Positions 1 to 64,000 of a stretch of DNA of 64,000 nucleotides are shown piece after piece. Both the position numbers and the translations under genes were made by a program. Origin of the DNA: Halorientalis sp. IM1011 (GTDB lineage Archaea; Halobacteriota; Halobacteria; Halobacteriales; Haloarculaceae); contig NZ_CP019067.1 in NCBI RefSeq assembly GCF_001989615.1, positions 992,001 to 1,056,000 of the forward strand, given 5' to 3'. Below the pieces are notes generated by a model. It worked only from the letters and a program-made list of their open reading frames with translations, made no database searches and was not told the DNA's origin. Positions within the stretch are counted from its first letter, which is position 1; every line of letters starts with the position of its first letter.

Positions 1-213
1 AAGCAACTGAGTCTCGACCTCGTACCCGATCTCCATCGGTGCGACACGGACGAAGCAGCCGCAGTTACGCGACTGTGGAAACTCGCAGCGGATGGCCTCA
101 CGAACGATGGGGCCATTCTGGCCGCGCTCGATCTCGTCGATCAATACGAGATCGAGACCCATCGGGACAGGCTTACTGAATTGCTTACTGCCTTGGAGGC
201 TGCGGAGGAATAA
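1..213 (+). CDS. C-terminal fragment of unrecognised protein
   Basis: Frame 1 is open from the window edge to a TAA stop at 211-213 and gives 70 residues; the start lies outside the window. The end is acidic and helical (it finishes LTALEAAEE). Codon use is haloarchaeal, with G/C in most third positions, so it reads as a real gene. I recognise no family in this piece. It is followed by the zinc protein gene on the opposite strand, so the two are convergent. Confidence 0.6.
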   Translation, partial: KQLSLDLVPDLHRCDTDEAAAVTRLWKLAADGLTNDGAILAALDLVDQYEIETHRDRLTELLTALEAAEE

Positions 214-259
214 CTAACCCTGGAGAATTATAGAATTTATCTAAAAATTGTGCACGGGA

Positions 260-463
260 TTACCTGGGCTTCCCGACGTTCTGACAACGGGGACACTTCA
301 CCTTCGTGGAACTGAGAATACCACCACTATCAACCAAACCTCGTTCCTTCAAACATTGGTCATGGATGTACGCCCCGCAGTCTGCACATTTCTGCCCATT
401 CTTTCCTGAGACTTTTCCACCACACAGTTCACATTGACCGGTTTCGGAACTGAGTATGCCCAT
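260..463 (-). CDS. Small double zinc-finger protein (67 aa)
   Basis: Small cysteine-rich protein with four metal-binding knuckles: C11-x2-C14, C26-x2-C29, H34-x2-C37 and C57-x2-C60. That spacing suits a cross-braced treble-clef or RING/PHD-like fold binding two Zn ions. The block GILSS followed by CxxC occurs twice (residues 2-14 and 48-60), which suggests an internal duplication. There is no signal peptide or membrane segment, so it is probably a cytoplasmic nucleic-acid-binding or adaptor protein. It lies just outside the left end of the insertion sequence, whose insertion lies in its upstream region (67 bp from the start). The specific function is unknown. Confidence 0.7.
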   Translation of the reverse strand: MGILSSETGQCELCGGKVSGKNGQKCADCGAYIHDQCLKERGLVDSGGILSSTKVKCPRCQNVGKPR

Positions 464-529
464 TGGTGCCTAACACCACATAGAAAATAATCTATGGATG
501 GTCTAAAGAGTGCTATGACCACTCTGTAA

Positions 530-537
530 GGTCTATT
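530..537. repeat. Target-site duplication, left copy (GGTCTATT)
   Basis: GGTCTATT immediately precedes the left inverted repeat at 538 and is repeated exactly at 1476-1483 after the right inverted repeat. Eight-bp duplications are typical of the ISH1-type branch of IS5 elements. Confidence 0.95.
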
Positions 538-553
538 GGCTGTGGTGAATCGC
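538..553 (+). repeat. IS left terminal inverted repeat
   Basis: 16-bp inverted repeat matching the right end (1460-1475) at 14 of 16 bases; mismatches are at positions 4 and 5 from the tip. Confidence 0.9.
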
Positions 554-569
554 CAGACGTAGCGTAATT

Positions 570-1397
570 TCACTGTTTCACCGCCTGCGTGATGTTGTAA
601 ACCGCACACATCAGGACGAGTTCTCGGAATTCACCGTACCAAGTTCGCGCACGCACGGCGTCGCCGAGCGTGCGCTTGATCGTCGAGAAGACGGTTTCAC
701 ACATCGCTCGTTGACGGTATCGAGGCCCATCGATCCGCGCGTTGTGCGCGTGATCGATGGGCCGGAACTCACGATGCTTGATTAGCGGTCTTACGCCTTC
801 TTCGCGGAGTTTTTCGCGCAAATCCATCCAGTCATAGCCCTTGTCGGCAGCGAGGCTGGCAAGGTCGCCCGCGTTGCGGAGGGCGACCTGCCAGCCGAGC
901 TGTGTGTCGTGGCGTTTCTCAGTCGTACAGTGAACATCCAGAATTGCTTGAGTTTCTGTATCGACGAGAGCAGTTGTTTTGAGCGTTTGAACACGGTAAT
1001 TCGTCCGACGGCAGTAGTGCTTGCTCGCGTTTTCGCGGTCGAAGAACGTCGCGTCGATCGCGGCGTGACCGGATGGGTCGTGCAGCTGCGCCGAGAGGCG
1101 CAGCAGCACTCGCCAGAGTGCTGTCTTGATCCTATCAAACCACTTCACTAACGTCGAATGATGCGGGAGATCGGCCGCTTTGAGGTCGATCTCCCCGAGA
1201 ATATGTGGCATCTCACTCAGCAGATCCAACGCTTCTCGGTAGGACTTCTCCAAGTAAACCCGCAGACAATGCAGCGATACGACGGCATAATCGGCGAAGC
1301 CGCCACCCCCTTCGGGGGCGGCGACTTCGCCTCGCCCACCAACAGCATTTTTAGCTAACTGAACGACTTTGCTTGTGAAGCGGGAGATCTTAGACAT
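570..1397 (-). CDS. IS5-family DDE transposase (275 aa)
   Basis: Cut-and-paste transposase that recognises the inverted repeats of its own element. The DDE catalytic triad is visible as AIDATFF (first Asp), AADKGYD (second Asp) and CETVFS (Glu), the last followed by a basic KRTLG stretch as usual in this family. The length is normal for the haloarchaeal IS5 group and there is no frameshift or premature stop. The ATG at 1395-1397 gives the N-terminus MSKISRFTSKVVQLAKNAV, which is the form I remember for this transposase group. The early coding region contains a long GC-rich dyad (1294-1330) that could limit translation. Confidence 0.93.
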   Translation of the reverse strand: MSKISRFTSKVVQLAKNAVGGRGEVAAPEGGGGFADYAVVSLHCLRVYLEKSYREALDLLSEMPHILGEIDLKAADLPHHSTLVKWFDRIKTALWRVLLRLSAQLHDPSGHAAIDATFFDRENASKHYCRRTNYRVQTLKTTALVDTETQAILDVHCTTEKRHDTQLGWQVALRNAGDLASLAADKGYDWMDLREKLREEGVRPLIKHREFRPIDHAHNARIDGPRYRQRAMCETVFSTIKRTLGDAVRARTWYGEFRELVLMCAVYNITQAVKQ

Positions 1398-1459
1398 GAA
1401 TCATCGACGGTTTCCCGCTTCAACTTCCTAGTTCTAACGGTCGAATCCGACGCAGTCCT

Positions 1460-1475
1460 GCGATTCACCAGTGCC
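1460..1475 (-). repeat. IS right terminal inverted repeat
   Basis: Inverted partner of 538-553; its outer tip is at 1475, directly against the right target duplication. Confidence 0.9.
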
Positions 1476-1483
1476 GGTCTATT
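1476..1483. repeat. Target-site duplication, right copy (GGTCTATT)
   Basis: Exact copy of 530-537. Removing the IS and one copy restores a continuous AT-rich intergenic region between the zinc-finger gene and the TFB gene. Confidence 0.95.
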
Positions 1484-1834
1484 CAATATCTCGCTACAGG
1501 ACCCATTCTAGAACTCTATCTATCGATACGGAGCAAATTCAAACATTTATAATTCAGATACTTTTGGCGTACGAGATTCACACCCTCTATTCAGCATACC
1601 ATCTTTGACAGACACCAGGTATCTGTCTGAGGAGTCCCCTTATTCTGCCATACTGAGTGATTGTGGATTCAGGTTGACTCGGTTCCATAATACCATGGCT
1701 CCACCAATTCTCAGAATAGTCACCTCCAGTCCTAACCGTCTCGGGTACGTTCTCGATTGATTGCAGTCGCGTGGTGGTTTGTTTGTGGCCCCTGAGGGGT
1801 GCGGGGCCACACGCAGTGGTCGCGCTGATTCGAG
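1484..1834. other. AT-rich spacer upstream of the TFB gene
   Basis: No gene is convincing here. It contains AT-rich promoter-like DNA (around 1545-1562), a dyad CAGACA-N9-TGTCTG (1609-1629) that could be a protein-binding site, and the 9-bp-stem hairpin at 1784-1811 listed separately. The reverse-strand ORFs in this region look like shadows. Confidence 0.6.
1784..1811 (+). promoter_or_regulatory. 5' hairpin element, copy 1 (before TFB gene)
   Basis: Perfect 9-bp inverted repeat TGTGGCCCC (1784-1792) / GGGGCCACA (1803-1811) around a 10-nt loop containing GAGGGGT. It is preceded by GTT and followed by CGCAG. It ends 23 nt before the TFB start codon. A second hairpin with the same loop, flanks and distance to the start precedes the SWIM gene (3000-3020). 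It could be a cis-acting mRNA structure or an operator. Confidence 0.65.
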
Positions 1835-2767
1835 ATGGCAACGAGAGACATCTCCACGGACGGATTCGACGAGGAAACGACTGGCGAACTATCGACCACG
1901 GACTGTCCGGAGTGTCCCGGCACACTCGTCACGGACGGGGGCGAAACGCGCTGTGAATCCTGTGGGTTGGTGATCGAGGCGGCGCGCCTCGACCGGCGCG
2001 GACCTCGGGTGTTCGACGAGACAGATTCGAACCGCAAACGGACGGGGAGTCCACTGACGAACGCGCGCCATGATCGCGGACTGTCGACGTGCATCGGCCA
2101 GCGGCAGGACGGGAAGGGTAACGACCTGTCTTCACAGAAGCGACGCCAGCTCGCACGGCTGCGACGGGAACACACACGGGCGAAGTGGCGCTCGAAAGCC
2201 GAACGCAACCTCGGACACGGGTGTACGGAGATCGCCCGAATGGTCTCCGCGCTCGGGTTCGATCGAGGCCTTCGCGAACAGGCAGCGACCCTCTTCCGGA
2301 CGGCCCAGGACGCGGACCTCCTCAGGGGTCGGTCCATCGAGGCGATCGCTGCTGGCTGTGTGTATGCCGCCTGTCGGTGCTCCGAACACCCCTGTACTGT
2401 CGCCGAGGTTACTACCGTTGCTCGCGTTGCGGAGGATCGCATCCGGAACGCCTACCTGGTGCTGAACCGGGAACTCGATCTCCCGGTCCCCCCTCAGGAA
2501 CCAGTGGAGTTCATCCCGAAACTGGCCTCTGCGGTCGATGCTGCACCCGCAGTCGAACGGACCGCACGCGAACTGGCCACTCAGGCAGTCGAGACAGGGC
2601 TGGCGAGTGGACGGAATCCGGCCGGCTTTGCGGCGGCGTGCATCGAAGTCGCCGCGGCCGAGCACGGAACTGAAGTGCTGCAATTCGAGCTGGCTGCAGC
2701 TGCAGACGTCTGCCCGGTAACGGTCAGAACCCAGCGCGATGCGCTGCTCGCCGAGGAGTGGGTGTGA
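1835..2767 (+). CDS. tfb: Transcription initiation factor TFB (310 aa)
   Basis: Archaeal TFIIB homologue that bridges TBP-bound TATA/BRE DNA and RNA polymerase. It has an N-terminal zinc ribbon (C24, C27, C40, C43), then the B-finger segment (SPLTNARHDRGLST) and two cyclin-like repeats (about 110-205 and 210-305). The length is normal. It diverges from the second TFB (57389-58318), for example in the cysteine-rich first cyclin repeat (AACRCSEHPC). It sits in the accessory region next to an IS and opens a probable unit with the zinc-ribbon and SWIM genes, so it may be a mobile, specialised TFB directing alternative promoters. The ATG at 1835 follows the hairpin; the sequence shows no strong ribosome binding site. 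Confidence 0.93.
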   Translation: MATRDISTDGFDEETTGELSTTDCPECPGTLVTDGGETRCESCGLVIEAARLDRRGPRVFDETDSNRKRTGSPLTNARHDRGLSTCIGQRQDGKGNDLSSQKRRQLARLRREHTRAKWRSKAERNLGHGCTEIARMVSALGFDRGLREQAATLFRTAQDADLLRGRSIEAIAAGCVYAACRCSEHPCTVAEVTTVARVAEDRIRNAYLVLNRELDLPVPPQEPVEFIPKLASAVDAAPAVERTARELATQAVETGLASGRNPAGFAAACIEVAAAEHGTEVLQFELAAAADVCPVTVRTQRDALLAEEWV

Positions 2768-2772
2768 TCAGG

Positions 2773-2928
2773 ATGAGTCTCCGTGGATTCGTCACTAAGG
2801 TACTGCCGTGGACGGCTGGCCGCCAGACCATCCACGAGTGTCGACACTGTGGCACGGTCGTCGATCCGGAGACGGTGGTCTGTCCGACCTGCGACCGGCA
2901 GGCCATCGCTCGCTACGAACTCCCGTGA
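2773..2928 (+). CDS. 51-aa zinc-ribbon protein
   Basis: Short gene starting 5 bp after the TFB stop. ATG at 2773, TGA at 2926-2928. It has a basic, hydrophobic N-terminus and a zinc ribbon CRHC...CPTC (C23, C26, C37, C40). Tight linkage to tfb suggests co-transcription. Similar short zinc ribbons often act as nucleic-acid or protein adaptors. The function is unknown and the call rests on the motif, the codon use and the spacing. Confidence 0.65.
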   Translation: MSLRGFVTKVLPWTAGRQTIHECRHCGTVVDPETVVCPTCDRQAIARYELP

Positions 2929-2999
2929 TCGGCTGCCCTGTTCGGTGAGGGAGCTGTACCATCCCCGTACGGCCATCGCGGTCCTCCAACAGTTTGTGA

Positions 3000-3020
3000 T
3001 GCGCCCGAGGGGTGGGCGCA
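3000..3020 (+). promoter_or_regulatory. 5' hairpin element, copy 2 (before SWIM gene)
   Basis: Perfect 7-bp inverted repeat TGCGCCC (3000-3006) / GGGCGCA (3014-3020) with loop GAGGGGT. It is preceded by GTTTGTGA and followed by CACACGCGAG, and ends 22 nt before the SWIM start codon. Loop, flanks and distance match the hairpin before tfb although the stem bases differ. That compensatory change suggests conserved structure. Confidence 0.65.
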
Positions 3021-3042
3021 CACACGCGAGCGCCCGGATTGG

Positions 3043-3471
3043 ATGAATCCACTCGAACAACTGGAGTTCACGAGCCGTGTCGCAAAGCGTGCCCAATACG
3101 AAGCCTTCGAGTTCGAACTGACACCGGCGGGCGTCAGTGTTCGAAACTGTAGCCACGCGAACCCCGCGGACCACGAATACCTGGTCACGATTTCCGAGGG
3201 CCTTCCGACAGCCTGTACGTGCCCCGCTGATGCTCGGTTCGACGGTGCCTGCAAACATCGACTTGCGATCGCGATCCGTGAGCCACTCCTCGATGCAGCC
3301 CAGGCGCAGCAGATGGCAGCTGACGGTGGGACAGCCACCTCTCCATCGGACGATGAGACTGGTGTAACTGGTACCGACACGACCGACGATGCCTGTGACT
3401 GTTCGGATCTCCGCGACGATTTTCCCTGCTGGGAGTGTGTCCGTACCGGCCGTCGCTCGCTTCCAGACTAA
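3043..3471 (+). CDS. SWIM zinc-finger protein (142 aa)
   Basis: It contains a SWIM zinc finger, CTCPADARFDGACKH (about residues 58-72; pattern CxC-xn-CxH), a small DNA- or protein-binding module known from transposases, SNF2 helicases and MEK kinases. The finger is preceded by a beta-rich part and followed by an acidic, low-complexity linker and a second cysteine cluster (CDCSDLRDDFPCWEC). There is no signal peptide. Third gene of the tfb / zinc-ribbon / SWIM set. Stand-alone SWIM proteins of this size are common on haloarchaeal plasmids and islands; their role is not established. Confidence 0.85.
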   Translation: MNPLEQLEFTSRVAKRAQYEAFEFELTPAGVSVRNCSHANPADHEYLVTISEGLPTACTCPADARFDGACKHRLAIAIREPLLDAAQAQQMAADGGTATSPSDDETGVTGTDTTDDACDCSDLRDDFPCWECVRTGRRSLPD

Positions 3472-3642
3472 CGTAGCATTGCGGATAGGGCGTCATACCA
3501 CGGTTCTCATACCGATTCGTCGTCCCTCAATCCGACCAGTACAGAGCATGTATTTGTCGGTCGTGTCGGTTACGAAGAACTGGCCGCGGGTCGGATTTAG
3601 TGCAGGGTGTCAGTTGGGACACCGAATCCTCGGAGAACTATT

Positions 3643-4152
3643 TCAGCCATCGGCATCAGCAGAAATCGCGGTTGCGGCGTCCTTACAGGTATCGGGGTTT
3701 GTCGTGTACAGTACTGACACATCACCGGGACGGGACTGACTGACATCACCGATGTGGACGTTTAGACCGAGACACGAGGTGGTTTTGTCCTGGAAGTCGA
3801 ATTTTTCCCACTTCGAGACAGGTTGGCGATCCCGCCACGCATACAGGACGGACCCCTCAACCTCGGTCGGGAACCCCTCGAAGGAACCACTGCCAGCCGT
3901 TGCGACGTCCGTAGAATCGTCGACTTCTGGTTTGGCCGCCTCGACGTCCATCTCCGCCGAGTACACTGGTTCCCCTTCGTCGGTTATGAGTACCGAAACT
4001 GTGTGTGGCCGAAAGTCAAGATTCGTTACTCCAATTTCACCGAGCGTGGGGCTGGGTGCGGAATCTCTATCAAGAGCACCACACCCTGCGAGGCCAGCGA
4101 CGACCGCGCACCCGCTTAGTTGGAGGGCCTTCCGGCGGGTCACATGGACCAT
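3643..4152 (-). CDS. Tat-exported lipoprotein, unknown function (169 aa)
   Basis: The N-terminus has a twin-arginine motif (TRRKALQLS), a short hydrophobic stretch and a lipobox LAGC (Cys about residue 24). The protein should therefore be exported folded by Tat and lipid-anchored outside the cell. The mature part starts with a Ser/Pro linker and looks like a beta-sandwich with two cysteines near the end (CLGL, DTCKD). It stands alone, convergent with the SWIM gene and divergent from the secretion cluster, about 330 bp from the latter. The family is not recognised beyond the export signal. Confidence 0.8.
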   Translation of the reverse strand: MVHVTRRKALQLSGCAVVAGLAGCGALDRDSAPSPTLGEIGVTNLDFRPHTVSVLITDEGEPVYSAEMDVEAAKPEVDDSTDVATAGSGSFEGFPTEVEGSVLYAWRDRQPVSKWEKFDFQDKTTSCLGLNVHIGDVSQSRPGDVSVLYTTNPDTCKDAATAISADADG

Positions 4153-4479
4153 ATCCCAGATAACGACGGGAACGTGTTGAAAAGTATGGGTTTTCGGCTA
4201 TAACACTCGACAAGTTACCGTAATACATACGCAGTTACACTGAGCAGGTTATTCCCTCCCAGAAACCTCGAAAATCAATTTCCTCGGGAACTGTTCTATG
4301 ATAGACTGTTGTCGATGCTGCTTGAGGCGTGCTATCCCTTGTCATGACAACTAAAACCAGTATTTGGGTATTAGTTTACAGAAAGAGTTAGATTTATTTT
4401 TAGTAACTATAACGCATTGAATACAGCCGCCGACTCCCGGTTCCCTCGAACGCATTCCGGTGGCTAGACGGAGGTACCT
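4153..4479. other. AT-rich promoter region of the secretion cluster
   Basis: No gene seen. AT-rich stretch around 4374-4412 (with TTTATTTTTAG) is a good candidate promoter for the rightward cluster. A Shine-Dalgarno-type GGAGGT at 4470-4475 lies 4 nt before the ATG at 4480, so the first message is leadered. The left side serves the divergent lipoprotein gene. Confidence 0.55.
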
Positions 4480-4899
4480 ATGCTAACCGACACCCTCCCC
4501 TCGGTTCCGACCGACACGGACACAGAAGCACCGTTCGTCGAACGTCTTGGACTGACACCACGGTCGATCGGCCTTTCGGTCGTCCTCGTTAGCCTAATCG
4601 CAGTCGACCCGGCGCTCGCTCAAAGCGTCGGGTCCGATTTCTGTGAGACCAACATGGCCGAGACGGTCCGCAACATTTTCACGGTTATCCAGTTCGGCGG
4701 CCCGCTCGTCGGTGGCACGCTCTTTCTCGGCGCGACCGTTGCGACGCCGGCGGTGCGACGCGCCGATCTGAAGAAGGAACTCAAGGAACTCCGGACGCAG
4801 GGCCTGGTCTGGGGCGTTATCGTCGCACCGCTTGCAACTGCGATCCTCCAGTTCATCCTGAACAACGTCGTAGCGGGTGGATCAAGTTGCGGGTTCTGA
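4480..4899 (+). CDS. VirB2/TrbC-like pilin candidate (139 aa)
   Basis: It has a hydrophobic N-terminal segment (about 30-45) ending in a signal-peptidase-like ALAQS site, then two membrane segments (about 65-88 and 107-131) separated by a short charged loop (RRADLKKELKEL). This two-helix hairpin after a cleavable signal is the VirB2/TrbC conjugative pilin layout. C55 and C137 could form a disulfide outside the cell. GGAGGT at 4470 decides the start. It is the first gene of the 4480-11907 cluster and overlaps the next gene. VirB2 identity is inferred from topology and context. Confidence 0.55.
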   Translation: MLTDTLPSVPTDTDTEAPFVERLGLTPRSIGLSVVLVSLIAVDPALAQSVGSDFCETNMAETVRNIFTVIQFGGPLVGGTLFLGATVATPAVRRADLKKELKELRTQGLVWGVIVAPLATAILQFILNNVVAGGSSCGF

Positions 4900-6656
4900 C
4901 ACACCTGCACAAACGAACGCTCCAGACTGGTCTCGCAATGATACTACTGGCAGCCGCTGGGGCCGGGGTCGCGACATCGACACCCGTCGACGGGGCGCCT
5001 GGTCCGCAGAGTCCCATCGATCGCACAGCCGAAAACGGATCGATCCCGAACGAGAAAGCCTACGGTATCGATGCCGATACGTTCGCTGCGCTGTGGTCCG
5101 GCGATCGCGACGACTTCACGCCGGTGAATGGCTCGAATGGATCGACGTCGACGGCTGGGATGATCGAACTGGCGAGTGGGACGGATATCCCGTTCGACAC
5201 TCCACCCCAAGCCGTCGAACAGTGGAACACGGGGAACTCCGAGGAGTTTCCGACGACGAACGATTCGACGGTCGTCTATCCACCGAACGCGACGCTTCGG
5301 AGTGGCGAGTATATCAAGAATGCAACGGTGAGTGCCTTCAGCGTTCAGCCATCGACACGTGCGCTGATCTCACCGGACAGACAGCCACTCTACGTCCCCA
5401 AAGCAGGCACCGTTCAGGGCGTCGTCGATTACCGGGTCGACGTTCCAAACGAGAGCGAGTCCCTACCGTACGTCAGCTGGTCGGTGCAGAGTTCCACCAT
5501 CGAGACCGTCAAATTACGGGTTAACGGCCGCGAGCAATCGAGTACCGCCCGGACGCAGACACCGACGCTCGAGTACCAGGAGTCGTCGATCGCCTTCGGC
5601 GACTCGGTAACGTTCAGGCTCACTGCCAAAGTGTCTGCGTCCGTCGAACAGCGAATCAGGCGGTGTGTCGCTCGCAACAAGAACGGAACCTGTACGAAAC
5701 GAATCACTGTCTCGGTCACACACAACGAGACTCTCAAGGTAAATGACACCGTCAACGCGGTCGGATACGATCTCGGCGTGTCCGGGTTCCAGGGAGCGTA
5801 CCCAAATGGTGATCTCGGGCTGGTCGTCTACAAGAACCAGCCGTGGCTCGGGTACACCCTCCCGGACGGTGACGTACATGGCGTCTGGCGGTTCTATTCG
5901 GCCCGTGACACGGGCTGGGATACGCTCGTTCGACGAACGAAGACCAACACCGATAGCATCGAGTCACCGGTCCATCCGCTGCAGGTCCATGCGTACCCGA
6001 TCGAGACCGGTCCAACAGCAACCCGTGAGACTGCTACGATCCTCTCGGTGTACGGGACCGAAACGAACCCACCAACGCTTCCTGATCCGGTCAACCTCGA
6101 CGTACTGACCGAGCCGTACACCGCGAGCTATGGAATTGCCTCTCGGATAGAGACGTCCGATCACAACGTCTCGAACATAACTGTACACGGTCTGGTACGG
6201 GGCGAGAAGGCCACACTCGATCCCGAGTTCTTCAGCCCGGTTTCAATCCGCGAGAGCAATCTGACGATCGAGGTACTGAACCGGAGTGAGCAGTTGCTTC
6301 GGGTCAAGGCGGTCCTGCGTGATTCACGGACCGGGGAGCCGATCAATACGACCGGCCGGGATGGGTACGTCGTTCTGAATGGGCGACGAGTCAACACCTC
6401 CACGAACGGGACTGTCATCGAGACAGTTCCCCGGGAAGACGGAAGCGTTTCGGCGCGGTTCGTTCCCGGTCACTGGTGGAAGCAGGATCCAAGCTACGTT
6501 CCAGCTTCCGACGTGGCGTACGCACGGGGAACGATACTGCAGATTCTACTGACGTTGTATCGGATAGCCGTTCCAGTGGGCCTGTTCCTGCTGGGAGTGT
6601 ACCTGATCGACCGAATCACGGGCTGGCGCATGTGGCCACCCTGGAGAGGGATGTAA
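4887..6656 (+). CDS. Membrane-anchored extracellular protein of secretion cluster (589 aa)
   Basis: Large exported protein with an N-terminal signal-type helix (LQTGLAMILLAAAGAGVA), a long acidic, Asn/Thr/Ser-rich extracellular domain with many N-x-S/T sequons, and one C-terminal membrane helix (about 553-577) followed by a short basic tail. A TTG at 4887 overlaps the previous gene by 13 nt; an in-frame ATG at 4938 would still keep the hydrophobic core. The pair CVARNKNGTC may form a disulfide. It probably acts as the surface-exposed or S-layer-spanning part of the machine, or in mating contact. No known domain is recognised. Confidence 0.7.
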   Translation: MRVLTHLHKRTLQTGLAMILLAAAGAGVATSTPVDGAPGPQSPIDRTAENGSIPNEKAYGIDADTFAALWSGDRDDFTPVNGSNGSTSTAGMIELASGTDIPFDTPPQAVEQWNTGNSEEFPTTNDSTVVYPPNATLRSGEYIKNATVSAFSVQPSTRALISPDRQPLYVPKAGTVQGVVDYRVDVPNESESLPYVSWSVQSSTIETVKLRVNGREQSSTARTQTPTLEYQESSIAFGDSVTFRLTAKVSASVEQRIRRCVARNKNGTCTKRITVSVTHNETLKVNDTVNAVGYDLGVSGFQGAYPNGDLGLVVYKNQPWLGYTLPDGDVHGVWRFYSARDTGWDTLVRRTKTNTDSIESPVHPLQVHAYPIETGPTATRETATILSVYGTETNPPTLPDPVNLDVLTEPYTASYGIASRIETSDHNVSNITVHGLVRGEKATLDPEFFSPVSIRESNLTIEVLNRSEQLLRVKAVLRDSRTGEPINTTGRDGYVVLNGRRVNTSTNGTVIETVPREDGSVSARFVPGHWWKQDPSYVPASDVAYARGTILQILLTLYRIAVPVGLFLLGVYLIDRITGWRMWPPWRGM

Positions 6657-6657
6657 C

Positions 6658-7545
6658 ATGGATCAATCAGACGATCGACGATACACAGCAGCGAAGTACG
6701 TCTCACGACGCACAGCACTACGAGCTAGTGGCATCGCCGTCGCAACGATGTTGGCCGGGTGTAGCCAATCGGACGCCCAGGAGACACCGGACACGACACA
6801 GAGTCCCGACCAGGGGAGCGATCTCATCGACGACATCCGCTTCGATGCGCAAGATCTGGTCGTCGAGCTGACGGCCGGTCACGATGTCTCGACGGTGAAT
6901 CTTATCGCCCCGGATGGGACTCTGTATGCCGAGGAATCCGTGTCTTCTGACGTATCTACACTCCATATCAAAATCATCGAAGTTGATCCTGGACTTGGGC
7001 GGTATCAGCACTACACACCGGGTGAATACGAATTACACCTAGACCACGGAAATAGCTCTGAGAACGTCCCAATCAAACTCTCACCAGACATTCAGATAAG
7101 TAGCATAGAACAGGCCCAATCTAAGGATAGAAGCAATTTAGGTCAGATTGAAGTCACTGTGGAGAATACGGGCACTGCCCCAACTTGGGTTCATGATATC
7201 TCTTTCTCCGATTCACCAAACTTTGCTGCGGATGGTGATATCAAAGAGAATCCCGGGATAATCCCCTTTGGATCAGATTCAATTGAGGAACTAATCGTCC
7301 CCCCAAAGAGTACCCAGACATATACCAGTCCAACTGCCCCACTGGTCTTTCAAGAAACTGCTCGTTCTGGTTGTGAAGGTACATCCGTTGAATTCACTGT
7401 CAAAATCGGCATCGCAACTCAGGATGTGATTTCGCAACAACTGATCGCAACTCCTAGCGGGGAACAGATTAGACGGAGCCTCTCTGATGAATTCACCTGT
7501 ACAGCGGCTGAAATACAACAAGCAGGTCCATCAGGGGGTGATTAG
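6658..7545 (+). CDS. Tat lipoprotein of secretion cluster (295 aa)
   Basis: A twin-arginine signal (SRRTALRASG) and lipobox LAGC (Cys about residue 35) predict Tat export and lipid anchoring. A D/T/Q-rich linker follows, then beta-rich domains resembling haloarchaeal immunoglobulin-like surface modules (VTVENTGTAPTW). The start is 1 bp after the previous stop, so it is operonic. Base composition changes inside the gene: the first 300 nt are GC-rich, the rest (about 6955-7545) is AT-rich. This suggests recombination or domain swapping within the element. It could be the lipoprotein part of the envelope channel, by analogy with VirB7, though far larger. Confidence 0.7.
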   Translation: MDQSDDRRYTAAKYVSRRTALRASGIAVATMLAGCSQSDAQETPDTTQSPDQGSDLIDDIRFDAQDLVVELTAGHDVSTVNLIAPDGTLYAEESVSSDVSTLHIKIIEVDPGLGRYQHYTPGEYELHLDHGNSSENVPIKLSPDIQISSIEQAQSKDRSNLGQIEVTVENTGTAPTWVHDISFSDSPNFAADGDIKENPGIIPFGSDSIEELIVPPKSTQTYTSPTAPLVFQETARSGCEGTSVEFTVKIGIATQDVISQQLIATPSGEQIRRSLSDEFTCTAAEIQQAGPSGGD

Positions 7546-8820
7546 ATGCCTTCCTTAGGAGACGTTATTGTAGGAGCACTGCAAGAACTTCTACGTACCT
7601 TATTTAACCCAATTACAGATATAATCGAGAACTATGGGTCGGAGTTAATCAAAGTAGTCATCGGAACACCCCATCCCAACCAGGTATTCAGTGCCCCGAC
7701 TAACGGGCCGTGGCCAGCGATATACGAGTACTACTGGGATTCGGTCGTTCCGCTCTCGCTGTTTCTCTGGGCAGCCGCTATCGGGCTGATTATCTTCTTC
7801 GAGTCGACGAGCCACCTCTTCAGCAGCTATCACCGGACCAAACTGAAAAAGCGGGCCTTCTCTGGACTGCTGGGCATTCTCTCGTGGTGGTGGATAGCCG
7901 CGCTCTCACTGCGGTTCATGAGTGCGCTGGCCGAGTTCATCGTGCCGCAGCTGTCGGAGGTCACACTCTTCGAGACGCTGTCGTTCTCGGGGATGGGTGT
8001 CCTCGGCACGGTGATGGCGCTCATGACTGATTTCACACTCTTCGTGCTGATCGCGTTGCTGTACCTGATGCGGGAAGTCGTGCTCTACCTGTTCGTTCTC
8101 CTCATGCCGATCCTGATCGTCCTGTGGGTTCCCGGCGTCGGCCCCCTGTCGCTGGTATCGAAGTTCAGCCGTCGGCTGGCGGGATTTTACTTCCCGTTCC
8201 TGTTCATGACGATTCCGGTCGCGATTCTGTTCCGGCTCGGAGGCCTCCTCGGGTCGAGCTTCGATGCGTCTATGGGTGGATTCGGCTCGTGGCTGATCGC
8301 ACTGGTCATCCCGATTATCGCTCTGATCGCACCACTCGTTCTGTTCTGGCAGGCTGGGGCGCTGTTCTTCGTCGCCGACCGTGCGTCCCAACATGTCTCT
8401 CGAAACCGAGCACGGGCACGGGTTACGAAAACCCGCGACGCGGGACAGACCGTCCAGCACGGCCGACGGAATTTCGCTCGCGGTGTTCGCGGTGAGCCAG
8501 CGGTCACGCAGGGAGGACAGTCCCTGTTACCCTCGAACGATTCGCGAGCCCACGCGGCTGGAAAGGCGGTCCGTCGGCCGGCCGAGCGGATGCGATCCGC
8601 CGTCGACCGTACAGGCGGTGGTGGGGGAGGCGGTAGTGGATCCAGCGGTGACAGCACAGCGAGTTCGACGACCGAGACTCGAACAGATCGATCGCGTACC
8701 GGGAGTGGATCGAGCAGTGAGACCGATCGAAACGAGACCTTCGACGCGCTCCGGGATCGGGGTAGCAACCGATCCGGAGGGCGAGACCAGGACGACGATC
8801 GCCCCTACTACATCGACTGA
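7546..8820 (+). CDS. VirB6/TrbL-like polytopic channel protein (424 aa)
   Basis: About six membrane segments (roughly residues 66-85, 105-125, 150-172, 176-196, 212-232, 247-276), then a 145-residue hydrophilic, basic then Gly/Ser-rich tail. A polytopic core with a long soluble C-terminal tail is the VirB6/TrbL arrangement. It directly follows the lipoprotein stop and is 2 bp before the VirB4 N-domain gene. The N-terminal 130 nt share the AT-rich composition of the preceding gene end. It probably forms the inner-membrane pore of the transfer apparatus. Assigned by topology and gene order. Confidence 0.65.
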   Translation: MPSLGDVIVGALQELLRTLFNPITDIIENYGSELIKVVIGTPHPNQVFSAPTNGPWPAIYEYYWDSVVPLSLFLWAAAIGLIIFFESTSHLFSSYHRTKLKKRAFSGLLGILSWWWIAALSLRFMSALAEFIVPQLSEVTLFETLSFSGMGVLGTVMALMTDFTLFVLIALLYLMREVVLYLFVLLMPILIVLWVPGVGPLSLVSKFSRRLAGFYFPFLFMTIPVAILFRLGGLLGSSFDASMGGFGSWLIALVIPIIALIAPLVLFWQAGALFFVADRASQHVSRNRARARVTKTRDAGQTVQHGRRNFARGVRGEPAVTQGGQSLLPSNDSRAHAAGKAVRRPAERMRSAVDRTGGGGGGGSGSSGDSTASSTTETRTDRSRTGSGSSSETDRNETFDALRDRGSNRSGGRDQDDDRPYYID

Positions 8821-8822
8821 CC

Positions 8823-9857
8823 ATGACACACGACCGATCAGCCGATCACGATCCATCGAAACGCATTCCGAAATCACTGAACAACGACACCAAACTCTAT
8901 GGGCGCTACACGCTCCAGGACGTCGCGGTCGCCCTCTTCCCGGGCGTCCTCGTCATCCTTACGACGCAAGTGATCCTGCCGCCGTCACTCTCGGTCTGGG
9001 GGTACGGGGTCCAGACACTGACGCTCCCGATCGCGGGTATTGCCATCCTGATCGGTGGCATCTTCGTGACGCTGACACCGAAATACACCGATAGTCTCGG
9101 CTGGATCGAGAATCTCGTCCAGTTCTACCGGAGTGCCCGCAATCTGGAGCACGAGGATGCAGCCTCTTACACACAGGTCGAATGCATCCACCCGGATCGG
9201 GGTGCCATCGAACGAACTGACGGAGCACTCGTGGGACTCGTGCAGGTCGACCCACCGAACATGGCGCTGGCGACAGACGCTGAGTGGGCAAAGCGCGCCG
9301 ATAGCTTCCAGGACTTCCTGAACACCGTCGTCGAATTCCCGATCCAGATCCATTCGACGACACGGGAGTTCCCGGCCGAGGAGTACCTCTCTCACTACGA
9401 GTCACGCCTGTGCGATCAGGACGTCAAAGAGAACCCACAGCTGCAGGCGCTGATCGAGAACTACGTCGCGTGGTACGAGCGCGATCTCGAACAACGACAG
9501 ATGACGATCCGTGACCACTACGTCGTCGTCGCTGTCAGGCCCTCGGAGGTCCAGTTCGAGCAGGAGAGTATCGCCCAGCAGTTGACGGGTATTCCAGTCA
9601 TCGGGACGTTCGTTCGTGTCTGGCTGGCACCGGGCCGCGACCAGGAACGGGAAGCGATGTTCGAGGCACTGGAGACACGCCGCCGTCAGATCGAGGGCGG
9701 CCTTCGGGAGATCGAGGGGTGCTCTGCCCGGCAAGTCCCGGTCACAGACGCCGTGGAGTTGCTGGCCTCCTTCTGGGCCGGTGAAGCAGTGGCATACGGA
9801 ACGACGGACGACGTCGTTGCACACCAGCCGCTTCTCGGAGGTGGTACGGATGTCTAA
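8823..9857 (+). CDS. PrgI/VirB3-like membrane helices fused to VirB4 N-terminal domain (344 aa)
   Basis: Residues 25-90 carry two membrane helices (33-52, 62-84) with the YGRYTLQDV lead-in typical of PrgI/VirB3-like subunits. The remaining 250 residues are soluble and resemble the N-terminal, non-catalytic half of VirB4/TraC (CagE/TrbE-type). No Walker motif is present. Its 3' end overlaps the ATPase gene by 8 nt, so the two halves of VirB4 are translationally coupled but separate. Fusion of VirB3 with VirB4 is known in bacteria; here the fusion joins VirB3 only to the N half. Confidence 0.65.
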   Translation: MTHDRSADHDPSKRIPKSLNNDTKLYGRYTLQDVAVALFPGVLVILTTQVILPPSLSVWGYGVQTLTLPIAGIAILIGGIFVTLTPKYTDSLGWIENLVQFYRSARNLEHEDAASYTQVECIHPDRGAIERTDGALVGLVQVDPPNMALATDAEWAKRADSFQDFLNTVVEFPIQIHSTTREFPAEEYLSHYESRLCDQDVKENPQLQALIENYVAWYERDLEQRQMTIRDHYVVVAVRPSEVQFEQESIAQQLTGIPVIGTFVRVWLAPGRDQEREAMFEALETRRRQIEGGLREIEGCSARQVPVTDAVELLASFWAGEAVAYGTTDDVVAHQPLLGGGTDV

Positions 9858-11907
9858 CTCGACTCACGAGGAACCTGATACCGAACAGACGACAGAGGAA
9901 CCCGTTTCAGAACCAGCCGACAGCGCTGAGAGCGCAACTTCCGAGGCGACCGGGGAGACTGACGTGGGAGCTGACTCCGAAGCACCCATCGAGAATGGAC
10001 AGGAGTCGACTGCCGACGATACGGTCGAGAACACAGACGAGTCGGGAACGACCGTCTCCTACGACTCGGACGACACCACTCTGTCGACGCCCGCGTCGAA
10101 ACACGGGACGATCGTCGGCCCGTCGGCCCTCGAGAAAGAGCCTGGATTCGTCAGGACGGGGCAGGACTGGACCCAGACCTTCTGGGTCGGTGAGTTCCCG
10201 GATGCGCCGATGAACGGACTCTTCGAGAAACTCTACTCGACGTCGGAAACCCGGACCACCGACATTTCGCTCCACCTCGATCCCCGGGACACGACGAAGA
10301 CGCTCGACTCGCTGGAGAACCAACTCGAAGATCTCGAAGCCGAATACGAATACCTCGCGGAGAAACAGCGTGCGAGCGCCCGCGGCGTCCAGAAGGACCT
10401 CGAAGACCACCGGGAACTCTACGACGTCCTTCGGAACACGCCAATGCGGGCCTTCGACGTCTCGATGTATCTCACCGCTCGGGGCGATCAACAGGAGAGC
10501 CTCGACAGCAAGGTGGTCAGACAGACTGCCCGGCAGGCACCGGCGAACCTGACGCCAGTGACACCCCGCTGGTCACAGGACGATGCCCTCGTCTCGACCA
10601 GCCCGATCGGCGTCGACAAACTGAACGAATCGATGGACACCCGGACGCCGATGCTCGCCGGGGCGCTCGGGGCGATGTTCCCCTTCGTTTCCGGTGCGTT
10701 CGCCGAGCACGGCATCGAGTATGGGACCTACGCGATCAACGAGAGCCCGCTCATCCTGGATCGATTCAACCGACAGACGGGCTACTGTATGATGGTTATC
10801 GGCCAGCTCGGAGCCGGGAAGTCCTTCTCAACGAAACTCCAGTTGCTCCGACGGGCGATGTTCGACCCCGACACGATGTTGATCATGCTCGACCCGATGG
10901 AAGGGTTCGCCGGCGTCAACGAGGCGCTCGGCGGCGAGCGGATCACCGTCGGCGGAACGCGGGGACTGAACCCCCTGGACATCCAGGAGACCCCATCCGA
11001 GGTCCGGCAACAGGTCGCGGATCTGGATCCCTGGGCCGAGCAGATCAGCTGGGTGCTCACGTTCTTCGAGACGTTCTTTGCGAACGTCGCCAACAACCCG
11101 CTCGACAACCGGAAGCAGACACTCCGACGGGCGGTGCAGGAAGCCTACGAACGACAGGGGATCACGCGCGATCCGGCAACCCACGGCAACGAATCGCCGA
11201 CGGTTCGGGATGTCATCGCAGTCCTCGAGGACATGCTCGATCAGCCCGCGGAGTTCGGGTATCCAACACCGGGCGAACAGGAGCGCGTGCAGGCCGACGT
11301 CCAATCGCTACTGACGGATCTGCGGCCATCGTTCCGTCCCGATGGCGACCTCGCCAACCTCGCGGAGCAGACGGAGTTCGATCTCGATTCGAAGGTCGTC
11401 TATCTGGACCTCCATCAGGAGGAGGGCGTCCGCGGCCGGACGGAGACGAGTCTGATGATGTCGGTGTTGTTCAATGCCGTCTACGAGCGAGCCAAACAGA
11501 CGGACAAGCGCGTCCTGTTCGTCGTCGACGAGGCCCACTACCTGATGAACGACACGACGTCACTGGAATTTCTGGAGATGGCGGTCAGACACAGCCGGCA
11601 CTACGACCTCTCGCTCCATTTCATCACCCAGACCGGCGGTGAGTTCACACTGACGCCGGAGGCACAGACGATCGCGAATCTCTGTTCGATGACGCTGATT
11701 CACCGGGTGAACGAGGAAGCCGAGAAACTGGCGGAGTGGTTTGGACTGAGCGAGCGCGAAGTGAACTGGGTTCGGACAGCGAAGGCCGGGAACGATGACG
11801 ATGGCTTCTCGGAGGCCTTGCTGGGGATCGACGAGGAAGGGTGGTTCCCGCTGCGGGTGCGGGCGAGTGACTTTGAATCGGATGTCTTGGACAGTTCAGG
11901 TTTCTGA
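9850..11907 (+). CDS. VirB4-type conjugation ATPase (685 aa)
   Basis: Energy source of the type IV secretion apparatus. Walker A GQLGAGKS at residues 318-325 and Walker B VVDEAH at 558-563 are intact, with QTGG (sensor-like) further on; the FtsK/HerA-like core is about 300-640. The first 80 residues are an acidic E/T/S-rich tail. ATG at 9850 was chosen because it overlaps the previous stop by 8 nt and starts the acidic tail; the frame stays open upstream but there encodes shadow sequence. It is the last gene of the cluster. No relaxase or VirD4 coupling protein lies nearby; these may be beyond the left edge. Confidence 0.88.
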   Translation: MSNSTHEEPDTEQTTEEPVSEPADSAESATSEATGETDVGADSEAPIENGQESTADDTVENTDESGTTVSYDSDDTTLSTPASKHGTIVGPSALEKEPGFVRTGQDWTQTFWVGEFPDAPMNGLFEKLYSTSETRTTDISLHLDPRDTTKTLDSLENQLEDLEAEYEYLAEKQRASARGVQKDLEDHRELYDVLRNTPMRAFDVSMYLTARGDQQESLDSKVVRQTARQAPANLTPVTPRWSQDDALVSTSPIGVDKLNESMDTRTPMLAGALGAMFPFVSGAFAEHGIEYGTYAINESPLILDRFNRQTGYCMMVIGQLGAGKSFSTKLQLLRRAMFDPDTMLIMLDPMEGFAGVNEALGGERITVGGTRGLNPLDIQETPSEVRQQVADLDPWAEQISWVLTFFETFFANVANNPLDNRKQTLRRAVQEAYERQGITRDPATHGNESPTVRDVIAVLEDMLDQPAEFGYPTPGEQERVQADVQSLLTDLRPSFRPDGDLANLAEQTEFDLDSKVVYLDLHQEEGVRGRTETSLMMSVLFNAVYERAKQTDKRVLFVVDEAHYLMNDTTSLEFLEMAVRHSRHYDLSLHFITQTGGEFTLTPEAQTIANLCSMTLIHRVNEEAEKLAEWFGLSEREVNWVRTAKAGNDDDGFSEALLGIDEEGWFPLRVRASDFESDVLDSSGF

Positions 11908-12352
11908 ACAAGGAATATAACGGTTTTATAATTCTTTCTCTCACTGTCCAATCAATCCGGATGATGAACTCTCATGTCGAGTCTTAGTTTGGCCGACAGC
12001 TGCTAGAAAAATAGTGCGAGATACCAGGAATCCATCGGGCACACAGGTCCGACTATCGAGTAGTTCAGTGAACCGTTCTCTTTATTTGTGAATAGGGTAC
12101 CGAAGACGCATCAACTACCGCGTAAAAAGAGGCTGACCAGCTTGGGATAGTGTTTCTCTGCTGTTTTATCCCCTGTCAGGACCGGCGGGGATTCAATCGC
12201 TGGTTGTCTGGGTAAAATTAACCCTCAATTTGGGGTTCGACGATAACTAACACTCACGAACCTGTGTGCTAATAATGGTTGTGCTAGAAGAACAATTGGA
12301 CCAAAAGAGTTATTAAATTGTAATGTAAATTTAGAAATGGAGTTTGAGTGAG
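11908..12352. other. Spacer after secretion cluster, AT-rich
   Basis: No convincing gene. It holds AT-rich runs, an imperfect dyad around 12218-12236 with arms AACCC and GGGTT that may be an operator, and a promoter-like segment TTATTAAATTGTAATGTAAA just before the next gene. The composition drop begins here and lasts to about 14,625. Confidence 0.5.
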
Positions 12353-13156
12353 ATGAAAAGAAGGAATTTCATTCAGGCAACCGGTGGAACAGCTTTGCTC
12401 CCGGTCGCACTGTCTGGCATAGCTACAGCTAGCACTCCAGAAAGTGTGGATGTCGGGAAGAACATCATCGCCGAACTTAGCCTAGATCACTCTAGAACTG
12501 ACGAAAGTGCTGAGGCAGACCTGTTTAATCACCCCCCGATCATTACTGAACAGGGTGTTTATCTTCCTGATTATGGGGATCTGGATGTAAATATAGATGA
12601 TCAGAACATAATGTTGTTCTCTGAAGGGGGTGCTGTATCTCAACTGGGTAATCAGGGAATAGTGCCAGCGATCGAGAAACACAGCCAAATCAGAATACCA
12701 AAATCACCAGGTAATGCCCCAACTCACAGTATTCCAGAAGTCGCGGTCGAGAAAAGAGGCGAAGATCTAGAATTGTTGACTCCCAATGGCCGTACTATGA
12801 TACCAAAGGGTTCCAAAAAAGAGGTTCCTTTCTCTTCCCTTGACCACACACTGAACATTAAAAATCTCGGTGAAAAGAAAATATGGGGTGATTCTCAACG
12901 AAGATTATTCCCATTAATTAGAGAATATGATGAAATGTTTAAAAGAGTACAACAAAGGGCAAATGAAAAAGGGGTTTCAGTTGGTGAGGTATTGTCAACG
13001 GACACAATTGAACGGTCAGTGATTAGAATCCCTGAAATTAGGGCCATTGCTATCGAGGAGACTAAAAAACAGTATGAGATGACAAACGTGGTCTCTACTG
13101 AGAAAAATGTCAAAACAGCATCTGCCACTGGCAGTGTCGGAGGGGGTGAACGATAA
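12353..13156 (+). CDS. Tat-exported protein of AT-rich cassette (267 aa)
   Basis: The ATG at 12353 gives MKRRNFIQATGG, a clean twin-arginine signal followed by a hydrophobic stretch and an A-T-A-S type cleavage region near residue 30; a TTG at 12344 would add three residues. The mature part (about 235 aa) has a basic, helical C-terminal half and a flexible SATGSVGGG end. No cysteine-lipobox, so it should be a soluble secreted protein. The coding sequence is markedly AT-rich compared with neighbours, indicating transfer from outside. Its TAA stop overlaps the ATG of the metzincin gene (TAATG), so the two are translationally coupled. Family not recognised. Confidence 0.75.
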   Translation: MKRRNFIQATGGTALLPVALSGIATASTPESVDVGKNIIAELSLDHSRTDESAEADLFNHPPIITEQGVYLPDYGDLDVNIDDQNIMLFSEGGAVSQLGNQGIVPAIEKHSQIRIPKSPGNAPTHSIPEVAVEKRGEDLELLTPNGRTMIPKGSKKEVPFSSLDHTLNIKNLGEKKIWGDSQRRLFPLIREYDEMFKRVQQRANEKGVSVGEVLSTDTIERSVIRIPEIRAIAIEETKKQYEMTNVVSTEKNVKTASATGSVGGGER

Positions 13157-13740
13157 TGGCTCAAACTACGGTGGGATTCATAACTACGGAGCACGCCTCA
13201 TCGAACAGGGACCCCAGCGCGCATGCTGACTATGTCCTGGATAAGTGGGCTACAGACATTCAGGATGGAAGTCGCAATTATTCCCTTGGAGTGAATTCTT
13301 GGGATGATAGAACTGCTGAATTGAATAATCCAGATGGAACAGATGATGCATTAGAACAATTGAAAAACGATTCAACTGTTCAGAATATAATTAATGAAAC
13401 CCCGGTATGGGACGCAGTAGTCGTTATTGATGATCGCGACTATCAATTTGCTGTAGGTGGTGAAGTTACTGAGATCGGATGTGCTGGACCATGGAATGGC
13501 GAAGATGCAATTGCATACATGACTGCTGATGGCGAGAAAATTCACACCGCTCATGAAGTCGGCCATCTGCATAATGCTCGTCACGGCGATGCTGAAAATT
13601 GGGGATGGTGGGAGTTTACGATCATGGCGCAAACAAATGTTCAAACCTGTAACAACAACGACCTCCAATTAACTCGAAAAGGTAGGTTCAGCGGTTGTGC
13701 CACAAACAAGATCAGAGACTACATTGATAATCAAATGTAG
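13156..13740 (+). CDS. Metzincin-type zinc metalloprotease (194 aa)
   Basis: The zinc-binding signature is complete: H133-E134-V-G-H137-L-H-N-A-R-H143-G-D. E134 is the expected catalytic base and H143 the third ligand; Asn replaces the usual Gly at position 140. A Met-turn follows as TIMA with M157. Cysteines at 109, 165 and 181 point to folding outside the cell, yet no signal peptide is visible. The partner encoded just upstream has a Tat signal and the genes overlap by one base, so hitchhiker export in complex with that partner is a reasonable inference. It could be a secreted toxin, a bacteriocin-like protease or a surface-remodelling enzyme. Confidence 0.85.
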   Translation: MAQTTVGFITTEHASSNRDPSAHADYVLDKWATDIQDGSRNYSLGVNSWDDRTAELNNPDGTDDALEQLKNDSTVQNIINETPVWDAVVVIDDRDYQFAVGGEVTEIGCAGPWNGEDAIAYMTADGEKIHTAHEVGHLHNARHGDAENWGWWEFTIMAQTNVQTCNNNDLQLTRKGRFSGCATNKIRDYIDNQM

Positions 13741-13823
13741 GTAAAACATATATCATTTGATCATTTTAGTATTATTTATTGGGCGGCAAAAGGTTTATGA
13801 ACGGGCGGAAATAAATCCATATC

Positions 13824-14582
13824 ATGAAATACCTAAAAACGCCGGATAAAATTCTTTTAATGGGCGGTGTAATTTTAACGATAGGTATCGGTCTATATGG
13901 TGGGGTTGCGAATCAGGACCTTGTTGGTGGTGTCCTCATTCAATTAGGTGTAGTTCTATCCCTGGTAGCAATCATAGCCATGATTATGCATAGTATATAC
14001 CGCCCATCTTTCGGACTTTCTCTGTTAATGTCTTTCTGTATCGCACTGATTACAGCACTGATAAGCGCTACACCATATTTTGGTACTGCAGTCAACCCCA
14101 TGGATATTGGCAGTTCAACTTGGATACTTATCTCTGGGGGAATTGGACTGGCATTTTCACTGGGGATCGCGAATCGAGGCTTCTATCACTGGGTTGCCTC
14201 TACTCTGATTACTGGAATATATTTGTTAATTGGGTATAGATTATATAAATCATTCTCAGAGTTACCAATCCTAAACGCTGCCAGCGATATTTACTCCACA
14301 CTTTTCGTAATGAGTGTTGGTATCTTGTGTTCTATACCAGTATACCAACTCGGCAACAAACTAGCTAATATCAAGTCCGAAGACAAAGATCATATTTCAA
14401 TCGTATATGTGACTTCATTGGTGGGCGGGTTCCATTTGCTAACTTTATTTATTGCTGTTATAAACCATGCTCCTCCGTTCCAATTCGGAGTCTGGATATT
14501 CCTACTCCTATTGCTATCACCGATATTGTATATTTGCTTGCAAGGTATGAAAACCTGGAGAATAAGAGCTTCAAATGTCTAA
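13824..14582 (+). CDS. Polytopic membrane protein of AT-rich cassette (252 aa)
   Basis: About seven hydrophobic segments over the full length, with short polar loops and a short basic C-terminus. AT-rich codon use matches the two preceding genes, from which it is separated by 83 bp. No family is recognised. Position after a secreted protein and a protease suggests a self-protection or transport role, as in archaeal halocin loci, but this is inference from gene order. It is the last gene of the foreign region; normal high-GC sequence resumes about 45 bp after its stop. Confidence 0.65.
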   Translation: MKYLKTPDKILLMGGVILTIGIGLYGGVANQDLVGGVLIQLGVVLSLVAIIAMIMHSIYRPSFGLSLLMSFCIALITALISATPYFGTAVNPMDIGSSTWILISGGIGLAFSLGIANRGFYHWVASTLITGIYLLIGYRLYKSFSELPILNAASDIYSTLFVMSVGILCSIPVYQLGNKLANIKSEDKDHISIVYVTSLVGGFHLLTLFIAVINHAPPFQFGVWIFLLLLLSPILYICLQGMKTWRIRASNV

Positions 14583-14625
14583 TGTATTGGTATCATTCAT
14601 TTTCCGCGGTTGCTGGGAAAGCAAA

Positions 14626-14874
14626 TCACCGGGCCGGCTCATCGATGAAACCGGCGTCCCCGAAGTGCTCGCGCACGCGACCGAAGTCGCGCCGCTCGCC
14701 GGGCGTCATCGACGGCTCGCGGACCTCGTAGGCGAACCCGTCGGGGCGTTCGCGGATCGTCGCGACCACACCCGGATGAATCTCCCGCTGGTCGCACACC
14801 TCTGGGGCGTACCAGGCGTCGGGATTGTCCGGCGGGACCGGCGCTGGCACCTGTTCCCCAACCCGTTGACTCAT
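14626..14874 (-). pseudogene. Truncated 5' end of a pilus/secretion ATPase gene (82 codons)
   Basis: The encoded N-terminus (PDAWYAPEV ... GVVATIRERPDGFAYEVREP) resembles the N-terminal region of haloarchaeal type II/IV secretion (TadA/PilB-like) ATPases, which are usually over 500 residues. Here it stops after 82 residues at a TGA that lies where GC-rich core sequence changes to the AT-rich island. The promoter looks intact (TTTAAGTC on the minus strand, about 32 nt before the ATG), so the fragment may still be transcribed. The missing part was probably removed or displaced when the island was inserted. The family call is from remembered N-terminal pattern and is moderate. Confidence 0.45.
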
Positions 14875-14960
14875 ACGCCGGGCTTGGTCGCGTTTTCCGA
14901 CTTAAATTTAGGGACGTGATCCGTCCGGCCACTCGAACGTCCACACCCGCGCCCGGACCG

Positions 14961-14980
14961 ACTTACCAACTAGTCAGATT
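14961..14980. promoter_or_regulatory. Possible weak operator-like site before small membrane gene
   Basis: The segment ACTTACCAACTAGTCAG resembles the sites at 18064 and 19266 (shared TAGTCA end; 9 of 14 core positions match the 18064 site) but its dyad is poor. It lies about 30-45 bp before the ATG at 15009, where a promoter is expected. Confidence 0.25.
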
Positions 14981-15008
14981 TTTGGTCGAGGGCGGAGTAT
15001 CTTCAGAT

Positions 15009-15170
15009 ATGGTACGAACAGTTCGGGACCAGAGAAGCGACTTCTCGAACACAGAGATGAACCTGATCGGGTACTTGGTCGCAGCCCCGTTGATCGTCCT
15101 GCTGTTGCCCATCCTCCCGTTCCTCGTCGTGCTGTGGCTCGGGGGCAAACTGCTGGCGGGCGACGAGTAA
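15009..15170 (+). CDS. Small single-/two-pass membrane protein (53 aa)
   Basis: ATG at 15009, TAA at 15168-15170. A polar N-terminus (VRTVRDQRSDFSNTEMN) is followed by a strongly hydrophobic stretch (about residues 18-48) with PILPFLVVLWL in the middle, then a short acidic tail. Such 50-60 aa membrane proteins are common and conserved in haloarchaea but of unknown function. Its 3' end nearly touches the convergent gene at 15183. Longer in-frame starts upstream would add non-conserved residues. Confidence 0.6.
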   Translation: MVRTVRDQRSDFSNTEMNLIGYLVAAPLIVLLLPILPFLVVLWLGGKLLAGDE

Positions 15171-15182
15171 CCGGGCGGACGG

Positions 15183-16016
15183 TCACTCGGCGAAGCAGTC
15201 CCGGACGGACGGGGACTGGCCGCCCGCTCGCTCCCGATCGAGGAGCGCCTGGAGGGCCGTCGGGTCAGTGGTCGACGTGAGTTCGTCGAGCGACCGCTCT
15301 GTGACTGCACGACACGTCGTGGCGTGGTCTTCGAGCGTGTCCTCGGCGAGCGAGGCTGGGAGGATCGACCAGTTGCGCTCCGGATCGAGCGCGCGGTCGA
15401 TCCGACGGGCCGTGCTGGCTCCACGGCCGAACGCCCTGAAACGTTCTCGACGGGCGTCGTCCACGCCGGCGAGTGTCGCGCCAACGACGGCTGCACCCTC
15501 GCCCAGACTCCCAGCGGTCTCCTCGAAGAACCGTGGCTCGACCGGTCGCGACGACCCGGCGTAGGTGGTCGCGAACGCGCCGGTGATCGACTCCAGTATC
15601 TCCGTCAGCGTCTCGAACCCCTCGTGGATGCGCGGGTGCTCGGCCGATCCGAGCGTCGAGTAGGCCGCGGTGTAGAGGTAGTCCGCGGCCAGGAGCGCCT
15701 CGGTCGGGTCGTGCGTCAGCGAGTGTGCGCCCCGTTCGGTGAGCTGCACGAGCAACTCGCCGCGGAGCCGGCAGTACCCCTGAAGGAGTTCGAGGGCCGC
15801 CGCGGCGGGGAGGATCACGGACGTGTCTCGCCGCTCGACAGTCGCGTCGTACGTTGCCAGGACGAGTTGGCCGTACCACCGGTCCTCGGCCGCGTCGACG
15901 GTCTCGCGGGCGACCGCCAGTCCGTCCTCGTCGGTGGCGTCGAGGGCCGTCTCGATCCGGGCGTCGATCTTCGCGCGTCGGGTCGCGAGCGCGTCGTCTC
16001 GATCCATCTCAGTCAC
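15183..16016 (-). CDS. Degenerate polyprenyl-synthase-like protein (277 aa)
   Basis: All-helical protein whose middle (AAALELLQGYCRLRGELLVQL, then ALLAADYLYTAAYSTLG) resembles trans-isoprenyl diphosphate synthases in the AALEL and GDYL regions. However, the two DDxxD metal-binding motifs are absent, so it should not be a normal prenyltransferase. Such degenerate members are conserved in haloarchaea. It may retain an isoprenoid-binding or structural role. Its start overlaps the MATE gene end by 8 nt, making it the third gene of the TetR-MATE operon. Confidence 0.65.
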   Translation of the reverse strand: MTEMDRDDALATRRAKIDARIETALDATDEDGLAVARETVDAAEDRWYGQLVLATYDATVERRDTSVILPAAAALELLQGYCRLRGELLVQLTERGAHSLTHDPTEALLAADYLYTAAYSTLGSAEHPRIHEGFETLTEILESITGAFATTYAGSSRPVEPRFFEETAGSLGEGAAVVGATLAGVDDARRERFRAFGRGASTARRIDRALDPERNWSILPASLAEDTLEDHATTCRAVTERSLDELTSTTDPTALQALLDRERAGGQSPSVRDCFAE

Positions 16017-17445
16017 CTCCGGGGGCGGATTCGACGGCGGTCTCCTCTACGTCGACCCTCGATTCGGTGAGGTCGCTCTCGCGCCAGGTGCCGCGGCGGT
16101 ACCAGGCGTAGGCGACGACCGCGCCGACCACGTTGGAGACCGCGAAGGCAAGCCAGATGCCGGTCTCGCCGAGCGGTCGGGCGGCGAACCACGCGATCGG
16201 GAAGCGGACGACGCCGAGCATCAGCACGGAGATGGCCGCAGCGGTGAGCGTCTTCCCGGCCCCGCGGAAACTCCCCGTGTAGGCTCGCATGATGCCGATG
16301 AACCCGAAGGTCAGCGCGACGTAGCGGAGGAACTGAGTGCTGATCTCCACCACGGCGGGATCGGTCGTGAACAGGTCGGCGATGGGGGCCGCGGCGAGCC
16401 AGACCAGCACGCCGGCGGCCGAGAGCACGACGAAGAGGACCTTCGCCGCGAGTCCGGCCGCTCGCTCGGCGCGCTCGGGTTCGTCCGCGCCCATGTTCTG
16501 GCCGGTCATGGTCTCGACGCCGCGGGCGACGGCGATGGCCGGCAGGAAGACGACCGAGAACACGCGCGTCCCGATGCCGTAGGCGGCGACGACGGTGTCC
16601 GGAAAGAGCGCGACGATGAACAGCAGCAGGTTCATCGACAGCGCCCGCCCCATGTTCTCGATCGAAGCGGGCAGCCCGATGCGGACGAGTCGGCGGAGAT
16701 AGGAGAGGTCGGGGACCATGTCCCGGGGGTTGATCTGGACGCCGCGTTCGCCCCGGAGCATGATCGCCAGGCCGACGAACAGCGCCAGCGACCGGGAGAA
16801 CACGGTCGCGATGGCCGCGCCCTCGATCCCGAGTTCGGGGAACAGCCACCATCCGAAGATGAGGAACGGGTCGATGACGATGTTGAGGACGACCGAGCCG
16901 AACATGACGAGCATCGGCGTGATCGTGTCGCCGTAGCCCCGCATCAGCGAGACGAAGACCATGAACCCGAACATGAAGAGGAGGCCGAGCGAGACGACCT
17001 CCATGTAGCTAGTCGCCATCGGCAACACGTCCGCCGAGGCGCCCAGGAGGCCGAGGAAATCGCCGACGAGGAAGTAGCCGATCACGCCCAGCACGAGCGA
17101 GACGACGGCGGCGAAGGTCACGGTCTGGGAGGCGGCGTACTCGGCCTCCCGCGTCTCGCTGGCACCGGTGTACTGGGCGACTAGCACGCTCCCGGCGACG
17201 GAGATGCCCATCCCGAGCGAGATGAGCAGGAAGACCATCGGGAAGGCAAAGGAGATGGCCGCCAGCGCGTCCGTGCTGTACTGGCCGAGCCAGAACGTGT
17301 CCGCGAGGTTGTAGGCGGTCTGGAAGAGGTTCGTGACGACGATCGGCATCGAGAGGAAAAAGAGCGGCTTCCCGATGCCGCCCGAGGTGAGATCGAACTC
17401 CTCGGGGCTCTTGAACAGGGCGCTCACGCGGCTTCGGATCCCCAT
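16009..17445 (-). CDS. MATE-family multidrug/Na+ efflux transporter (478 aa)
   Basis: Twelve-helix antiporter of the MATE/NorM type in the cytoplasmic membrane, using the Na+ or H+ gradient to export cationic or organic compounds. The N-terminal half shows the family pattern SMPIVVTNLFQTAYNLADTF with LGQYSTDALAAISFAFP and AQYTGA; the second half repeats it (LPASIENMGRA, QNMGADEPERAERA). Length is normal. The gene overlaps its upstream TetR regulator by one base (TAATG) and the downstream gene by 8 nt, so export is probably controlled by ligand release of that TetR protein. Confidence 0.93.
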   Translation of the reverse strand: MGIRSRVSALFKSPEEFDLTSGGIGKPLFFLSMPIVVTNLFQTAYNLADTFWLGQYSTDALAAISFAFPMVFLLISLGMGISVAGSVLVAQYTGASETREAEYAASQTVTFAAVVSLVLGVIGYFLVGDFLGLLGASADVLPMATSYMEVVSLGLLFMFGFMVFVSLMRGYGDTITPMLVMFGSVVLNIVIDPFLIFGWWLFPELGIEGAAIATVFSRSLALFVGLAIMLRGERGVQINPRDMVPDLSYLRRLVRIGLPASIENMGRALSMNLLLFIVALFPDTVVAAYGIGTRVFSVVFLPAIAVARGVETMTGQNMGADEPERAERAAGLAAKVLFVVLSAAGVLVWLAAAPIADLFTTDPAVVEISTQFLRYVALTFGFIGIMRAYTGSFRGAGKTLTAAAISVLMLGVVRFPIAWFAARPLGETGIWLAFAVSNVVGAVVAYAWYRRGTWRESDLTESRVDVEETAVESAPGGD

Positions 17446-18044
17446 TATCGGATCGCCTCCGCTTGGTCGTCGACGAGCAGGTGCGTCTCGACGTACTCCG
17501 TGATGATGCCGTAGAGATGCTCCGTCGAGTGTCCGGCCGCGACGCTTCGCGTGTGGACGCCCGTCACGGTCGTCACGAGGAACTCGGCGGCGGTCTCGGG
17601 ATCGATCCGGTCGTCGAACTCGCCGACGTCGACACCGGCCGCGACGAGGTCGGACACCCGGTCGAAGAGCGCCGCGTCGAATCGTGCGAGTTCCGTCTGG
17701 ATCTCCGCGTTGTAGGGTGCCTGAGCCGTCACTTCCAGCATCGCCGTCCGGAACTCCTGGCCCGCCTGTGTCTCCTCACCGACGAGGAGCGACTCGAAGA
17801 GGGCGAACAGTTCCGCACGTGGGGTGTTTCCCGTCGCCGACGCGAGCCGCTCGGTGTATTTCTCGTAGAGGAACTCCAGAAATTCGGCGAACAGGTTCTC
17901 CTTGCTGTCGTAGTAGTAGTGGATCAGGCCTTTGCTCCGATCCGTCTCGGCGGCGATATCACCGGTCGTCAGGTCCGCATAGCCGTGGCGACAGAGTGCC
18001 CGGTAGGTCGCCTCCAGAATCTCGGTCGCTGAATCGTCGTCCAT
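17445..18044 (-). CDS. TetR/AcrR-family regulator of the MATE operon (199 aa)
   Basis: N-terminal TetR helix-turn-helix (residues about 8-55: ILEATYRALCRHGYADLT, then IAAETDRSKGLIHYYYDSKENL), followed by an all-helical ligand-binding domain. First gene of the operon with the MATE transporter. A near-perfect palindrome ACTAAC-TG-GTTAGT lies 20-33 bp before its start and is the likely operator for autoregulation. A paralogous TetR gene is transcribed divergently 179 bp away. Confidence 0.93.
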   Translation of the reverse strand: MDDDSATEILEATYRALCRHGYADLTTGDIAAETDRSKGLIHYYYDSKENLFAEFLEFLYEKYTERLASATGNTPRAELFALFESLLVGEETQAGQEFRTAMLEVTAQAPYNAEIQTELARFDAALFDRVSDLVAAGVDVGEFDDRIDPETAAEFLVTTVTGVHTRSVAAGHSTEHLYGIITEYVETHLLVDDQAEAIR

Positions 18045-18063
18045 ATCGTTCGTACGCTAACTT

Positions 18064-18077
18064 ACTAACTGGTTAGT
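18064..18077. promoter_or_regulatory. Putative TetR operator ACTAAC-TG-GTTAGT
   Basis: Perfect 6-bp inverted arms around 2 bp, just upstream of the tetR-MATE operon start (18044). A related site with the same 14-bp layout and 11 of 14 identical bases is at 19266-19279 before the zinc-ribbon membrane protein gene. Confidence 0.6.
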
Positions 18078-18181
18078 CAAAAAGCTTGGGAGAGGTGCGG
18101 TTCCAGTTCTCACAGAGCGTCGATACCGGAACGTGGACGCGAGAGGTGACCGGGCGGTACGCCGGCGACTGTCACGGTGGT

Positions 18182-18202
18182 GGTCAAAACCGTTAATTGA
18201 CC
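18182..18202. promoter_or_regulatory. Inverted repeat GGTCAA-N9-TTGACC before second tetR
   Basis: Exact 6-bp arms with 9-bp spacer, ending 20 bp before the ATG at 18223. This is the usual place for an autoregulatory operator or overlaps the core promoter. Different sequence from the site at 18064, so the two TetR proteins likely recognise different DNA. Confidence 0.5.
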
Positions 18203-18222
18203 GTGGGCGAAGGCTGTGTACA

Positions 18223-18810
18223 ATGACCGACCGATCGGACCGTTCGTTCTCCGGGCCCGACGAGGAGATCATGCAGGCCACGTATCGGGCGCTCCGGGAG
18301 CACGGGTACGCCGATCTCACGATCAAACGGATCGCCGAGGAGTACGGGAAATCCACCGCGGCGATCCACTACCACTACGACACCAAAGAGGCCCTCCTCG
18401 TCGCCTTTCTCGACTACCTGCTCGAGCGGTTCGTCGACTCGATCCACGAGGTCGAGACGACCGATCCGGACGAGCGGCTGAACCTCCTCCTGGACGAGTT
18501 GCTCGTCGCACCGAAGGAGAACCGGGATCTGTCGGTCGCCCTCCTGGAGATGCGGAGCCAGGCCCCCTACAAGGAGGCGTTCAGCGACCGCTTCCAGCAA
18601 AACGACGAGTACATCCGGTACATGATCAAGGCGGTGATCAACCACGGGATCGACGAGGGAGAATTCGAGGACGTGGACGCCGAACACGTCACGCACGCGC
18701 TGATGACCATCGTCGACGGCGCACGGACCCGCTCCGTGGTACTGGGCGAGGGCGAACTCGAAACCGCCCGAGAAGCCGCCTCTGAGTACGTCGACGCGAT
18801 GCTCCGGTGA
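18223..18810 (+). CDS. TetR/AcrR-family regulator, second copy (195 aa)
   Basis: Paralogue of the 17445-18044 regulator: the HTH region (IMQATYRALREHGYADLT, IAEEYGKSTAAIHYHYDTKEAL) aligns without gaps and both keep the EM/EVxxQAPY segment in the ligand domain. ATG at 18223 was chosen because it begins the conserved N-terminus and follows the inverted repeat; the frame is open further upstream without homology. Divergent from the tetR-MATE operon and convergent with the zinc-ribbon membrane gene. Confidence 0.92.
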   Translation: MTDRSDRSFSGPDEEIMQATYRALREHGYADLTIKRIAEEYGKSTAAIHYHYDTKEALLVAFLDYLLERFVDSIHEVETTDPDERLNLLLDELLVAPKENRDLSVALLEMRSQAPYKEAFSDRFQQNDEYIRYMIKAVINHGIDEGEFEDVDAEHVTHALMTIVDGARTRSVVLGEGELETAREAASEYVDAMLR

Positions 18811-18826
18811 CTTCTGTACCGTCCGA

Positions 18827-19258
18827 TCAGGCGTCGTCGCCGTCGATCTCGTCGGCTGAATCGCCGAACGCCCCGAGGTCGGTCGAACACCAGTGACAGA
18901 ACTCCAGGTCGTCGTCGAGTTCCTTGCCGCAGCTGGGACAGTGGGTGAGCTGTCCGTCCTCGACGGCGACCCGTCGCTGTGCGAGAGCGTTCTGCGCGCT
19001 GGCGAGCAGGTAGGCGTCGACGACGCTGAACCCGCCGACGACGGCGATCGGTGCGATCGCCAGCGGATCGACCGGGTTCCCGGCGAGCAGCGCGTCCACC
19101 GTCCCCGGATCCACGAACAGCACGCTCGCGCCGACCAGCGCAACGATCCACCCGAGCGCACGTCGCCACCGCCGCAGATAGAGGTGGCCGAGCCCGGTAG
19201 CCAGCACCGCCAGCAGCGCCGCGAGCCAGGGCCGCTTTCGCGAGAGGGAGTCGCTCAT
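18827..19258 (-). CDS. Membrane protein with C-terminal zinc ribbon (143 aa)
   Basis: Two or three membrane helices (LAALLAVLATGLGHLYL, WIVALVGASVLFV and a third near AIAPIAVVGGFSVVDAYL) precede a cytoplasmic zinc ribbon CPSCGKELDDDLEFCHWC and an acidic tail. The GLGHLYLRRWRRALGW segment resembles TM2-type small membrane domains. The start at 19258 (MSDSLSRK) is favoured over a longer frame because an operator-like site lies immediately upstream at 19266-19279. Function unknown; co-regulation with the TetR-MATE operon is suggested by the shared site. Confidence 0.75.
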   Translation of the reverse strand: MSDSLSRKRPWLAALLAVLATGLGHLYLRRWRRALGWIVALVGASVLFVDPGTVDALLAGNPVDPLAIAPIAVVGGFSVVDAYLLASAQNALAQRRVAVEDGQLTHCPSCGKELDDDLEFCHWCSTDLGAFGDSADEIDGDDA

Positions 19259-19265
19259 ACCCCTA

Positions 19266-19279
19266 ACTAGCCGATTAGT
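19266..19279. promoter_or_regulatory. Putative TetR-type operator, related to 18064 site
   Basis: ACTAGCCGATTAGT, an imperfect dyad matching 11 of 14 bases of the palindrome before the tetR-MATE operon. It ends 7 bp before the start codon at 19258, a location where a bound protein would block transcription or initiation. Confidence 0.45.
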
Positions 19280-19401
19280 CAGCCATAAACTTTCTCCCCG
19301 AGACTGCTCGAAGGTGGCCGTCAAAACCCTCGATACGCCGTCTCAGATGGTGGACTGTGCGGCGAAACCGGTACCCGCTCTGGGGTTACGCGGCGCGGCC
19401 C

Positions 19402-20421
19402 TCACTCGGCGAGACCGACGCCCTCGGCGGTCAGTTCGTGCGAGCGGATCCGGTCCTCGGGGTCCTCGATGAGGTTCTGGACGATCACCTCGTCGGCCCC
19501 GACCTGGTCGGTCATGTTCTCCAGCAGCGTCCCGATGGTCTCGGGACTACCGGAGACGGCCCGGGGCCACTCGCTCGGGTCGAGCGACTCGGGCGTCGGG
19601 TCCGGAACGCCACCGATCTCGTCGACGGCCTCCTCGACGGTCGGCGGCGGGCCGAACGCGCCGCGGGCCATCCGCTGGTAGGCGGCCTCGGAGGACGCAC
19701 GGAGGCGCGCGGCCTCGTGGTCGGTCTCGGCACAGGCGACGTTGACGGCGAGCATGCTGTGAGGGTCGTCGAGGCCGCCGTCGAACGGCGAGGACTGGAA
19801 CGACTCGCGGTAGGTATCCAGTGCCCGTTCGGCGACGGTCGGCCTGATGAACGCGGCGAAGGCGTAGGGGAGGCCGAGTTCGCCGGCGATCTCGGCGCTC
19901 GACGGGCTGGACCCGAGGACCCACACCTCGGGGACCCCCTCTTCCGAGCGGGGCATCACGATGTCGCTGTAGGGGTGGTCGTCGGGGTAAGCGTCGTAGA
20001 CGTGGCTGGCGACGGCTTCGATCTTCTCGGCGTGATCGTCGCCGGCGCGTGGCGGGCCCGACTGCAACGCGCGGTCGACGGCCGGCATCCCCGTCGCGCG
20101 GCCGACTCCGAGGTCGATCCGGCCGGGCGCGAGCGCGTCGAGCGCGCTGAACGTCTCGGCGACCTTGAACGGGCTGTAGTGGTTGAGCAGGACCGTCCCC
20201 GAACCCACGCGGATCTCGTCGGTCTCGGCGGCGAGGTGAGAGATCAACACTTCGGGGGTCGTGCTCGCGATGGCGTCGGCGAGGCCGTGGTGTTCGGCCA
20301 CCCAGAACCGCGAGTAGCCCAGCCGCTCGGCCGCCTGCGCGAGGGCGACCGTGTCCTCGTAGGCGTCCGTCGCCGTCTCTCCCGCACGAACCGGTGCGAT
20401 GTCGACTATCGAGAGATCCAT
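19402..20421 (-). CDS. LLM-class flavin-dependent oxidoreductase (339 aa)
   Basis: Luciferase-like TIM-barrel monooxygenase/oxidoreductase using FMN or F420. Typical markers are LGYSRFWVAEHHG, then LAAETDEIRVGSGTVLLNHYSPFKVAE, APGRIDLGVGRATG, and VWVLGSSPSSAEIAGELGLPYAFA. This pattern is that of the single-component MsnO8/YceB-type subgroup rather than true luciferases. Length is normal. Single gene, convergent with no partner; substrate cannot be told from sequence. Confidence 0.93.
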   Translation of the reverse strand: MDLSIVDIAPVRAGETATDAYEDTVALAQAAERLGYSRFWVAEHHGLADAIASTTPEVLISHLAAETDEIRVGSGTVLLNHYSPFKVAETFSALDALAPGRIDLGVGRATGMPAVDRALQSGPPRAGDDHAEKIEAVASHVYDAYPDDHPYSDIVMPRSEEGVPEVWVLGSSPSSAEIAGELGLPYAFAAFIRPTVAERALDTYRESFQSSPFDGGLDDPHSMLAVNVACAETDHEAARLRASSEAAYQRMARGAFGPPPTVEEAVDEIGGVPDPTPESLDPSEWPRAVSGSPETIGTLLENMTDQVGADEVIVQNLIEDPEDRIRSHELTAEGVGLAE

Positions 20422-20518
20422 GTTCGGATACGAACTTACTGGGCGGTCAGCCGGATAAGCCCATCACAATCGGACGCCGCTCCGGGCCGTTCCGATCCCC
20501 GGACTTGTGCCTGCAAGG

Positions 20519-20543
20519 GGTGGGCGGAAGGGCCTCGCCCACC
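20519..20543 (+). promoter_or_regulatory. Hairpin before DUF4112 gene
   Basis: Perfect 8-bp arms GGTGGGCG (20519-20526) and CGCCCACC (20536-20543) with a 9-nt loop, ending 13 nt before the ATG at 20557. If transcribed it would fold next to the start codon and could restrict translation. Confidence 0.4.
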
Positions 20544-20556
20544 TGCATCCAACACG

Positions 20557-20949
20557 ATGCCAGGCCACGAGACACATTCGATGGACGGGTCGGCGGTCGC
20601 CGACGGAAGCGGGGCGGACGCGGAGGCGGCGCTCAGGCGCGCCCGGGGGATGGCCGACCTGCTCGACGAAGCGTTCCGCGTCCCCGGGACGGACTTCCGG
20701 ATCGGACTGGACCCGATCATCGGCGTCCTCCCCGTCGCGGGCGACAGCGTCGCCGCGGTCCTCTCGCTGTATCCCGTCCTAGAAGCCTACCGACTCGACG
20801 CACCGCGACGGACGCTCCTGTGGATGCTCCTGCTCGTCGGAGTCGACGCCCTGATCGGGTCGGTCCCGGTACTCGGACCGCTGTTCGACGCGGTCTGGAA
20901 GGCAAACGAGTGGAACGTGCGGGCGCTGGAACGCCACGTCGAGGGCTAG
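20557..20949 (+). CDS. DUF4112 membrane protein (130 aa)
   Basis: Family pattern is clear: LLDEAFRVPGTDFRIGLDPIIGVLPVAGDSVAAVLSLYPVLEA split over residues 38-80, then a second hydrophobic region DALIGSVPVLGPLFDAVWKANEWN. These are short membrane proteins of unknown function found in bacteria and haloarchaea. ATG at 20557 follows a hairpin; an alternative ATG at 20581 would remove eight residues. Its stop overlaps the end of the convergent CBS gene by 4 bp. Confidence 0.88.
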   Translation: MPGHETHSMDGSAVADGSGADAEAALRRARGMADLLDEAFRVPGTDFRIGLDPIIGVLPVAGDSVAAVLSLYPVLEAYRLDAPRRTLLWMLLLVGVDALIGSVPVLGPLFDAVWKANEWNVRALERHVEG

Positions 20950-22100
20950 AGGTTCTGCAGTTTCCGGCGGACCTGACTGCGCTGGCCCTCGTCGGCGGTT
21001 CGCTGTTCCTTCAGGTCGAGCAGGTTGCGCTCCAGTTTGTCGAGCGCGATCGAGAGGGCGTTCTCCCCGCCGTATCCCTCGCCGGTGCCGGCGAGTTGCG
21101 TCTCGTCGGTGAACAGGCGCGCCTGACACCGAACCAACGGATCTCCGCGATGCTGTTCGTCGTGTCGCTGGAAGTCCACCCGAGCGTGGAGGACGTCCAG
21201 TTCCTCGAACTTCTCGGTGATCGACTCGATGTGCGCGGCGACCTCCGCGCGGTCGATCTCGCGGAGATACCCCGGATTGGTCACCTGCACCTGGAGGTGC
21301 GACTCGTCGGTGTAGGTGAGCGCCCCGAGCACGTCCGTCTTCGTGAGGACGGCACGGACCTCGGTCTCGGTCCCCGGGTCGTCGCGTTCGTCGCCGACGA
21401 CCACGAGGCCGTCCACCCCGGCGTCGAACATCTTCTCGACGGCGTCCCGCAGGGTCGCCGACGGCGTGATCGTCTCGGCGGGCCGACTCGTGACGTTCTC
21501 GACCGGCAACTCGATCAGTGACGGTTTGTCGCCGCCCCGATCCCCCCGTGCGGCCGCGTCCGTGGCGCGCGTGACGAACTCGACGAGGTCGTCGGTGGTG
21601 GCCACGCTCACGAGGTCGCCGTCGTCGACGACGGGAAGCCGGGAGACGTTGTTCTCCCGGAGCGTGTTGATCACTTCGCCCATCGTCGTCTCAGGCTCGA
21701 CCGTGACTGGATCGCGAGTGTGGACGTCGGCCACGTCGAGGGCGTCGAGGTCGTCGAGGATCTCCCGGAGTAAGCTGTCCCTGGTGACGGCACCGGGGGT
21801 CTCGCCGTCGTCGACGACGGGGACGATCGTCGTCTCGTTCTCGACGAGCAGCCGCGCGATCTCACGAGCGTCCGTTCCCCACTCGACCGTCGGGACCGAA
21901 CGCATGACGGCCTGTGCCTCGGCGTCGTCGCTCAGCCGCGAGCGGAGCAGGTCCCGCGGCAGGATCGCGCCGCGCACCTCACCGTCGACGACGAGGACGG
22001 CGTCGGTCGACTCGTCTTCCAGCCGCGACCGCACGGTCCCGAGTCGGGTGTCCGGCGTGGCTTCGACCACGTGTCGCGTCACGAGTGTCTGGAAGTCCAT
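20946..22100 (-). CDS. Four-CBS protein with C-terminal hibernation-factor-like domain (384 aa)
   Basis: Four CBS motifs in two Bateman pairs (about residues 1-60, 63-120, 123-180, 200-265), each with the NNVSRLPVVDDGD-type core; such modules bind adenosyl nucleotides (AMP, ATP, SAM). The C-terminal 115 residues (from HLQVQVTNPGYLREIDRAE to ALDKLERNLLDLKEQR) look like the HPF/RaiA ribosome-hibernation fold, including the ALDKLERNL helix. The arrangement suggests a nucleotide-sensing factor that stores ribosomes under low energy. The last domain call is by pattern only; the CBS part is certain. Confidence 0.82.
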   Translation of the reverse strand: MDFQTLVTRHVVEATPDTRLGTVRSRLEDESTDAVLVVDGEVRGAILPRDLLRSRLSDDAEAQAVMRSVPTVEWGTDAREIARLLVENETTIVPVVDDGETPGAVTRDSLLREILDDLDALDVADVHTRDPVTVEPETTMGEVINTLRENNVSRLPVVDDGDLVSVATTDDLVEFVTRATDAAARGDRGGDKPSLIELPVENVTSRPAETITPSATLRDAVEKMFDAGVDGLVVVGDERDDPGTETEVRAVLTKTDVLGALTYTDESHLQVQVTNPGYLREIDRAEVAAHIESITEKFEELDVLHARVDFQRHDEQHRGDPLVRCQARLFTDETQLAGTGEGYGGENALSIALDKLERNLLDLKEQRTADEGQRSQVRRKLQNL

Positions 22101-22196
22101 GGTGACCCCGGCTTCGACCGTCCCGTCGTTCAGTGTCCGGCCTGCACGCGAAAGCCGCGTCGGGGGTCTGTGGGGGCCGACGACGGCGATGGCGGC

Positions 22197-22436
22197 TCAG
22201 AGATTGCTCTCGAGACGGATCTCGTCGCTCGTGACCGACTCGACGTGAGCGAGCATGAGTCGGTGTGGCGGGTCGTCGCCGTCCCAGTGGAGTGCGCGCC
22301 GTGCGGTTGGGTCGACAGTCTCTGCGGGCTGAACGTAGGGCACGCCGTCCTCGACGCGGACGACGGTCGCGATCCGCTGCCCGTTGGCGTCGATGACGGC
22401 CGCATCGAGCTGCGTCTGGGAGATGGATCCGGTCAT
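22197..22436 (-). CDS. PRC-barrel-like small protein (79 aa)
   Basis: Small beta-barrel type protein: AAVIDANGQRIATVVRVEDGVPYVQP, then a central variable part and a C-terminal strand SVTSDEIRLESNL. It is related to the gene at 23299-23544 (VVDQNGDEVGIVSAVRYGTAYVDP; TVTDDEIRLTDL). PRC-barrel domains occur in RNA-processing and division proteins such as RimM and CdvB-linked CdpA/B proteins of haloarchaea. The specific role here is not known. It lies downstream of the HTH_10 regulator on the same strand. Confidence 0.7.
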   Translation of the reverse strand: MTGSISQTQLDAAVIDANGQRIATVVRVEDGVPYVQPAETVDPTARRALHWDGDDPPHRLMLAHVESVTSDEIRLESNL

Positions 22437-22495
22437 CGGTGCCGGTTACGGCCCACTTCTCATGGGGGCTGTGCCTGCGAGCGAAACCCGGGGGG

Positions 22496-23158
22496 TCAGT
22501 CGTGGTCCGTGGGATCCGGGCGGAGCGTCGTCTCGATCAACTCGCTGTGGCCGCGCCGAATCCGCTCGGACAGCGCCTGGTGGGAGATCTCCCGGTCCTC
22601 GGCGAGGTCGGTGAGGTCCGTCTTCCGGGGGATGTCGTAGTATCCCGCCTCGTAGGCCTCGAGCAGGGTCTCGTACTGGTCCTCGGTGAGGCCGTATCTC
22701 CCCCGACGGATGGATTCGGAGAGTTCGTAGATGCTGTCGAACGTGAGGTCGATGTCGTACTCCTCACAGAAGTCGTGCGTCGTCGAGACGGAGTCGTGTT
22801 CGGGAAAGAGGATGCGGAACTGCCACTCGCGGCCTTTCCCGTAGGCGCTGAGAATCGACGCGTTCTCTTCGAGGATGATGTAGAGGATGACGCGGATGTG
22901 CGCGATCCACTCCATCCGGACGAGGAGTTCGTCGTCGAGTTCGGTGAGCGTCTCGACGTTTTGCGTACTCGGGTCGGCCTGCAGCAGGTCGGACAGCTCG
23001 GCGAGGTCGTCCGCGGTCGCCCACAGGAACGGCATGGCGCGGTCGGTCCCGTCCTCGACGACCCGGACCACCTCGAACTCGACACCCTCCCCCTCCTCCA
23101 GCGTCTGGTGCAGGGCGAACTCCTCGGCTGGGATGGCCGCTTCGACGATCGTACTCAT
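22496..23158 (-). CDS. HTH_10 (bacterio-opsin activator-type) regulator (220 aa)
   Basis: C-terminal HTH_10 domain typical of haloarchaeal Bat-like regulators: YGLTEDQYETLLEAYEAGYYDIPRKT, then DLAEDREISHQALSERIRRGH. The N-terminal 150 residues form the usual sensor-type domain of these proteins (EFALHQTLEEGEGVEFEVVRVVEDG). Start at 23158 (MSTIVEAAIP) matches the common N-terminus of the family; an upstream Met adds three residues. It lies between two PRC-barrel genes and may control one or both. Confidence 0.88.
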   Translation of the reverse strand: MSTIVEAAIPAEEFALHQTLEEGEGVEFEVVRVVEDGTDRAMPFLWATADDLAELSDLLQADPSTQNVETLTELDDELLVRMEWIAHIRVILYIILEENASILSAYGKGREWQFRILFPEHDSVSTTHDFCEEYDIDLTFDSIYELSESIRRGRYGLTEDQYETLLEAYEAGYYDIPRKTDLTDLAEDREISHQALSERIRRGHSELIETTLRPDPTDHD

Positions 23159-23298
23159 CGAGTGCACATAGAACGGACCCCTATATTAGCACCTTTTACC
23201 GACAGCGTACACTTCGAACCGGGACGCCGCGCCCTGAAAAGTGGGGTGCGAAGGCAAGCACAACGCCGACCATCACGACGTCGGAAGATACAGTCGCG

Positions 23299-23544
23299 AT
23301 GGAAACAGTTCAGATCACCGAGGACGACGTCGGTACGACAGTCGTGGACCAGAACGGCGACGAAGTCGGCATCGTGAGCGCAGTCAGATACGGGACGGCC
23401 TACGTCGATCCCGATCCCGACATCACCACGCGGCTCAAGACGGCACTCGGCTGGGAAGAGGTCGACGAGGAAGACGGCTACCCGCTGCAGGAAGAGGCCG
23501 TCGAGACGGTCACCGACGACGAGATCCGGCTGACGGATCTCTAG
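23299..23544 (+). CDS. PRC-barrel-like small protein, paralogue (81 aa)
   Basis: Paralogue of the 22197-22436 protein with the same strand pattern (VVDQNGDEVGIVSAVRYG ... EIRLTDL) but a longer middle loop including KTALGWEEVDEEDGYPL. Acidic, soluble, without signal or membrane segment. Transcribed divergently from the HTH_10 gene with 140 bp between them, so one promoter region serves both. Confidence 0.75.
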   Translation: METVQITEDDVGTTVVDQNGDEVGIVSAVRYGTAYVDPDPDITTRLKTALGWEEVDEEDGYPLQEEAVETVTDDEIRLTDL

Positions 23545-23611
23545 AGCGGGCGCTCCCAGCGTCGGGTGTGACCGACTCGGACGTATTTCCCCGTTTCCCG
23601 CCTGTTCTCGA

Positions 23612-24283
23612 TCACTCCGCCACCGGCCACACGACGACGGTCATCACGAGCGACCCCACCAGTACGACGCCACCGCCACCGATCACGAGTGTCTCGGCGA
23701 CCTGTGGGAACCGATCGACGATTGGGACGAACACACCGACCTCGAAGCCCACGATCAGCAGGGCGCCGACCACGTCGAAGACCAGGTCGAAAGCGGTGTC
23801 GCGCCAGCCGTAGTGGACCAGCACCGGTTCGACGTCGAACCGGTCGCCGACCTCGCGGGCGACGAGTTCGATCAGTTCCCAGAAGACGCCGACGGCGAAG
23901 GTGAAGCCGACCGTGGCGACCGCGAGGACGCCCGCGGAGAGCGGGTACGCGACCAGCAGCGCGGCGTACAGCAGGGCGGCGACCAGCGCCGCGGAGACGG
24001 TGTGGGTGAGGTGGTCCCACCACCAGAGCGTCTCGTAGAGGCCGAGCATCCCCAGCGAGTGGAGGAAGCCGGCCAGCGCGATCCACAGCGGGACGGTCGG
24101 ATCGACGGTGATCGACGGCGCGATGACGGCCGCCAGTGCCGGAAGCAGGGTCACGGCCAGCGCGAACAGTGCGTTCACGATCGCGGCGACGTTCCGGCGG
24201 CGCGCGGCCTCGCCGAGGGTCCCGAGGATGGCGAGTTGCAGGGCCAGCGCCAGCCCGGCGACGACGTCAGCCACGCTCGTCAC
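23612..24283 (-). CDS. YjdF/DUF2238-like membrane protein (223 aa)
   Basis: Six hydrophobic segments with the conserved polar positions of YjdF-type membrane proteins: WWWDHLTHTVSAAL (DHLTH), FWELIELVAREVGD, and a later DTAFDLVFDVVGALL. These residues sit within or next to membrane helices and may form a buried site. Function of the family is unknown. The gene stands between the PRC-barrel gene (convergent) and the metal-dependent-hydrolase-like gene (same strand, 88 bp away). Confidence 0.65.
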   Translation of the reverse strand: MTSVADVVAGLALALQLAILGTLGEAARRRNVAAIVNALFALAVTLLPALAAVIAPSITVDPTVPLWIALAGFLHSLGMLGLYETLWWWDHLTHTVSAALVAALLYAALLVAYPLSAGVLAVATVGFTFAVGVFWELIELVAREVGDRFDVEPVLVHYGWRDTAFDLVFDVVGALLIVGFEVGVFVPIVDRFPQVAETLVIGGGGVVLVGSLVMTVVVWPVAE

Positions 24284-24371
24284 CTCCGGAGCGTCGGCAC
24301 ACCGTCCGACGGGGTCCGTCGGCGCTCGTTCGTATCATCTGACTGGGTCAAGTATCGCCTGCCACGAGAAA

Positions 24372-25007
24372 CTACCCCTCGTCGGCGCCGGTTCCCTGAC
24401 AGTATCGCGCCGGGAGGTTAGACAGGACGACGCCGGGCAGAACCGGTCCGTACGCCTCGACGAGTCGCTCGGCCAGCGTCGGGAGGACGCGCCGGACGGC
24501 GGTGTAGACGACGGCGACGGCCAGCCCAGCGAGGACGGCCAGGCGGAAGGGGCCATCGACGGTCACCAGCAGCGGGGCGGCGAGCACGCCGGAGAGGAGG
24601 AAATCGGCGGGTGACCCGTCGTAGCCGACGTATCGACGGGGGGCGATCCACTCCCCGTGGTAGTGGCTGTAGACGGCCCGGTCCGACGTTCCCTCCCAGG
24701 GGCGTAACTCCAGGCCGCCGCCGAACACGTCGGTGACGCTGTGGAGGGCCGCGCCGAGCAGGAAGACGGCGAGGCCGACGGTGAGGGCTGTGGGGACGAC
24801 CAGCGCGACCACGAGCGCCCCGGCCGCGAGCCCGGAGAAGTAGACCGGGTAGTGCAGCGTCTTCCGGTGGCCGACGTACATGTCGAGATCCGGGAGGACG
24901 CCACCCGCCAAGCCCGCAGCGAGGGCGACGGGCGCGAACTCGGGAGCCGCGACCGCGACCGGGAGGGCCAGCACCATCCCCGCGAGGGCGTGGGTCGGGA
25001 GCATCAT
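24372..25007 (-). CDS. Membrane-bound metal-dependent hydrolase (YdjM/DUF457-like, 211 aa)
   Basis: Starts MMLPTHALAG, with the conserved early His, followed by AGGVLPDLDMYVGHRKTLHYPVYF (PDxD and HRxxxH), LGAALHSVTDVFGGGLELRPWEG and RAVYSHYHGEW. These His/Asp residues define the YdjM/LexA-binding membrane hydrolase-like family. About four to five membrane segments. In haloarchaea these are widespread; the true substrate (perhaps phospholipid) is not known. Confidence 0.85.
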   Translation of the reverse strand: MMLPTHALAGMVLALPVAVAAPEFAPVALAAGLAGGVLPDLDMYVGHRKTLHYPVYFSGLAAGALVVALVVPTALTVGLAVFLLGAALHSVTDVFGGGLELRPWEGTSDRAVYSHYHGEWIAPRRYVGYDGSPADFLLSGVLAAPLLVTVDGPFRLAVLAGLAVAVVYTAVRRVLPTLAERLVEAYGPVLPGVVLSNLPARYCQGTGADEG

Positions 25008-25082
25008 CGTGTCGGCTAGAATGGGACAGAATACTAAGAGCCTGTCGGTGAATCGTGTGTAGGATTCACACGATAGGTCGTC

Positions 25083-25484
25083 TCAGCCCGCGAGTTCGGC
25101 CGTCTCGAACAGCGGGTCGAAGCTCTCGGGGAGGGACTCGCGGGCGCGTCGGAGTTCCTCGGCCCCGCCGTGGGCGGCGACGGTGGCCACGAGCGACCGG
25201 GCGTGGATGACGGCGTCCTCGGGGCTGAACCCGATGCCCTCGCGATCGGCGACCTGTACGACGAACTCGTCGGCGGTCCGTTCCTCGTGGGTGTCGCGGC
25301 GTTCGGTGATCGCGTCGCCCAGCGCCCCCGGGAGGACGACCCCGAGCGCGTCCGCCTCGGCCGTCGGGAGCGACTCCCCGAGCGTGAGCAGCGTCTCGAT
25401 GGCCGCCCGCTCGGCGTTGGCCATGTTGTCCATCCCGGCCCTGGTGGCGAAGTCGTCCATGATCGCGTCGTAGTCGGTTCGCAT
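25083..25484 (-). CDS. DUF2267 protein (133 aa)
   Basis: Two repeats of the DUF2267 helical unit: FATRAGMDNMANAERAAIETLLTLGESLPTAEADALGVVLPG (residues 12-53) and VQVADREGIGFSPEDAVIHARSLVATVAAHG ... LRRARESLPESFDPLF. Soluble, acidic, no signal peptide. The function of DUF2267 is unknown, though it often appears in stress or osmotic contexts. Divergent from the lipid kinase gene with 117 bp between starts. Confidence 0.85.
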   Translation of the reverse strand: MRTDYDAIMDDFATRAGMDNMANAERAAIETLLTLGESLPTAEADALGVVLPGALGDAITERRDTHEERTADEFVVQVADREGIGFSPEDAVIHARSLVATVAAHGGAEELRRARESLPESFDPLFETAELAG

Positions 25485-25601
25485 CGAACGGAGATGGATC
25501 GCTTCCCCGACGGCTTGAACATTCGGGCCAGTTCGACCGTCGATCCGTCGAGGCCAGCGCGGTTCACCCGGATTAAATACACGACGGACGAACGGGCACG
25601 T

Positions 25602-26492
25602 ATGCAGGTCGGGTCACGCCGGTGCATCCTCAACCCCGTCAGCGGAACGGGGGATCACGCCGAGTACGTCACGCGACTTCTCCGCGGTCGGGGGTTCGCG
25701 GTCGATCACACCGAGGGCGCGGGCGACGCCCGTCGACTGGCCCGCGAGGCCGGCGAAGCGGCGGTCTCGGAACTCGCCGTCTGTGGCGGCGACGGGACGA
25801 TAAACGAGGTCCTCCGGGGGCTGGACGCCGCCGACCACCTCACCGACGTGACGCTCTCGGTGATCCCGACCGGGACGGCCAACATTCTCGGGCGGACCGT
25901 CGGAATCGAGGGGATCGAAGACGCCGTCGAGATCGCGGACACGGGCGAGGTCGCGACCGTCGACGTGGGGATGGCCGGCGACGAACCCTTCGTCGTCTCC
26001 TGTATCGCCGGCTTTCCCGCCGAGGCCAGCGTCGCCACCTCCAGCGAACTGAAGGGACGGTTCGGGACGCTCGCGTTCCTGCTCACCGGCGTCCAGCAGG
26101 CTCGGGAGTTCGACGGACTGGACGTGCGTCTCGAAACCGAGGCCGAGACCTGGGACGGCGAGGCGATCTGTCTGCTGGTGGGGAACGCGCGCCGCTTCGT
26201 CGAGGAGGGCGGACAGGCCGACATGGCCGACGGGCTGTTCGACGTGGCGGTGGTCGAGAACATGCCGGCGGGCGACCTGGTCACCGAGGCGATTCGCCAC
26301 CGCGTGCTCGGCCAGGGCACCGAGGGCGTCACCCACATCCAGGCCGGGCGGATCACCGTCACGGGCCACGACGGCCCGATCACCTTCAGCCGGGACGGCG
26401 AGGTGAGCGAGCACGAGCGAGTGACGATGGCGATCCGCCCCCAGACACTGAATCTCCGGGTCGGCCCCGATTACGACCCCTCGCCGGAGTGA
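25602..26492 (+). CDS. Diacylglycerol/sphingosine kinase-like lipid kinase (296 aa)
   Basis: YegS/DgkB-type lipid kinase that phosphorylates a lipid hydroxyl with ATP. Nucleotide motif VCGGDGTINEVLRGL (GGDGTxNEV) and substrate loop IPTGTANILGRTVGI are intact, with NPVSGTGD at the N-terminus. In archaea the lipid substrate may be an archaeol-type diether alcohol. The ATG at 25602 places the first strand at residue 5; the frame is open upstream but there encodes antisense of the DUF2267 gene. Length is normal. Confidence 0.92.
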   Translation: MQVGSRRCILNPVSGTGDHAEYVTRLLRGRGFAVDHTEGAGDARRLAREAGEAAVSELAVCGGDGTINEVLRGLDAADHLTDVTLSVIPTGTANILGRTVGIEGIEDAVEIADTGEVATVDVGMAGDEPFVVSCIAGFPAEASVATSSELKGRFGTLAFLLTGVQQAREFDGLDVRLETEAETWDGEAICLLVGNARRFVEEGGQADMADGLFDVAVVENMPAGDLVTEAIRHRVLGQGTEGVTHIQAGRITVTGHDGPITFSRDGEVSEHERVTMAIRPQTLNLRVGPDYDPSPE

Positions 26493-26501
26493 CCCTACGG
26501 A

Positions 26502-26702
26502 TCACTTCGGACCGCCCGTGGGTCGATCGGACCGGTCCGTGGCACCGCCCGTGATGGCCTCGCCGGCCGGTTCACCCTCGCTCGCGAACGACGGTGTCCC
26601 GTCGGCCGTCGCGTCGCTCTCGTCGTCCGCTCTGACCTCTTTCAGCAGTTCCTCGGCGATCTCGTCGCGCAGGACGAATCCGGGTGCTATTCCGTGACAC
26701 AT
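26502..26702 (-). CDS. Small hypothetical protein (66 aa)
   Basis: The short reading frame starts MCHGIAPGFVLRDEIAEELLKEVRADDES, a helical first half with haloarchaeal codon use, then a low-complexity acidic/glycine tail. No known domain. It ends 9 bp from the convergent lipid kinase gene and lies 43 bp downstream of the CBS gene on the same strand. An extra upstream Met (26714) would add four residues. Moderate confidence as a gene because of its size. Confidence 0.5.
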   Translation of the reverse strand: MCHGIAPGFVLRDEIAEELLKEVRADDESDATADGTPSFASEGEPAGEAITGGATDRSDRPTGGPK

Positions 26703-26745
26703 ACGAACGCACACGACCTGGACTTGCTTAAATCTCGCTCCCGGT

Positions 26746-27135
26746 TCAGGCGGGCGCGGTACTGGCGGTGTGACGCAGGATGTCGGTCGTCGTGAGGATG
26801 CCGACCACGTCGCCGTCGACGACCGGAATGTGGTTGAAGCCGCTGTCCAGCAGGTAGGTCGCGGCCTCGGACACCGTCGCGTCCGGCCCGATCGTCTCGA
26901 CGGTCGTCGTCATCCGCTCCTCGACGGTGGTCTCGGACGGATCCACGTCGTCGGCCGCCAGCTGGACGAAGTCCGTCGACGTGAGGATACCCACTGGTTC
27001 GCAGTCCGCGTCGATGACCGCGACGGACTTGATCGCCGTGTCGCGCATCGCCCACGCGGCGTCCGACAGCGTCTCGTCGGGCGCGACGGTGAGCACTGGT
27101 GTCGTCATGATCTCCTCGACTGCGGTCTCGGTCAT
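26746..27135 (-). CDS. Two-CBS-domain protein (129 aa)
   Basis: A single Bateman module: CBS1 about residues 4-62 (MTTPVLTVAPDETLSDAAWAM ... VGILTSTDFVQ) and CBS2 about 68-125 (MTTTVETIGPDATVSEAATYLLDSGFNHIPVVDGD). Likely a soluble energy or nucleotide sensor acting by protein contact. No fused effector domain. The paralogous CBS protein at 20946-22100 carries an extra effector-like domain. Confidence 0.92.
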   Translation of the reverse strand: MTETAVEEIMTTPVLTVAPDETLSDAAWAMRDTAIKSVAVIDADCEPVGILTSTDFVQLAADDVDPSETTVEERMTTTVETIGPDATVSEAATYLLDSGFNHIPVVDGDVVGILTTTDILRHTASTAPA

Positions 27136-27227
27136 ACGAACGTGTCAGTCCCCACCGACAAAGGCACTCGTGTCGCGGTAAGTGTTGACACTCGGCATGG
27201 GAACGGACGAAAACGATCGGTTCCGAG

Positions 27228-27911
27228 TCAGTAGTAAAAGATCGCCGCAGTGAGCGTGATCGCGGTCACGATGTAGGTGACCGGACCCCAGTCGATGGCG
27301 GTCAGATCCGCGGCGTACACCAGGCTGCCGACGGTCGGGAACAGGCCGCCGAACAGGAACAGCTGGGTCTGGCGGAGTTTCCGGCCCGAGACCGACGGCC
27401 AGTAGGCGGCGAACAGTCCCACGGCGGCGAAGGACACGCCCAGCGAGTACAGCGCGTGGACGTAGTACCACGGTCCGTAGGTGATCGAGAGCCGGTCGAT
27501 ACCGCCCTGCGTGACCATCTCGGCCTCGACCCGGACGAGGTCGTGCAGGCCGAAGAAGTCCGTCCACACGAGGACGATCGTGAGCGTGGGAATCGCCGCC
27601 AGCAGGGCGACGTTGCGCCGCGTCAGCAACTCCTCGCGGTCAGTGTACTGGAATGCAAAGAGCAGGAACGCGAGCGACGCGAATGCGGGTCCGATGAACC
27701 GGACGCTGTTCCACAGCAACGCCTGATCGAGGGTCGTACTCGCCAGCTGGAGCGCGTAACTGACCGACCACACCACGATCGGTGTGAACAACGCGAGCAT
27801 GAGATAGGCCCCTTTCTGCTGTCGTTTCATGAGGGTGAGCACGAGCAACGCGCCGACGATCACGGCCGCGAGCGCCAGCGGGATCGTGTACGGTGTCGCC
27901 TGAAACGCCAT
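27228..27911 (-). CDS. Stand-alone histidine-kinase N-terminal 7TM sensor domain (227 aa)
   Basis: Seven membrane helices with the pattern of the histidine-kinase N-terminal 7TM region (WSVSYALQLASTTLDQALLWNSVRFIGPAFASLAFLLFAFQYT; residues about 50-92). In haloarchaea this region normally leads into PAS and HisKA/HATPase domains; here the protein ends after the last helix (AIFYY, TGA). No kinase remnant follows. Start at 27911 (MAFQATPY) sits behind a TATA-like TATTTTATTAC. It could be a free sensor or a truncated kinase. Confidence 0.75.
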   Translation of the reverse strand: MAFQATPYTIPLALAAVIVGALLVLTLMKRQQKGAYLMLALFTPIVVWSVSYALQLASTTLDQALLWNSVRFIGPAFASLAFLLFAFQYTDREELLTRRNVALLAAIPTLTIVLVWTDFFGLHDLVRVEAEMVTQGGIDRLSITYGPWYYVHALYSLGVSFAAVGLFAAYWPSVSGRKLRQTQLFLFGGLFPTVGSLVYAADLTAIDWGPVTYIVTAITLTAAIFYY

Positions 27912-28047
27912 TGTATCCTGTCCCGATATGTTGGTGTAATAAAATACCTCGGTGGATATCACGAACTGATCCGGCGTACTCGTGGGTTCGGGTCGGGTAT
28001 GCGGCCGGAAGGCGTCGACGAACCGGTTTGCTCGCTCGGCCGCCTGT

Positions 28048-28920
28048 TCACTCCACCCAGACGTCACCGAAGGTGTCGAAAAAGTCCGCGCCGGTGTCGA
28101 CTGCGACGTGGCGCGCCCCCATCCAGTCCCCGACCGCCTCGATATCGTCGAGGTGGGACTGGAGGCGGTCGTGGTACCGGCGTTCGACGGTCGCGCCGAA
28201 GTAGGTCCGCAGTCTCGTGTCGGCCTCCGGATCGCGGAAGATCGTGTCACCACGGGCCGGTGGGTCTCGCTCCTCGGGCGCGAGGACGTGCGCGAGCGTG
28301 CAGTCGTTGCGCTGGAGGGCGGCCAGGCCCGCCTCGATCTCGGCGGGGTCGCCGAGGAAGTCACTCGCCACGAGGACGAGCGACTTCGAGTCGATGGTCG
28401 CGGCGTAGTCCGCACAGGCCGTCCGGAAGTCCGTCTCCCCCGACGGCTCGGTCCCGTTCAACTGTTCGATCAACCGCAGGACCTCGCCCTGCGTCGAACG
28501 GTTGCGGTCGATCCGCTCGAAGGTCTCGCCGAGCAGTGAGAATCGAAAGTCGTTCCCCTCGGCGGCGGCGAGCGCGGCGAAGCCCAGGCCCAGTTTGGCC
28601 GCGTACTCGAACTTGTGGGGGGTCGCCGACTCGTCCCTGTGGCCCCCGAAGTCCATCGACTCGCTGGCGTCCACGAGGACGTGGACGGTGAGGTTGCGCT
28701 CGGCCTCGTACTGTTTGACGTACAGCTCCTCTGTGCGGGCGTACACCCGCCAGTCGACCAGCCTGGTGTCGTCGCCGGGCGTGTACTTCCGGTGGTCGCT
28801 GAAGGTCAGCCCCTCCCCGACCTCCGTCGAGCGCTGCTCGCCCTGCTGGACGGCGTCGACCCGGCGCTGGACGGAGGGGTCGAACCGCGCCAGTTCGTCG
28901 AGGAAGGTCGGTTCGATCAC
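28048..28920 (-). CDS. DUF58 protein with VWA-like fold (290 aa)
   Basis: Carries the DUF58 signature YTPGDDTRLVDWRVYARTEELYVKQYEAE (split; residues about 46-74) and a MIDAS-like DASES (VLVDASESMDFGG) that can bind a divalent ion. DUF58 proteins normally work with MoxR AAA+ ATPases as chaperone or maturation systems for metal-dependent or membrane complexes. Last gene of a six-gene minus-strand operon and overlaps the MoxR gene by 4 nt. Confidence 0.93.
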   Translation of the reverse strand: MIEPTFLDELARFDPSVQRRVDAVQQGEQRSTEVGEGLTFSDHRKYTPGDDTRLVDWRVYARTEELYVKQYEAERNLTVHVLVDASESMDFGGHRDESATPHKFEYAAKLGLGFAALAAAEGNDFRFSLLGETFERIDRNRSTQGEVLRLIEQLNGTEPSGETDFRTACADYAATIDSKSLVLVASDFLGDPAEIEAGLAALQRNDCTLAHVLAPEERDPPARGDTIFRDPEADTRLRTYFGATVERRYHDRLQSHLDDIEAVGDWMGARHVAVDTGADFFDTFGDVWVE

Positions 28921-29870
28921 AGCAGGTCCCCGATCACGTCGTCGGCCGTCACGCCGTCCCGTTCGGCCCGGAAGTCCACGATGACCCGGTGTCGCAGTAC
29001 CGGGCGCGCCATCGCCTCCACGTCCTCGCCGGTCACGTGTGCGCGTCCAGCCATGAACGCGCGGGCCTTCGCCAGCACGACCAGTCCCATGCTCGCCCGC
29101 GGGCTCGCCCCGTACTCCAGCCGGTCGGCCGAGCGGGTCGCTCGCACCAGTTCGACGGCCCGATCACGCAGGTCCTCGGCGATGGGAACCTGCCGGACGA
29201 GTTCCTGGCTACGAAGGAGGTCCCCGGTCGTCAGCTGCTGTTCGACCGGGATGTCGGCGTCGACGCGGCCGGTGTACCGGTCGACGATCTCCCGCTCGGC
29301 GTCGTCGTCCGGGTAATCGACGAGCACCTTCGCCAGGAAGCGGTCCTTCTGGGCCTCCGGGAGCGGGTAGGTCCCGTCTTGCTCGACGGGGTTCTGTGTC
29401 GCCAGCACGAAGAACGGGTCCGGGAGCTTCCGGGTCTCGCCGCCGGCGGTGACCTGTCGCTCCTGCATCGCCTCAAGCAGCGCGGCCTGGGTCTTGGGCG
29501 TCGCACGGTTGATCTCGTCGGCCAGCACGACGTTGGCGAAGATCGGCCCGGGTTCGAAGACGAACTCCCGGCCGTCGCGGGTCTCCCGGATGATCTCGGT
29601 GCCCGTGATGTCGCTCGGCATCAGGTCCGGCGTGTTCTGGACCCGCGAGAACGAGCAGTCGGTGACCTCGGCGATGGTCCGAACGAGCATCGTCTTGCCC
29701 AGCCCGGGCGTGCTCTCCAGGAGTGCGTTCCCGTCGGCGAGCAGGCAGGCGAGCACCTGATCAAGCACTGCCTCCTGGCCGACGAGGCGCTTTCGCACCT
29801 CCGAGCGGACCGCGGCGAGTCGATCTTGAATTCTATCCACCTCGTCGTCGTCGAGTGTGTCGTCAGTCAT
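28917..29870 (-). CDS. moxR: MoxR-family AAA+ ATPase (317 aa)
   Basis: AAA+ chaperone-like ATPase. Walker A GLGKT at about residues 56-60 (ESTPGLGKT), Walker B VVLADEINRA at about 114-123, sensor 1 ATQNP, arginine-finger region LPEAQKDRF and a C-terminal lid with ASPRASMG. It is expected to remodel or load cofactors on client proteins with the DUF58 and VWA partners of the operon. Start at 29870 overlaps the preceding gene by 8 nt; the frame stays open upstream but without homology. Confidence 0.95.
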   Translation of the reverse strand: MTDDTLDDDEVDRIQDRLAAVRSEVRKRLVGQEAVLDQVLACLLADGNALLESTPGLGKTMLVRTIAEVTDCSFSRVQNTPDLMPSDITGTEIIRETRDGREFVFEPGPIFANVVLADEINRATPKTQAALLEAMQERQVTAGGETRKLPDPFFVLATQNPVEQDGTYPLPEAQKDRFLAKVLVDYPDDDAEREIVDRYTGRVDADIPVEQQLTTGDLLRSQELVRQVPIAEDLRDRAVELVRATRSADRLEYGASPRASMGLVVLAKARAFMAGRAHVTGEDVEAMARPVLRHRVIVDFRAERDGVTADDVIGDLL

Positions 29871-30747
29871 CGGTATCACGCTGAACGCGCAGGTTGTACT
29901 CCCGGACCAGATCCGCGTCTTCGAGGTTCCGTTCGGCGGCGAAGCCGGCCTGACGGGCCGCGACGGCGTCGCCGCCCGAGGACAGCCCGCTGTCCTCGTA
30001 GCTGTCGACTTGATCCCCGGACCCGCCGCCACTGCTCCGCGAGAAGTTCACGTCGAGTTCCTCCCGGCCGTCGGCGGGCTCTTTGGGCTCGCCGAGGACG
30101 TCGTCGGGGTTCTGGAGTTCGGAGACGCCGTTGTCCTCCCCGCCGAACGACTCCGACCCCTCGGTGTCGGTAGTGTTCGTCGTCGGCGCGAACGTGACGC
30201 CGGCGACGGCCGCCTGAACGGTCAGCGCGCTCGCAAGGACGACCACGACGGCGCTGACCGACAGCCAGCGGGTGTGGAGGAAGCCACCGGCGCTCGTCGC
30301 CTCCAGCCTGTCGGTCACCGTGCGATAGAGCCGGCGGGCCATCGGCGTCTCGGCTCCCGACCGGGCGGCGTCACGGGCGGTCCGGAGCGCGTCCGCGACG
30401 ACCGGATTGGCCGCCTCGAACCGCTCGACCGTGTAGTAGCGCACCCGAAGGGCGAACTCGACCGCACCGGCCAGCAGGGCGACCCCGACGGCCGCGACGG
30501 TGCCCCCACGGACCGGTCCGACCGCCGGTAGCGGGACCGCGAACACCCGCGTCAGCAGGTTCGCGACGAGGAAGACGGCCGTGGCGTCGACCACCGCGTG
30601 CAACGCGGCCGCCTTCTGCCCCTCGCGTCTGATCGCCTGGACCGCCCGTTCGATCGTTTCGCGCTCCGCGCTCGGTTCGGTCCCGTCGGGTTCGCCGCTT
30701 GCCGCCACCTCGTCGGCGTCATCACTCGGCTCGTGGTTCTCGTTCAT
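29863..30747 (-). CDS. Membrane protein of MoxR operon (294 aa)
   Basis: Acidic N-terminus, two membrane helices around residues 47-70 and 77-97, then a soluble linker and a third helix (SVSAVVVVLASALTVQAAVAG) before a long acidic, Gly/Ser-rich external or cytoplasmic tail. No catalytic motif. Overlaps moxR by 8 nt. Comparable haloarchaeal MoxR operons carry a protein of this shape; likely a membrane anchor or client of the MoxR/VWA system. Unknown family function. Confidence 0.7.
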   Translation of the reverse strand: MNENHEPSDDADEVAASGEPDGTEPSAERETIERAVQAIRREGQKAAALHAVVDATAVFLVANLLTRVFAVPLPAVGPVRGGTVAAVGVALLAGAVEFALRVRYYTVERFEAANPVVADALRTARDAARSGAETPMARRLYRTVTDRLEATSAGGFLHTRWLSVSAVVVVLASALTVQAAVAGVTFAPTTNTTDTEGSESFGGEDNGVSELQNPDDVLGEPKEPADGREELDVNFSRSSGGGSGDQVDSYEDSGLSSGGDAVAARQAGFAAERNLEDADLVREYNLRVQRDTDD

Positions 30748-30749
30748 TG

Positions 30750-31361
30750 TCAGTTACACTCCTGGTACTGCGAACTGTTGTCGATCTTGCCACAGAGGTC
30801 GTCCAGATCGTTCTGCAGATCCTCCTTGTCCCCCTCCAGATCGTCGATCCGGTCCTCGCGGTCGTCGATGGTGCTGTTCAACTCGTCTGTCAGGTCCTCG
30901 AGGTTCGAGTTGCGTCGTTCGAGGTCGGTGTTCTCCGCGATCAGTTCGTCGCGTCGCGCTTCGAGGTCGTCCACCCGGTCCCGGAGGTCCGCCCGCTCGT
31001 TCAGGAGGTCGTCGACCTCGCGCTGGAGGTCCTCCCGTTCGGATTCGAGCCGGTCGATCCGGTCGCGGGCGTCCGAGAGGTTGCGCTCGGCCGCGTTCAG
31101 CTGGCCCGTCAGGTCCTGCAGGTCCGTCTGTCGGGTTTCGAGGCTCTCGTTGATCGAGTCGAGCCGGTCCCGGGTCTCGTTCAGGTCGGCCCGGACGGTC
31201 GCGAGTTCCTCCTCGGCGGCCGCGTTCTCCGATGCGAGCCGTTCCGCGCGGTCGGTCACGTCGCCGACGCTGTACTCGTAGTAGACGGTGACGCCGGCGA
31301 CGCCGAGGACTGTCAGTCCGACCACGGCGAGCAAGACGACGTTGAGTCTGGTTCCGATCAT
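30750..31361 (-). CDS. Membrane-anchored coiled-coil protein (203 aa)
   Basis: A single N-terminal membrane helix (VVLLAVVGLTVLGVAGVTVYY, about residues 8-28) followed by about 150 residues of nearly continuous coiled coil (LESEREDLQREVDDLLNERADL and similar heptads), ending in a short tail with two cysteines (LCGKIDNSSQYQEC). Start at 31361 is set by the helix and the 4-nt overlap with the VWA gene upstream. Presumably an outward-facing rod or spacer that organises the VWA proteins. Confidence 0.75.
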   Translation of the reverse strand: MIGTRLNVVLLAVVGLTVLGVAGVTVYYEYSVGDVTDRAERLASENAAAEEELATVRADLNETRDRLDSINESLETRQTDLQDLTGQLNAAERNLSDARDRIDRLESEREDLQREVDDLLNERADLRDRVDDLEARRDELIAENTDLERRNSNLEDLTDELNSTIDDREDRIDDLEGDKEDLQNDLDDLCGKIDNSSQYQECN

Positions 31362-33688
31362 GGTTGTCTGATGCGAACGAGTCGCCGCGTGCCGACCTCG
31401 AGGAGGTACAGCACGAGGGCGACGACGAGGACGAGCCACGTCCACTCCCTGGTGACTGTTTCCACAGTGGTAGCCTGCTGACGGACCCGGTCGGCGATGG
31501 CCGCGGCCCGATCCGACTCGAACACCTCGCCGCCGGTGCGCTCGACGGCGGTCCGGACGGCCCGCGACTGACCGAAGGCCGCGTACTCCCGCGGGTAGTT
31601 CACGGCGTACTCGGCCGACAGGAGCGACCGGTATCCGGATTCCGCCGGCACGAACGTGGCCTCGTACTGGTCGGTATCTACCTGCCTGAACCGGTAGCCG
31701 TCGGCCGATGGACGGTTATTGCCCTCGTAGGCAACTGTAACGGGACTGCCGACGCGGGCGTCCGAGACGGACGTGATGCCGGTCGCCAGCCGTTCGGGGT
31801 CGCCGATGGCCCAGTTGACGGACTTGGTGATCCCCAGCGAGTCCGGGGCCGAGAGCAGGCCGTCCAGCCCCCCGCTCTCGCCGTAGGCTGTGATCGCGAC
31901 GGTACGCCCCAGCCCGTATCGCCAGGCCGTGATCGCGGGCGCGCCGTCCGATCCGGCGACCAGCAGGTCCGCCCCCTGTGCCGCCGAGACCGAGTGGGTC
32001 CGGCCCGGCTGGGCGGCGAACTCGACGCCGCTCGTGATGAAGTGCGACCGGTCGAGCACCGTGAGACCGCTGCCCTGGAACTGGCGCGTCTCGCCGCCGA
32101 ACTCGATCCGGAGTTTGCTGGACTCGTCGGCCCGCAGGAAGGGGCCGCCGCCGGCCTCGGCTACCTTGCGGAGGTAGTCGACGGCGATTCCCTCGCCGAC
32201 GCCGACGGGGATCACCTCGATGCCGCGCTCGCTAGCTCGGGCCGCCGCGCCCGGTGCGTTCCCGGCCTGTGCGCGCCCGTCGGTCAGCAGGATGATCGTC
32301 CCGCTCGACCCCAGCATCTGTGTCGCCCCCTCGATCCCGGCGCTCACGTCCGTACTCCCCGAGCTCTCCAGCCGGCGGATCCGATCCTCGAGGAAGGACC
32401 GGGAACCCCCCAGCCCGGTGAGCCCGGCGATGCGGTAGGTCTGGCTGTTGAACGCCACGATCCCGACGCGGTTGTCGTCGCCCAGTTGATCGAGCACGTC
32501 CAGCGCGAGCGCCTGCTGGGCCGACATCGACCCGCTCGTGCTGCCGGAGATGTCGACCGCGACGACCACCCGCGAGGTCTCGCCGCCCTCCCCGATGGTG
32601 ACCGGGAGCATGTCGGTCACGAGTGACTCGCGGTAGCCACCCCGCTCGAAGGCGTTCGGTCCGCCGACAGTGACCAGGCCCGTGCCGTCGATGACTGCTC
32701 GCTGGAGCGCGCTCACGTTGCCGAGGTCGCCGGCGGCCACGTTCTGGACCACGACGGCGTAGTACTGAGAGAGGTTCGACGGGATCGACTCCCGCCGGTC
32801 CACGTCGTAGACGTTCCCCAGGAACTCGCCGAAGGGGTACTCCCCGCGGGCGACGTAGAGGATCTTCGGGGGTTCGACCACTCGCACCGTTTTGCGGAAC
32901 ACGTCGTTGCGGTCGTACACGTCACCTCCCTCGATCCGGGCGGTCACACGGTGACTCCCGGTCGAACTGAAGTTGTAGGTGAACGTGACGCCCCCCGTTC
33001 CCTCGACGGTCGCCTCGCGCACCTGCTGGCCGTCGACGCTGACGGTCAGCGTGGTCTCGGTGTCGTCGAGACCGGTGCCGTCGACGGTCACGCGGAACTG
33101 GTTGGCCACGCCCGTACTGGTCTTGGCCGGCCCGCTGATGCTAACCACGCGCTCGGTCCGGTTCGCGTCGAGTTCGACGGCGTGGATCGAGGCGTTCACC
33201 TGCTCGGCGACGCCGGCGGCCGCGTCGAGCGAGCGGCCGTCGGTCACCCGCCCGTCCGAGACCAGGAGGACGCTCCCGTTGGGGGAGAGCGCGCTCGTCA
33301 CTGCGTCGCCGACCGGCGAGCCCGATTCGCCGCCTACCGTCCGGGTCTGGACCGCGACGCCCTCGTCCTCGATCGCGGCCGCGAGGTCGCCCGCCGCGGC
33401 GTCGGTCGTCGCCATGCTGTCCGAGCGGTCCACGAGCATCGTCACCGTCGGCTCCCCCGCCGAGTCCGTCGTCGCCAGCGTGTAGGGACCGGCGGCCGCG
33501 ACGACCAGCAGGGTCACCAGCAGGAGCCGCGAGGCGAGAAACAGCGCCCGCGACCGCCCCGTGAACACCGCCCGCTCGCGCCGGCGGAAGACGACGACCA
33601 GCAGGGCCGCCGCGACCGGGAGGGCGACCAGCACGAGCGGCCGCTGGAGACCCATCCGGAGCCCCGCGAGCGTCGTCTCGACCGCCAT
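31358..33688 (-). CDS. Large VWA-domain membrane protein (776 aa)
   Basis: Two N-terminal membrane helices, then a degenerate VWA-like part (LVDRSDSM near residue 86), a beta-rich region, and a central VWA domain with an intact MIDAS (AVDISGSTSGS near 376-385; LTDGRAQAG later). A C-terminal membrane helix (WLVLVVALVLYLLEVG) precedes a short basic end. It resembles BatA/BatB-like and glutamine-amidotransferase-like VWA proteins. Metal-dependent protein binding outside the membrane is the expected activity. Overlaps the genes on both sides. Confidence 0.88.
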   Translation of the reverse strand: MAVETTLAGLRMGLQRPLVLVALPVAAALLVVVFRRRERAVFTGRSRALFLASRLLLVTLLVVAAAGPYTLATTDSAGEPTVTMLVDRSDSMATTDAAAGDLAAAIEDEGVAVQTRTVGGESGSPVGDAVTSALSPNGSVLLVSDGRVTDGRSLDAAAGVAEQVNASIHAVELDANRTERVVSISGPAKTSTGVANQFRVTVDGTGLDDTETTLTVSVDGQQVREATVEGTGGVTFTYNFSSTGSHRVTARIEGGDVYDRNDVFRKTVRVVEPPKILYVARGEYPFGEFLGNVYDVDRRESIPSNLSQYYAVVVQNVAAGDLGNVSALQRAVIDGTGLVTVGGPNAFERGGYRESLVTDMLPVTIGEGGETSRVVVAVDISGSTSGSMSAQQALALDVLDQLGDDNRVGIVAFNSQTYRIAGLTGLGGSRSFLEDRIRRLESSGSTDVSAGIEGATQMLGSSGTIILLTDGRAQAGNAPGAAARASERGIEVIPVGVGEGIAVDYLRKVAEAGGGPFLRADESSKLRIEFGGETRQFQGSGLTVLDRSHFITSGVEFAAQPGRTHSVSAAQGADLLVAGSDGAPAITAWRYGLGRTVAITAYGESGGLDGLLSAPDSLGITKSVNWAIGDPERLATGITSVSDARVGSPVTVAYEGNNRPSADGYRFRQVDTDQYEATFVPAESGYRSLLSAEYAVNYPREYAAFGQSRAVRTAVERTGGEVFESDRAAAIADRVRQQATTVETVTREWTWLVLVVALVLYLLEVGTRRLVRIRQP

Positions 33689-35502
33689 CAGATGTCACCC
33701 CGCCGACGGAGATAGCCCAGTTCGGCCCCGAGCAGTCCGAGCAGGCCGAGCAGGACCAGCGGCGTGAGGTCCTGGCGTACCTGTTCGCCGGTCGTGGGAC
33801 CGCCGTCGCTTCCCTCGTCGCTGCCTGCATCCACGGCGGCGGCACTCACGTTCGACTCGCCGGGGGAGAGCAGGGCCGCGCTGACCCGCTGATCCGCGGT
33901 CCGGTAGGTGCCGACGCGATCGATCTGCACCGTCGCGGTCGTCCGCTGGCCGGTCGGCGTCTCGACGGTCGTCTCCTCGTCCAGCTGGAGCGTCGTCCCG
34001 GTTTCGCGGTTCAGATCGGACAGCGAGGGCCGGCCGGCCAGCCAGTGGATCGCCCGCTTCCAGAACACGGGATAGCGGTAGTCGTAGCGGAAGGCCGTCT
34101 GGTTGGGCAGGTAGCCGTAGTACAGCGTCCGGCCGCCCTCGTACCCGCCGGCGGCCAGCAGCGGCGAGCCATCGGACAGGGTCACCAGCGAGGTCCCGGT
34201 CGCCGTCGCGCCGAGGTGGTGGTCCGGTGCCGGGAAGTCGAAGCCGGTGGTCACGGGGTGGCTGGTGACGTTGCCGATGCCGCCGGATTCCCGTACCTCG
34301 CCGGGCGTGACCGGCAACAGGTCCCCGTAGCCGACCGCGTCGACGTTGCGCTGGCTCTGGATCAGGACGCCCCCGCCGTCCGCGGCGGTTTCCCGGGCGG
34401 TCTCGACGGTCGCCCCGAGCACTCGATCGGGGACCACGTCGGCGAACACCACGGCGTCGTAGTCGCCGGTCGTCGACACGGGGGGCTCCCGGACGGTCAC
34501 GTTCACCGTCGGGATCACCGCCAGTGCCGTCCGGAGATTCCGGTTGTCCCCGTTGGTCACGAGCAGGGTGTCCTCGGCCCGCTCGTCGGGCACGGCGACG
34601 GGCACGCGGTCGTCGACCGGGAACGCGTCGCTCCCGTCCAGCCGTGCGGTCGCCGACGCGGTGGGCAGCGGGAAGGCGACCGAGCGCCGGTCGCCGGGCT
34701 GGAGCGACACCGTCTCGGAGCGGCCGGCGAACGTCAGGGTCCGCTCGGCCTCGGTCGCCCCGGTGTTCGCGACACGGAAGATGACCTGCCGGTCCTCGAA
34801 CGACCGGCCGACGATACCGACGTTCTCGGTCGGCCCCGCGTCGAACTGCCGGAGGGAAAGCGTCGCGCCGCTGGCACGGACCGACGCGGCGGCCTGTTTC
34901 CAGCCGGCCGCACCCTGTCCGGTGCCGCCGGCGAAGTCGCTGAACACGAGGACGCGACTCTCGGAACCGGCGAGTTCACGGGCGCGCTCGATGGCTCCGC
35001 GGAGGTCCCCGGGCGCGTGCGTGACACGTACCCCGTCGAGGGCCGAGCGCGCATCCTCGGGGTCGGCCTCGGCGACCGGCGTCCGGACGGATTCCCCGGC
35101 GACGACGACCGTCGTCGGCGTGCCGACGGACTCCTTCGCGGTCGCGACGGCTTCGGCGAAGCGGGTCCCGTCGCCCGTCTCGGTCGCCATGCTCGCGGAA
35201 GCGTCGACCACGAGCACCGTGGGCTGGGCGCTGACCTCACGCGTCGTCGTCACGTACGGCGCGGCGAGTCCGACCGCGAGCAGGACGATGGCGAGCACCT
35301 GCAACAGCAGGAGGAGGTTCCGGCGCAGTCGCTCCAGAATCGGGTTCGTGCCGCCCTCGTCCGGGTCGGACTGGAGGAACGCGACGGTCGGCAGGGGGAG
35401 TTCCCGCGGATCCGGCTGGATCAGGTACAGCACGAGCAGCGGGACGAGGGCGGCGAGCGCGGCCAGCCCGAGCGGGGCGGCGAAGACGTCACCGAGCGCC
35501 AT
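33688..35502 (-). CDS. BatA-like VWA protein, first gene of the operon (604 aa)
   Basis: N-terminal BatA/aerotolerance domain (FAAPLGLAALAALVPLLVLYLIQPDPRELPLPTVAFL, residues 7-43) with two membrane helices, then a VWA with MIDAS D100-A-S-A-S and a beta-rich region; a last helix (LVLLGLLGLLGAELGYL) near the C-terminus. Start at 35502 begins the conserved N-terminus. It follows a leadered promoter: CTTATAG-like box around 35545 on the minus strand, about 45 bp before the ATG. First gene of the MoxR-DUF58-VWA operon running to 28048. Confidence 0.88.
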   Translation of the reverse strand: MALGDVFAAPLGLAALAALVPLLVLYLIQPDPRELPLPTVAFLQSDPDEGGTNPILERLRRNLLLLLQVLAIVLLAVGLAAPYVTTTREVSAQPTVLVVDASASMATETGDGTRFAEAVATAKESVGTPTTVVVAGESVRTPVAEADPEDARSALDGVRVTHAPGDLRGAIERARELAGSESRVLVFSDFAGGTGQGAAGWKQAAASVRASGATLSLRQFDAGPTENVGIVGRSFEDRQVIFRVANTGATEAERTLTFAGRSETVSLQPGDRRSVAFPLPTASATARLDGSDAFPVDDRVPVAVPDERAEDTLLVTNGDNRNLRTALAVIPTVNVTVREPPVSTTGDYDAVVFADVVPDRVLGATVETARETAADGGGVLIQSQRNVDAVGYGDLLPVTPGEVRESGGIGNVTSHPVTTGFDFPAPDHHLGATATGTSLVTLSDGSPLLAAGGYEGGRTLYYGYLPNQTAFRYDYRYPVFWKRAIHWLAGRPSLSDLNRETGTTLQLDEETTVETPTGQRTTATVQIDRVGTYRTADQRVSAALLSPGESNVSAAAVDAGSDEGSDGGPTTGEQVRQDLTPLVLLGLLGLLGAELGYLRRRGDI

Positions 35503-35721
35503 GTGTTGGAGGGTACTGCAATCACGCTCCCCTTGTGGGACCGGTACTATAAGCCTCGTGGAAACTTCAACCTGAATTTGTGTCATCGACCGAATGGGGG
35601 AGAGCGACTGACTGGAGCGATATCGGAAGGTAGCGGCCGCCTTTCACGTCATGAAAGTATAATTAATGGGTGTGGCCACAACACACAAAAGGAGTGCGTG
35701 AGTCAGTGTCGACAGTTACCC

Positions 35722-36429
35722 ATGTCCGGGACCCCCTCCATAGAGCAGGCCGACTCCGTCGTCGAGGTCGAGTTTGCGGTCCGTAACGACGACTATCCGT
35801 TCGTCTCGGTGACGGATCGGGAGCCCTGCGTCTTCGAACTCGCCGAGATGGTACCCCGCGGCGACGGGGACTACGCCGAGTTCTTCAACGTGCGAGGAAT
35901 CGACCCGGACCGGATCCTCTCGCTCGCGACCGGAGCGGAGACGCCGGACGTATCGCTCCTCGAAACCTACGAGACGGGCGGGTTGTTCGAGTTCAACACC
36001 AGCGAGTTCTGTCCGGCGGTCAGGCTCGCGGAACTGGGCGCACTGCCGCGGGAAGTCACGGCCGCGGACGGGGAGGGGCGCATCGTCGCCGAGGTTCCGC
36101 CGCGGTTCGACCCGGCCGACATCGTCGAGACGTTTCTGGACGCGACGGCCGAGATCAGCCTCGTCTCCAAGCGGCGCAAGGAATCGTTCTCGCCGCTCTT
36201 CTCGGAATCGGTGTTCCAGCAGGTCCTCGACGAACGACTCACGGAGCGCCAGCGGGAGGTCCTCCGGGCGGCCTACGAGGCCGGCTACTACGAGTGGCCC
36301 CGGGAGTGTACAGGGGCCGACGTGGCCGACGAACTGGGAATCGCCTCCGCGACGTTCTCGGAGCACATCCACGCCGCCGAACGCAAGTTGCTGATGTTGC
36401 TGTTCGACTGCGCTTCGGGCCGGCAGTGA
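35722..36429 (+). CDS. HTH_10 (Bat-type) regulator (235 aa)
   Basis: Sensor-like N-terminal domain (VVEVEFAVRNDDYPFVSVT) and C-terminal HTH_10 (LTERQREVLRAAYEAGYYEWPRE, then VADELGIASATFSEHIHAAE). Divergent from the VWA operon; an AT-rich promoter (AAGTATAATTAATG near 35655-35668) lies before it. It may regulate the divergent operon. ATG at 35722 matches the family N-terminus; the frame is open far upstream only as antisense of the VWA gene. Confidence 0.9.
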   Translation: MSGTPSIEQADSVVEVEFAVRNDDYPFVSVTDREPCVFELAEMVPRGDGDYAEFFNVRGIDPDRILSLATGAETPDVSLLETYETGGLFEFNTSEFCPAVRLAELGALPREVTAADGEGRIVAEVPPRFDPADIVETFLDATAEISLVSKRRKESFSPLFSESVFQQVLDERLTERQREVLRAAYEAGYYEWPRECTGADVADELGIASATFSEHIHAAERKLLMLLFDCASGRQ

Positions 36430-36445
36430 GCGACAGCCGCGGGTA

Positions 36446-36772
36446 TCACCGCCGATCGCGATCCGGTGCCGAGACGACGATCCGGCCGTCCGATCGGACC
36501 GTCACCCGACACGCTTCGTATCGAAAGGAGACGGTGATCGGTCCCCGGTCCGCCTCGGCCGGCGTCGAGTCGAACAGGCTGTCGAGTGCGGTCGGGTCGA
36601 CCACCTCGTAGAGGGGGGTAATGGCGGTCGTCTCGGCGTCCAGCACTGCGGCGACCGATTCGACCACGTCGGTAGAGAGCGCCCGTCCACTCGCGGGATC
36701 GAACTGCGTCGTGAGGGTCCGGCGCTCGTGACTCGTCGGTTCGTCAGGGTGGGTGTGAGGAGATCCAAACAT
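36446..36772 (-). CDS. HalOD1 output-domain protein (108 aa)
   Basis: Matches the haloarchaeal HalOD1 domain: VVESVAAVLDAETTAITPLYEVVDPTALDSLF (residues about 36-67, written in pieces), then a beta hairpin ITVSFRYEACRVTVRSDGRIVVS. HalOD1 is a predicted output domain of haloarchaeal signalling; single-domain forms are common and unstudied. Starts 185 bp before the divergent MinD-RecA gene. Confidence 0.8.
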   Translation of the reverse strand: MFGSPHTHPDEPTSHERRTLTTQFDPASGRALSTDVVESVAAVLDAETTAITPLYEVVDPTALDSLFDSTPAEADRGPITVSFRYEACRVTVRSDGRIVVSAPDRDRR

Positions 36773-36956
36773 GTCTCGGGACCAGCTCCGCTATCGGAGG
36801 TATGCGACAGCTGGGCATAGTTCGAGTCCCTACAGTTCGAGGGTCCCGTCGCCACGGGTCACACCACGTCGTCGCCGTCGGATGAAGCGCTTCGGTCACT
36901 CCAGTCGAGCCACCGGCGTGTGTACATTCAAGAGGGAAGACGCGACCACAGGGGGT

Positions 36957-38228
36957 ATGATCGCCATCGCTGGCGCGAAGGGTGGATGCGGCAAGACGAC
37001 GGCGACGCTGGGGCTGGCCCAGGCCTTCGCCCGGGCCGGCACGCCGGCGCTCGCCGTCGACGCCGACCGACAGCTCCCCAATCTCCACGTCACCGCCGAC
37101 GTGGACCGGGAACCGACCGCCGCAGCTCTGGACGAGGGGACCGACGTGACCGCCCTGGCACAGCAGACCGCGGGCTCGCCGAGCGTCGGCGTCCTCCCGG
37201 CACCGAAGCCCTCCGACACGGTTGACCTGGGGACCGCCCTCGGAACCATCGAACAGGACTCGACAGCGGTGTTCGTCGACTGTCCCTCCGGGGCCGGCCC
37301 GGACATCGTCGAACCGCTGTCGGCGGCCGACGGCGTCGTCGTCGTCTCCACGCCCACCGAGCGGAGCCTCACCGCCGCCGAGACCACCGTCGACATCGCC
37401 CGCCGGCTGGAGGTGCCCGTCGAAGGCCTGCTGTTGAACCAGTGTGACTCGGTTCCCGCCGACGTGAAATCCGACTTCGACGTGCCGGTGCTGGGGGCCG
37501 TCCCCGAGCGTGAGCCTCCGCTCGCGGCCGAGGACGCCCGGACGGCCTTCGACCGCGCGGCCGCCCACCTCCTCGACGCGGCGACCGACCCGGAACCGGT
37601 CGCGACCGCGCCCGACGCCGAGAACCGCCTCCCGACCGGCATCGACGCCCTCGATCGGGCCTTCGGCGGCGGGTTCCAGCCCGGGACCGTCGTCGCCCTG
37701 ACCGCCGCACCCGAGAGCCAGTCGGAGCTGTTGCTCCACGAGTTGACGACCGAGCGCGGCACGCTCTACCTCTCGACCGAGCGGAGCGAGGACACCGTCC
37801 GGTACGCCATCGAGGAGTCGATGGCCAGCGCCGGCAGTCCGACAGTCCGGCACCTCGACGCCGGGAACCCCCTGGTCAAAGCCGAAGAGCTGATCGGCAA
37901 CCTCCCCGAGGGGGCGAACCTGATCGTCGACCCCGTCGACGCCCTGGAACGGGGCGATCGGAGCGACTACGTGAGCTTCCTGAACACACTGGTCGAACAC
38001 ACCCGTGTCACGGACAGTATCGCCGTCCTGCACTGTCTCGACTCCGCGCCGGCGAACCGCTCGGCCACGGCGCAGTTCGCCGACGTGGTCGTCGACCTGG
38101 AGTCCGAGGTGGGGGATGGCGGACTGAGACACGAACTCCGCGTCAGCAAATCGCGCCGGGACGGACTCCCGACCGACCCCATCGGGATCGACCTTACGAC
38201 CGAGGCGACGCTGGGTCGCAGCGAGTAG
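36957..38228 (+). CDS. MinD/ParA-type ATPase fused to a RecA/KaiC-like domain (423 aa)
   Basis: Residues 1-220 are a ParA/MinD ATPase with deviant Walker A KGGCGKTT (8-15) and the VFVDCPSGAG switch region. Residues about 225-423 look like a KaiC/RAD55-type RecA domain: GIDALDRAFGGGFQPGTVVALT, but the Walker A that should follow reads AAPESQSE and lacks Gly-Lys-Thr. The second domain is therefore unlikely to hydrolyse ATP. ATG at 36957 begins the MinD core exactly; upstream open frame is not conserved. Probably a cytoplasmic positioning or partitioning ATPase with a built-in regulatory half. The MinD gene at 38229 is convergent. Confidence 0.85.
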   Translation: MIAIAGAKGGCGKTTATLGLAQAFARAGTPALAVDADRQLPNLHVTADVDREPTAAALDEGTDVTALAQQTAGSPSVGVLPAPKPSDTVDLGTALGTIEQDSTAVFVDCPSGAGPDIVEPLSAADGVVVVSTPTERSLTAAETTVDIARRLEVPVEGLLLNQCDSVPADVKSDFDVPVLGAVPEREPPLAAEDARTAFDRAAAHLLDAATDPEPVATAPDAENRLPTGIDALDRAFGGGFQPGTVVALTAAPESQSELLLHELTTERGTLYLSTERSEDTVRYAIEESMASAGSPTVRHLDAGNPLVKAEELIGNLPEGANLIVDPVDALERGDRSDYVSFLNTLVEHTRVTDSIAVLHCLDSAPANRSATAQFADVVVDLESEVGDGGLRHELRVSKSRRDGLPTDPIGIDLTTEATLGRSE

Positions 38229-39014
38229 TCAGGCGTCGACCCGCGTTCCGGCCCGGCTCCCACAGATCTCGATCCGTCGAGCCAGTCGCTCGAAGCTGTC
38301 GACCGCGGCGGCGTCGGGGGCGTGATCCCGAACCGGCACCCAATCGGCCTGTGCCTCGGCGACTGCACGCTGTTCGGGGACGACCGTCGTCGGCGCGCCG
38401 AACGCCGCCTCGATCCGGTCGGCGACGGCTTCCGTCCCGTCCCCATCGCGTCCGTCGTCGCTCCGCCCGTCGCCCGCGCCGAGCGTATAGTCGCCGATGG
38501 AGAACCCGTCGTCGCCATTCGTGCTTGGGGAGTCCCGGATCATATTGAGCGCGACGCTGGCCAGTGGCGTCTCGACGTTGAGCGACAGCTCCCGCGTCCG
38601 GTAGGCGTTCAGCAGGGCCGGCTTCTTCGGCGTCGTCACGACCACGGACACGTCGGCGCTGTGGAGTTGCATCCCCACGTCGCGGGCCAGTCCGGCCGGA
38701 CAGTCGATCACGACCGTCCCGTACTGGCGTTCGACGGCCCCGACGGTTTCGACGATGCCGTCGAGACGAGCGGCGCGGGCGCCCTCCAGCGTCCGGCCAC
38801 AGGGGAGGACCTTCACAGACCCGAACTCCGCGACGGCGTCGACGGGGTCGGTCCGGCCCGCGAGCACGTCGTGGAGGTCGGGGCCCGTCCCGCGTGGGAG
38901 GTCGGCGGTCGCGAGGTCCCCGTCGACGACGACGGCGTCGAGTTCCCGCCCGAGGTTCAGCGAGACCGTCGACTTGCCGACGCCGCCTTTCCCGCCGGTG
39001 ACGGCGACGATCAT
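38229..39014 (-). CDS. MinD/ParA-family ATPase (261 aa)
   Basis: Deviant Walker A GGKGGVGKST at residues 7-16, followed by VVDGDLATADL (Walker A' Asp) and VIDCPAGL. Start at 39014 opens the conserved N-terminus MIVAVTGGKGG and overlaps the upstream gene by 4 nt. Haloarchaea carry several MinD-like proteins that place surface organelles such as archaella, pili and chemosensory arrays. It lies convergent to the MinD-RecA fusion and one intergenic region away from a secretion cluster. Confidence 0.92.
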   Translation of the reverse strand: MIVAVTGGKGGVGKSTVSLNLGRELDAVVVDGDLATADLPRGTGPDLHDVLAGRTDPVDAVAEFGSVKVLPCGRTLEGARAARLDGIVETVGAVERQYGTVVIDCPAGLARDVGMQLHSADVSVVVTTPKKPALLNAYRTRELSLNVETPLASVALNMIRDSPSTNGDDGFSIGDYTLGAGDGRSDDGRDGDGTEAVADRIEAAFGAPTTVVPEQRAVAEAQADWVPVRDHAPDAAAVDSFERLARRIEICGSRAGTRVDA

Positions 39015-39382
39015 GGGTCCTCTGCCAGCAGGTCGCTCGGCGGCGACCACGCGTCCAGGTCGGCGAGGACCTCCTCGGTCTCGGCCCGGTCGTCCTCGGC
39101 GCGGGTGACCGAGACGACTTCGAGTGGCTCGTCGACCGGTTCGCCGGGGCTGGCGAACCCGATCCCGCGTCGCCGTCCCGGCCCGACCGTCGCTTCCCAC
39201 ACGTCGCCCGACCACTCCGGGGCCGGCCGGTCGCCCAGCCCGGGTGACCAGGTCGGCCCGTCGATGCGACTCCGGAGTCGGACGACCTGGGGCGTCGACC
39301 GGTCGTTCGTCACGGTCGCGCTCACGAACGTCACCCCGTCCCGCCGTCGCACGTCCGTGTCGTCGATCCACTCCTCGTGCAT
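39011..39382 (-). CDS. Small hypothetical protein coupled to MinD (123 aa)
   Basis: Beta-rich protein beginning MHEEWIDDTDVRRRDGVTFVSATVTNDRSTPQ (shown in part), a pattern resembling small CARDB/immunoglobulin-like haloarchaeal proteins with the motif VSATVTND, then an acidic helical tail. No signal peptide, so probably cytoplasmic. It overlaps the MinD gene by 4 nt and is therefore translated together with it; a MinD partner role is likely. The start at 39382 was chosen over a longer frame without homology. Confidence 0.7.
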   Translation of the reverse strand: MHEEWIDDTDVRRRDGVTFVSATVTNDRSTPQVVRLRSRIDGPTWSPGLGDRPAPEWSGDVWEATVGPGRRRGIGFASPGEPVDEPLEVVSVTRAEDDRAETEEVLADLDAWSPPSDLLAEDP

Positions 39383-39446
39383 ACCACTGTTGGCCGCGCG
39401 TTCGCGTATAAAGTTCAACACCGTCCGAAAAGAATTGGGACTCGAG

Positions 39447-40682
39447 TCAGTCGTCACTGGCCGATGCCTCGGCCACCTCGTCATCGGCAGCCACCGATGT
39501 CTGGGCCGCGGCCGACCGCTCTCGATCACGATCGCGCTCGTATTCGGCGAGGTCCCGGAGCTGGCCGGGGGTCCCGAGGACGTAGACGGTGTCGCCGGCC
39601 CGGAGCGGGTCGCGGTCGTCTGGGAACGGCGTCGTCTCGCCGTCGCGGTCGACGACCAGCACGTCGGCGGGGAGCCAGCCGGCGAACTCGCCGTCGAGCG
39701 GACCGCCGTCTGCGACGGTCACCGAGGTCACCGTCTCGTCGGCCGCCCGGACGACCGAGACGAGTTCGTTCACGTCGTTCGGGTCAGCGGGCTGTGTCAC
39801 CAGTCGGTACCGTGCGCCCGCGTCCAGTTCGTCGGCGTCGGCGGCGGCCACCTGCAGGGTGGTCACGTCGCCGACACTCGCCCGGAAGGTCCCCGTGGCG
39901 ACCAGCTGGGCTTCCTCGCCAGCGCCGTCCACCGCCGTCCACACCTCGACGGGATCGCCCGTGTTGGCGTCGGCCGGCGGGTCCCCCCGCACCGCGACCG
40001 CGACGGTCTCGGGCGGGAGCGACGGGCCGATGCCCGCCGGCCGACGCCCGACCGCGAGGTAGGTCACCTCGCCCTCGTCGGTGACCGAGACAGAGACGTG
40101 GTCGACCGGGAAGTCCCGCTCGATCCGGGTGACCAGCCGCGACTCCAGTTCCGCGACCGACAGCCGACGCGGGAACAGCATCCGCCGGCCCGCCAGTTCC
40201 CGCTTGCTCTCCTCGTCGACCGGCGGGTACCCCTCGGCGTCGGCGACGGTCTCGGGCAACTCGACGGCGATGACGAGACCGGCCGACCGGACCAGTCGAG
40301 CGAGTTCGCCGTGGGCGTCCAGTCTGGTGATTCCGAACACCTCGCAGGCGAGGTGGTCGCCGATCCAGCGGCCCCCGGCCGACGCGACGGCGCTGACGAA
40401 GAAGGCTCCGAGCAGGTACGCGCCGGTGCCGTAGTGCAACAGTGGCGTGGGCTCGACGATCACGTCGCGAAGGAGGCCCACGAGGTTCAGCCAGATCGCC
40501 GGGAACACGGTGCCGACGACGACGCTCGCGCCGATGGGCAGCGGATAGGTCGTGTACTTCCGATAGACGAAGGCCACACCCGTCGCGACGACGCCGGCGT
40601 ACAGGCCGAATCCGAGGATGTGCACCAGCGACCGCTTGGTCCAGTCCCCGGCCAGCGACTGCAATAGTACCACGTCGATCAT
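39447..40682 (-). CDS. TrkA-C/RCK-type membrane protein (411 aa)
   Basis: Three to four membrane helices in the first 110 residues, then two cytoplasmic TrkA-C-like regulatory parts (VTYLAVGRRPAG ... and EFAGWLPADVLVVDRDGETTPFPDDRDPLRAGDTVYVLG). The last stretch is the typical TrkA-C core found in K+ channels and transporters. No K+ selectivity filter (TVGYG-type) is visible, so it may be a regulatory subunit. It overlaps the start of the companion gene (40679-41917) by 4 nt. Confidence 0.75.
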   Translation of the reverse strand: MIDVVLLQSLAGDWTKRSLVHILGFGLYAGVVATGVAFVYRKYTTYPLPIGASVVVGTVFPAIWLNLVGLLRDVIVEPTPLLHYGTGAYLLGAFFVSAVASAGGRWIGDHLACEVFGITRLDAHGELARLVRSAGLVIAVELPETVADAEGYPPVDEESKRELAGRRMLFPRRLSVAELESRLVTRIERDFPVDHVSVSVTDEGEVTYLAVGRRPAGIGPSLPPETVAVAVRGDPPADANTGDPVEVWTAVDGAGEEAQLVATGTFRASVGDVTTLQVAAADADELDAGARYRLVTQPADPNDVNELVSVVRAADETVTSVTVADGGPLDGEFAGWLPADVLVVDRDGETTPFPDDRDPLRAGDTVYVLGTPGQLRDLAEYERDRDRERSAAAQTSVAADDEVAEASASDD

Positions 40683-41917
40683 CGCTCGCCCTCCGCTCGC
40701 TCGTCCAGCCGGTGCAGAACGGCCGTCTCGCCCACGACGAACGCCTCGTCGGCCCGCTCCAGCGCAGACTGCTCCGGCCCGAACGTCCAGCCCTGCCGCG
40801 CGCCGGCCGCGGCGGGATCGGCGTCCGGCGTCTCCTTGGAGTCGTCTCCGTCGCCATCCGTTCCGTCTGTCTCGGCGGCAGCGTCGCGGACCGCGAGCGG
40901 GTCGATCGCTCCGTCGGCAAGCGCCTTCCTGACCGCCGGCGTCAGCGTCAGCTTCCGGATCGTCCGGTCGGCGTCGTCGAGCAGCGAGAACGCCTCGAAG
41001 TCGTGGCGGCGTCCGCGCGGGTGGACGACCACACGGCCCCCGTCGGCGTCGAGCAGCGTCCCGGCCCCCGACGCCGGGACGGCCACCGTGACGCGCCCGT
41101 CGCCGCCGGCCGTCGCCCCGCCATCGGGAACCAACCCCTTCGAATCACCGCCGACCGTCCGGTCGATACCGAGAACGGTGCCCTCGACCGATCCCTCGTC
41201 GGTCCGGACGCTCACCTCGTCGTCCGGCGAGAGTCCGGTCGGCAGCAGCGCCGCGACGGTGACGGCCCGCCAGCCCTCGGGAACCCGGCTGGCGACGCCC
41301 GCGGTCGGCGGCGCGGCGGTAATCGTCGCCCGCCCGCGCCCGTCGATGGAGACCGACACCTCGCCGAGACCGTGATCCGTCCGCAACTGGTCTTCGAGTC
41401 GCCGCTCCAGTTCCGGGAGCGGGAGGTCGGCCGGGAGTCGCCAGGCCCCCTCGGCCAGCGCACTGTGAACGTCGGGCGACAGCGACGGATAGCCGTCGAT
41501 CCCCCGGATCTCGCCCGCAGTCCGGATCGTCACCTGCCCGAGACCGTCCACCGAGTCGACGGCCTCGGCCGACAGCGTCCGTTTCCGCTCGGTCGGCTGA
41601 CTCGTCTCGCGGGGCAGTTCGCCCGCGATCTTCTGGCCCTGACTGTTAGCGTACAGCGCGAGCATGACGATCACCAGCAGGCCGATCAACAACCGCGGGA
41701 TCTGCTGGACGCCGGCACCGATGATCCCGACGTACAGCGCGTCGACCGCCACGAGCGGCAGGATGAGCAGGACGACGGCGATCTGGGAGAGTTCCTGCTC
41801 CCAGTAGTAGCTGATCGTGAAGCTGAAGGCCCCGACGGCGAACGAGACGACGATCCCGATCAGGACGCCGAAGGAGATCCCCAGCAGCACTTCGACCGGC
41901 AGTGACGGTGCTGCCAT
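40679..41917 (-). CDS. Companion TrkA-C-like membrane protein (412 aa)
   Basis: Two to three N-terminal membrane segments (VLLGISFGVLIGIVVSFAV; IAVVLLILPLVAVDALYVGI; RLLIGLLVIVMLALYA), then a basic linker and a long beta-rich, acidic cytoplasmic part arranged like the neighbour's TrkA-C repeats. No pore motif is seen. The pair of overlapping genes is likely to form a heteromeric membrane complex for ion homeostasis. First gene of the pair; the next gene upstream on the same strand (41933-42409) ends 15 bp away and may be co-transcribed. Confidence 0.7.
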   Translation of the reverse strand: MAAPSLPVEVLLGISFGVLIGIVVSFAVGAFSFTISYYWEQELSQIAVVLLILPLVAVDALYVGIIGAGVQQIPRLLIGLLVIVMLALYANSQGQKIAGELPRETSQPTERKRTLSAEAVDSVDGLGQVTIRTAGEIRGIDGYPSLSPDVHSALAEGAWRLPADLPLPELERRLEDQLRTDHGLGEVSVSIDGRGRATITAAPPTAGVASRVPEGWRAVTVAALLPTGLSPDDEVSVRTDEGSVEGTVLGIDRTVGGDSKGLVPDGGATAGGDGRVTVAVPASGAGTLLDADGGRVVVHPRGRRHDFEAFSLLDDADRTIRKLTLTPAVRKALADGAIDPLAVRDAAAETDGTDGDGDDSKETPDADPAAAGARQGWTFGPEQSALERADEAFVVGETAVLHRLDERAEGER

Positions 41918-41932
41918 TGTCGTCCTCGGTCG

Positions 41933-42409
41933 TTACTTGGTGACCGTCAGTTCGGCCGGCTGGTCGTCCTTGTAGTTGCCGTCTCCCGGCGGTTCGACGG
42001 TCACTTCGAGCGTGCCTTTGACCTGGTCGGATCGGAAGTCGATCTGATCGTGTTCGATGGTGATGTCGGTCTCACCCTCGACCGTTTCCGTGATCGTGCC
42101 ACTCACCAGTTCGACGTTCTTGCCGCTGATGATGACTGTCGACTCGCCGTCGATGGCTTTCCCCTCGTTGTCGACAACCTGAATCGTGAAGGTGGCGTCT
42201 TTGTCGTTGCCACTGCTGTCGGTCATCGATTCGATCCCGTCACCGGTCGTCTCGATGTCCACTTCCGTCTCGCCGACGGTTCCGATCCCGCCGAGCAGGT
42301 TCATCATGATCGCGAGACTGGCCACACCCACGACGAGCGCGATCACGAGGCGGATCGGGAGCCCCTCGATCGCCCGCTCGTCCCCGCGGAACGATTGCTT
42401 TCGAGTCAC
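41933..42409 (-). CDS. Single-pass membrane protein with beta domain, GTG start (158 aa)
   Basis: The GTG at 42409 gives MTRKQSFRGDERAIEGLPIRL followed by one membrane helix (VIALVVGVASLAIMMNLLGGI, about 21-41) and an outer beta-sandwich domain (DIETTGDG ... LTVTK). The RG(D)ERAIEGLPIRLVIALVVG pattern is pilin-like in haloarchaeal secretion loci. Start choice is supported by a TATA-like TTTAAGG exactly 30 bp upstream, inside the shared divergent palindromic promoter. It faces the HerA-like ATPase gene and probably belongs to the same surface system. Confidence 0.75.
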   Translation of the reverse strand: MTRKQSFRGDERAIEGLPIRLVIALVVGVASLAIMMNLLGGIGTVGETEVDIETTGDGIESMTDSSGNDKDATFTIQVVDNEGKAIDGESTVIISGKNVELVSGTITETVEGETDITIEHDQIDFRSDQVKGTLEVTVEPPGDGNYKDDQPAELTVTK

Positions 42410-42432
42410 ACCCCGCTTGGACGCGTCTTCTG

Positions 42433-42461
42433 CCTTAAACCTTGGAGCCAAGGTTGAAATA
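42433..42461. promoter_or_regulatory. Divergent promoter with 18-bp perfect palindrome
   Basis: AACCTTGG (42438-42445), AG, CCAAGGTT (42448-42455) form a perfect palindrome between two back-to-back genes. Leftward, the TATA-like TTTAAGG (42439 to 42433) is 30 bp before the GTG at 42409. Rightward, TTGAAATA (42454-42461) is 31 bp before the GTG at 42485. The palindrome covers the BRE positions of both promoters, so TFB/TBP could occupy only one side at a time, or a regulator could block both. Confidence 0.7.
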
Positions 42462-42484
42462 CGAAGGCCGGGCCAGATCGGAGT

Positions 42485-43588
42485 GTGACAGGCCAGGAGT
42501 TCGTCATCGGGCGCGGGCAGGACCTCGACGCTGGGCCGTCGGGCCGGCTGGGTGCCTATCGGGCACTCGACGGGAGCGAGGGGGCACCGCTGTATCTCGA
42601 TCTGGACAACCCCCACGCCATGCTGGTCGTCGGCAAGCGCGGGTACGGGAAGTCCTACACGCTGGGCGTCGTCGCGGAGTCGCTGGCGCGGGCCCACGGC
42701 GTCGCGCCGGTGATCGTCGACCCGATGGACGTGTTCACCACGCTCGCCGAGCCGACGCGGGGCGACGCGGAGCCGGTGCCCGCCGAAGTGATCGACGAGC
42801 CCGCAGTCGCGCCCTCCGCGCTGGATCCGCGGTCGTGGTGTGCGTTGCTGGGACTGCCGCCCGAGAGCGGGGCGGGTGGGCTCGTCTGGCAGGCCGCAGG
42901 CGAGGCCGACACGCTCGACGGAATGTACGCCCACATCGAGGCCACGGACGCGCCGGACGTGGACAAGCGGGCGGCGAGCAACCACGTCGACATGGCCGAC
43001 GAATGGGGCGTGTTCGACGCCGACGGGCTGACGGCCGCCGATCTGGCGGGGCCCGAGATCACGGTGATCGACGTCGCGGGGATGGACACCGACCCGATGA
43101 ACGCCGTGGCCCGGGGCATCGGCGAGGCGCTGTATCGGGCCCGCGAGACCGAGGCAATCGACCGCCTGCCGTGGCTGCTGATCGACGAGGCACACACCTT
43201 CTTCCAGGGGGTCGCCCAGTCGTCACTGGAGACGATCCTCACGCGTGGGCGTGCGCCCGGTGTCAGTCTCGTCATGGCGACCCAGCGGCCGAGTGCGGTG
43301 CCGGAGGTCGGCATCTCCCAGTCGGACGTGCTGGTCTCCCACCGGCTGACCTCCGAGGCGGACCTGGAGGCCCTGCAGGCGGCCCAGCCGACGTACATGA
43401 ACACCTCGCTCGCCGACGAGGACCGGATGCCCACCGAAACCGGCGAGGTCGTCATCGTCGACGACGCGACGGAGACGATCCACGCTGCCCGGATCCGGCG
43501 GCGGGACACCCCCCACGGCGGGGACAGTCCCAGCGCCAGCGACGTGGAGGTCGGCGGGTCGAGTGAGGACGCGGCGGGCGACGACTGA
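42485..43588 (+). CDS. HerA/DUF87-type ATPase of secretion cluster (367 aa)
   Basis: HerA/FtsK-superfamily ATPase: Walker A GKRGYGKS at residues 50-57, Walker B LLIDEAH with D234-E235, and a Q-rich sensor region ATQRPSAVPEVG. These enzymes form hexameric motors acting on DNA or protein. GTG at 42485 is the first start after the divergent promoter and is leaderless. It leads the rightward cluster of secretion genes; a role in assembling or powering the surface apparatus, rather than in DNA repair, is inferred because no NurA nuclease is nearby. Confidence 0.88.
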   Translation: MTGQEFVIGRGQDLDAGPSGRLGAYRALDGSEGAPLYLDLDNPHAMLVVGKRGYGKSYTLGVVAESLARAHGVAPVIVDPMDVFTTLAEPTRGDAEPVPAEVIDEPAVAPSALDPRSWCALLGLPPESGAGGLVWQAAGEADTLDGMYAHIEATDAPDVDKRAASNHVDMADEWGVFDADGLTAADLAGPEITVIDVAGMDTDPMNAVARGIGEALYRARETEAIDRLPWLLIDEAHTFFQGVAQSSLETILTRGRAPGVSLVMATQRPSAVPEVGISQSDVLVSHRLTSEADLEALQAAQPTYMNTSLADEDRMPTETGEVVIVDDATETIHAARIRRRDTPHGGDSPSASDVEVGGSSEDAAGDD

Positions 43589-43632
43589 CGGTCGGAGGAG
43601 CGCGGCCGGCCACCACGGTCGGCCGTTCTAGG

Positions 43633-43640
43633 TTTAAGTA
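43633..43640 (+). promoter_or_regulatory. Leaderless promoter box TTTAAGTA
   Basis: Box in GGTTTAAGTACGA, 30 bp from its first T to the ATG at 43663. The identical core TTTAAGTACGA recurs at 48821. Confidence 0.75.
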
Positions 43641-43662
43641 CGAAGGGGCGACCAAACGGGGC

Positions 43663-44424
43663 ATGACCGACATCGAGCGGATCGAACAGCGGCTCGCCGC
43701 CGTCGAGCGGACGGTCGTCGACGGCGATTTCGAGCTGGACGAACTCGCCGACGTGGCCGCGCTGGCCGAGGACGTCGAGCGGATCGAGTCGCGGCTCGAA
43801 GAGCTCGAACGCCGGGTCGCGGATCTGGAGGGGTCGGCCCAGGCGGTCGAGGGGTACGTCTCGAACATCGAGGCCGTCAACGACGACGTCGAGCGGCGGG
43901 CCGACGCCGCCATCGCGGCCGTCGACAGGCTGGAGCGCCGCGTCGACGAACTCGACGCGGAGACGCGGGCGGCCGCTGGCAGCGACGGTGCGACGGGGCC
44001 GGCGGAACACGGTGTTGGCGACGACGCGGCCGTGGGGGCGGCGGTCGATGCACCCCGGAGTGGCGACCCACATCCCGCGGCCGACGACCCGGCGGGAAGT
44101 AACGGGGGCCTGTTCGAGGATCCCCACGAGGTCGAGCGGACGGTCGACGACGTGATCGGGAGCGACGACGCCGACAGACGGCCCGGTGGCTCGAACGGCA
44201 CCACAGACAGGATAGAGTCAGGGAACTCCCAATCGAAGGGCAGGGCGGCCGATTCGGAGTCGGTCGCGTCGGCCGACCAGGAGAGCGTCGAGCGCAGTCT
44301 GTCGGACGCTGCTGGGGGGCCGGACGAGTCTTCCGACACGGGTGACCAGCAGTCCGACGCGGTTGCTGACGCTGACGACGACTCGGGCGGGTTGCTCGCC
44401 TCGCTGCGCTCGACGTTCTCGTGA
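43663..44424 (+). CDS. Coiled-coil protein of secretion cluster (253 aa)
   Basis: N-terminal 110 residues are a continuous coiled coil (IERIEQRLAAVERTV ... RIESRLEELERRVADLEG), followed by an acidic disordered region and a short hydrophobic end (GGLLASLRSTFS). No membrane segment. ATG at 43663 is leaderless. Its stop overlaps the next gene's GTG (GTGA). Likely a cytoplasmic organiser of the secretion ATPases; conserved in this haloarchaeal gene order as far as I recall, function untested. Confidence 0.8.
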   Translation: MTDIERIEQRLAAVERTVVDGDFELDELADVAALAEDVERIESRLEELERRVADLEGSAQAVEGYVSNIEAVNDDVERRADAAIAAVDRLERRVDELDAETRAAAGSDGATGPAEHGVGDDAAVGAAVDAPRSGDPHPAADDPAGSNGGLFEDPHEVERTVDDVIGSDDADRRPGGSNGTTDRIESGNSQSKGRAADSESVASADQESVERSLSDAAGGPDESSDTGDQQSDAVADADDDSGGLLASLRSTFS

Positions 44425-44873
44425 TCCGATACGTGCTGACCGTCCTGTTGACGGTCGCCATCCTGGGACTCGCGATGCCGGCCGTCGAGGACACGGCCGG
44501 CAAGCGGAGCGATCAGCAGATGGCCAATCAGGTCGCCGAGATCGAGCGGGCGGCGGTCTCGCTCGTCGAGAACGAGGAGCTCCCGCCGGAGGGGGAGCCG
44601 GGCGCTCGGCGGTCGATCACGCTCCGGTTCCCCGACGACGGGCTGCTCTCGCAGGCCGTCACGGACGTCGAGATCGAGCGTGTCCGGACGAACATGAGTG
44701 TCGTCCACTACAGGGTCGAGGGGCGACCCGGCGAGCAGGTCGTCGTCGACGCGCCGGTGGTCAACGCCGCGGGCAACGACGTCCGACTCGGCGGGACGGG
44801 CGAGAAGGAGTTCGTCCTGACCTACGAACGCAACGAGACGGGTGCGCCGACGGTCTTTCTGAAGCGCCGGTGA
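44421..44873 (+). CDS. Small single-pass membrane protein of secretion cluster (150 aa)
   Basis: N-terminal hydrophobic helix (VLTVLLTVAILGLAMPAV, residues 4-21), followed by KRSDQQMANQVAEIERAAVSLVENEELPPEG, a pseudopilin-like amphipathic helix, and a beta-rich end. GTG start overlaps the previous stop (GTGA), so translation is coupled. The layout resembles a minor pseudopilin without a classical processing site. Part of the 42485-55014 cluster. Confidence 0.75.
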   Translation: MIRYVLTVLLTVAILGLAMPAVEDTAGKRSDQQMANQVAEIERAAVSLVENEELPPEGEPGARRSITLRFPDDGLLSQAVTDVEIERVRTNMSVVHYRVEGRPGEQVVVDAPVVNAAGNDVRLGGTGEKEFVLTYERNETGAPTVFLKRR

Positions 44874-44905
44874 GGAACGGACTGCTGGGGGTGCCGGTGC
44901 CTAAT

Positions 44906-44913
44906 TTTAAACC
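44906..44913 (+). promoter_or_regulatory. Leaderless promoter box TTTAAACC
   Basis: Its first T is exactly 30 bp before the ATG at 44936; a separate transcription start for the TadA-type gene inside the cluster. Confidence 0.7.
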
Positions 44914-44935
44914 GGATCACGCAGCCACTCCCGGT

Positions 44936-46864
44936 ATGTCACAGAACGCATCCGGTTTCTCCATCGAGTCGCTCCTGGCCGACGCGGGGCTCGGTGGGCT
45001 GTTCGGGCTGGGGTCCGACGAGCCGGACCAGACGTGTTCCTGCCGGATGGCGTTCGACGACCGACTGCTGGCGGTCGACGCGACGGGCTGTGACGGCGAC
45101 CTCTCGGCGTCGACCGTCTGCCGGCGGGCGGTCGTCGAGGAACTCGTCGACCGGGACGCCGGGGGGATCGTCGTCGAATCGAACGGCCGGGAGTACCGCT
45201 ACGACGACGCCACCGTCGACCTGCTGTCGGCGGCCGGGCGGTTCGTCGACCTGCTGGGCGACCGCGACGAGCGACTGGCCGACGCCGCCGCGAGCGACCC
45301 GCTCGACGTGGCCGCGGAACTGGAGACACGGGTCGGCCCCGTCGCGGACGTGGGCGTCGAGTCGGGGTTGCTCGACGCCGCGGCGGCGATTCCGGACTAC
45401 GACGCGCTGGCTCCGGACGTGGGGCTTCGGATCGCCGACTACTACGTCGACCGGTCGGTCGGCGAGGACGCCCGCCTCGAAGGGGTCACGTCGCTGTCGA
45501 CGGGGAGCGAGGCGCGGATCTACCGGCGGGCCGACAGCGTGCCGCTGTACGCGCTCGATCCGGTCGATCTCACCCTCTCGCCGGCGGAACGGGAGATCCT
45601 GCTGGACGCCTACGAGGCCATCGCCGAGGGCCGCGTCGACGGCGACCGGGCGGCTTCGCGGGCGATCGAGCACGTCACCGACGGGCAGGTCGATCCCCTC
45701 CTGACCGCGATCCTGGCGAAACACACGAGCGGCTACGGCATCCTCGAAGACCTGTTCGCCGACGACCGCGTGACCGACGTGTACGTCACCTCGCCGGTGT
45801 CGGCCAATCCGCTCCGGGTCGTCGTCGACGGCCAGTCGATGACGACCAACGTCCACATGACCGAGAGCGGGGCGGAGGCGCTGGCCTCCCGCATCCGGCG
45901 GACCAGCGGCCGGGCGTTCTCCCGGGCGAGTCCGACCGTCGACGCGACCGCGGGGCTGGACAACGGGATCGATCTGCGGATCGCCGGGATCACCGACCCG
46001 GTCGCCGAGGGCGTCGCCTTCGCCTTCCGCGAGCAGGCCGACGATCAGTTCACACTCCCGTCGCTCGTGGCCAACGACACCATGTCCGCCGAGGTGGCGG
46101 CCTTCCTCTCGGTCGCCATCGAGCGCAACGCCGCGGCGCTGATCGCCGGGACCCGCGGGGCCGGGAAGACAACGCTGCTCGGGACCCTGCTGTACGAGTT
46201 GACGCCGGATACCAGAACCGTGGTCATCGAGGACACGCCGGAGTTGCCGGTCGATCCGCTCCAGTCGGTCGACCGTGACGTGCAGGCGCTGCGGACCGGA
46301 ACCGGCGATGGGCCGGAGATCACCGCCACGGAGGCCCTGCGGACGGCGTTGCGGCTCGGCGACGGGGCGCTGGTCGTCGGGGAGATCCGCGGCGAAGAGG
46401 CGCAGGTCCTCTACGAGGCGATGCGGGTCGGTGCCAACGCCAACGCGGTGCTGGGGACGATCCACGGTGACGGGGCCGACGAGGTGTACGAGCGGGTCGT
46501 CTCGGACCTGGGGGTGCCATCCTCCTCGTTCGGCGCGACCGACCTGGTGGTGACGGTCCAGGCCTACAGGACACCCGAGGGCCGGAAACGCCGACTGGCC
46601 CGCATCGAGGAGGTGATGGTCAGCGGGGAGGAGATCTGGTTCGAGCCGCTGTACGAGATCGAGGGGGAGCAGGCCCAGTCGACGGGCCGGATCGACCGCG
46701 GCGAGAGCCGCTTCGTCGACCGCCTCACCGGGCCGGGCGAGGACTACGCCGACATCAGGGCGGCCATCGACCGGCGGCGTCAGTTGCTGGCGGACCTGGC
46801 CGAGGACGGGCGGACCAGCCCCCGGGAGGTGGCGGCGGCCTACGCGGGCCGTGAGGACGCATGA
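44936..46864 (+). CDS. TadA/PilB-type secretion ATPase (642 aa)
   Basis: Type II/IV secretion hexameric ATPase that powers pilus-like assembly at the cytoplasmic face. Walker A GTRGAGKTT at 405-413, Asp box VIEDTPELP, Walker B ALVVGEIRGEE at 478-488, and the His-box TIHGDGADEVYERVV. The N-terminal 200 residues begin with a cysteine-rich part (QTCSCRMAFDD) that may bind metal. ATG at 44936 follows a leaderless promoter; the upstream frame is shadow sequence. Its last bases overlap the platform gene (ATGA). Confidence 0.94.
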   Translation: MSQNASGFSIESLLADAGLGGLFGLGSDEPDQTCSCRMAFDDRLLAVDATGCDGDLSASTVCRRAVVEELVDRDAGGIVVESNGREYRYDDATVDLLSAAGRFVDLLGDRDERLADAAASDPLDVAAELETRVGPVADVGVESGLLDAAAAIPDYDALAPDVGLRIADYYVDRSVGEDARLEGVTSLSTGSEARIYRRADSVPLYALDPVDLTLSPAEREILLDAYEAIAEGRVDGDRAASRAIEHVTDGQVDPLLTAILAKHTSGYGILEDLFADDRVTDVYVTSPVSANPLRVVVDGQSMTTNVHMTESGAEALASRIRRTSGRAFSRASPTVDATAGLDNGIDLRIAGITDPVAEGVAFAFREQADDQFTLPSLVANDTMSAEVAAFLSVAIERNAAALIAGTRGAGKTTLLGTLLYELTPDTRTVVIEDTPELPVDPLQSVDRDVQALRTGTGDGPEITATEALRTALRLGDGALVVGEIRGEEAQVLYEAMRVGANANAVLGTIHGDGADEVYERVVSDLGVPSSSFGATDLVVTVQAYRTPEGRKRRLARIEEVMVSGEEIWFEPLYEIEGEQAQSTGRIDRGESRFVDRLTGPGEDYADIRAAIDRRRQLLADLAEDGRTSPREVAAAYAGREDA

Positions 46865-48786
46865 GCTCACCGACGGCGAGCGACGCCGAGGAGGGCGGGG
46901 CGGACGGCATCGGCCGACGGGTACGGCGCCTGATCACGGACGAGGACGCCGCGGCCGCCGACGCCGCCGGTGCCGCCTCCCGGCGCGAACGCCGACGGCG
47001 ACGGCGCGCCCAGCGGTCACGGGACCCCATCGTCGAACTCTCGACCATCGTCCACGGACTGGCGAGCCTCTACCCCTACGAGGTGGAGACGAGCGACGAA
47101 CTCGCGGATTCGCTCTCCTTTCTCCAGTCCGAGTATCAGCCGGAGACGGTGGTCCGCGCGGGCTTCGGCGCGGGAATCCTGTCCGTGTTCCTGCTCGTGC
47201 CGCTGCTCCTGTCGCCGCTCCCGCTGCTGGCGGTGGGCGTTCTGATGGTGCTGTTCCCCCTCGGGATCATCCACGGGGTCCACTCCGCGCCGCACGTGCT
47301 CGCGGATTTCCGGCGAACACGGGCGCTCGGTGACACGCCGAACCTGATCGGCCGGGTAGTGTTGCGGATGCAGATTCAGCCGGCTACCGAGAACGCCGTC
47401 CGGTTCGCCGCCGAGACGGGACGGGGACCGCTGGCCGAGAGCCTCTCGGCCCACATCGACCGCTCCATCGGGACGCCGCGAACGGGGCTGACCTCCTTCG
47501 CCGACGAGTGGGCCGAGGAGTTCCCGGCGATCCGGCGGTCGGCGGCCCTGCTCGTGACCGCCCAGGACGCGCCGGAGGGCGAACGCGGCCGGACGCTGGA
47601 TCGGGCGCTCAGCGCGATTCTGGACGGCACGCGCAACCAGATGGCGGAGTTCACATCGGCGATCCAGGGGCCGACGACCGCGCTGTACGCCTTCGGCGTG
47701 ATGCTCCCGATGGCGCTCGTCGCGCTCATCCCGGCGGCGACGCTCGCGGGCTATCCCGTCTCGATCTGGGTGTTCGTGATCCTCTACAACCTCACCCTGC
47801 CGCTGCTCCTGCTGGCGGCCAGCGCCTGGCTGCTCACCCGGCGGCCCGTCGCCTTCCCGCCGCCGGCGGTCACCCGCGCCCACCCGGACGTCCCCGACCG
47901 GGTGACCAAGCCGCTCCTGATCGGCCTCCTCGTCGGTGGGTTCGCGTTCGGCCTGCTCGAATTCGGCGCGTTAGTGGGCCGACTCCCGCCGCTCGCGCCC
48001 GTCGCGTCCGTCCTCGAACCGGTGAGCTACCTCGCACCGATCGTCGGGTTCGGTCTCGGACTCGGAGCCTTCCTGCTCGCGGCCTACCGGCCGATCAAGG
48101 ACGTGCGGGACTACGTCCGGGACGTGGAGGAGCACCTCGTCGACGCGCTCTACCTCGTGGGCCGGCAGGTCGACGAGGACGAGGCCGTCGAGTCGGCCGT
48201 CGCCCACGCCGGCGACCGCGTCCCCGAGGAGACCGGCGAGGTGTTCGAAGACGCCGCTGGCATCCAGCGCCGCCTGCGAACGAGCGTCCACGAGGCCTTC
48301 CTCGGCGACTACGGCGCGCTCGAAGACATCCCGAGTCCGCGCGCCGAGGGAACCGCCTCCCTCCTCTCGATCGCTGCCGACGAGGGCCAGCCCGCCGGCC
48401 GTGCGATCGTCTCGATGGCCGACCACCTCGAAGAACTCCAGGAGGTCGAGGCGGAGACCAAGCGCTCGCTGGCGACGGTGACGGGGACGCTCGAACACAC
48501 GGCCTCCTTCTTCGCGCCCATGGTCGGCGGCGCGACGGTCGGGCTGGCAGCCGGGATGGTCGGCGAGGGCGCAGCGGCCGCCGACGTGGAGCCGATGCCG
48601 GTCGAACCGCTCGGGATCGTCGTCGGGATCTACGTCGTCACGCTGTGTTTCATCCTGACGGCGCTCTCGATCGGCCTCCGGCACGGACTGGACCGCTCGC
48701 TCGTCGGCTACCGGATCGGCCAGTCGCTGGTGGCCGCCATCCCGATCTATCTCTTCACGCTCTCGATCGTCGGCTCGATCATGTAG
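46861..48786 (+). CDS. TadC/GspF-type platform membrane protein (641 aa)
   Basis: Inner-membrane platform partner of the ATPase. Two GspF/T2SSF halves, each with an amphipathic helical part and three to four membrane helices (e.g. TTALYAFGVMLPMALVALIPAATLAGYP and the C-terminal TASFFAPMVGGATVGLAAGMVG, given in part). A cytoplasmic basic N-terminus (RRERRRRRRAQRSRD) precedes them. Translation coupled with the ATPase by ATGA overlap, as normal for tadA-tadC pairs. Confidence 0.92.
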   Translation: MSSPTASDAEEGGADGIGRRVRRLITDEDAAAADAAGAASRRERRRRRRAQRSRDPIVELSTIVHGLASLYPYEVETSDELADSLSFLQSEYQPETVVRAGFGAGILSVFLLVPLLLSPLPLLAVGVLMVLFPLGIIHGVHSAPHVLADFRRTRALGDTPNLIGRVVLRMQIQPATENAVRFAAETGRGPLAESLSAHIDRSIGTPRTGLTSFADEWAEEFPAIRRSAALLVTAQDAPEGERGRTLDRALSAILDGTRNQMAEFTSAIQGPTTALYAFGVMLPMALVALIPAATLAGYPVSIWVFVILYNLTLPLLLLAASAWLLTRRPVAFPPPAVTRAHPDVPDRVTKPLLIGLLVGGFAFGLLEFGALVGRLPPLAPVASVLEPVSYLAPIVGFGLGLGAFLLAAYRPIKDVRDYVRDVEEHLVDALYLVGRQVDEDEAVESAVAHAGDRVPEETGEVFEDAAGIQRRLRTSVHEAFLGDYGALEDIPSPRAEGTASLLSIAADEGQPAGRAIVSMADHLEELQEVEAETKRSLATVTGTLEHTASFFAPMVGGATVGLAAGMVGEGAAAADVEPMPVEPLGIVVGIYVVTLCFILTALSIGLRHGLDRSLVGYRIGQSLVAAIPIYLFTLSIVGSIM

Positions 48787-48820
48787 GGGCAGTATGACAA
48801 CCATCTGACCATCGCTTCGG

Positions 48821-48828
48821 TTTAAGTA
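48821..48828 (+). promoter_or_regulatory. Leaderless promoter box TTTAAGTA
   Basis: GGTTTAAGTACGA, same core as 43633; 30 bp from the first T to the ATG at 48851. Confidence 0.75.
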
Positions 48829-48850
48829 CGATCACGGGGCCAAGGGGGGT

Positions 48851-49372
48851 ATGGACTTCGAGGCACCGGCGGACGCCTGGTACGTGTTTCTCGGCGTGTC
48901 GCTGGTCAGCGTGGCCATGGCCGGCGTGGCGCTGGGGCTCCCGTCGGCGGTGCCGCCGGACGCGAACGCGGCGGCCAACACCGTCGACCGGGTGGCGGCG
49001 AGCACCCAGAACGCGAGCGCGAGCTACGACCACGACGCGGATCGGCTCTGGGTCGGCACGAAGCGGATCCGGATGGAAAGCGAGGACGGCGGCAGTGCCG
49101 AGGAGAGCATCTCGTTCGGTCAGATGGTCTTCGTCCGCCACGACGACGACGGGAAACTGACCGAGGTGCTCCACGGGGCCCCGCCGACCAAGGTGTACTC
49201 GGGAGCCTCGCCGGGTCCCAGAGACGCGTTTCAGGACGACATCGAGCATGCGAAATCCGAGATGAACGACGAAGCCAGAAACGACGAGCCGGACTGGTGG
49301 ACCGCCAACGGACAACTTCGCGTGCGGAAGGTCAACTGGAGGGGTGTCAGTGTTACGCTCGTCGACGGGTGA
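48851..49372 (+). CDS. Pseudopilin-like protein of secretion cluster (173 aa)
   Basis: Hydrophobic helix about residues 10-32 (WYVFLGVSLVSVAMAGVALGLPS) and an outer region with NTVDRVAAST and a beta-rich end (KVNWRGVSVTLVDG). N-terminus short and polar as in non-classical pseudopilins. Leaderless start at 48851. It overlaps the next gene by 29 nt in another frame. One of three adjacent similar proteins (with 49344 and 49956), presumably subunits of the assembled filament. Confidence 0.8.
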   Translation: MDFEAPADAWYVFLGVSLVSVAMAGVALGLPSAVPPDANAAANTVDRVAASTQNASASYDHDADRLWVGTKRIRMESEDGGSAEESISFGQMVFVRHDDDGKLTEVLHGAPPTKVYSGASPGPRDAFQDDIEHAKSEMNDEARNDEPDWWTANGQLRVRKVNWRGVSVTLVDG

Positions 49373-49826
49373 CCGGGGCCAGACCGAGCCGCTCGCGGCG
49401 CTGGTGGCCGTCTCTGTCATGGCGCTGGGACTGGCGCTGTACGGCGGCTACCTCTCGGACGTGTTGCCCGGCAACAGCGACCGACACGTCGAGAGCGCGA
49501 CCCAGGACCGTGTCTGGAACGAGATCCAGACCAACGGCGTGTTCGACGGGTCGACACGGATCGAGAACAGGCTGGTCGGAACGAGTGGCGACGCGACCGA
49601 CCTTCCGGAGGGGTACAACGTCTACGTCGCGGTGACGCGGGTCGGCGACGACGGCCGGACCGAGGTGGTGGACCACCACTACTTCGAGTCCGACAGTTCG
49701 CCGGCCGGCGACACTCCACCGGACGGCGTGCCCGACGTCGCGGACAACGCGAGTCGGCCCGTACCCGTCCGCGAGTCGCCCGGCGAGGTCGTTGGGGGAC
49801 AGCTCACGGTGTCAGTCTGGAGCTGA
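49344..49826 (+). CDS. Pseudopilin-like protein, DRGQTEPLAAL type (160 aa)
   Basis: The N-terminus STGDRGQTEPLAALVAVSVM is a typical haloarchaeal pseudopilin start: a hydrophilic leader ending in RGQTEPLA followed by a hydrophobic helix (about 18-38). The body is beta-rich (YNVYVAVTRVG) with an acidic, Pro-rich end. GTG at 49344 or 49350 fits; both overlap the previous gene. It is coupled to the previous gene and followed by the short uORF and the next pseudopilin-like gene. Confidence 0.8.
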   Translation: MSVLRSSTGDRGQTEPLAALVAVSVMALGLALYGGYLSDVLPGNSDRHVESATQDRVWNEIQTNGVFDGSTRIENRLVGTSGDATDLPEGYNVYVAVTRVGDDGRTEVVDHHYFESDSSPAGDTPPDGVPDVADNASRPVPVRESPGEVVGGQLTVSVWS

Positions 49827-49848
49827 ACCGCCCGCACGGCAGTCAAAG

Positions 49849-49856
49849 TTTAAATA
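49849..49856 (+). promoter_or_regulatory. Leaderless promoter box TTTAAATA
   Basis: First T is 30 bp before the ATG at 49879, the start of a 26-codon upstream ORF; the pseudopilin GTG follows 77 nt later. Confidence 0.7.
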
Positions 49857-49878
49857 ACATAACCGGAGCAAAGCGGGC

Positions 49879-49959
49879 ATGTTCGGATCGACGTCTCTCG
49901 AGTGCGTTCTCTCTCCGGAATCGAACTGCGTCGCTGCCGGTGGCCCGGTGGGGTGGTGA
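49879..49959 (+). CDS. 26-aa upstream ORF coupled to pseudopilin gene
   Basis: ATG at 49879 opens MFGSTSLECVLSPESN and ends at TGA 49957-49959. It sits exactly 30 bp after a TATA-like box, so it would be the first codon of a leaderless message. Its stop overlaps the GTG of the pseudopilin-like gene (GTGA), indicating translational coupling. It could be a regulatory leader peptide. A sequencing frameshift joining the two frames is the alternative, but the fused protein would have an unusual N-terminus. Confidence 0.5.
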   Translation: MFGSTSLECVLSPESNCVAAGGPVGW

Positions 49960-50957
49960 TCGCCGTGTCGGAGCCTCGATCCGACAGTCGCGAGCGCGCG
50001 ATCAGCACGGTGATGGACGTGTCGCTGGCCTTGCTCTTGATCAGCGCCAGCGTCGTGTTGATCGCCACGTCGCTGAACGAGGAGAGCGGGGCGACGACGC
50101 CGGACGCGGTGGCGGCCGACCAGACCGCCGAGACGCTGGCGGCGACCACGATGTCGGTCGAGTACTCCATCGAACCGGTCACGTCCCAGGACGAGTGGGA
50201 CGACGAAAACGTCGCGACGGACTTCGCCGACGAGTCGTTCAGACGGGTCAGCCAGGGCTCGGCGTCGGGCTTGCTCGCGGAAGCGGCGGTGGCCAACGTC
50301 GAGGTCGACGGCACTCGGTTGACGAAGGAAGGCCAGAACTTCGAGCCCGCCGTGGAGGCGAAGGTCCTGAACACGTTCCTCGGGGCGAACCAGAGCGTCT
50401 ACGTCGAGGCCGTCTGGCGGCCGTATCCCGAGTCCGCCATCGAGGGAATCGCCTCGGCCGGCGACCGACCGCCACGTGACACGTCGGTCAACACGGCCGT
50501 CCTCCGGGTCACGAGCGACGTGCCGTCGGTCGGCTCCGGGGCCGTGGAACGCGGCTATCGACTGAACGGCTTCGAGGGGGCGGCGGGACCGATCGCCGCC
50601 GCGGTCGTCCGGGGGCTGTACCCGCCGACGGAGATGCAACTCCTGCTCGAACGGCAGGGGTTCCACCGGGCGCTGGGGAAGTACCGGTACCAGCGGATGG
50701 CGACGGCCATCGAGGCCTCGGACGCCGCGACCGACGACTTCTCCTTCGAGAACGCGCAGGGCGTCTACTTCGGCGAGGCGACGGTCATCAGCCGGAACGG
50801 GGCGGACGCCCGCGCGGCCAACGCACAGCTCACCGACCAGCTCACGCAGATTATCGCCGCGGACATGGACGAGAAATACGACGACGACGCGACCGCCGAC
50901 GAACTCGGCGCGGACGTGGCGACCGGCGAGGTAGAGATCATCGTCAAGACGTGGTAA
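49956..50957 (+). CDS. Pseudopilin-like membrane protein (333 aa)
   Basis: Starts (GTG, VIAVSEPRSDSRERAISTVMD) with a basic, RERAIST-type lead-in and a membrane helix (VSLALLLISASVVLIATSL), the haloarchaeal pseudopilin pattern, then a soluble domain of about 290 residues. GTG at 49956 overlaps the uORF stop; the in-frame GTG at 49965 is another possible start. Stops 1 bp before the 1351-aa gene. Probably a large minor subunit of the filament. Confidence 0.75.
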   Translation: MIAVSEPRSDSRERAISTVMDVSLALLLISASVVLIATSLNEESGATTPDAVAADQTAETLAATTMSVEYSIEPVTSQDEWDDENVATDFADESFRRVSQGSASGLLAEAAVANVEVDGTRLTKEGQNFEPAVEAKVLNTFLGANQSVYVEAVWRPYPESAIEGIASAGDRPPRDTSVNTAVLRVTSDVPSVGSGAVERGYRLNGFEGAAGPIAAAVVRGLYPPTEMQLLLERQGFHRALGKYRYQRMATAIEASDAATDDFSFENAQGVYFGEATVISRNGADARAANAQLTDQLTQIIAADMDEKYDDDATADELGADVATGEVEIIVKTW

Positions 50958-50958
50958 G

Positions 50959-53900
50959 ATGACACGCAGAGATCACACCGTTTCGATCGCAGAGGACGAC
51001 AGAGCACGGATTCCGTTCGCGCTGATCGGCGTCGTCGTGCTGATCAGCAGCGTCGCCGTCGTCGGGACGCTCCAGACCCGCCCGGAGCCCCAGCCCGACA
51101 CCGACCCGTCGCTGGCGATGGATCGGGCGGTCTCGACCTCCCAGACGGCGATCAAAGACGCCGTCAGGACGGCCATGAAGGACGCGGCGGCCGAACCGCT
51201 GACGACGACCGCGGACACGCCGGTCGGGAACGCCATCGACGACAGCGGCGGTGACACGTTCGAGGAGTACGTGAAGTTGCGGGTGTACCTCGAAACGGCA
51301 GAGGCGCTCCGGACCTCCGGCCAGCGGGTGGATACGGGGATGCGGACCGACCTCTCCCTGCCGCCGGTGGAGTACACCGAGTCGAGCATCGAGGACGCCA
51401 TCGACCGGGTCGACCTGACTGTGGGCCACGAGTCCGGGTCGCTAGACGCCGGGAAGGTCACCGCCGAGATCAGCGGGATCGACGTGGCCGTCCGCGAGAA
51501 CGGCTCGGCGGTCGCCACCGACACCCGGACGATCTCCGTGACGGTGAGTTCGACGACGTTCGCGCTGGACGAGAAGGTCACCGAGTACGAGAATCGGCTG
51601 AATCGCGGTTTCTTCGAGGCTAATAGCCTGATGGACGGGTTTGGGAGGAAATTCGCTGCACGCCTGTATCCGATGGCCTACGCGAAGGCGTACTACGAGC
51701 GGGTGTTTGGTTCGCCATTGCCCCCCTCTCCCAGTGGATCCACGGGGGCTGACGTGTTCGAGCGGATCAACAAGAACAAACACTCGGAAGTGCTGGCCAA
51801 CGACGCCATCTTCGGCATTCAAAAGCGGACCTTCGATGCGACCGATCCCTACGCTGCCCGGACGATGAAAGGCCAATGGGCCTGTATGGGTGCGAAGGTC
51901 GTCGAGGATCTGGGTGGGGGTCGAGCATCCGACAAAATCTCGGGCAGTGTGTCCGGTATTTCCGGACCACTCTCGGCCAGCACGTTCTGTCAGGGTGCCA
52001 AGGCGATGTTCGGTGACGCCAACGGGAACCTCCCCGAAATTCCGACGCCAGGGGAGTTCGTCGACCGCCGGATTAACGCCCTATTCGGGCCATCAACAGG
52101 CGTTTCTACCGAACACGAAATCGCGATCGACCGTTTCGCAGAAGCGGCCTACGAGGACATGACCGGCGGTGGGATGAGCGGTGACAGATGGCTGGCAAAA
52201 CCCGACATCATCGACGAGGTGCAGGGCAAAGACAAGATGCCCGACATCGAGGAAGAGTTGCCCGAGGACATGGGGGACGGGCGTATCGAGACCGCGATCG
52301 ACCGCACCTACGAGGTCAAATCGTGGGCGGAGACGACCGACGAGAGTTCGAGTATCTCCATCCCGAGCGTGAGCAGTCCGACCGACGACGACCTCAGCGG
52401 TTGTAGCGCCGACAGTACCGACTACTCGATCGACGGCGTCGACAGCGTCAGTGCCACGCGGAACGACGTCTGGGACACCGACGCCGACGGCAGTACGAAG
52501 CCGATCGTTCGGTTCGATGTCGACGCCGACGTGACGGTCGAGACGTCGGTCGACTTCTCCTGTAGCTCTCACGACGAGAAAAACGACAGCAATGCACCGT
52601 TCTCCGGGTCCGGGTCCGACACGTCCTCGGGATCGGTCAGCTTCGACGTCGAGATCGACGGGAAACACAGCACGGGGACAGGTGTGCTCCGCAATGGCGT
52701 CAACGACGATTACGGTTCAGAGAGTAACTTCAAAGCGGCGCTGGACAAGGCTGTCTCGGCCCACATCGCGGACGACGGAGAGAGTTCGCTCGAAGGTGAC
52801 GTGGGCGGTGCCGCCGGGACCGATCTCGGTTCCAGTACCTCGGCATCGGAGGTCGAGGACGAAGTGGTCGGCGCGGTCAGCCTCGATGGCTCACAGAAGA
52901 CACACGACCTCGGTGCGCCCAGCGGTCTCGAAGGGTCGATCGAGAGCGACATCGAGAACTTCCGGAGCGTCGTCAAATCGGAGGTCAGTAACGCGAGTTT
53001 CTCACGGCTCGGCATGGCGACGGGGAAAGGCCCCTTCGAGCAACTCAAGGGTAACATCGACCAGCGGGCGCTGGTCCATCACGACCGGACGCCGACGAAC
53101 GATTACACAAGCGCACGGCGGAAGGCGAAAATCGAGGCACGACGGATCTACGTCAACCGGATGCGCCACTGGATCGACGAGATCAACAGCACCCGGAACG
53201 AGGCCCGAAACAAGGCCGACAACGAGATCACCGACGCACTCGGCGGTGCGATGGACGGGCTCTCCGGGGGGATCGATGTTCTCAACAAGGGCCTCGGCTT
53301 CGCACAGGAAGCGCTCAGCGGTGATACGTCACTGTCGATGGCCAATCGTGGAACTGTCGAAGAGACGCCGCTAACCGAGGATATCACGTACTCGGTGCAC
53401 GGGTCGCCGACCTACCTCACGAAGTCGCCGCTGACGCGGGCGACGGTGCCGGCGGTGCGGCCCGGGTACGCGAACGTGACGGAACCGATGGACACGATGC
53501 ACTCGTCGATGGCGGTCCGGAACCACGACCTCATCGCGTATCCCGGGCTGCCGATCATCCCGTGGCCGACGTTCTGGTACCTGTCGGTGGACGCCTGGCA
53601 GGTCAACGTGCAGGGTGAGTACGCACGGTTCGCAGTGAGTGCGAACAAGGGTGATCCGTCCAACACTGGCGGGACGACGTACGTACGCCAAGCGCAACCG
53701 ATCACGGTCGAGATCGCCGGACGCAACCGCAGGGCCGGGACGGTCGATCCGATCACCTTCGAGAGTAACACGATGGTGATCATTCCCGTGCCCGGTGGGA
53801 CGGTCATGCCCGGCAAAGGGAATATGGGCGTCGGCGACCGGATCAGAGCGAGCGGCGTCGTCAAGGAGAAATGCTCGAAGTCGTGGGACTACACTGGCCC

Positions 53901-55014
53901 AGGCTTCCGGCCGAGCAAGGCGCATCAGGGCGATGATTGCACCAGAGGCGGGTCGATAACCCTCGATAGCGGGTGGCTGCCGGGCGATAGCGACGCGGAG
54001 TTCGAGTACGACAGCGACGGCGTCAGTATGACGGCCGGAGCGGTCGAGTTCAACTCCGACGGTGACATCGACTACGAGGGTGAAGAGGCAGGCTGTGACG
54101 CCGAGGATCTGTACGAGGAACTGAACGACCAGCCCGAGAACCGGTACGACGATGCAGGAGATATCGACGAGAAGGTCTGGCGAACGTACTGCCGACTCCG
54201 ACTGGACCCGTACAAAACACAGTACGCGGAATTCCTCGGGAGTGGCGACGATCAGGTCCACGAGAGTTGGGAAGACGTGATCGAAACCGAGACGATCCGG
54301 CTCGACCACGTCATCGAGACGCTCAGCTACGTCGTCGACGATCAGGGTGGACCACTCGACGAAAAGCACGACATCCAAGAGTTCATGACGGCCTACGAGG
54401 CCAACGACGATCACACTGCCCCGTGGAGCGCGAGTAGTGACGACGACGGCTTCTACGCGGTTCCTGCCCACGAAGAGCCCGGGATCGCGTTCGACTTCGA
54501 GACCGAAAATGCGGATGCGTTCTACCGAGTCTACGACAATGACTCAGACTACGGTGCCAGTGGTAGCTGGGTCGCGAGATACCACGCCGTCGCCGGGAAA
54601 GACGAACACGGAATCATCAACAGCTTCGGGCTCTGGGACAACAGGACGGTCGATATCGATACCTACGACCCAGACAGATACGGCTGGGGACGGTACGACT
54701 GCCTGGCGAAGTTCGTCGTGCCGTCGACTGAAGAGTACGAACTCCGCGTCAGTACGCTCGGTGGCTTCGACGCCCGTCTGTACGAGCCTCTGATCAACGA
54801 GCGAGTCCGTGAGATCAACCCTGATGGGGAACCGCGGCTCGACGGTGGGATCAAACAGTTCGAGATTCGGGAGAATCTGGCCGAAATCGACTCGGACCAG
54901 TGGGTTCCACTCGGGAAGATCGAAGCGTTCGCCGACGACCCCGAGGCACTGGAAGACACGTTCGAGGCCGCAGATCAGGGTGACAACCTCGCTTCGGAAA
55001 GCCCCTGTGGCTGA
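50959..55014 (+). CDS. Very large exported protein of secretion cluster (1351 aa)
   Basis: N-terminal helix (PFALIGVVVLISSVAVVGTLQ, about 20-40) behind a short polar leader, then over 1300 residues outside the membrane: an acidic, Ser/Asp-rich middle (about 470-650) and a C-terminal part rich in Tyr and Asp. Scattered cysteine pairs (WACMG, FCQG, SGCSAD, EAGCDAED) suggest disulfides. No catalytic motif recognised. By position it is the tip or adhesive subunit, or the largest secreted product, of the Tad-like system. Last gene of the cluster. Confidence 0.75.
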   Translation: MTRRDHTVSIAEDDRARIPFALIGVVVLISSVAVVGTLQTRPEPQPDTDPSLAMDRAVSTSQTAIKDAVRTAMKDAAAEPLTTTADTPVGNAIDDSGGDTFEEYVKLRVYLETAEALRTSGQRVDTGMRTDLSLPPVEYTESSIEDAIDRVDLTVGHESGSLDAGKVTAEISGIDVAVRENGSAVATDTRTISVTVSSTTFALDEKVTEYENRLNRGFFEANSLMDGFGRKFAARLYPMAYAKAYYERVFGSPLPPSPSGSTGADVFERINKNKHSEVLANDAIFGIQKRTFDATDPYAARTMKGQWACMGAKVVEDLGGGRASDKISGSVSGISGPLSASTFCQGAKAMFGDANGNLPEIPTPGEFVDRRINALFGPSTGVSTEHEIAIDRFAEAAYEDMTGGGMSGDRWLAKPDIIDEVQGKDKMPDIEEELPEDMGDGRIETAIDRTYEVKSWAETTDESSSISIPSVSSPTDDDLSGCSADSTDYSIDGVDSVSATRNDVWDTDADGSTKPIVRFDVDADVTVETSVDFSCSSHDEKNDSNAPFSGSGSDTSSGSVSFDVEIDGKHSTGTGVLRNGVNDDYGSESNFKAALDKAVSAHIADDGESSLEGDVGGAAGTDLGSSTSASEVEDEVVGAVSLDGSQKTHDLGAPSGLEGSIESDIENFRSVVKSEVSNASFSRLGMATGKGPFEQLKGNIDQRALVHHDRTPTNDYTSARRKAKIEARRIYVNRMRHWIDEINSTRNEARNKADNEITDALGGAMDGLSGGIDVLNKGLGFAQEALSGDTSLSMANRGTVEETPLTEDITYSVHGSPTYLTKSPLTRATVPAVRPGYANVTEPMDTMHSSMAVRNHDLIAYPGLPIIPWPTFWYLSVDAWQVNVQGEYARFAVSANKGDPSNTGGTTYVRQAQPITVEIAGRNRRAGTVDPITFESNTMVIIPVPGGTVMPGKGNMGVGDRIRASGVVKEKCSKSWDYTGPGFRPSKAHQGDDCTRGGSITLDSGWLPGDSDAEFEYDSDGVSMTAGAVEFNSDGDIDYEGEEAGCDAEDLYEELNDQPENRYDDAGDIDEKVWRTYCRLRLDPYKTQYAEFLGSGDDQVHESWEDVIETETIRLDHVIETLSYVVDDQGGPLDEKHDIQEFMTAYEANDDHTAPWSASSDDDGFYAVPAHEEPGIAFDFETENADAFYRVYDNDSDYGASGSWVARYHAVAGKDEHGIINSFGLWDNRTVDIDTYDPDRYGWGRYDCLAKFVVPSTEEYELRVSTLGGFDARLYEPLINERVREINPDGEPRLDGGIKQFEIRENLAEIDSDQWVPLGKIEAFADDPEALEDTFEAADQGDNLASESPCG

Positions 55015-55083
55015 GGTCTCTCGGTCCGACCTCGGGGTCCGATACAACGGAAGGCCAAAGGCGGCGTGCTGTTACTTTCGAGT

Positions 55084-55773
55084 ATGTGGACCGTGACAGT
55101 AGGAGGGCGGGAGCTGGCGGTCGAAAACGAGGGTGAGATCAGCGGGGACGAACACTCTATACGGCTCCCACGACGGTGTAAACTGCTGGAGACGTTCGAT
55201 GATAGGCTCCTCGTCCTCGTCTATCCGGAGTCGAACGAGATTACCGATCCGGACATCGAGGTCCCAGAGGACCGAAACGTCGTGGCGATCACCCCGGACT
55301 GCACGCACGCCTGGACGGTCGAGTCACTGCGTGATCCGGATACCGAACAGTACTACCGACGGTCGTATCTGCTCGGTTCACGTGTGATCCTGCGATCGAA
55401 GACCGGCCACTTCTACGAGATCGATCCCGAGACTGGCGAGCGACTCGCGGACTGGCCCGAAACGGAGTTCCAGTTCGCGGATCGGACCGTCTCGTTCGCC
55501 CCGGCGGAGGTGGGGCCACCCGAGTGGTACGACGGGAAGATCATCTTCCGGACGTCGGACTCGATGATGTACGGGTTCGAGCCGGACGGGACGAAACTCT
55601 GGGAGCGGGAAACGGAGGCGGACTGGCATCTGGAAGCGGGCGAGGAGAAGTTCGGCCTGTGGATCGAACCGCGGATGGGGATGAAGATGGAGTTTCGGCT
55701 GGACACCGAGACGGGCAAGATCGTCGAACAGACCTACGGCGCAGGCGTCGGGGAGAAATACGTCGACGAGTGA
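55084..55773 (+). CDS. PQQ-like beta-propeller protein (229 aa)
   Basis: Beta-strand-rich soluble protein with propeller-type repeats (HFYEIDPETGERLADWP, IIFRTSDSMMYGFEPDGTKLWERE, EFRLDTETGKIVEQTYG) each ending in the G-x-x-x-W/V blade pattern. No signal peptide. Only part of a propeller, about half the length of the neighbouring protein, so it may dimerise. ATG at 55084 gives MWTVTVGGREL; an earlier in-frame start adds six residues. Convergent with the beta-propeller lipoprotein gene downstream. Confidence 0.72.
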   Translation: MWTVTVGGRELAVENEGEISGDEHSIRLPRRCKLLETFDDRLLVLVYPESNEITDPDIEVPEDRNVVAITPDCTHAWTVESLRDPDTEQYYRRSYLLGSRVILRSKTGHFYEIDPETGERLADWPETEFQFADRTVSFAPAEVGPPEWYDGKIIFRTSDSMMYGFEPDGTKLWERETEADWHLEAGEEKFGLWIEPRMGMKMEFRLDTETGKIVEQTYGAGVGEKYVDE

Positions 55774-55845
55774 GGCCCCGGTGGTGAGTGGCCGCCGCCG
55801 GCTACCCCTGTCATCCAGGACGCCGTGTGGCCGACGGGCAGTCAC

Positions 55846-57081
55846 TCAGGCTGGGTCGAGCACGGCCAGCCCGGCACCGCGGGGGTAGACGAGCAGATCG
55901 TCGAGCACGATGGGTGTGCTTCCAGTTCCGCCTGTCATCGTCGTTTGCCAGCGAACGTCGAGTGAGTCGGCGTCGACCGCGTACAACCGTGTATCGGCGT
56001 CGAGGTCCGGGAACATCGAGAAGTAGACGGTGCCGCTGGCGACGACCGGATGGCCGGTGTAGCCATCGACCTCGATCGTCCCGAGGTTGTCGCCTGTCTC
56101 GGCGTCGATCCGATATGGACCACTCTGGCCCAGTGACTGGGCGTAGACGACGCCGTCGGCGACCGTCGGGACGGTCTCCTCGGCGGTGCCGTCGCTCCAT
56201 CGCCATTCGAGCGAGCCGTCCTCGGTCGAGCGGGCCTCGATGTTGCCGTCGGCCATGAAGTAGGCGGTACCGTCTGCGATGGAGACGCCAGCGTCACCGA
56301 GCGCTCCGGCGTGTTCGACGGCCCATTGCCGATCACCGGTTTCGGCATCGTAGGCCTTGAACTGCTCACGGTCCTTCATGAACACCGACCCGTCAGCGAC
56401 CGCCAGATTACTGAGTCCGTCCGGAACGGTCGTCGTCCAGACTTCATCGCCGGTCTCGACATCGCGGGCGAACAGTCGCTCCTGGCCCCGTGCGTAGACG
56501 GTTCCGTCAGAGACGAGCAGATCGAGGACGTATTCCCCAAGCGACTGGTCCCAGCTGACGGTGTTGTCGGGTTTGATCGCGGTTATCCCGCCACCCCAGC
56601 CGATGTAGATCCTCTCTTCGCTCGCTGCGAGACTGAAGATGGTTTCGGGACTCAGATCGTGTACCCACCGTTGTTCGCCCGAGAGCAAGTCGTGGGCGTA
56701 GCAGCGCCCCTCGTCGGTCGCAACGTACACTGATTCACCGACCACGAGGGGCGCGTCGGCCCACTCGCCGGAAATCTCCTGTGACCACCGCTCCTGCACG
56801 GCGACGGGTGGACCGCTGGCAGTCGTCGAGCGTGTGTTGGCGGCGTCGTAATGCGTGACTGGCCACGCACCCTCGGCAGTCACCGGTCCCTCGAAGGACT
56901 GGTCGCTCGTTCCGCCGTCGGGATTGGACGTGTCGCCGTTGCCACTGTTCCCGCCGGGTGTGCTTCCGTCGTCGGTGCCTCCAGTGCCGTCGTCGCTGGA
57001 ACAGCCGGCGAGGCCGACTGCGGCGGTACTGCCGGCGGCGGCGAGCCATCGGCGGCGGCTCCACTGTCGTCGATCGGTCAT
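55846..57081 (-). CDS. Tat lipoprotein with PQQ-like beta-propeller (411 aa)
   Basis: Twin-arginine signal (SRRRWLAAAGSTAAVG), lipobox LAGC (Cys about 26), a D/G/S-rich linker, then seven to eight PQQ/WD-like blades (AYDAETGDRQWAVEH, VYVATDEGRCYAHDLLSGEQRWVHD and similar, given in part). Exported folded by Tat and lipid-anchored outside; probably a binding or scaffold propeller as in BamB, or a quinoprotein-type domain without visible cofactor ligands. The promoter (TTTATTTC on the minus strand, about 33 bp from ATG) appears leaderless. Confidence 0.9.
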   Translation of the reverse strand: MTDRRQWSRRRWLAAAGSTAAVGLAGCSSDDGTGGTDDGSTPGGNSGNGDTSNPDGGTSDQSFEGPVTAEGAWPVTHYDAANTRSTTASGPPVAVQERWSQEISGEWADAPLVVGESVYVATDEGRCYAHDLLSGEQRWVHDLSPETIFSLAASEERIYIGWGGGITAIKPDNTVSWDQSLGEYVLDLLVSDGTVYARGQERLFARDVETGDEVWTTTVPDGLSNLAVADGSVFMKDREQFKAYDAETGDRQWAVEHAGALGDAGVSIADGTAYFMADGNIEARSTEDGSLEWRWSDGTAEETVPTVADGVVYAQSLGQSGPYRIDAETGDNLGTIEVDGYTGHPVVASGTVYFSMFPDLDADTRLYAVDADSLDVRWQTTMTGGTGSTPIVLDDLLVYPRGAGLAVLDPA

Positions 57082-57388
57082 GATACTTCATTCTGGATAG
57101 CGAGTTGAAATAAATCACCGGGATAACGTCCACCGGTCGTCAATCAGGATGGCAGGCCAGGCGTTCCCGATATCTGACACGGTGTGGAGATGGAGTCGCT
57201 GGGCTGGCGACCCCGATCACGGATACACCCCGGCCGGATGGAGACGGCTATATTAGGCAGAGACAGGCCACAACAGCCGCCTTAACTACGCCTGCGGTCC
57301 CGGACATACGCTATATATTAAAACGAGGTTAATATTATTCTATCAGAACAAGTAGTAACGTTTATACTTCAAATGTACGGAAACGAGA
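57082..57388. other. Divergent intergenic region with AT-rich promoter tract
   Basis: No gene seen. The AT-rich tract at 57309-57370 contains several TATA-like runs (CTATATATTAAAA, GGTTAATATTATT) upstream of the TFB gene, more than in neighbouring intergenic regions; this may allow multiple start sites. The left end serves the propeller lipoprotein. Confidence 0.5.
57361..57368 (+). promoter_or_regulatory. TATA-like box of second TFB gene
   Basis: TTTATACT, 28 bp before the ATG at 57389, so a leaderless message is expected. A second ATG at 57373 is out of frame with the TFB. Confidence 0.6.
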
Positions 57389-58318
57389 ATGTCGCGATTC
57401 GGTGGATCACAAATGGGTGGTGTAAACGACGGTGTTGCCTGCACCGAGTGTGGAGGAACGGTACGACGGACAGGGACGGAAACGGTCTGTGGCGACTGCG
57501 GACTGGTGGTCGACGAGGACGCGATCGATCGGGGGCCGGAGTGGCGCTCGCTCGACGGGGAGGGTGACGAACGGCGAACGGGTGCGCCGCTGACGCGGGC
57601 CCGTCACGACAAGGGGCTGTCGACCGAGATCGGTTACGGGACTGGATCGGAGGTCTCGGGCCGGCGACAGCGCCAGCTCGTCCGGATGCGCCGCCAGCAC
57701 AACCGGGCGCGGCTCTCCTCGAAACGGGAACGCAACCGGCTGTACGCCTTCACCGAAATCCGGCGGATCGTGTCGGTACTGGGGTTGCCGACGACGATCC
57801 GCGAGCAGGCCTGTTCGCTGTTCGAGTCGGCCCAGTCCGAGGATCTGCTCTGTGGCCGGTCGCTGGAAGGGTTCGCGGCGGCGGGCGTGTACGCGACCTG
57901 CCGAACCAACTCGATCGCCCGGACGATGGACGAGATCGTCGACGACGCCCGCGCCGATCGGAACGAACTCAAGGCCGCCTACGACGCCCTGAACCGCGAA
58001 CTCGGCCTCCCGGTGGGCCCGATCGATCCGACCGACTACCTCCCCCGGTACGCCTCCGAACTCGGAGTGGAAGCCGACGTCGAGAGTCGGGCGCGGGAGT
58101 ACGCCGTCTTGCTCGTCGAGACCGGCCGCATGGGCGGGAAGAACCCGAGCGGCGTCGCGGCCGCCTGTCTCTACAAGGCGGCCTACGACCACGGTGTCGA
58201 GGTGACTCAGACCCGGGCAGCCGACCTCGCGGACGTGTCCCGGATGACGATCCGCTCGACGGTCACCGACCTGAAAACCCTCCGACAGGCCGAGGAGGTC
58301 GACCGCTCCGTCGAGTAG
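57389..58318 (+). CDS. tfb: Transcription initiation factor TFB (309 aa)
   Basis: Core-chromosome TFB. Zinc ribbon C18, C21, C34, C37; B-finger APLTRARHDKGLSTEIG; cyclin repeats about 110-205 and 210-305 (GRSLEGFAAAGVYATCR; GGKNPSGVAAACLYKAA). Same length and layout as the island TFB at 1835-2767 but with more usual residues in the first cyclin repeat. Single gene with an AT-rich promoter. Haloarchaea use multiple TFBs for global expression programmes. Confidence 0.95.
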   Translation: MSRFGGSQMGGVNDGVACTECGGTVRRTGTETVCGDCGLVVDEDAIDRGPEWRSLDGEGDERRTGAPLTRARHDKGLSTEIGYGTGSEVSGRRQRQLVRMRRQHNRARLSSKRERNRLYAFTEIRRIVSVLGLPTTIREQACSLFESAQSEDLLCGRSLEGFAAAGVYATCRTNSIARTMDEIVDDARADRNELKAAYDALNRELGLPVGPIDPTDYLPRYASELGVEADVESRAREYAVLLVETGRMGGKNPSGVAAACLYKAAYDHGVEVTQTRAADLADVSRMTIRSTVTDLKTLRQAEEVDRSVE

Positions 58319-58462
58319 CCGGGACGGCCTCCCCGTCCGGCACGTGGCCGCCGGTTGCTCCGGAAACCGTCCCGCACCGTTCTCGCCGAAACCCGTACCC
58401 GTCCGGCGCGCTTCCCGCAAGGACGCCTATGTTCGCGGCCGGTGTGATACCAGTCGGCCCCG

Positions 58463-58951
58463 ATGTTCCGGTTTCCCCCTCGAACGGACACAGACGCGAG
58501 TCTCGGTACAGGCACAGTCCCGGGTCGCGTTCGGCGGCCGTTCGCCGTCGGCGGCCTGGTCCCGGTGGCCACGGTCGCGTCCGCTCGTCCGGCACTGCTC
58601 GTCGGTGGCCTGCTCGTGGTCGGCCTGTTGGCCGGCGCGCTGGCGCTCGCCACGATCCGGACGCGGTCGGCTACGGACCCGACCGAGACCGACGACGAGG
58701 AGGCGCCGGCACACCCCGACGCCTGGCGGGTCCGCCGCCTGCTGGACGAACACGGTGGGCGACTTCCCCAGTCCGAGATCGTCGAGCGGACCGGCTGGTC
58801 GAAATCGAAGGTGAGCCGCGTCCTCTCGGCGATGGCCGAGGACGAACAGGTCCAGAAGATTCGGATCGGGCGGGAGAACCTCGTCACCCGACCCGGCGAC
58901 GAACCGGAACACGCCGGCAGTCCGTTCGACGACGACACCCCGAAGGGGTAG
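58463..58951 (+). CDS. Membrane-linked winged-helix protein (162 aa)
   Basis: One or two hydrophobic segments around residues 30-65 (ALLVGGLLVVGLLAGALALATI) and a C-terminal MarR/IclR-like winged helix (about 85-140: WRVRRLLDEHGGRLPQSEIVERTGWSKSKVSRVLSAM, in part). Such membrane-tethered HTH proteins are frequent in haloarchaea and probably regulate nearby genes directly from the membrane. The start is uncertain (ATG 58463 follows GC-rich DNA without a TATA box). Confidence 0.75.
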   Translation: MFRFPPRTDTDASLGTGTVPGRVRRPFAVGGLVPVATVASARPALLVGGLLVVGLLAGALALATIRTRSATDPTETDDEEAPAHPDAWRVRRLLDEHGGRLPQSEIVERTGWSKSKVSRVLSAMAEDEQVQKIRIGRENLVTRPGDEPEHAGSPFDDDTPKG

Positions 58952-58984
58952 GTGAGCGGACCGTCTCCACGGGATAGAAACCGT

Positions 58985-59650
58985 TCAGATCCCGGCGAGG
59001 CCGCGTCGCCAGTCGCGCAGCCAGGTGACGCCGGCCCCGACCAGTCCCGCGGGGATCGCCATGACGATCGCACTGACGATGTAGTTGCCGAGGTCGCCAC
59101 CGCCCGTCCCGCCTGCGCCACCGCCGCTACCCATGGCGATGGAGACGAAGATGGCCACGATGATACCCATCACGACGAAGCCTGCGGCGTTACTGGCGAA
59201 CGCGAGAACGTACGTCTGGGAGTCGACCTCGCCGATCTGGAGGAAGTCCTGGAGTCCGATCACTGCCGCCAGGATGCTCCCACCGAACACCGCGACGCCG
59301 AACGCCATCAGCACGATGATGCCACCGAGGAACCCCGAACTGGCGTCGCCGAGCAGGGAGTTCGCGAGCACGGCCGTGAGGCCGATACCGACGCCGACGA
59401 CCGCGAAGATTCCGACGACGTACTTGACGACCGACTGGCCGGCCGGTCGGCTCAACACGTCGGTGGCGCTCGGCCCGGTCTGGACCTGCTGGGCACGTCC
59501 CTGACCCGGCTGGCCCTGACCGCCCTGACCGGGCTGTACCTGTCCGGCCTGTGCCTGTCCGGGTTGTCCGCCAGTCTGACCACTGGTCTGACCGCCCGTC
59601 TGCCCTGTCCGTCCGTTCTCGTCCGTCCCTGATGGATCGTCGGAACTCAT
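58985..59650 (-). CDS. Membrane protein with Gly/Gln-rich N-terminal tail (221 aa)
   Basis: About 65 residues of low-complexity Gly/Gln (PGQGGQGQPGQG, with TGGQTSGQTGGQ) then four membrane helices (YVVGIFAVVGVGIGLTAVLA; GGIIVLMAFGVAVFGGSILAAV; and two more). The Gly/Gln tail looks like a condensate-forming or flexible surface region. The Met at 59650 was preferred over 59656 because a TATA-like TTTATTAT begins 30 bp upstream. Function unknown. Confidence 0.72.
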   Translation of the reverse strand: MSSDDPSGTDENGRTGQTGGQTSGQTGGQPGQAQAGQVQPGQGGQGQPGQGRAQQVQTGPSATDVLSRPAGQSVVKYVVGIFAVVGVGIGLTAVLANSLLGDASSGFLGGIIVLMAFGVAVFGGSILAAVIGLQDFLQIGEVDSQTYVLAFASNAAGFVVMGIIVAIFVSIAMGSGGGAGGTGGGDLGNYIVSAIVMAIPAGLVGAGVTWLRDWRRGLAGI

Positions 59651-59672
59651 ACGCATACCATCAGATAGACAG

Positions 59673-59680
59673 ATAATAAA
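59673..59680 (-). promoter_or_regulatory. Leaderless promoter box TTTATTAT (minus strand)
   Basis: First T at 59680, 30 bp before the ATG at 59650; same spacing as the plus-strand series in the secretion cluster. Confidence 0.6.
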
Positions 59681-59766
59681 AGTTGAACGTCTGTGGGAAT
59701 CGTCGTGACCGACACCGACGCACCCGGAGTCACGCATCTTTTCTCTCCCGACGGGGTATCGGGGGT

Positions 59767-60546
59767 ATGGAGAGCCTCGAAGCCGAACTCGACCGGGCGC
59801 GGGACCTCGACGTGGCCGACCTCGCCGACGCCATCGTCGAGATCGGGTTCGAGTGTACACGCTGTGGGGCCTGCTGTAAAGCCGAGAATTGCGAGGACGA
59901 ACGAAGTGAGTCCTCGAAAACGCGAGCGGAGAGCGACGCGAACCGCGAGCACGGCGGGAGCGAAGACGGAGCCGACACGTCCGCGGACGCCGACCCCCAC
60001 ACGGCGACCGTCTTCCCCGACGAGATCCGGCGGTTGCAGGACGCCGGGGATTACGATTTCAGGGACGTGGCCCGCCCGATGCCCTACGGCCTCGAAGACG
60101 GACCCGAGGGCCCGGAGGGCGAGACCTTCGAGTGGGCGCTTCAGACCGACGCGTGTGGTGACTGCACCTTCTACGAGGAGCGAGAGGCGTCGGAGACGCC
60201 TCACGGAGACGACGGCACCGGAGCCTGCACGGTCCACGAGGACCGACCGCTGATCTGTCGGACCTACCCGTTCTCCGTGGCACTGGGCGGTACGAGTCAG
60301 CCGATGGGTGAAGCTGTCGACGAGCAGGGCATGGTCCGGGCCCACGAGTGTGAGGGCCTGGGCCGGGACATCTCCCGGGCCGAGGCCGAGGACCTGGCCG
60401 CGGCGCTGAAAGAGCGGGCGATCCGGGAGATCGAGGAGGCCATCGGGGTCAGAGACGAGTACGAACCGGTCGAGACGGGGCCGGGCGAGGTCGTCGTCCA
60501 CGACTCGGAGGGCCAGAAGCGGCCGGACGGGACGCGGCTGGAGTGA
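59767..60546 (+). CDS. YkgJ-family cysteine-cluster protein with insertions (259 aa)
   Basis: Characteristic C-x2-C-x2-C-C (CTRCGACC, near residue 37) followed later by CGDCTFYE and CTVHEDRPLICRTYPF, the YkgJ metal/Fe-S cluster ligands. Between these conserved parts sit two low-complexity insertions: an acidic-serine stretch (ERSESSKTRAESDANREHGG; residues about 48-70) and a short one containing the palindromic REASETPH. DNA of the latter is an exact 8-bp hairpin (60184-60202). Start at 59767 is the first ATG. Redox or metal protein of unknown role. Confidence 0.88.
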   Translation: MESLEAELDRARDLDVADLADAIVEIGFECTRCGACCKAENCEDERSESSKTRAESDANREHGGSEDGADTSADADPHTATVFPDEIRRLQDAGDYDFRDVARPMPYGLEDGPEGPEGETFEWALQTDACGDCTFYEEREASETPHGDDGTGACTVHEDRPLICRTYPFSVALGGTSQPMGEAVDEQGMVRAHECEGLGRDISRAEAEDLAAALKERAIREIEEAIGVRDEYEPVETGPGEVVVHDSEGQKRPDGTRLE

Positions 60547-60569
60547 GGGGGCCGAGAGCGGCCCCTCAC
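60543..60569 (+). terminator. GC-rich hairpin over the YkgJ stop codon
   Basis: GTGAGGGG and CCCCTCAC arms (60543-60550 and 60562-60569) with a short GC-rich core fold over the TGA stop. Archaeal termination depends more on T-runs, and only GTTCTTT follows, so a structural role at the message end is possible but not certain. Confidence 0.4.
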
Positions 60570-60590
60570 GGGCGAGTCACGGGCAAGTTC

Positions 60591-60623
60591 TTTACTATAG
60601 GCCCTACACGTACCGGTGGAGGT
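60591..60623 (+). promoter_or_regulatory. Promoter and strong ribosome binding site of TRAM gene
   Basis: TATA-like TTTACTATA (60591-60599) and Shine-Dalgarno GGAGGT (60618-60623) with 6-nt spacing to the TTG start at 60630. The site decides the unusual start codon; longer frames upstream lack a ribosome binding site and run into the YkgJ gene end. Confidence 0.75.
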
Positions 60624-60629
60624 CTAACC

Positions 60630-61028
60630 TTGGAGATATCTGATAAACTCCTGTGTTTGTTCAGCGCCGAAGTCGAGCCCAGCGAGGACGGGTACGTGAT
60701 CGAGGTACCACAGCGTGAACTCGACACCGGATCGGTCGAGGCCGGCGACACCTACCGGGTGGCGCTCATCGAGAGCGACCGCGAAGAGACAGTCGAGAGT
60801 GACGAACCCGAAACACCGTCTTCGGAGCCCCAGCCGCCGGTCGAGGCCGGCGAGATCCGCTACGTCGAGATCGAGGACATCGGCAAACAGGGCGACGGCA
60901 TCGCCCGCGTCGAACGCGGCTACGTCATCATCGTCCCCGGTGCCGAGATCGGGGAGCGCGTGAAAGTCGAGATTACCGAGGTCAAGTCCAACTTCGCAGT
61001 CGGCGAGATCATCGACGAAGATATCTGA
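60630..61028 (+). CDS. TRAM-domain protein, TTG start (132 aa)
   Basis: The TTG at 60630 gives MEISDKLLCLFSAEVE, the N-terminus I remember for haloarchaeal TRAM proteins. C-terminal TRAM domain (residues about 72-132): VEIEDIGKQGDGIARVERGYVIIVPGAEIGERVKVEI, split here in description, an OB-fold RNA-binding module used in tRNA-modifying enzymes and as an archaeal RNA chaperone. The linker (TVESDEPETPSSEPQPP) is acidic. Probably a cytoplasmic RNA chaperone, comparable to cold-shock proteins. Confidence 0.9.
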   Translation: MEISDKLLCLFSAEVEPSEDGYVIEVPQRELDTGSVEAGDTYRVALIESDREETVESDEPETPSSEPQPPVEAGEIRYVEIEDIGKQGDGIARVERGYVIIVPGAEIGERVKVEITEVKSNFAVGEIIDEDI

Positions 61029-61170
61029 GTTACCCGGCTGTACCAACACCCTCGCCTCGCCGTCCCTCCCCGGCCGTTCTCGCTTCAACGAGTGATCGAA
61101 ATCGCACGACGGCAGCCGGTTAACCGTCCGTACCAAACCCGCTAAAGGGGACCTTACCGTAGACGTTGGT

Positions 61171-61422
61171 ATGAGCGCGACCGCGACTGCGACCGCCCAG
61201 GCCGGAACCAGTCTCTCCGAGAAACAGTCCCGCATCCTCGAGTACCTCCGAGAGAACGCGGACACCCAGACCTACTTCAAATCACGGCTCATCGGCGACG
61301 CACTGGACCTCTCGGCCAAGGAGGTCGGCACCAACATGCCCGCCATCGAGAAGGGCGATTTCGACATCGAGGTCGAGAAGTGGGGGTACTCCTCCTCGAC
61401 GACCTGGAAAGTCACGGCCTAG
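61171..61422 (+). CDS. Small conserved winged-helix-like protein (83 aa)
   Basis: Compact protein: LSEKQSRILEYLRENADTQTYFKSRLIGDALDLSAKEVGTNMPAIE gives a helix-turn-helix-like three-helix core and the end EKWGYSSSTTWKVTA a wing-like hairpin. Highly conserved single-domain haloarchaeal protein (recalled as a DUF family), probably DNA-binding. ATG at 61171 lies about 30 bp after a weak box (GCTAAAGG), so the message may be leaderless. Confidence 0.82.
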   Translation: MSATATATAQAGTSLSEKQSRILEYLRENADTQTYFKSRLIGDALDLSAKEVGTNMPAIEKGDFDIEVEKWGYSSSTTWKVTA

Positions 61423-61454
61423 AAGACGCCCGCGTTCGTCCGAATCTCCGCTTT

Positions 61455-62060
61455 TTACGCGTCGTAGGTGAGTAGCGTGTCGGCCTCGGCCGCGAGCGCC
61501 GCGGCCTCGGGGCCGAACGAGTCGGCGTACCGCACGAGCAAGAGCGCGATCGTCTCCGGACGCTCGACGGCGTACCCCTCGGTGCGAGAGAGCAGGCCCG
61601 CTGCGTCGAGTTCGCTCGCGTATTTGCTGACCGTCGGCGTCGACACGTCAAGCTCATCGGCCAGGTCGCCGGCGGTCAGCTCCGGGTCGCGCAACAGGGC
61701 GACGAGCATCCCACGCGGCGTCTCCCGGCGCAGGTAACCCAGGGCTACCTGCTCGAATTCCGAGAAGCGATCGGCCGGGAAGTACCGGCGATAGTCGCCG
61801 TCCTTGCGGCTCTCGATGGCGCCCTCCCGGACGAGTCGACGGAGGTGGTGCTGGGTCTCGCCGGTCCCCAGTTGCAGGTCGTCGCGAAGTTTCGAGAAGT
61901 GTGCACCGGGCGTCGCAGCGACGTAGCCTGCGATGGCGTCGGGTGCGTCGCTATCGCTTGTCTCCTCGGACTGAAATCGAGCCAGGGGGCTGGCCGCGCC
62001 GATAGCCGCGAACCGGCGTAGCGTCGACCGCTTGGACTCGTCCACCCCCTCCTCAGGCAT
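61455..62060 (-). CDS. Double winged-helix transcriptional regulator (201 aa)
   Basis: Two DNA-binding units: residues about 42-95 (IAGYVAATPGAHFSKLRDDLQLGTGETQHHLRRLVREG, in part; ArsR/IclR-like) and about 110-160 (MLVALLRDPELTAGDLADELDVSTPTVSKYASELDAAGLL, in part). Duplicate wHTH proteins of this type regulate gene sets in haloarchaea. Minus-strand TATA-like TTTTATC about 30 bp before the ATG (62060) predicts a leaderless message. Convergent with the small winged-helix gene. Confidence 0.88.
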   Translation of the reverse strand: MPEEGVDESKRSTLRRFAAIGAASPLARFQSEETSDSDAPDAIAGYVAATPGAHFSKLRDDLQLGTGETQHHLRRLVREGAIESRKDGDYRRYFPADRFSEFEQVALGYLRRETPRGMLVALLRDPELTAGDLADELDVSTPTVSKYASELDAAGLLSRTEGYAVERPETIALLLVRYADSFGPEAAALAAEADTLLTYDA

Positions 62061-62121
62061 AGCTGATCGTTGGTAAGACGAAGATAAAACGGCTTCGACT
62101 AGCCATCTTGGCCGATTCGCT

Positions 62122-62144
62122 CACGGACGGCTGCGCCGTCCGTG
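62122..62144. terminator. Perfect 10-bp hairpin after the SPFH gene
   Basis: CACGGACGGC (62122-62131), TGC loop, GCCGTCCGTG (62135-62144), located 26 bp beyond the stop of the SPFH gene and 62 bp before the start of the next gene on the same strand. It may mark a transcript end or be a small palindromic repeat. Confidence 0.45.
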
Positions 62145-62169
62145 CGCCTCGATTGCGGCGATGGTCCGG

Positions 62170-63351
62170 TTACTTGCTGTCGGACTCGCCGTCGGTGTCG
62201 CTGTCGTCCATGCTCGTTCCGCCGCCACCGCCGGTCTCGAAGTCGTCGTCCATCTCGTCGATGACCTCGTCGGGGTCCTTGATGTCGGCGGGGTTGTCGC
62301 CCTGTTTGACGGCCTTGGCCTGTTCCTCCATCGCTTCGACGTCGACCTCGGCCTCCTGGTCGATCTGGCCGAGTATCTCCTCGATGTTGTCGAGACCGAG
62401 CATCTCGCGAGTCTCGCTGTCGAACTCAAGGCTGTCGAGGGTGCCCTCGCCGTTGGTCTGGACGTCGCTGCCGGAGAGGTGCTTGCCGTAGCGGCCGACC
62501 ATCGACGTCAGTTCCTGGGGCAGGACGAAGGTCGTCGACTCGCCCTGACCGATGTTCTCCAGCGTCTCCATGCCTTTCTCGATGACGGCGCGTTCGCCCA
62601 TCGACTCGGCGGATTTCGCGCGCAGCACGGTCGAAATCGCGTCACCCTGGGCTTCGAGGATCTGGCTCTGCTTTTCACCCTGTGCGCGGATGATGTTGGA
62701 CTGCTTGTCACCTTCGGCCTTCTCGACGGCGGAGCGGCGTTCACCCTGCGCTTCGAGGATCATCGCACGGCGGCGACGCTCGGCGGAGGTCTGCTGTTCC
62801 ATGGCCTGCTGGACGTCCTGGGAGGGGTTGACCTCGCGGACCTCGACGGACTCGACGCGGATCCCCCACTCGTCGGTGGGTTCGTCGAGTTCCTTGCGGA
62901 TCTTGGCGTTGATCTCCTGGCGCTTGTTCAGCGTGTCGTCGAGTTCCATGTCGCCCAGCACGGCGCGGAGGGTGGTCTGGGCGAGGTTGGAGACGGCGCG
63001 TTTGTAGTCGTCGACTTCGAGGTAGGCCTTCTTCGCGTCCATCACCTTGATGTAGACGACGGCGTCGGCGGTCACCGGCGAGTTGTCGCGGGTGATCGCT
63101 TCCTGCCGGGGCACGTCCAGCGTCTGGGTCCGCATGTCGAACGTGTGGGTGCGCGAGACGAACGGCGGGACGAAGCTGATCCCGGGTTCGAGCAGTTTGC
63201 GGTACTCGCCGAAGACCGTCAGCGCGCGCTTTTCCGTCGCGTCGACGATCTCGACCATCTGGTAGACCGTGACCACGGCGAGCACCAGCACCAGGATCAG
63301 GACGATGCTGACGGTGCCACTGCCGAGTTGCAGTACTGTCGCGGGGAGCAT
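62170..63351 (-). CDS. SPFH/stomatin-like membrane protein (393 aa)
   Basis: Single N-terminal membrane helix (about residues 13-32), SPFH/Band 7 domain (about 35-200: ATEKRALTVFGEYRKLLEPGISFVPPFV, in part; TRDNSPVTADAVVYIKV), then a coiled-coil with EAQGERRSAVEKAEGDKQSN and an acidic C-terminal tail ending in DDSDTDGESDSK. It forms oligomeric membrane scaffolds; in prokaryotes it usually acts with an NfeD protein. Start at 63351 gives the usual N-terminus. The partial gene at 63925 may be a partner but its family is not visible. Confidence 0.92.
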   Translation of the reverse strand: MLPATVLQLGSGTVSIVLILVLVLAVVTVYQMVEIVDATEKRALTVFGEYRKLLEPGISFVPPFVSRTHTFDMRTQTLDVPRQEAITRDNSPVTADAVVYIKVMDAKKAYLEVDDYKRAVSNLAQTTLRAVLGDMELDDTLNKRQEINAKIRKELDEPTDEWGIRVESVEVREVNPSQDVQQAMEQQTSAERRRRAMILEAQGERRSAVEKAEGDKQSNIIRAQGEKQSQILEAQGDAISTVLRAKSAESMGERAVIEKGMETLENIGQGESTTFVLPQELTSMVGRYGKHLSGSDVQTNGEGTLDSLEFDSETREMLGLDNIEEILGQIDQEAEVDVEAMEEQAKAVKQGDNPADIKDPDEVIDEMDDDFETGGGGGTSMDDSDTDGESDSK

Positions 63352-63924
63352 TACTTCGACCTTCGGACGAACAACAGAAAAGGGTTCGGTCGGGCCGGAT
63401 TCGGCGGTCCCGTCCGGCAACTACGCGGGACGGGGCGTCTCCGGACGGGGCCAAAAGGGTTCGGTACGGTCGAAGAGTGGTTCCGTGATGGTTGGGTTGG
63501 GGGAGCGAAACCGGACATCGGCGGGCCGACGTGGGGGCCCGTCCGTTCCGTGGACACGGAACCACTGACACCAGTGGTGACCAGCCACGCAGTCGCTGAC
63601 AGCGCACGTGCCGTGATCTACCCTGGCGACCACCTCCCGACGCCGGCGGTGCCGGCGAGCACTCTCGCCGCACGGGAACTGACCGAACGTGCGGCGTGCC
63701 TCCGTTTCCTGTACGCCCGTTTTCGGTTGGACATTACATCTACACGTATGTCCGGGGTGGCTAATAAAGATTGGGTATAAGGAAGGTAATATCGGATATT
63801 AGTGTTTGGTCGTGTGCAGGATTCCGACGAGGATAGGACAATCGTAAAATTATCTGCTCGATTCGCTCGGGTATCGACGGAACGGTGAGACGGTGCGGGG
63901 GAGAAACTGGGCGTCCGTCCGCGG
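63352..63924. other. Non-coding stretch upstream of the SPFH gene
   Basis: No convincing gene on either strand. It includes GC-rich DNA with the dyad CCACTG-ACAC-CAGTGG-like repeat near 63560-63577 and an AT-rich tract 63730-63800 with the exact palindrome listed at 63787. Promoter signals for the SPFH gene are weak (a CTTTTCTG-type box near 63390). ORFs crossing here are shadows of the SPFH gene. Confidence 0.5.
63787..63801. promoter_or_regulatory. Perfect AT-rich palindrome TAATATC-G-GATATTA
   Basis: Seven-bp arms around one G in an AT-rich tract between the two minus-strand genes. It may be a regulator binding site, but it is far (over 120 bp) from either coding end. Confidence 0.35.
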
Positions 63925-64000
63925 TCAGGCCGTGTCCGGGTCCGCGTCGGGTTCGGCCGTCTCGGTGTCGTGTTTGCGGGCTTCCTCGGCGAGTTCCCGG
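63925..64000 (-). CDS. 3' end of an unidentified minus-strand gene
   Basis: Reverse-strand frame ending in TGA (complement of 63925-63927) and running off the window. The visible 24 residues (RELAEEARKHDTETAEPDAD and an acidic end) are a helix and charged tail of haloarchaeal type. The gene start is beyond the edge, so no family can be named. It is in the same direction as the SPFH gene, about 570 bp upstream of it. Confidence 0.55.
   Translation of the reverse strand, partial: RELAEEARKHDTETAEPDADPDTA

Follow-up and report, generated by a model that had tools for sequence, protein, structure and literature searches.

A leader element with two mutually exclusive helices precedes a recurring set of plasmid genes in Halobacteria

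Genes for TFB-like, ArdC-like, SWIM zinc-finger, DUF6735, DUF6166 and DUF6610 proteins in Halobacteria carry a common leader element of ~55-85 nt, in which one arm can pair either with an upstream arm (helix P1) or with a segment just before the start codon (helix P2). The element itself, its distribution, the complementarity in P1 and P2, the overlap of the two helices and the set of genes served are shown computationally. Our preferred reading, which we consider better supported than not, is that of a bistable cis-regulatory leader RNA coordinating an "establishment-like" plasmid regulon.

Two hairpins in the window and copies elsewhere in the genome

The window is a stretch of 64,000 nucleotides from Halorientalis sp. 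IM1011. An initial annotation, made from the sequence alone, had claimed two matching hairpins at 1784-1811 and 3000-3020, before the TFB and SWIM genes. This claim held: the coordinates, the stems of 9 and 7 bp, the GTTTGTG and CACACGC flanks and the spacing of 22-23 nt are all confirmed (Table 1), with 23 nt between the first hairpin and the ATG at 1835 and 22 nt between the second and the ATG at 3043. Beyond a bulged A2999, the SWIM-leader stem continues outward for four more pairs (2995-2998 with 3021-3024). Counting hairpins with a loop containing GAGGGGT and at least 7 Watson-Crick pairs, we found two on the plus strand of the window and none on the minus strand, against an expectation of 0.03 per window from 200 dinucleotide shuffles. 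The 3.78 Mb genome matches GTTTGTG..GAGGGGT..CACACGC only at these two sites, and the reversed control nowhere; a looser pattern finds more copies. Against the covariance model R1, described below, P1 of the TFB leader scores 58.3 bits (E 2.6e-15), the R1 seed having included this copy, and P1 of the SWIM leader scores 16.8 bits. A leader element was also looked for 5' of the small zinc-ribbon ORF, and none was found.

Table 1. Coordinates of leader features and genes in the window
Feature	Positions	Strand	Remarks
DDE transposase	570-1397	-	
T-rich tract (U-tract)	1778-1784	+	directly 5' of TFB-leader hairpin
TFB-leader hairpin P1	1784-1811	+	9 bp; arms TGTGGCCCC (1784-1792) and GGGGCCACA (1803-1811), loop TGAGGGGTGC (1793-1802)
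Possible mini-hairpin beside P2, TFB leader	1788-1800	+	GCCCC-TGA-GGGGT, 1788-1792/1796-1800; predicted fold
Alternative helix P2, TFB leader	1801-1825	+	1801-1803/1823-1825 and 1805-1810/1816-1821; P1 3' arm in common
TFB-like gene	1835-2767	+	310 aa; TFIIB repeats and zinc ribbon
Small zinc-ribbon ORF	2773-2928	+	51 aa; weak zinc-ribbon matches below cut-offs
Short T tract	2993-2995	+	5' of SWIM-leader hairpin
SWIM-leader hairpin P1	2995-3024	+	core of 7 bp; arms TGCGCCC (3000-3006) and GGGCGCA (3014-3020), loop GAGGGGT (3007-3013)
Alternative helix P2, SWIM leader	3014-3035	+	GGGCGC (3014-3019)/GCGCCC (3030-3035); sequence and class-level support
SWIM zinc-finger gene	3043-3471	+	142 aa; PF04434
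TrbL/VirB6-like gene	7546-8820		
Probable VirB4-like ATPase	9616-11907		
1351-aa protein	50959-55014		DUF7286 match
Second TFB gene	57389-58318		47% identical; without leader

Pattern and model searches find about a dozen copies of the element in the genome. Three chromosomal modules have the gene order DUF6735, ArdC-like, TFB, SWIM, with a leader before each gene. The last two genes (TFB and SWIM) of the module near C1:987207-995468 (plus strand) fall in the window; the second module occupies 1171819-1179963 on the minus strand of C1, starting near C1:1179922; and in the third (C1:2263009-2271770, plus strand) the first element is followed by an ArdC-like ORF that is truncated, and we saw no DUF6735 gene. 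One additional TFB gene with a leader lies on contig C2 (C2:175217-176196). The stems vary among the genome copies yet pair, as in GTGCCCC/GGGGCAC before the SWIM gene at C1:2271336. In named records, the nearest relatives of the SWIM protein in the window are those of Halorientalis marina and H. persicus, with 85% and 70% identity.

The DDE transposase is inserted between the module's ArdC-like gene, which lies upstream of the window, and the TFB gene. The TrbL/VirB6-like and probable VirB4-like genes follow the module, which suggests an integrated conjugative element. The second TFB gene of the window has an AT-rich, promoter-like upstream region in place of the leader and offers a natural contrast.

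Distribution of the element and genes carrying it

First alignments made with plain MAFFT put the stems out of register, hence the use of a loop-length-matched seed: R1 is a covariance model of nine copies of equal loop length. At a loose threshold R1 matches 113 of 142 family genomes, and in 94 regions it gives 189 matches at E<=0.05, of which 150 were used to build a second model, R2. At E<=0.01, R2 detects the element in 234 of 391 Halobacteria genomes (roughly 60%) and in 64 of 86 genera, often with 5-16 copies per genome, where a scoring limit makes the top figure at least 16. The strongest matches are mostly on plasmid-sized contigs. Outside Halobacteria, a phylum-wide sample yields two weak single matches (E ~3-4e-4), about chance level. 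A virus-borne element was considered and rejected, since the exact core is present in only 2 of 2.9 million viral contigs and one element searched against phage records gave no match. A protein search of viral contigs found no SWIM relative.

The element belongs to no Rfam family and was previously unlisted there, as shown for Rfam 15 in the loci searched: 85 kb of element-rich loci contain no match at or above the gathering cut-offs, and the stretch in the window gives only a chance-level sR43 match. No description of the element was found in the literature searched, which did not cover subscription papers.

Among copies confirmed by a start codon, the downstream families are ArdC-like (39), TFB-like (37), SWIM (18), DUF6166 (17) and DUF6735 (12), and the smaller ones include DUF7389, DUF6610 and an HNH-repeat protein. 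The ArdC-like family has an M78 peptidase domain and a Pfam ArdcN match just under the cut-off. On the Halorientalis marina plasmid NZ_CP095489 (L217), 12 matches precede successive same-strand genes within ~15 kb, serving TFB, a 126-aa protein, DUF6735, DUF6166, DUF6610 and ArdC-like genes, and all six of its GGGTG-loop hairpins with a stem of at least 5 lie 7-51 nt 5' of an annotated start. Five named plasmid regions yield 30 matches at E<=0.25, all on a single strand within each module, and 26 of them are directly before an annotated same-strand start; the other four lie before an unannotated DUF6610-like ORF, over a probably misplaced SWIM start, before an IS gene and inside an IS gene. 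Raw hairpin counts by loop word were not informative in the five named loci. One ArdC-like gene is preceded by a tandem duplicate of the leader (81 bp; L229:1544-1666 and L230:3751-3873), which may be an assembly artefact in view of the N at its junction.

Two mutually exclusive helices and rival readings of the element

Covariation in P1 was measured on A3, an alignment of 150 rows. Because A3 was fitted to the P1 model it carries some bias toward P1, which is addressed by slid and shuffled controls and by an independent permutation test. The results show that 82.5% of the P1 cells are paired, compared with 67.4% after shuffling, and that changes on both sides number 229 compared with 108. 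The covariation score is 0.352, versus 0.114 +/- 0.011 for shuffled and at most 0.111 for slid versions, and columns 16/46 pair as G-C 87 times and as C-G 37 times. The element, judged from 93 non-redundant leaders, runs in the order T tract, short variable stem, CCCC, Y, GA(G/C), GGGTGC and GGGGC, with T at 74-96% across the four consecutive positions of the tract. Within the loop, GGGTG is invariant and GA mostly conserved, with G or C usually separating the two. GGGTG is kept even in divergent copies whose arms are not CCCC/GGGG, so that pairing alone does not explain it, and from this persistence we infer that GGGTG is a recognition loop.

The 3' arm of P1, together with the last loop bases, can also pair with the segment just before the start codon (TGCGGGGC... 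with ...GCCTCGCG), forming P2. We compared the pairing of each leader with itself to its pairing with the segments of other leaders in a permutation test. For 39 non-redundant leaders, z is -7.9 for P1 and -9.9 for P2, and the control pairings a:d, a:b (arm-loop) and b:d (loop-d) give -0.1 to 0.8, with no leader-specific complementarity. A replicate with 20 leaders, mostly from other families, gives -4.1 for P1, -6.6 for P2 and -1.5 to 0.1 for the controls. By this measure the support for P2 is at least equal to that for P1, with the caveat that shared ancestry within gene families may add to both signals despite de-duplication. The mini-hairpin between the 5' arm and the loop, which is possible beside P2, has no covariation support of its own in the same test (z -0.1). 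Because one arm is common to both helices, P1 and P2 are mutually exclusive. Folding predictions favour the P2 state in 51 of 55 leaders and P1 in one, with mean predicted energies of -24.4 kcal/mol for the P2 state and -16.0 for P1. A divergent leader on NZ_CP095489, before the CDS at 13088, has a = GGGCC, c = GGCCC and d = CGGGCC; the arm sequences have changed places, yet both helices persist, as does GATGGGTG in the loop. The distance from the loop anchor to the start codon has a median of 39 nt (range 27-68). The element thus meets what is expected of a bistable leader, namely two exclusive helices with complementary change and a fixed orientation and start-codon distance. The two-helix structure is well supported; its transcription and its effect on expression are inferred, without transcript data.

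These results bear on the remaining claims of the initial annotation. Differing stems with complementary, covarying bases held, P1 covarying strongly across relatives; a fixed loop held in part, for GGGTG; and the absence of a known named element of this shape is consistent with the Rfam result. It had looked to a covariance-model search for support in the form of many copies before SWIM, zinc-ribbon or TFB genes with covarying stems, and the search returned these. Its suggestion of a conserved RNA structure or a dyad site coordinating the cassette is supported, and RNA is favoured over a DNA dyad on three grounds: stem sequences change freely without loss of pairing, orientation and start-codon distance are constant, and a third segment covaries with the 3' arm. 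It contained neither P2 nor the ArdC-like, DUF6735, DUF6166 and DUF6610 genes, nor the plasmid and conjugative link.

A DNA reading could still be proposed, in which the T tract serves as a haloarchaeal TATA box of the TTWT type and a plasmid regulator, or the plasmid's own TFB, uses the hairpin as its operator. The T tract does lie at a fixed place before the hairpin and fits the TTWT consensus reported in PMC4983044, and TFBs are among the genes served. However, there is no CGAAA-like BRE and the bases just upstream are G/C-rich; a start site ~25 nt downstream would land within arm c and so account for neither P1 nor the greater part of P2; the stem sequence is free to vary with pairing kept, unlike a DNA site read by a protein; and in some cases the element starts right at the upstream gene's stop codon. 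We regard this reading as unlikely, though it is not closed. A fixed upstream promoter was rejected, there being no TATA enrichment at a fixed distance.

Another possibility is an intercistronic element for RNA processing or stability, in which the U tract is cut or bound (aCPSF1, Lsm), the hairpin shields the new 5' end and P2 is a mere spacer helix. In its favour, 71 of 89 leaders have the U tract immediately ahead of a stable hairpin, and copies lie between closely packed same-strand genes, some from the previous stop codon (L217:10817). Against it, the element also precedes genes without a close co-directional upstream gene (window 1776), and the covariation with d in P2, which a 5' protector does not need, is the strongest signal. 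This explanation, too, appears improbable.

A leader-peptide attenuator or a terminator/antiterminator pair would have the classical layout of two exclusive hairpins with covariation support. However, the reading frames are open in 57, 63 and 37 of 89 leaders, none consistently, and a T run of at least 4 follows the hairpins in just 1 of 89, so the U tract directly after the alternative hairpin that such a pair requires is missing. A conserved leader peptide was rejected, as no reading frame is conserved through the leader. Without a terminator-like T run or a conserved leader peptide, transcription attenuation is very unlikely.

The last alternative is a single-stranded DNA hairpin promoter like Frpo/ssi of F-type plasmids, where incoming ssDNA folds and is transcribed at once for establishment proteins. 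Frpo promoters sit before anti-defence genes in bacteria (PMC11541004). The genes here resemble a leading-region set (an ArdC-like anti-restriction domain protein, TFB), occur on plasmids and adjoin conjugation genes such as the TrbL/VirB6-like gene. However, the sole TATA-like feature, the T tract, is predicted to be largely unpaired and neither TATA nor BRE lies in the stems, so that the hairpin does not make promoter elements double-stranded as Frpo/ssi does; what an archaeal ssDNA promoter would require is unknown. Two exclusive helices are also unnecessary for a promoter hairpin. Wobble pairs in P2 comprise 93 G-U and 11 A-C, compared with 211 and 53 in mismatched leaders (Fisher p 0.03), a bias that weakly favours the sense RNA strand. 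We therefore consider an ssDNA promoter unlikely as well.

Proposed mechanism and comparison with known systems

In the bistable-leader model that we prefer, the leader would consist of a U-rich tract followed by arm a, the loop carrying GA(G/C)GGGUGC, and two further arms, c and d, the latter immediately 5' of the start codon. Arm c would pair with a to form P1, which arises first during transcription and displays the conserved loop, or with d to form P2, which is usually the stabler; with this order of formation and stability the leader would be a natural kinetic switch. An unidentified factor or condition may recognise the P1 loop and hold P1, so that the region before the start codon stays open; otherwise P2 would take over, and its 3' arm, lying ~10-25 nt before the start codon, would hinder ribosome loading. 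That held P1 keeps the start region open and P2 lowers translation is a likely inference, in which the ON state is not shown. It is likewise inferred that the element is transcribed, that control acts on translation and that a factor exists. A common leader on the TFB, SWIM, ArdC-like, DUF6735, DUF6166 and DUF6610 genes would allow joint switching, as in an establishment-type programme.

Two findings speak against simple masking of the ribosome site: only 14 of 89 leaders have a strong Shine-Dalgarno-like word, and the P2 helix of the long ArdC-class leaders stops ~25 nt short of the start codon, which means that direct masking cannot operate in every leader. In Hfx. volcanii, 72% of transcripts are leaderless and structured leaders have been judged untypical for haloarchaea (PMC4983044). 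We set aside the loop as a Shine-Dalgarno mimic (GGGUG can pair with CACCU), since an A hardly ever replaces its first G and the start codon lies too far away. No co-occurring RNA-binding partner was identified. The label "establishment" is borrowed by analogy from bacterial plasmid systems on the basis of gene content, and the order of transfer is not shown.

EGeRS1 and Frpo come closest in function; both are from bacteria, and neither fits by structure. EGeRS1 of the pLS20-family conjugative plasmids (PMC8708921) likewise recurs as a structured region upstream of ardC and further establishment operons, and its mechanism is also unknown; but EGeRS1, from Bacillus, has 400-600 bp and many inverted repeats, features that the haloarchaeal element, with its short length and two exclusive covarying helices, does not have. 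Frpo/ssi hairpins also precede leading-region anti-defence genes of conjugative plasmids, but the Frpo stem holds promoter elements and the haloarchaeal stem holds none. Archaeal ribosomal-protein leaders, such as the S15 leader (PMC7247131), are cis-regulatory leader RNAs in Halobacteria too, but they precede ribosomal genes, whereas the new element precedes plasmid genes. Riboswitches and attenuators similarly use one arm for two alternative helices before a start codon, but the new element has no large conserved aptamer, ligand-linked pathway or terminator U tract after the second helix. There is no ligand candidate for a riboswitch, and the genes served have no common metabolite pathway.

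Few cis-regulatory RNAs are known in archaea, and the transcripts of the model haloarchaeon are mostly leaderless. The balance of evidence leans toward RNA-level control of an entire plasmid gene programme by the leader, with the regulatory output and trigger inferred. A bolder reading, to which we give slightly less than equal credence, is a class-wide haloarchaeal plasmid RNA regulon whose GGGUG loop would be read by an unknown plasmid- or host-encoded factor that switches a complete establishment programme (its own TFB, ArdC-like, SWIM and DUF6735/6166/6610). To our knowledge no earlier RNA-based establishment control is known in archaea, and this reading, if true, would be the first. The leader marks a recurring plasmid gene set and so provides a handle for finding archaeal establishment and anti-defence genes by leader alone, and it makes the timing of these genes by archaeal plasmids testable with simple reporter mutants.

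On NZ_CP095489 we also observed, at L217:14313 and 14588, very divergent hairpins (TCGCCTC/GAGGCGA and GAGCCTC/GAGGCTC) before two small genes, suggesting that the family is wider than R2 detects.
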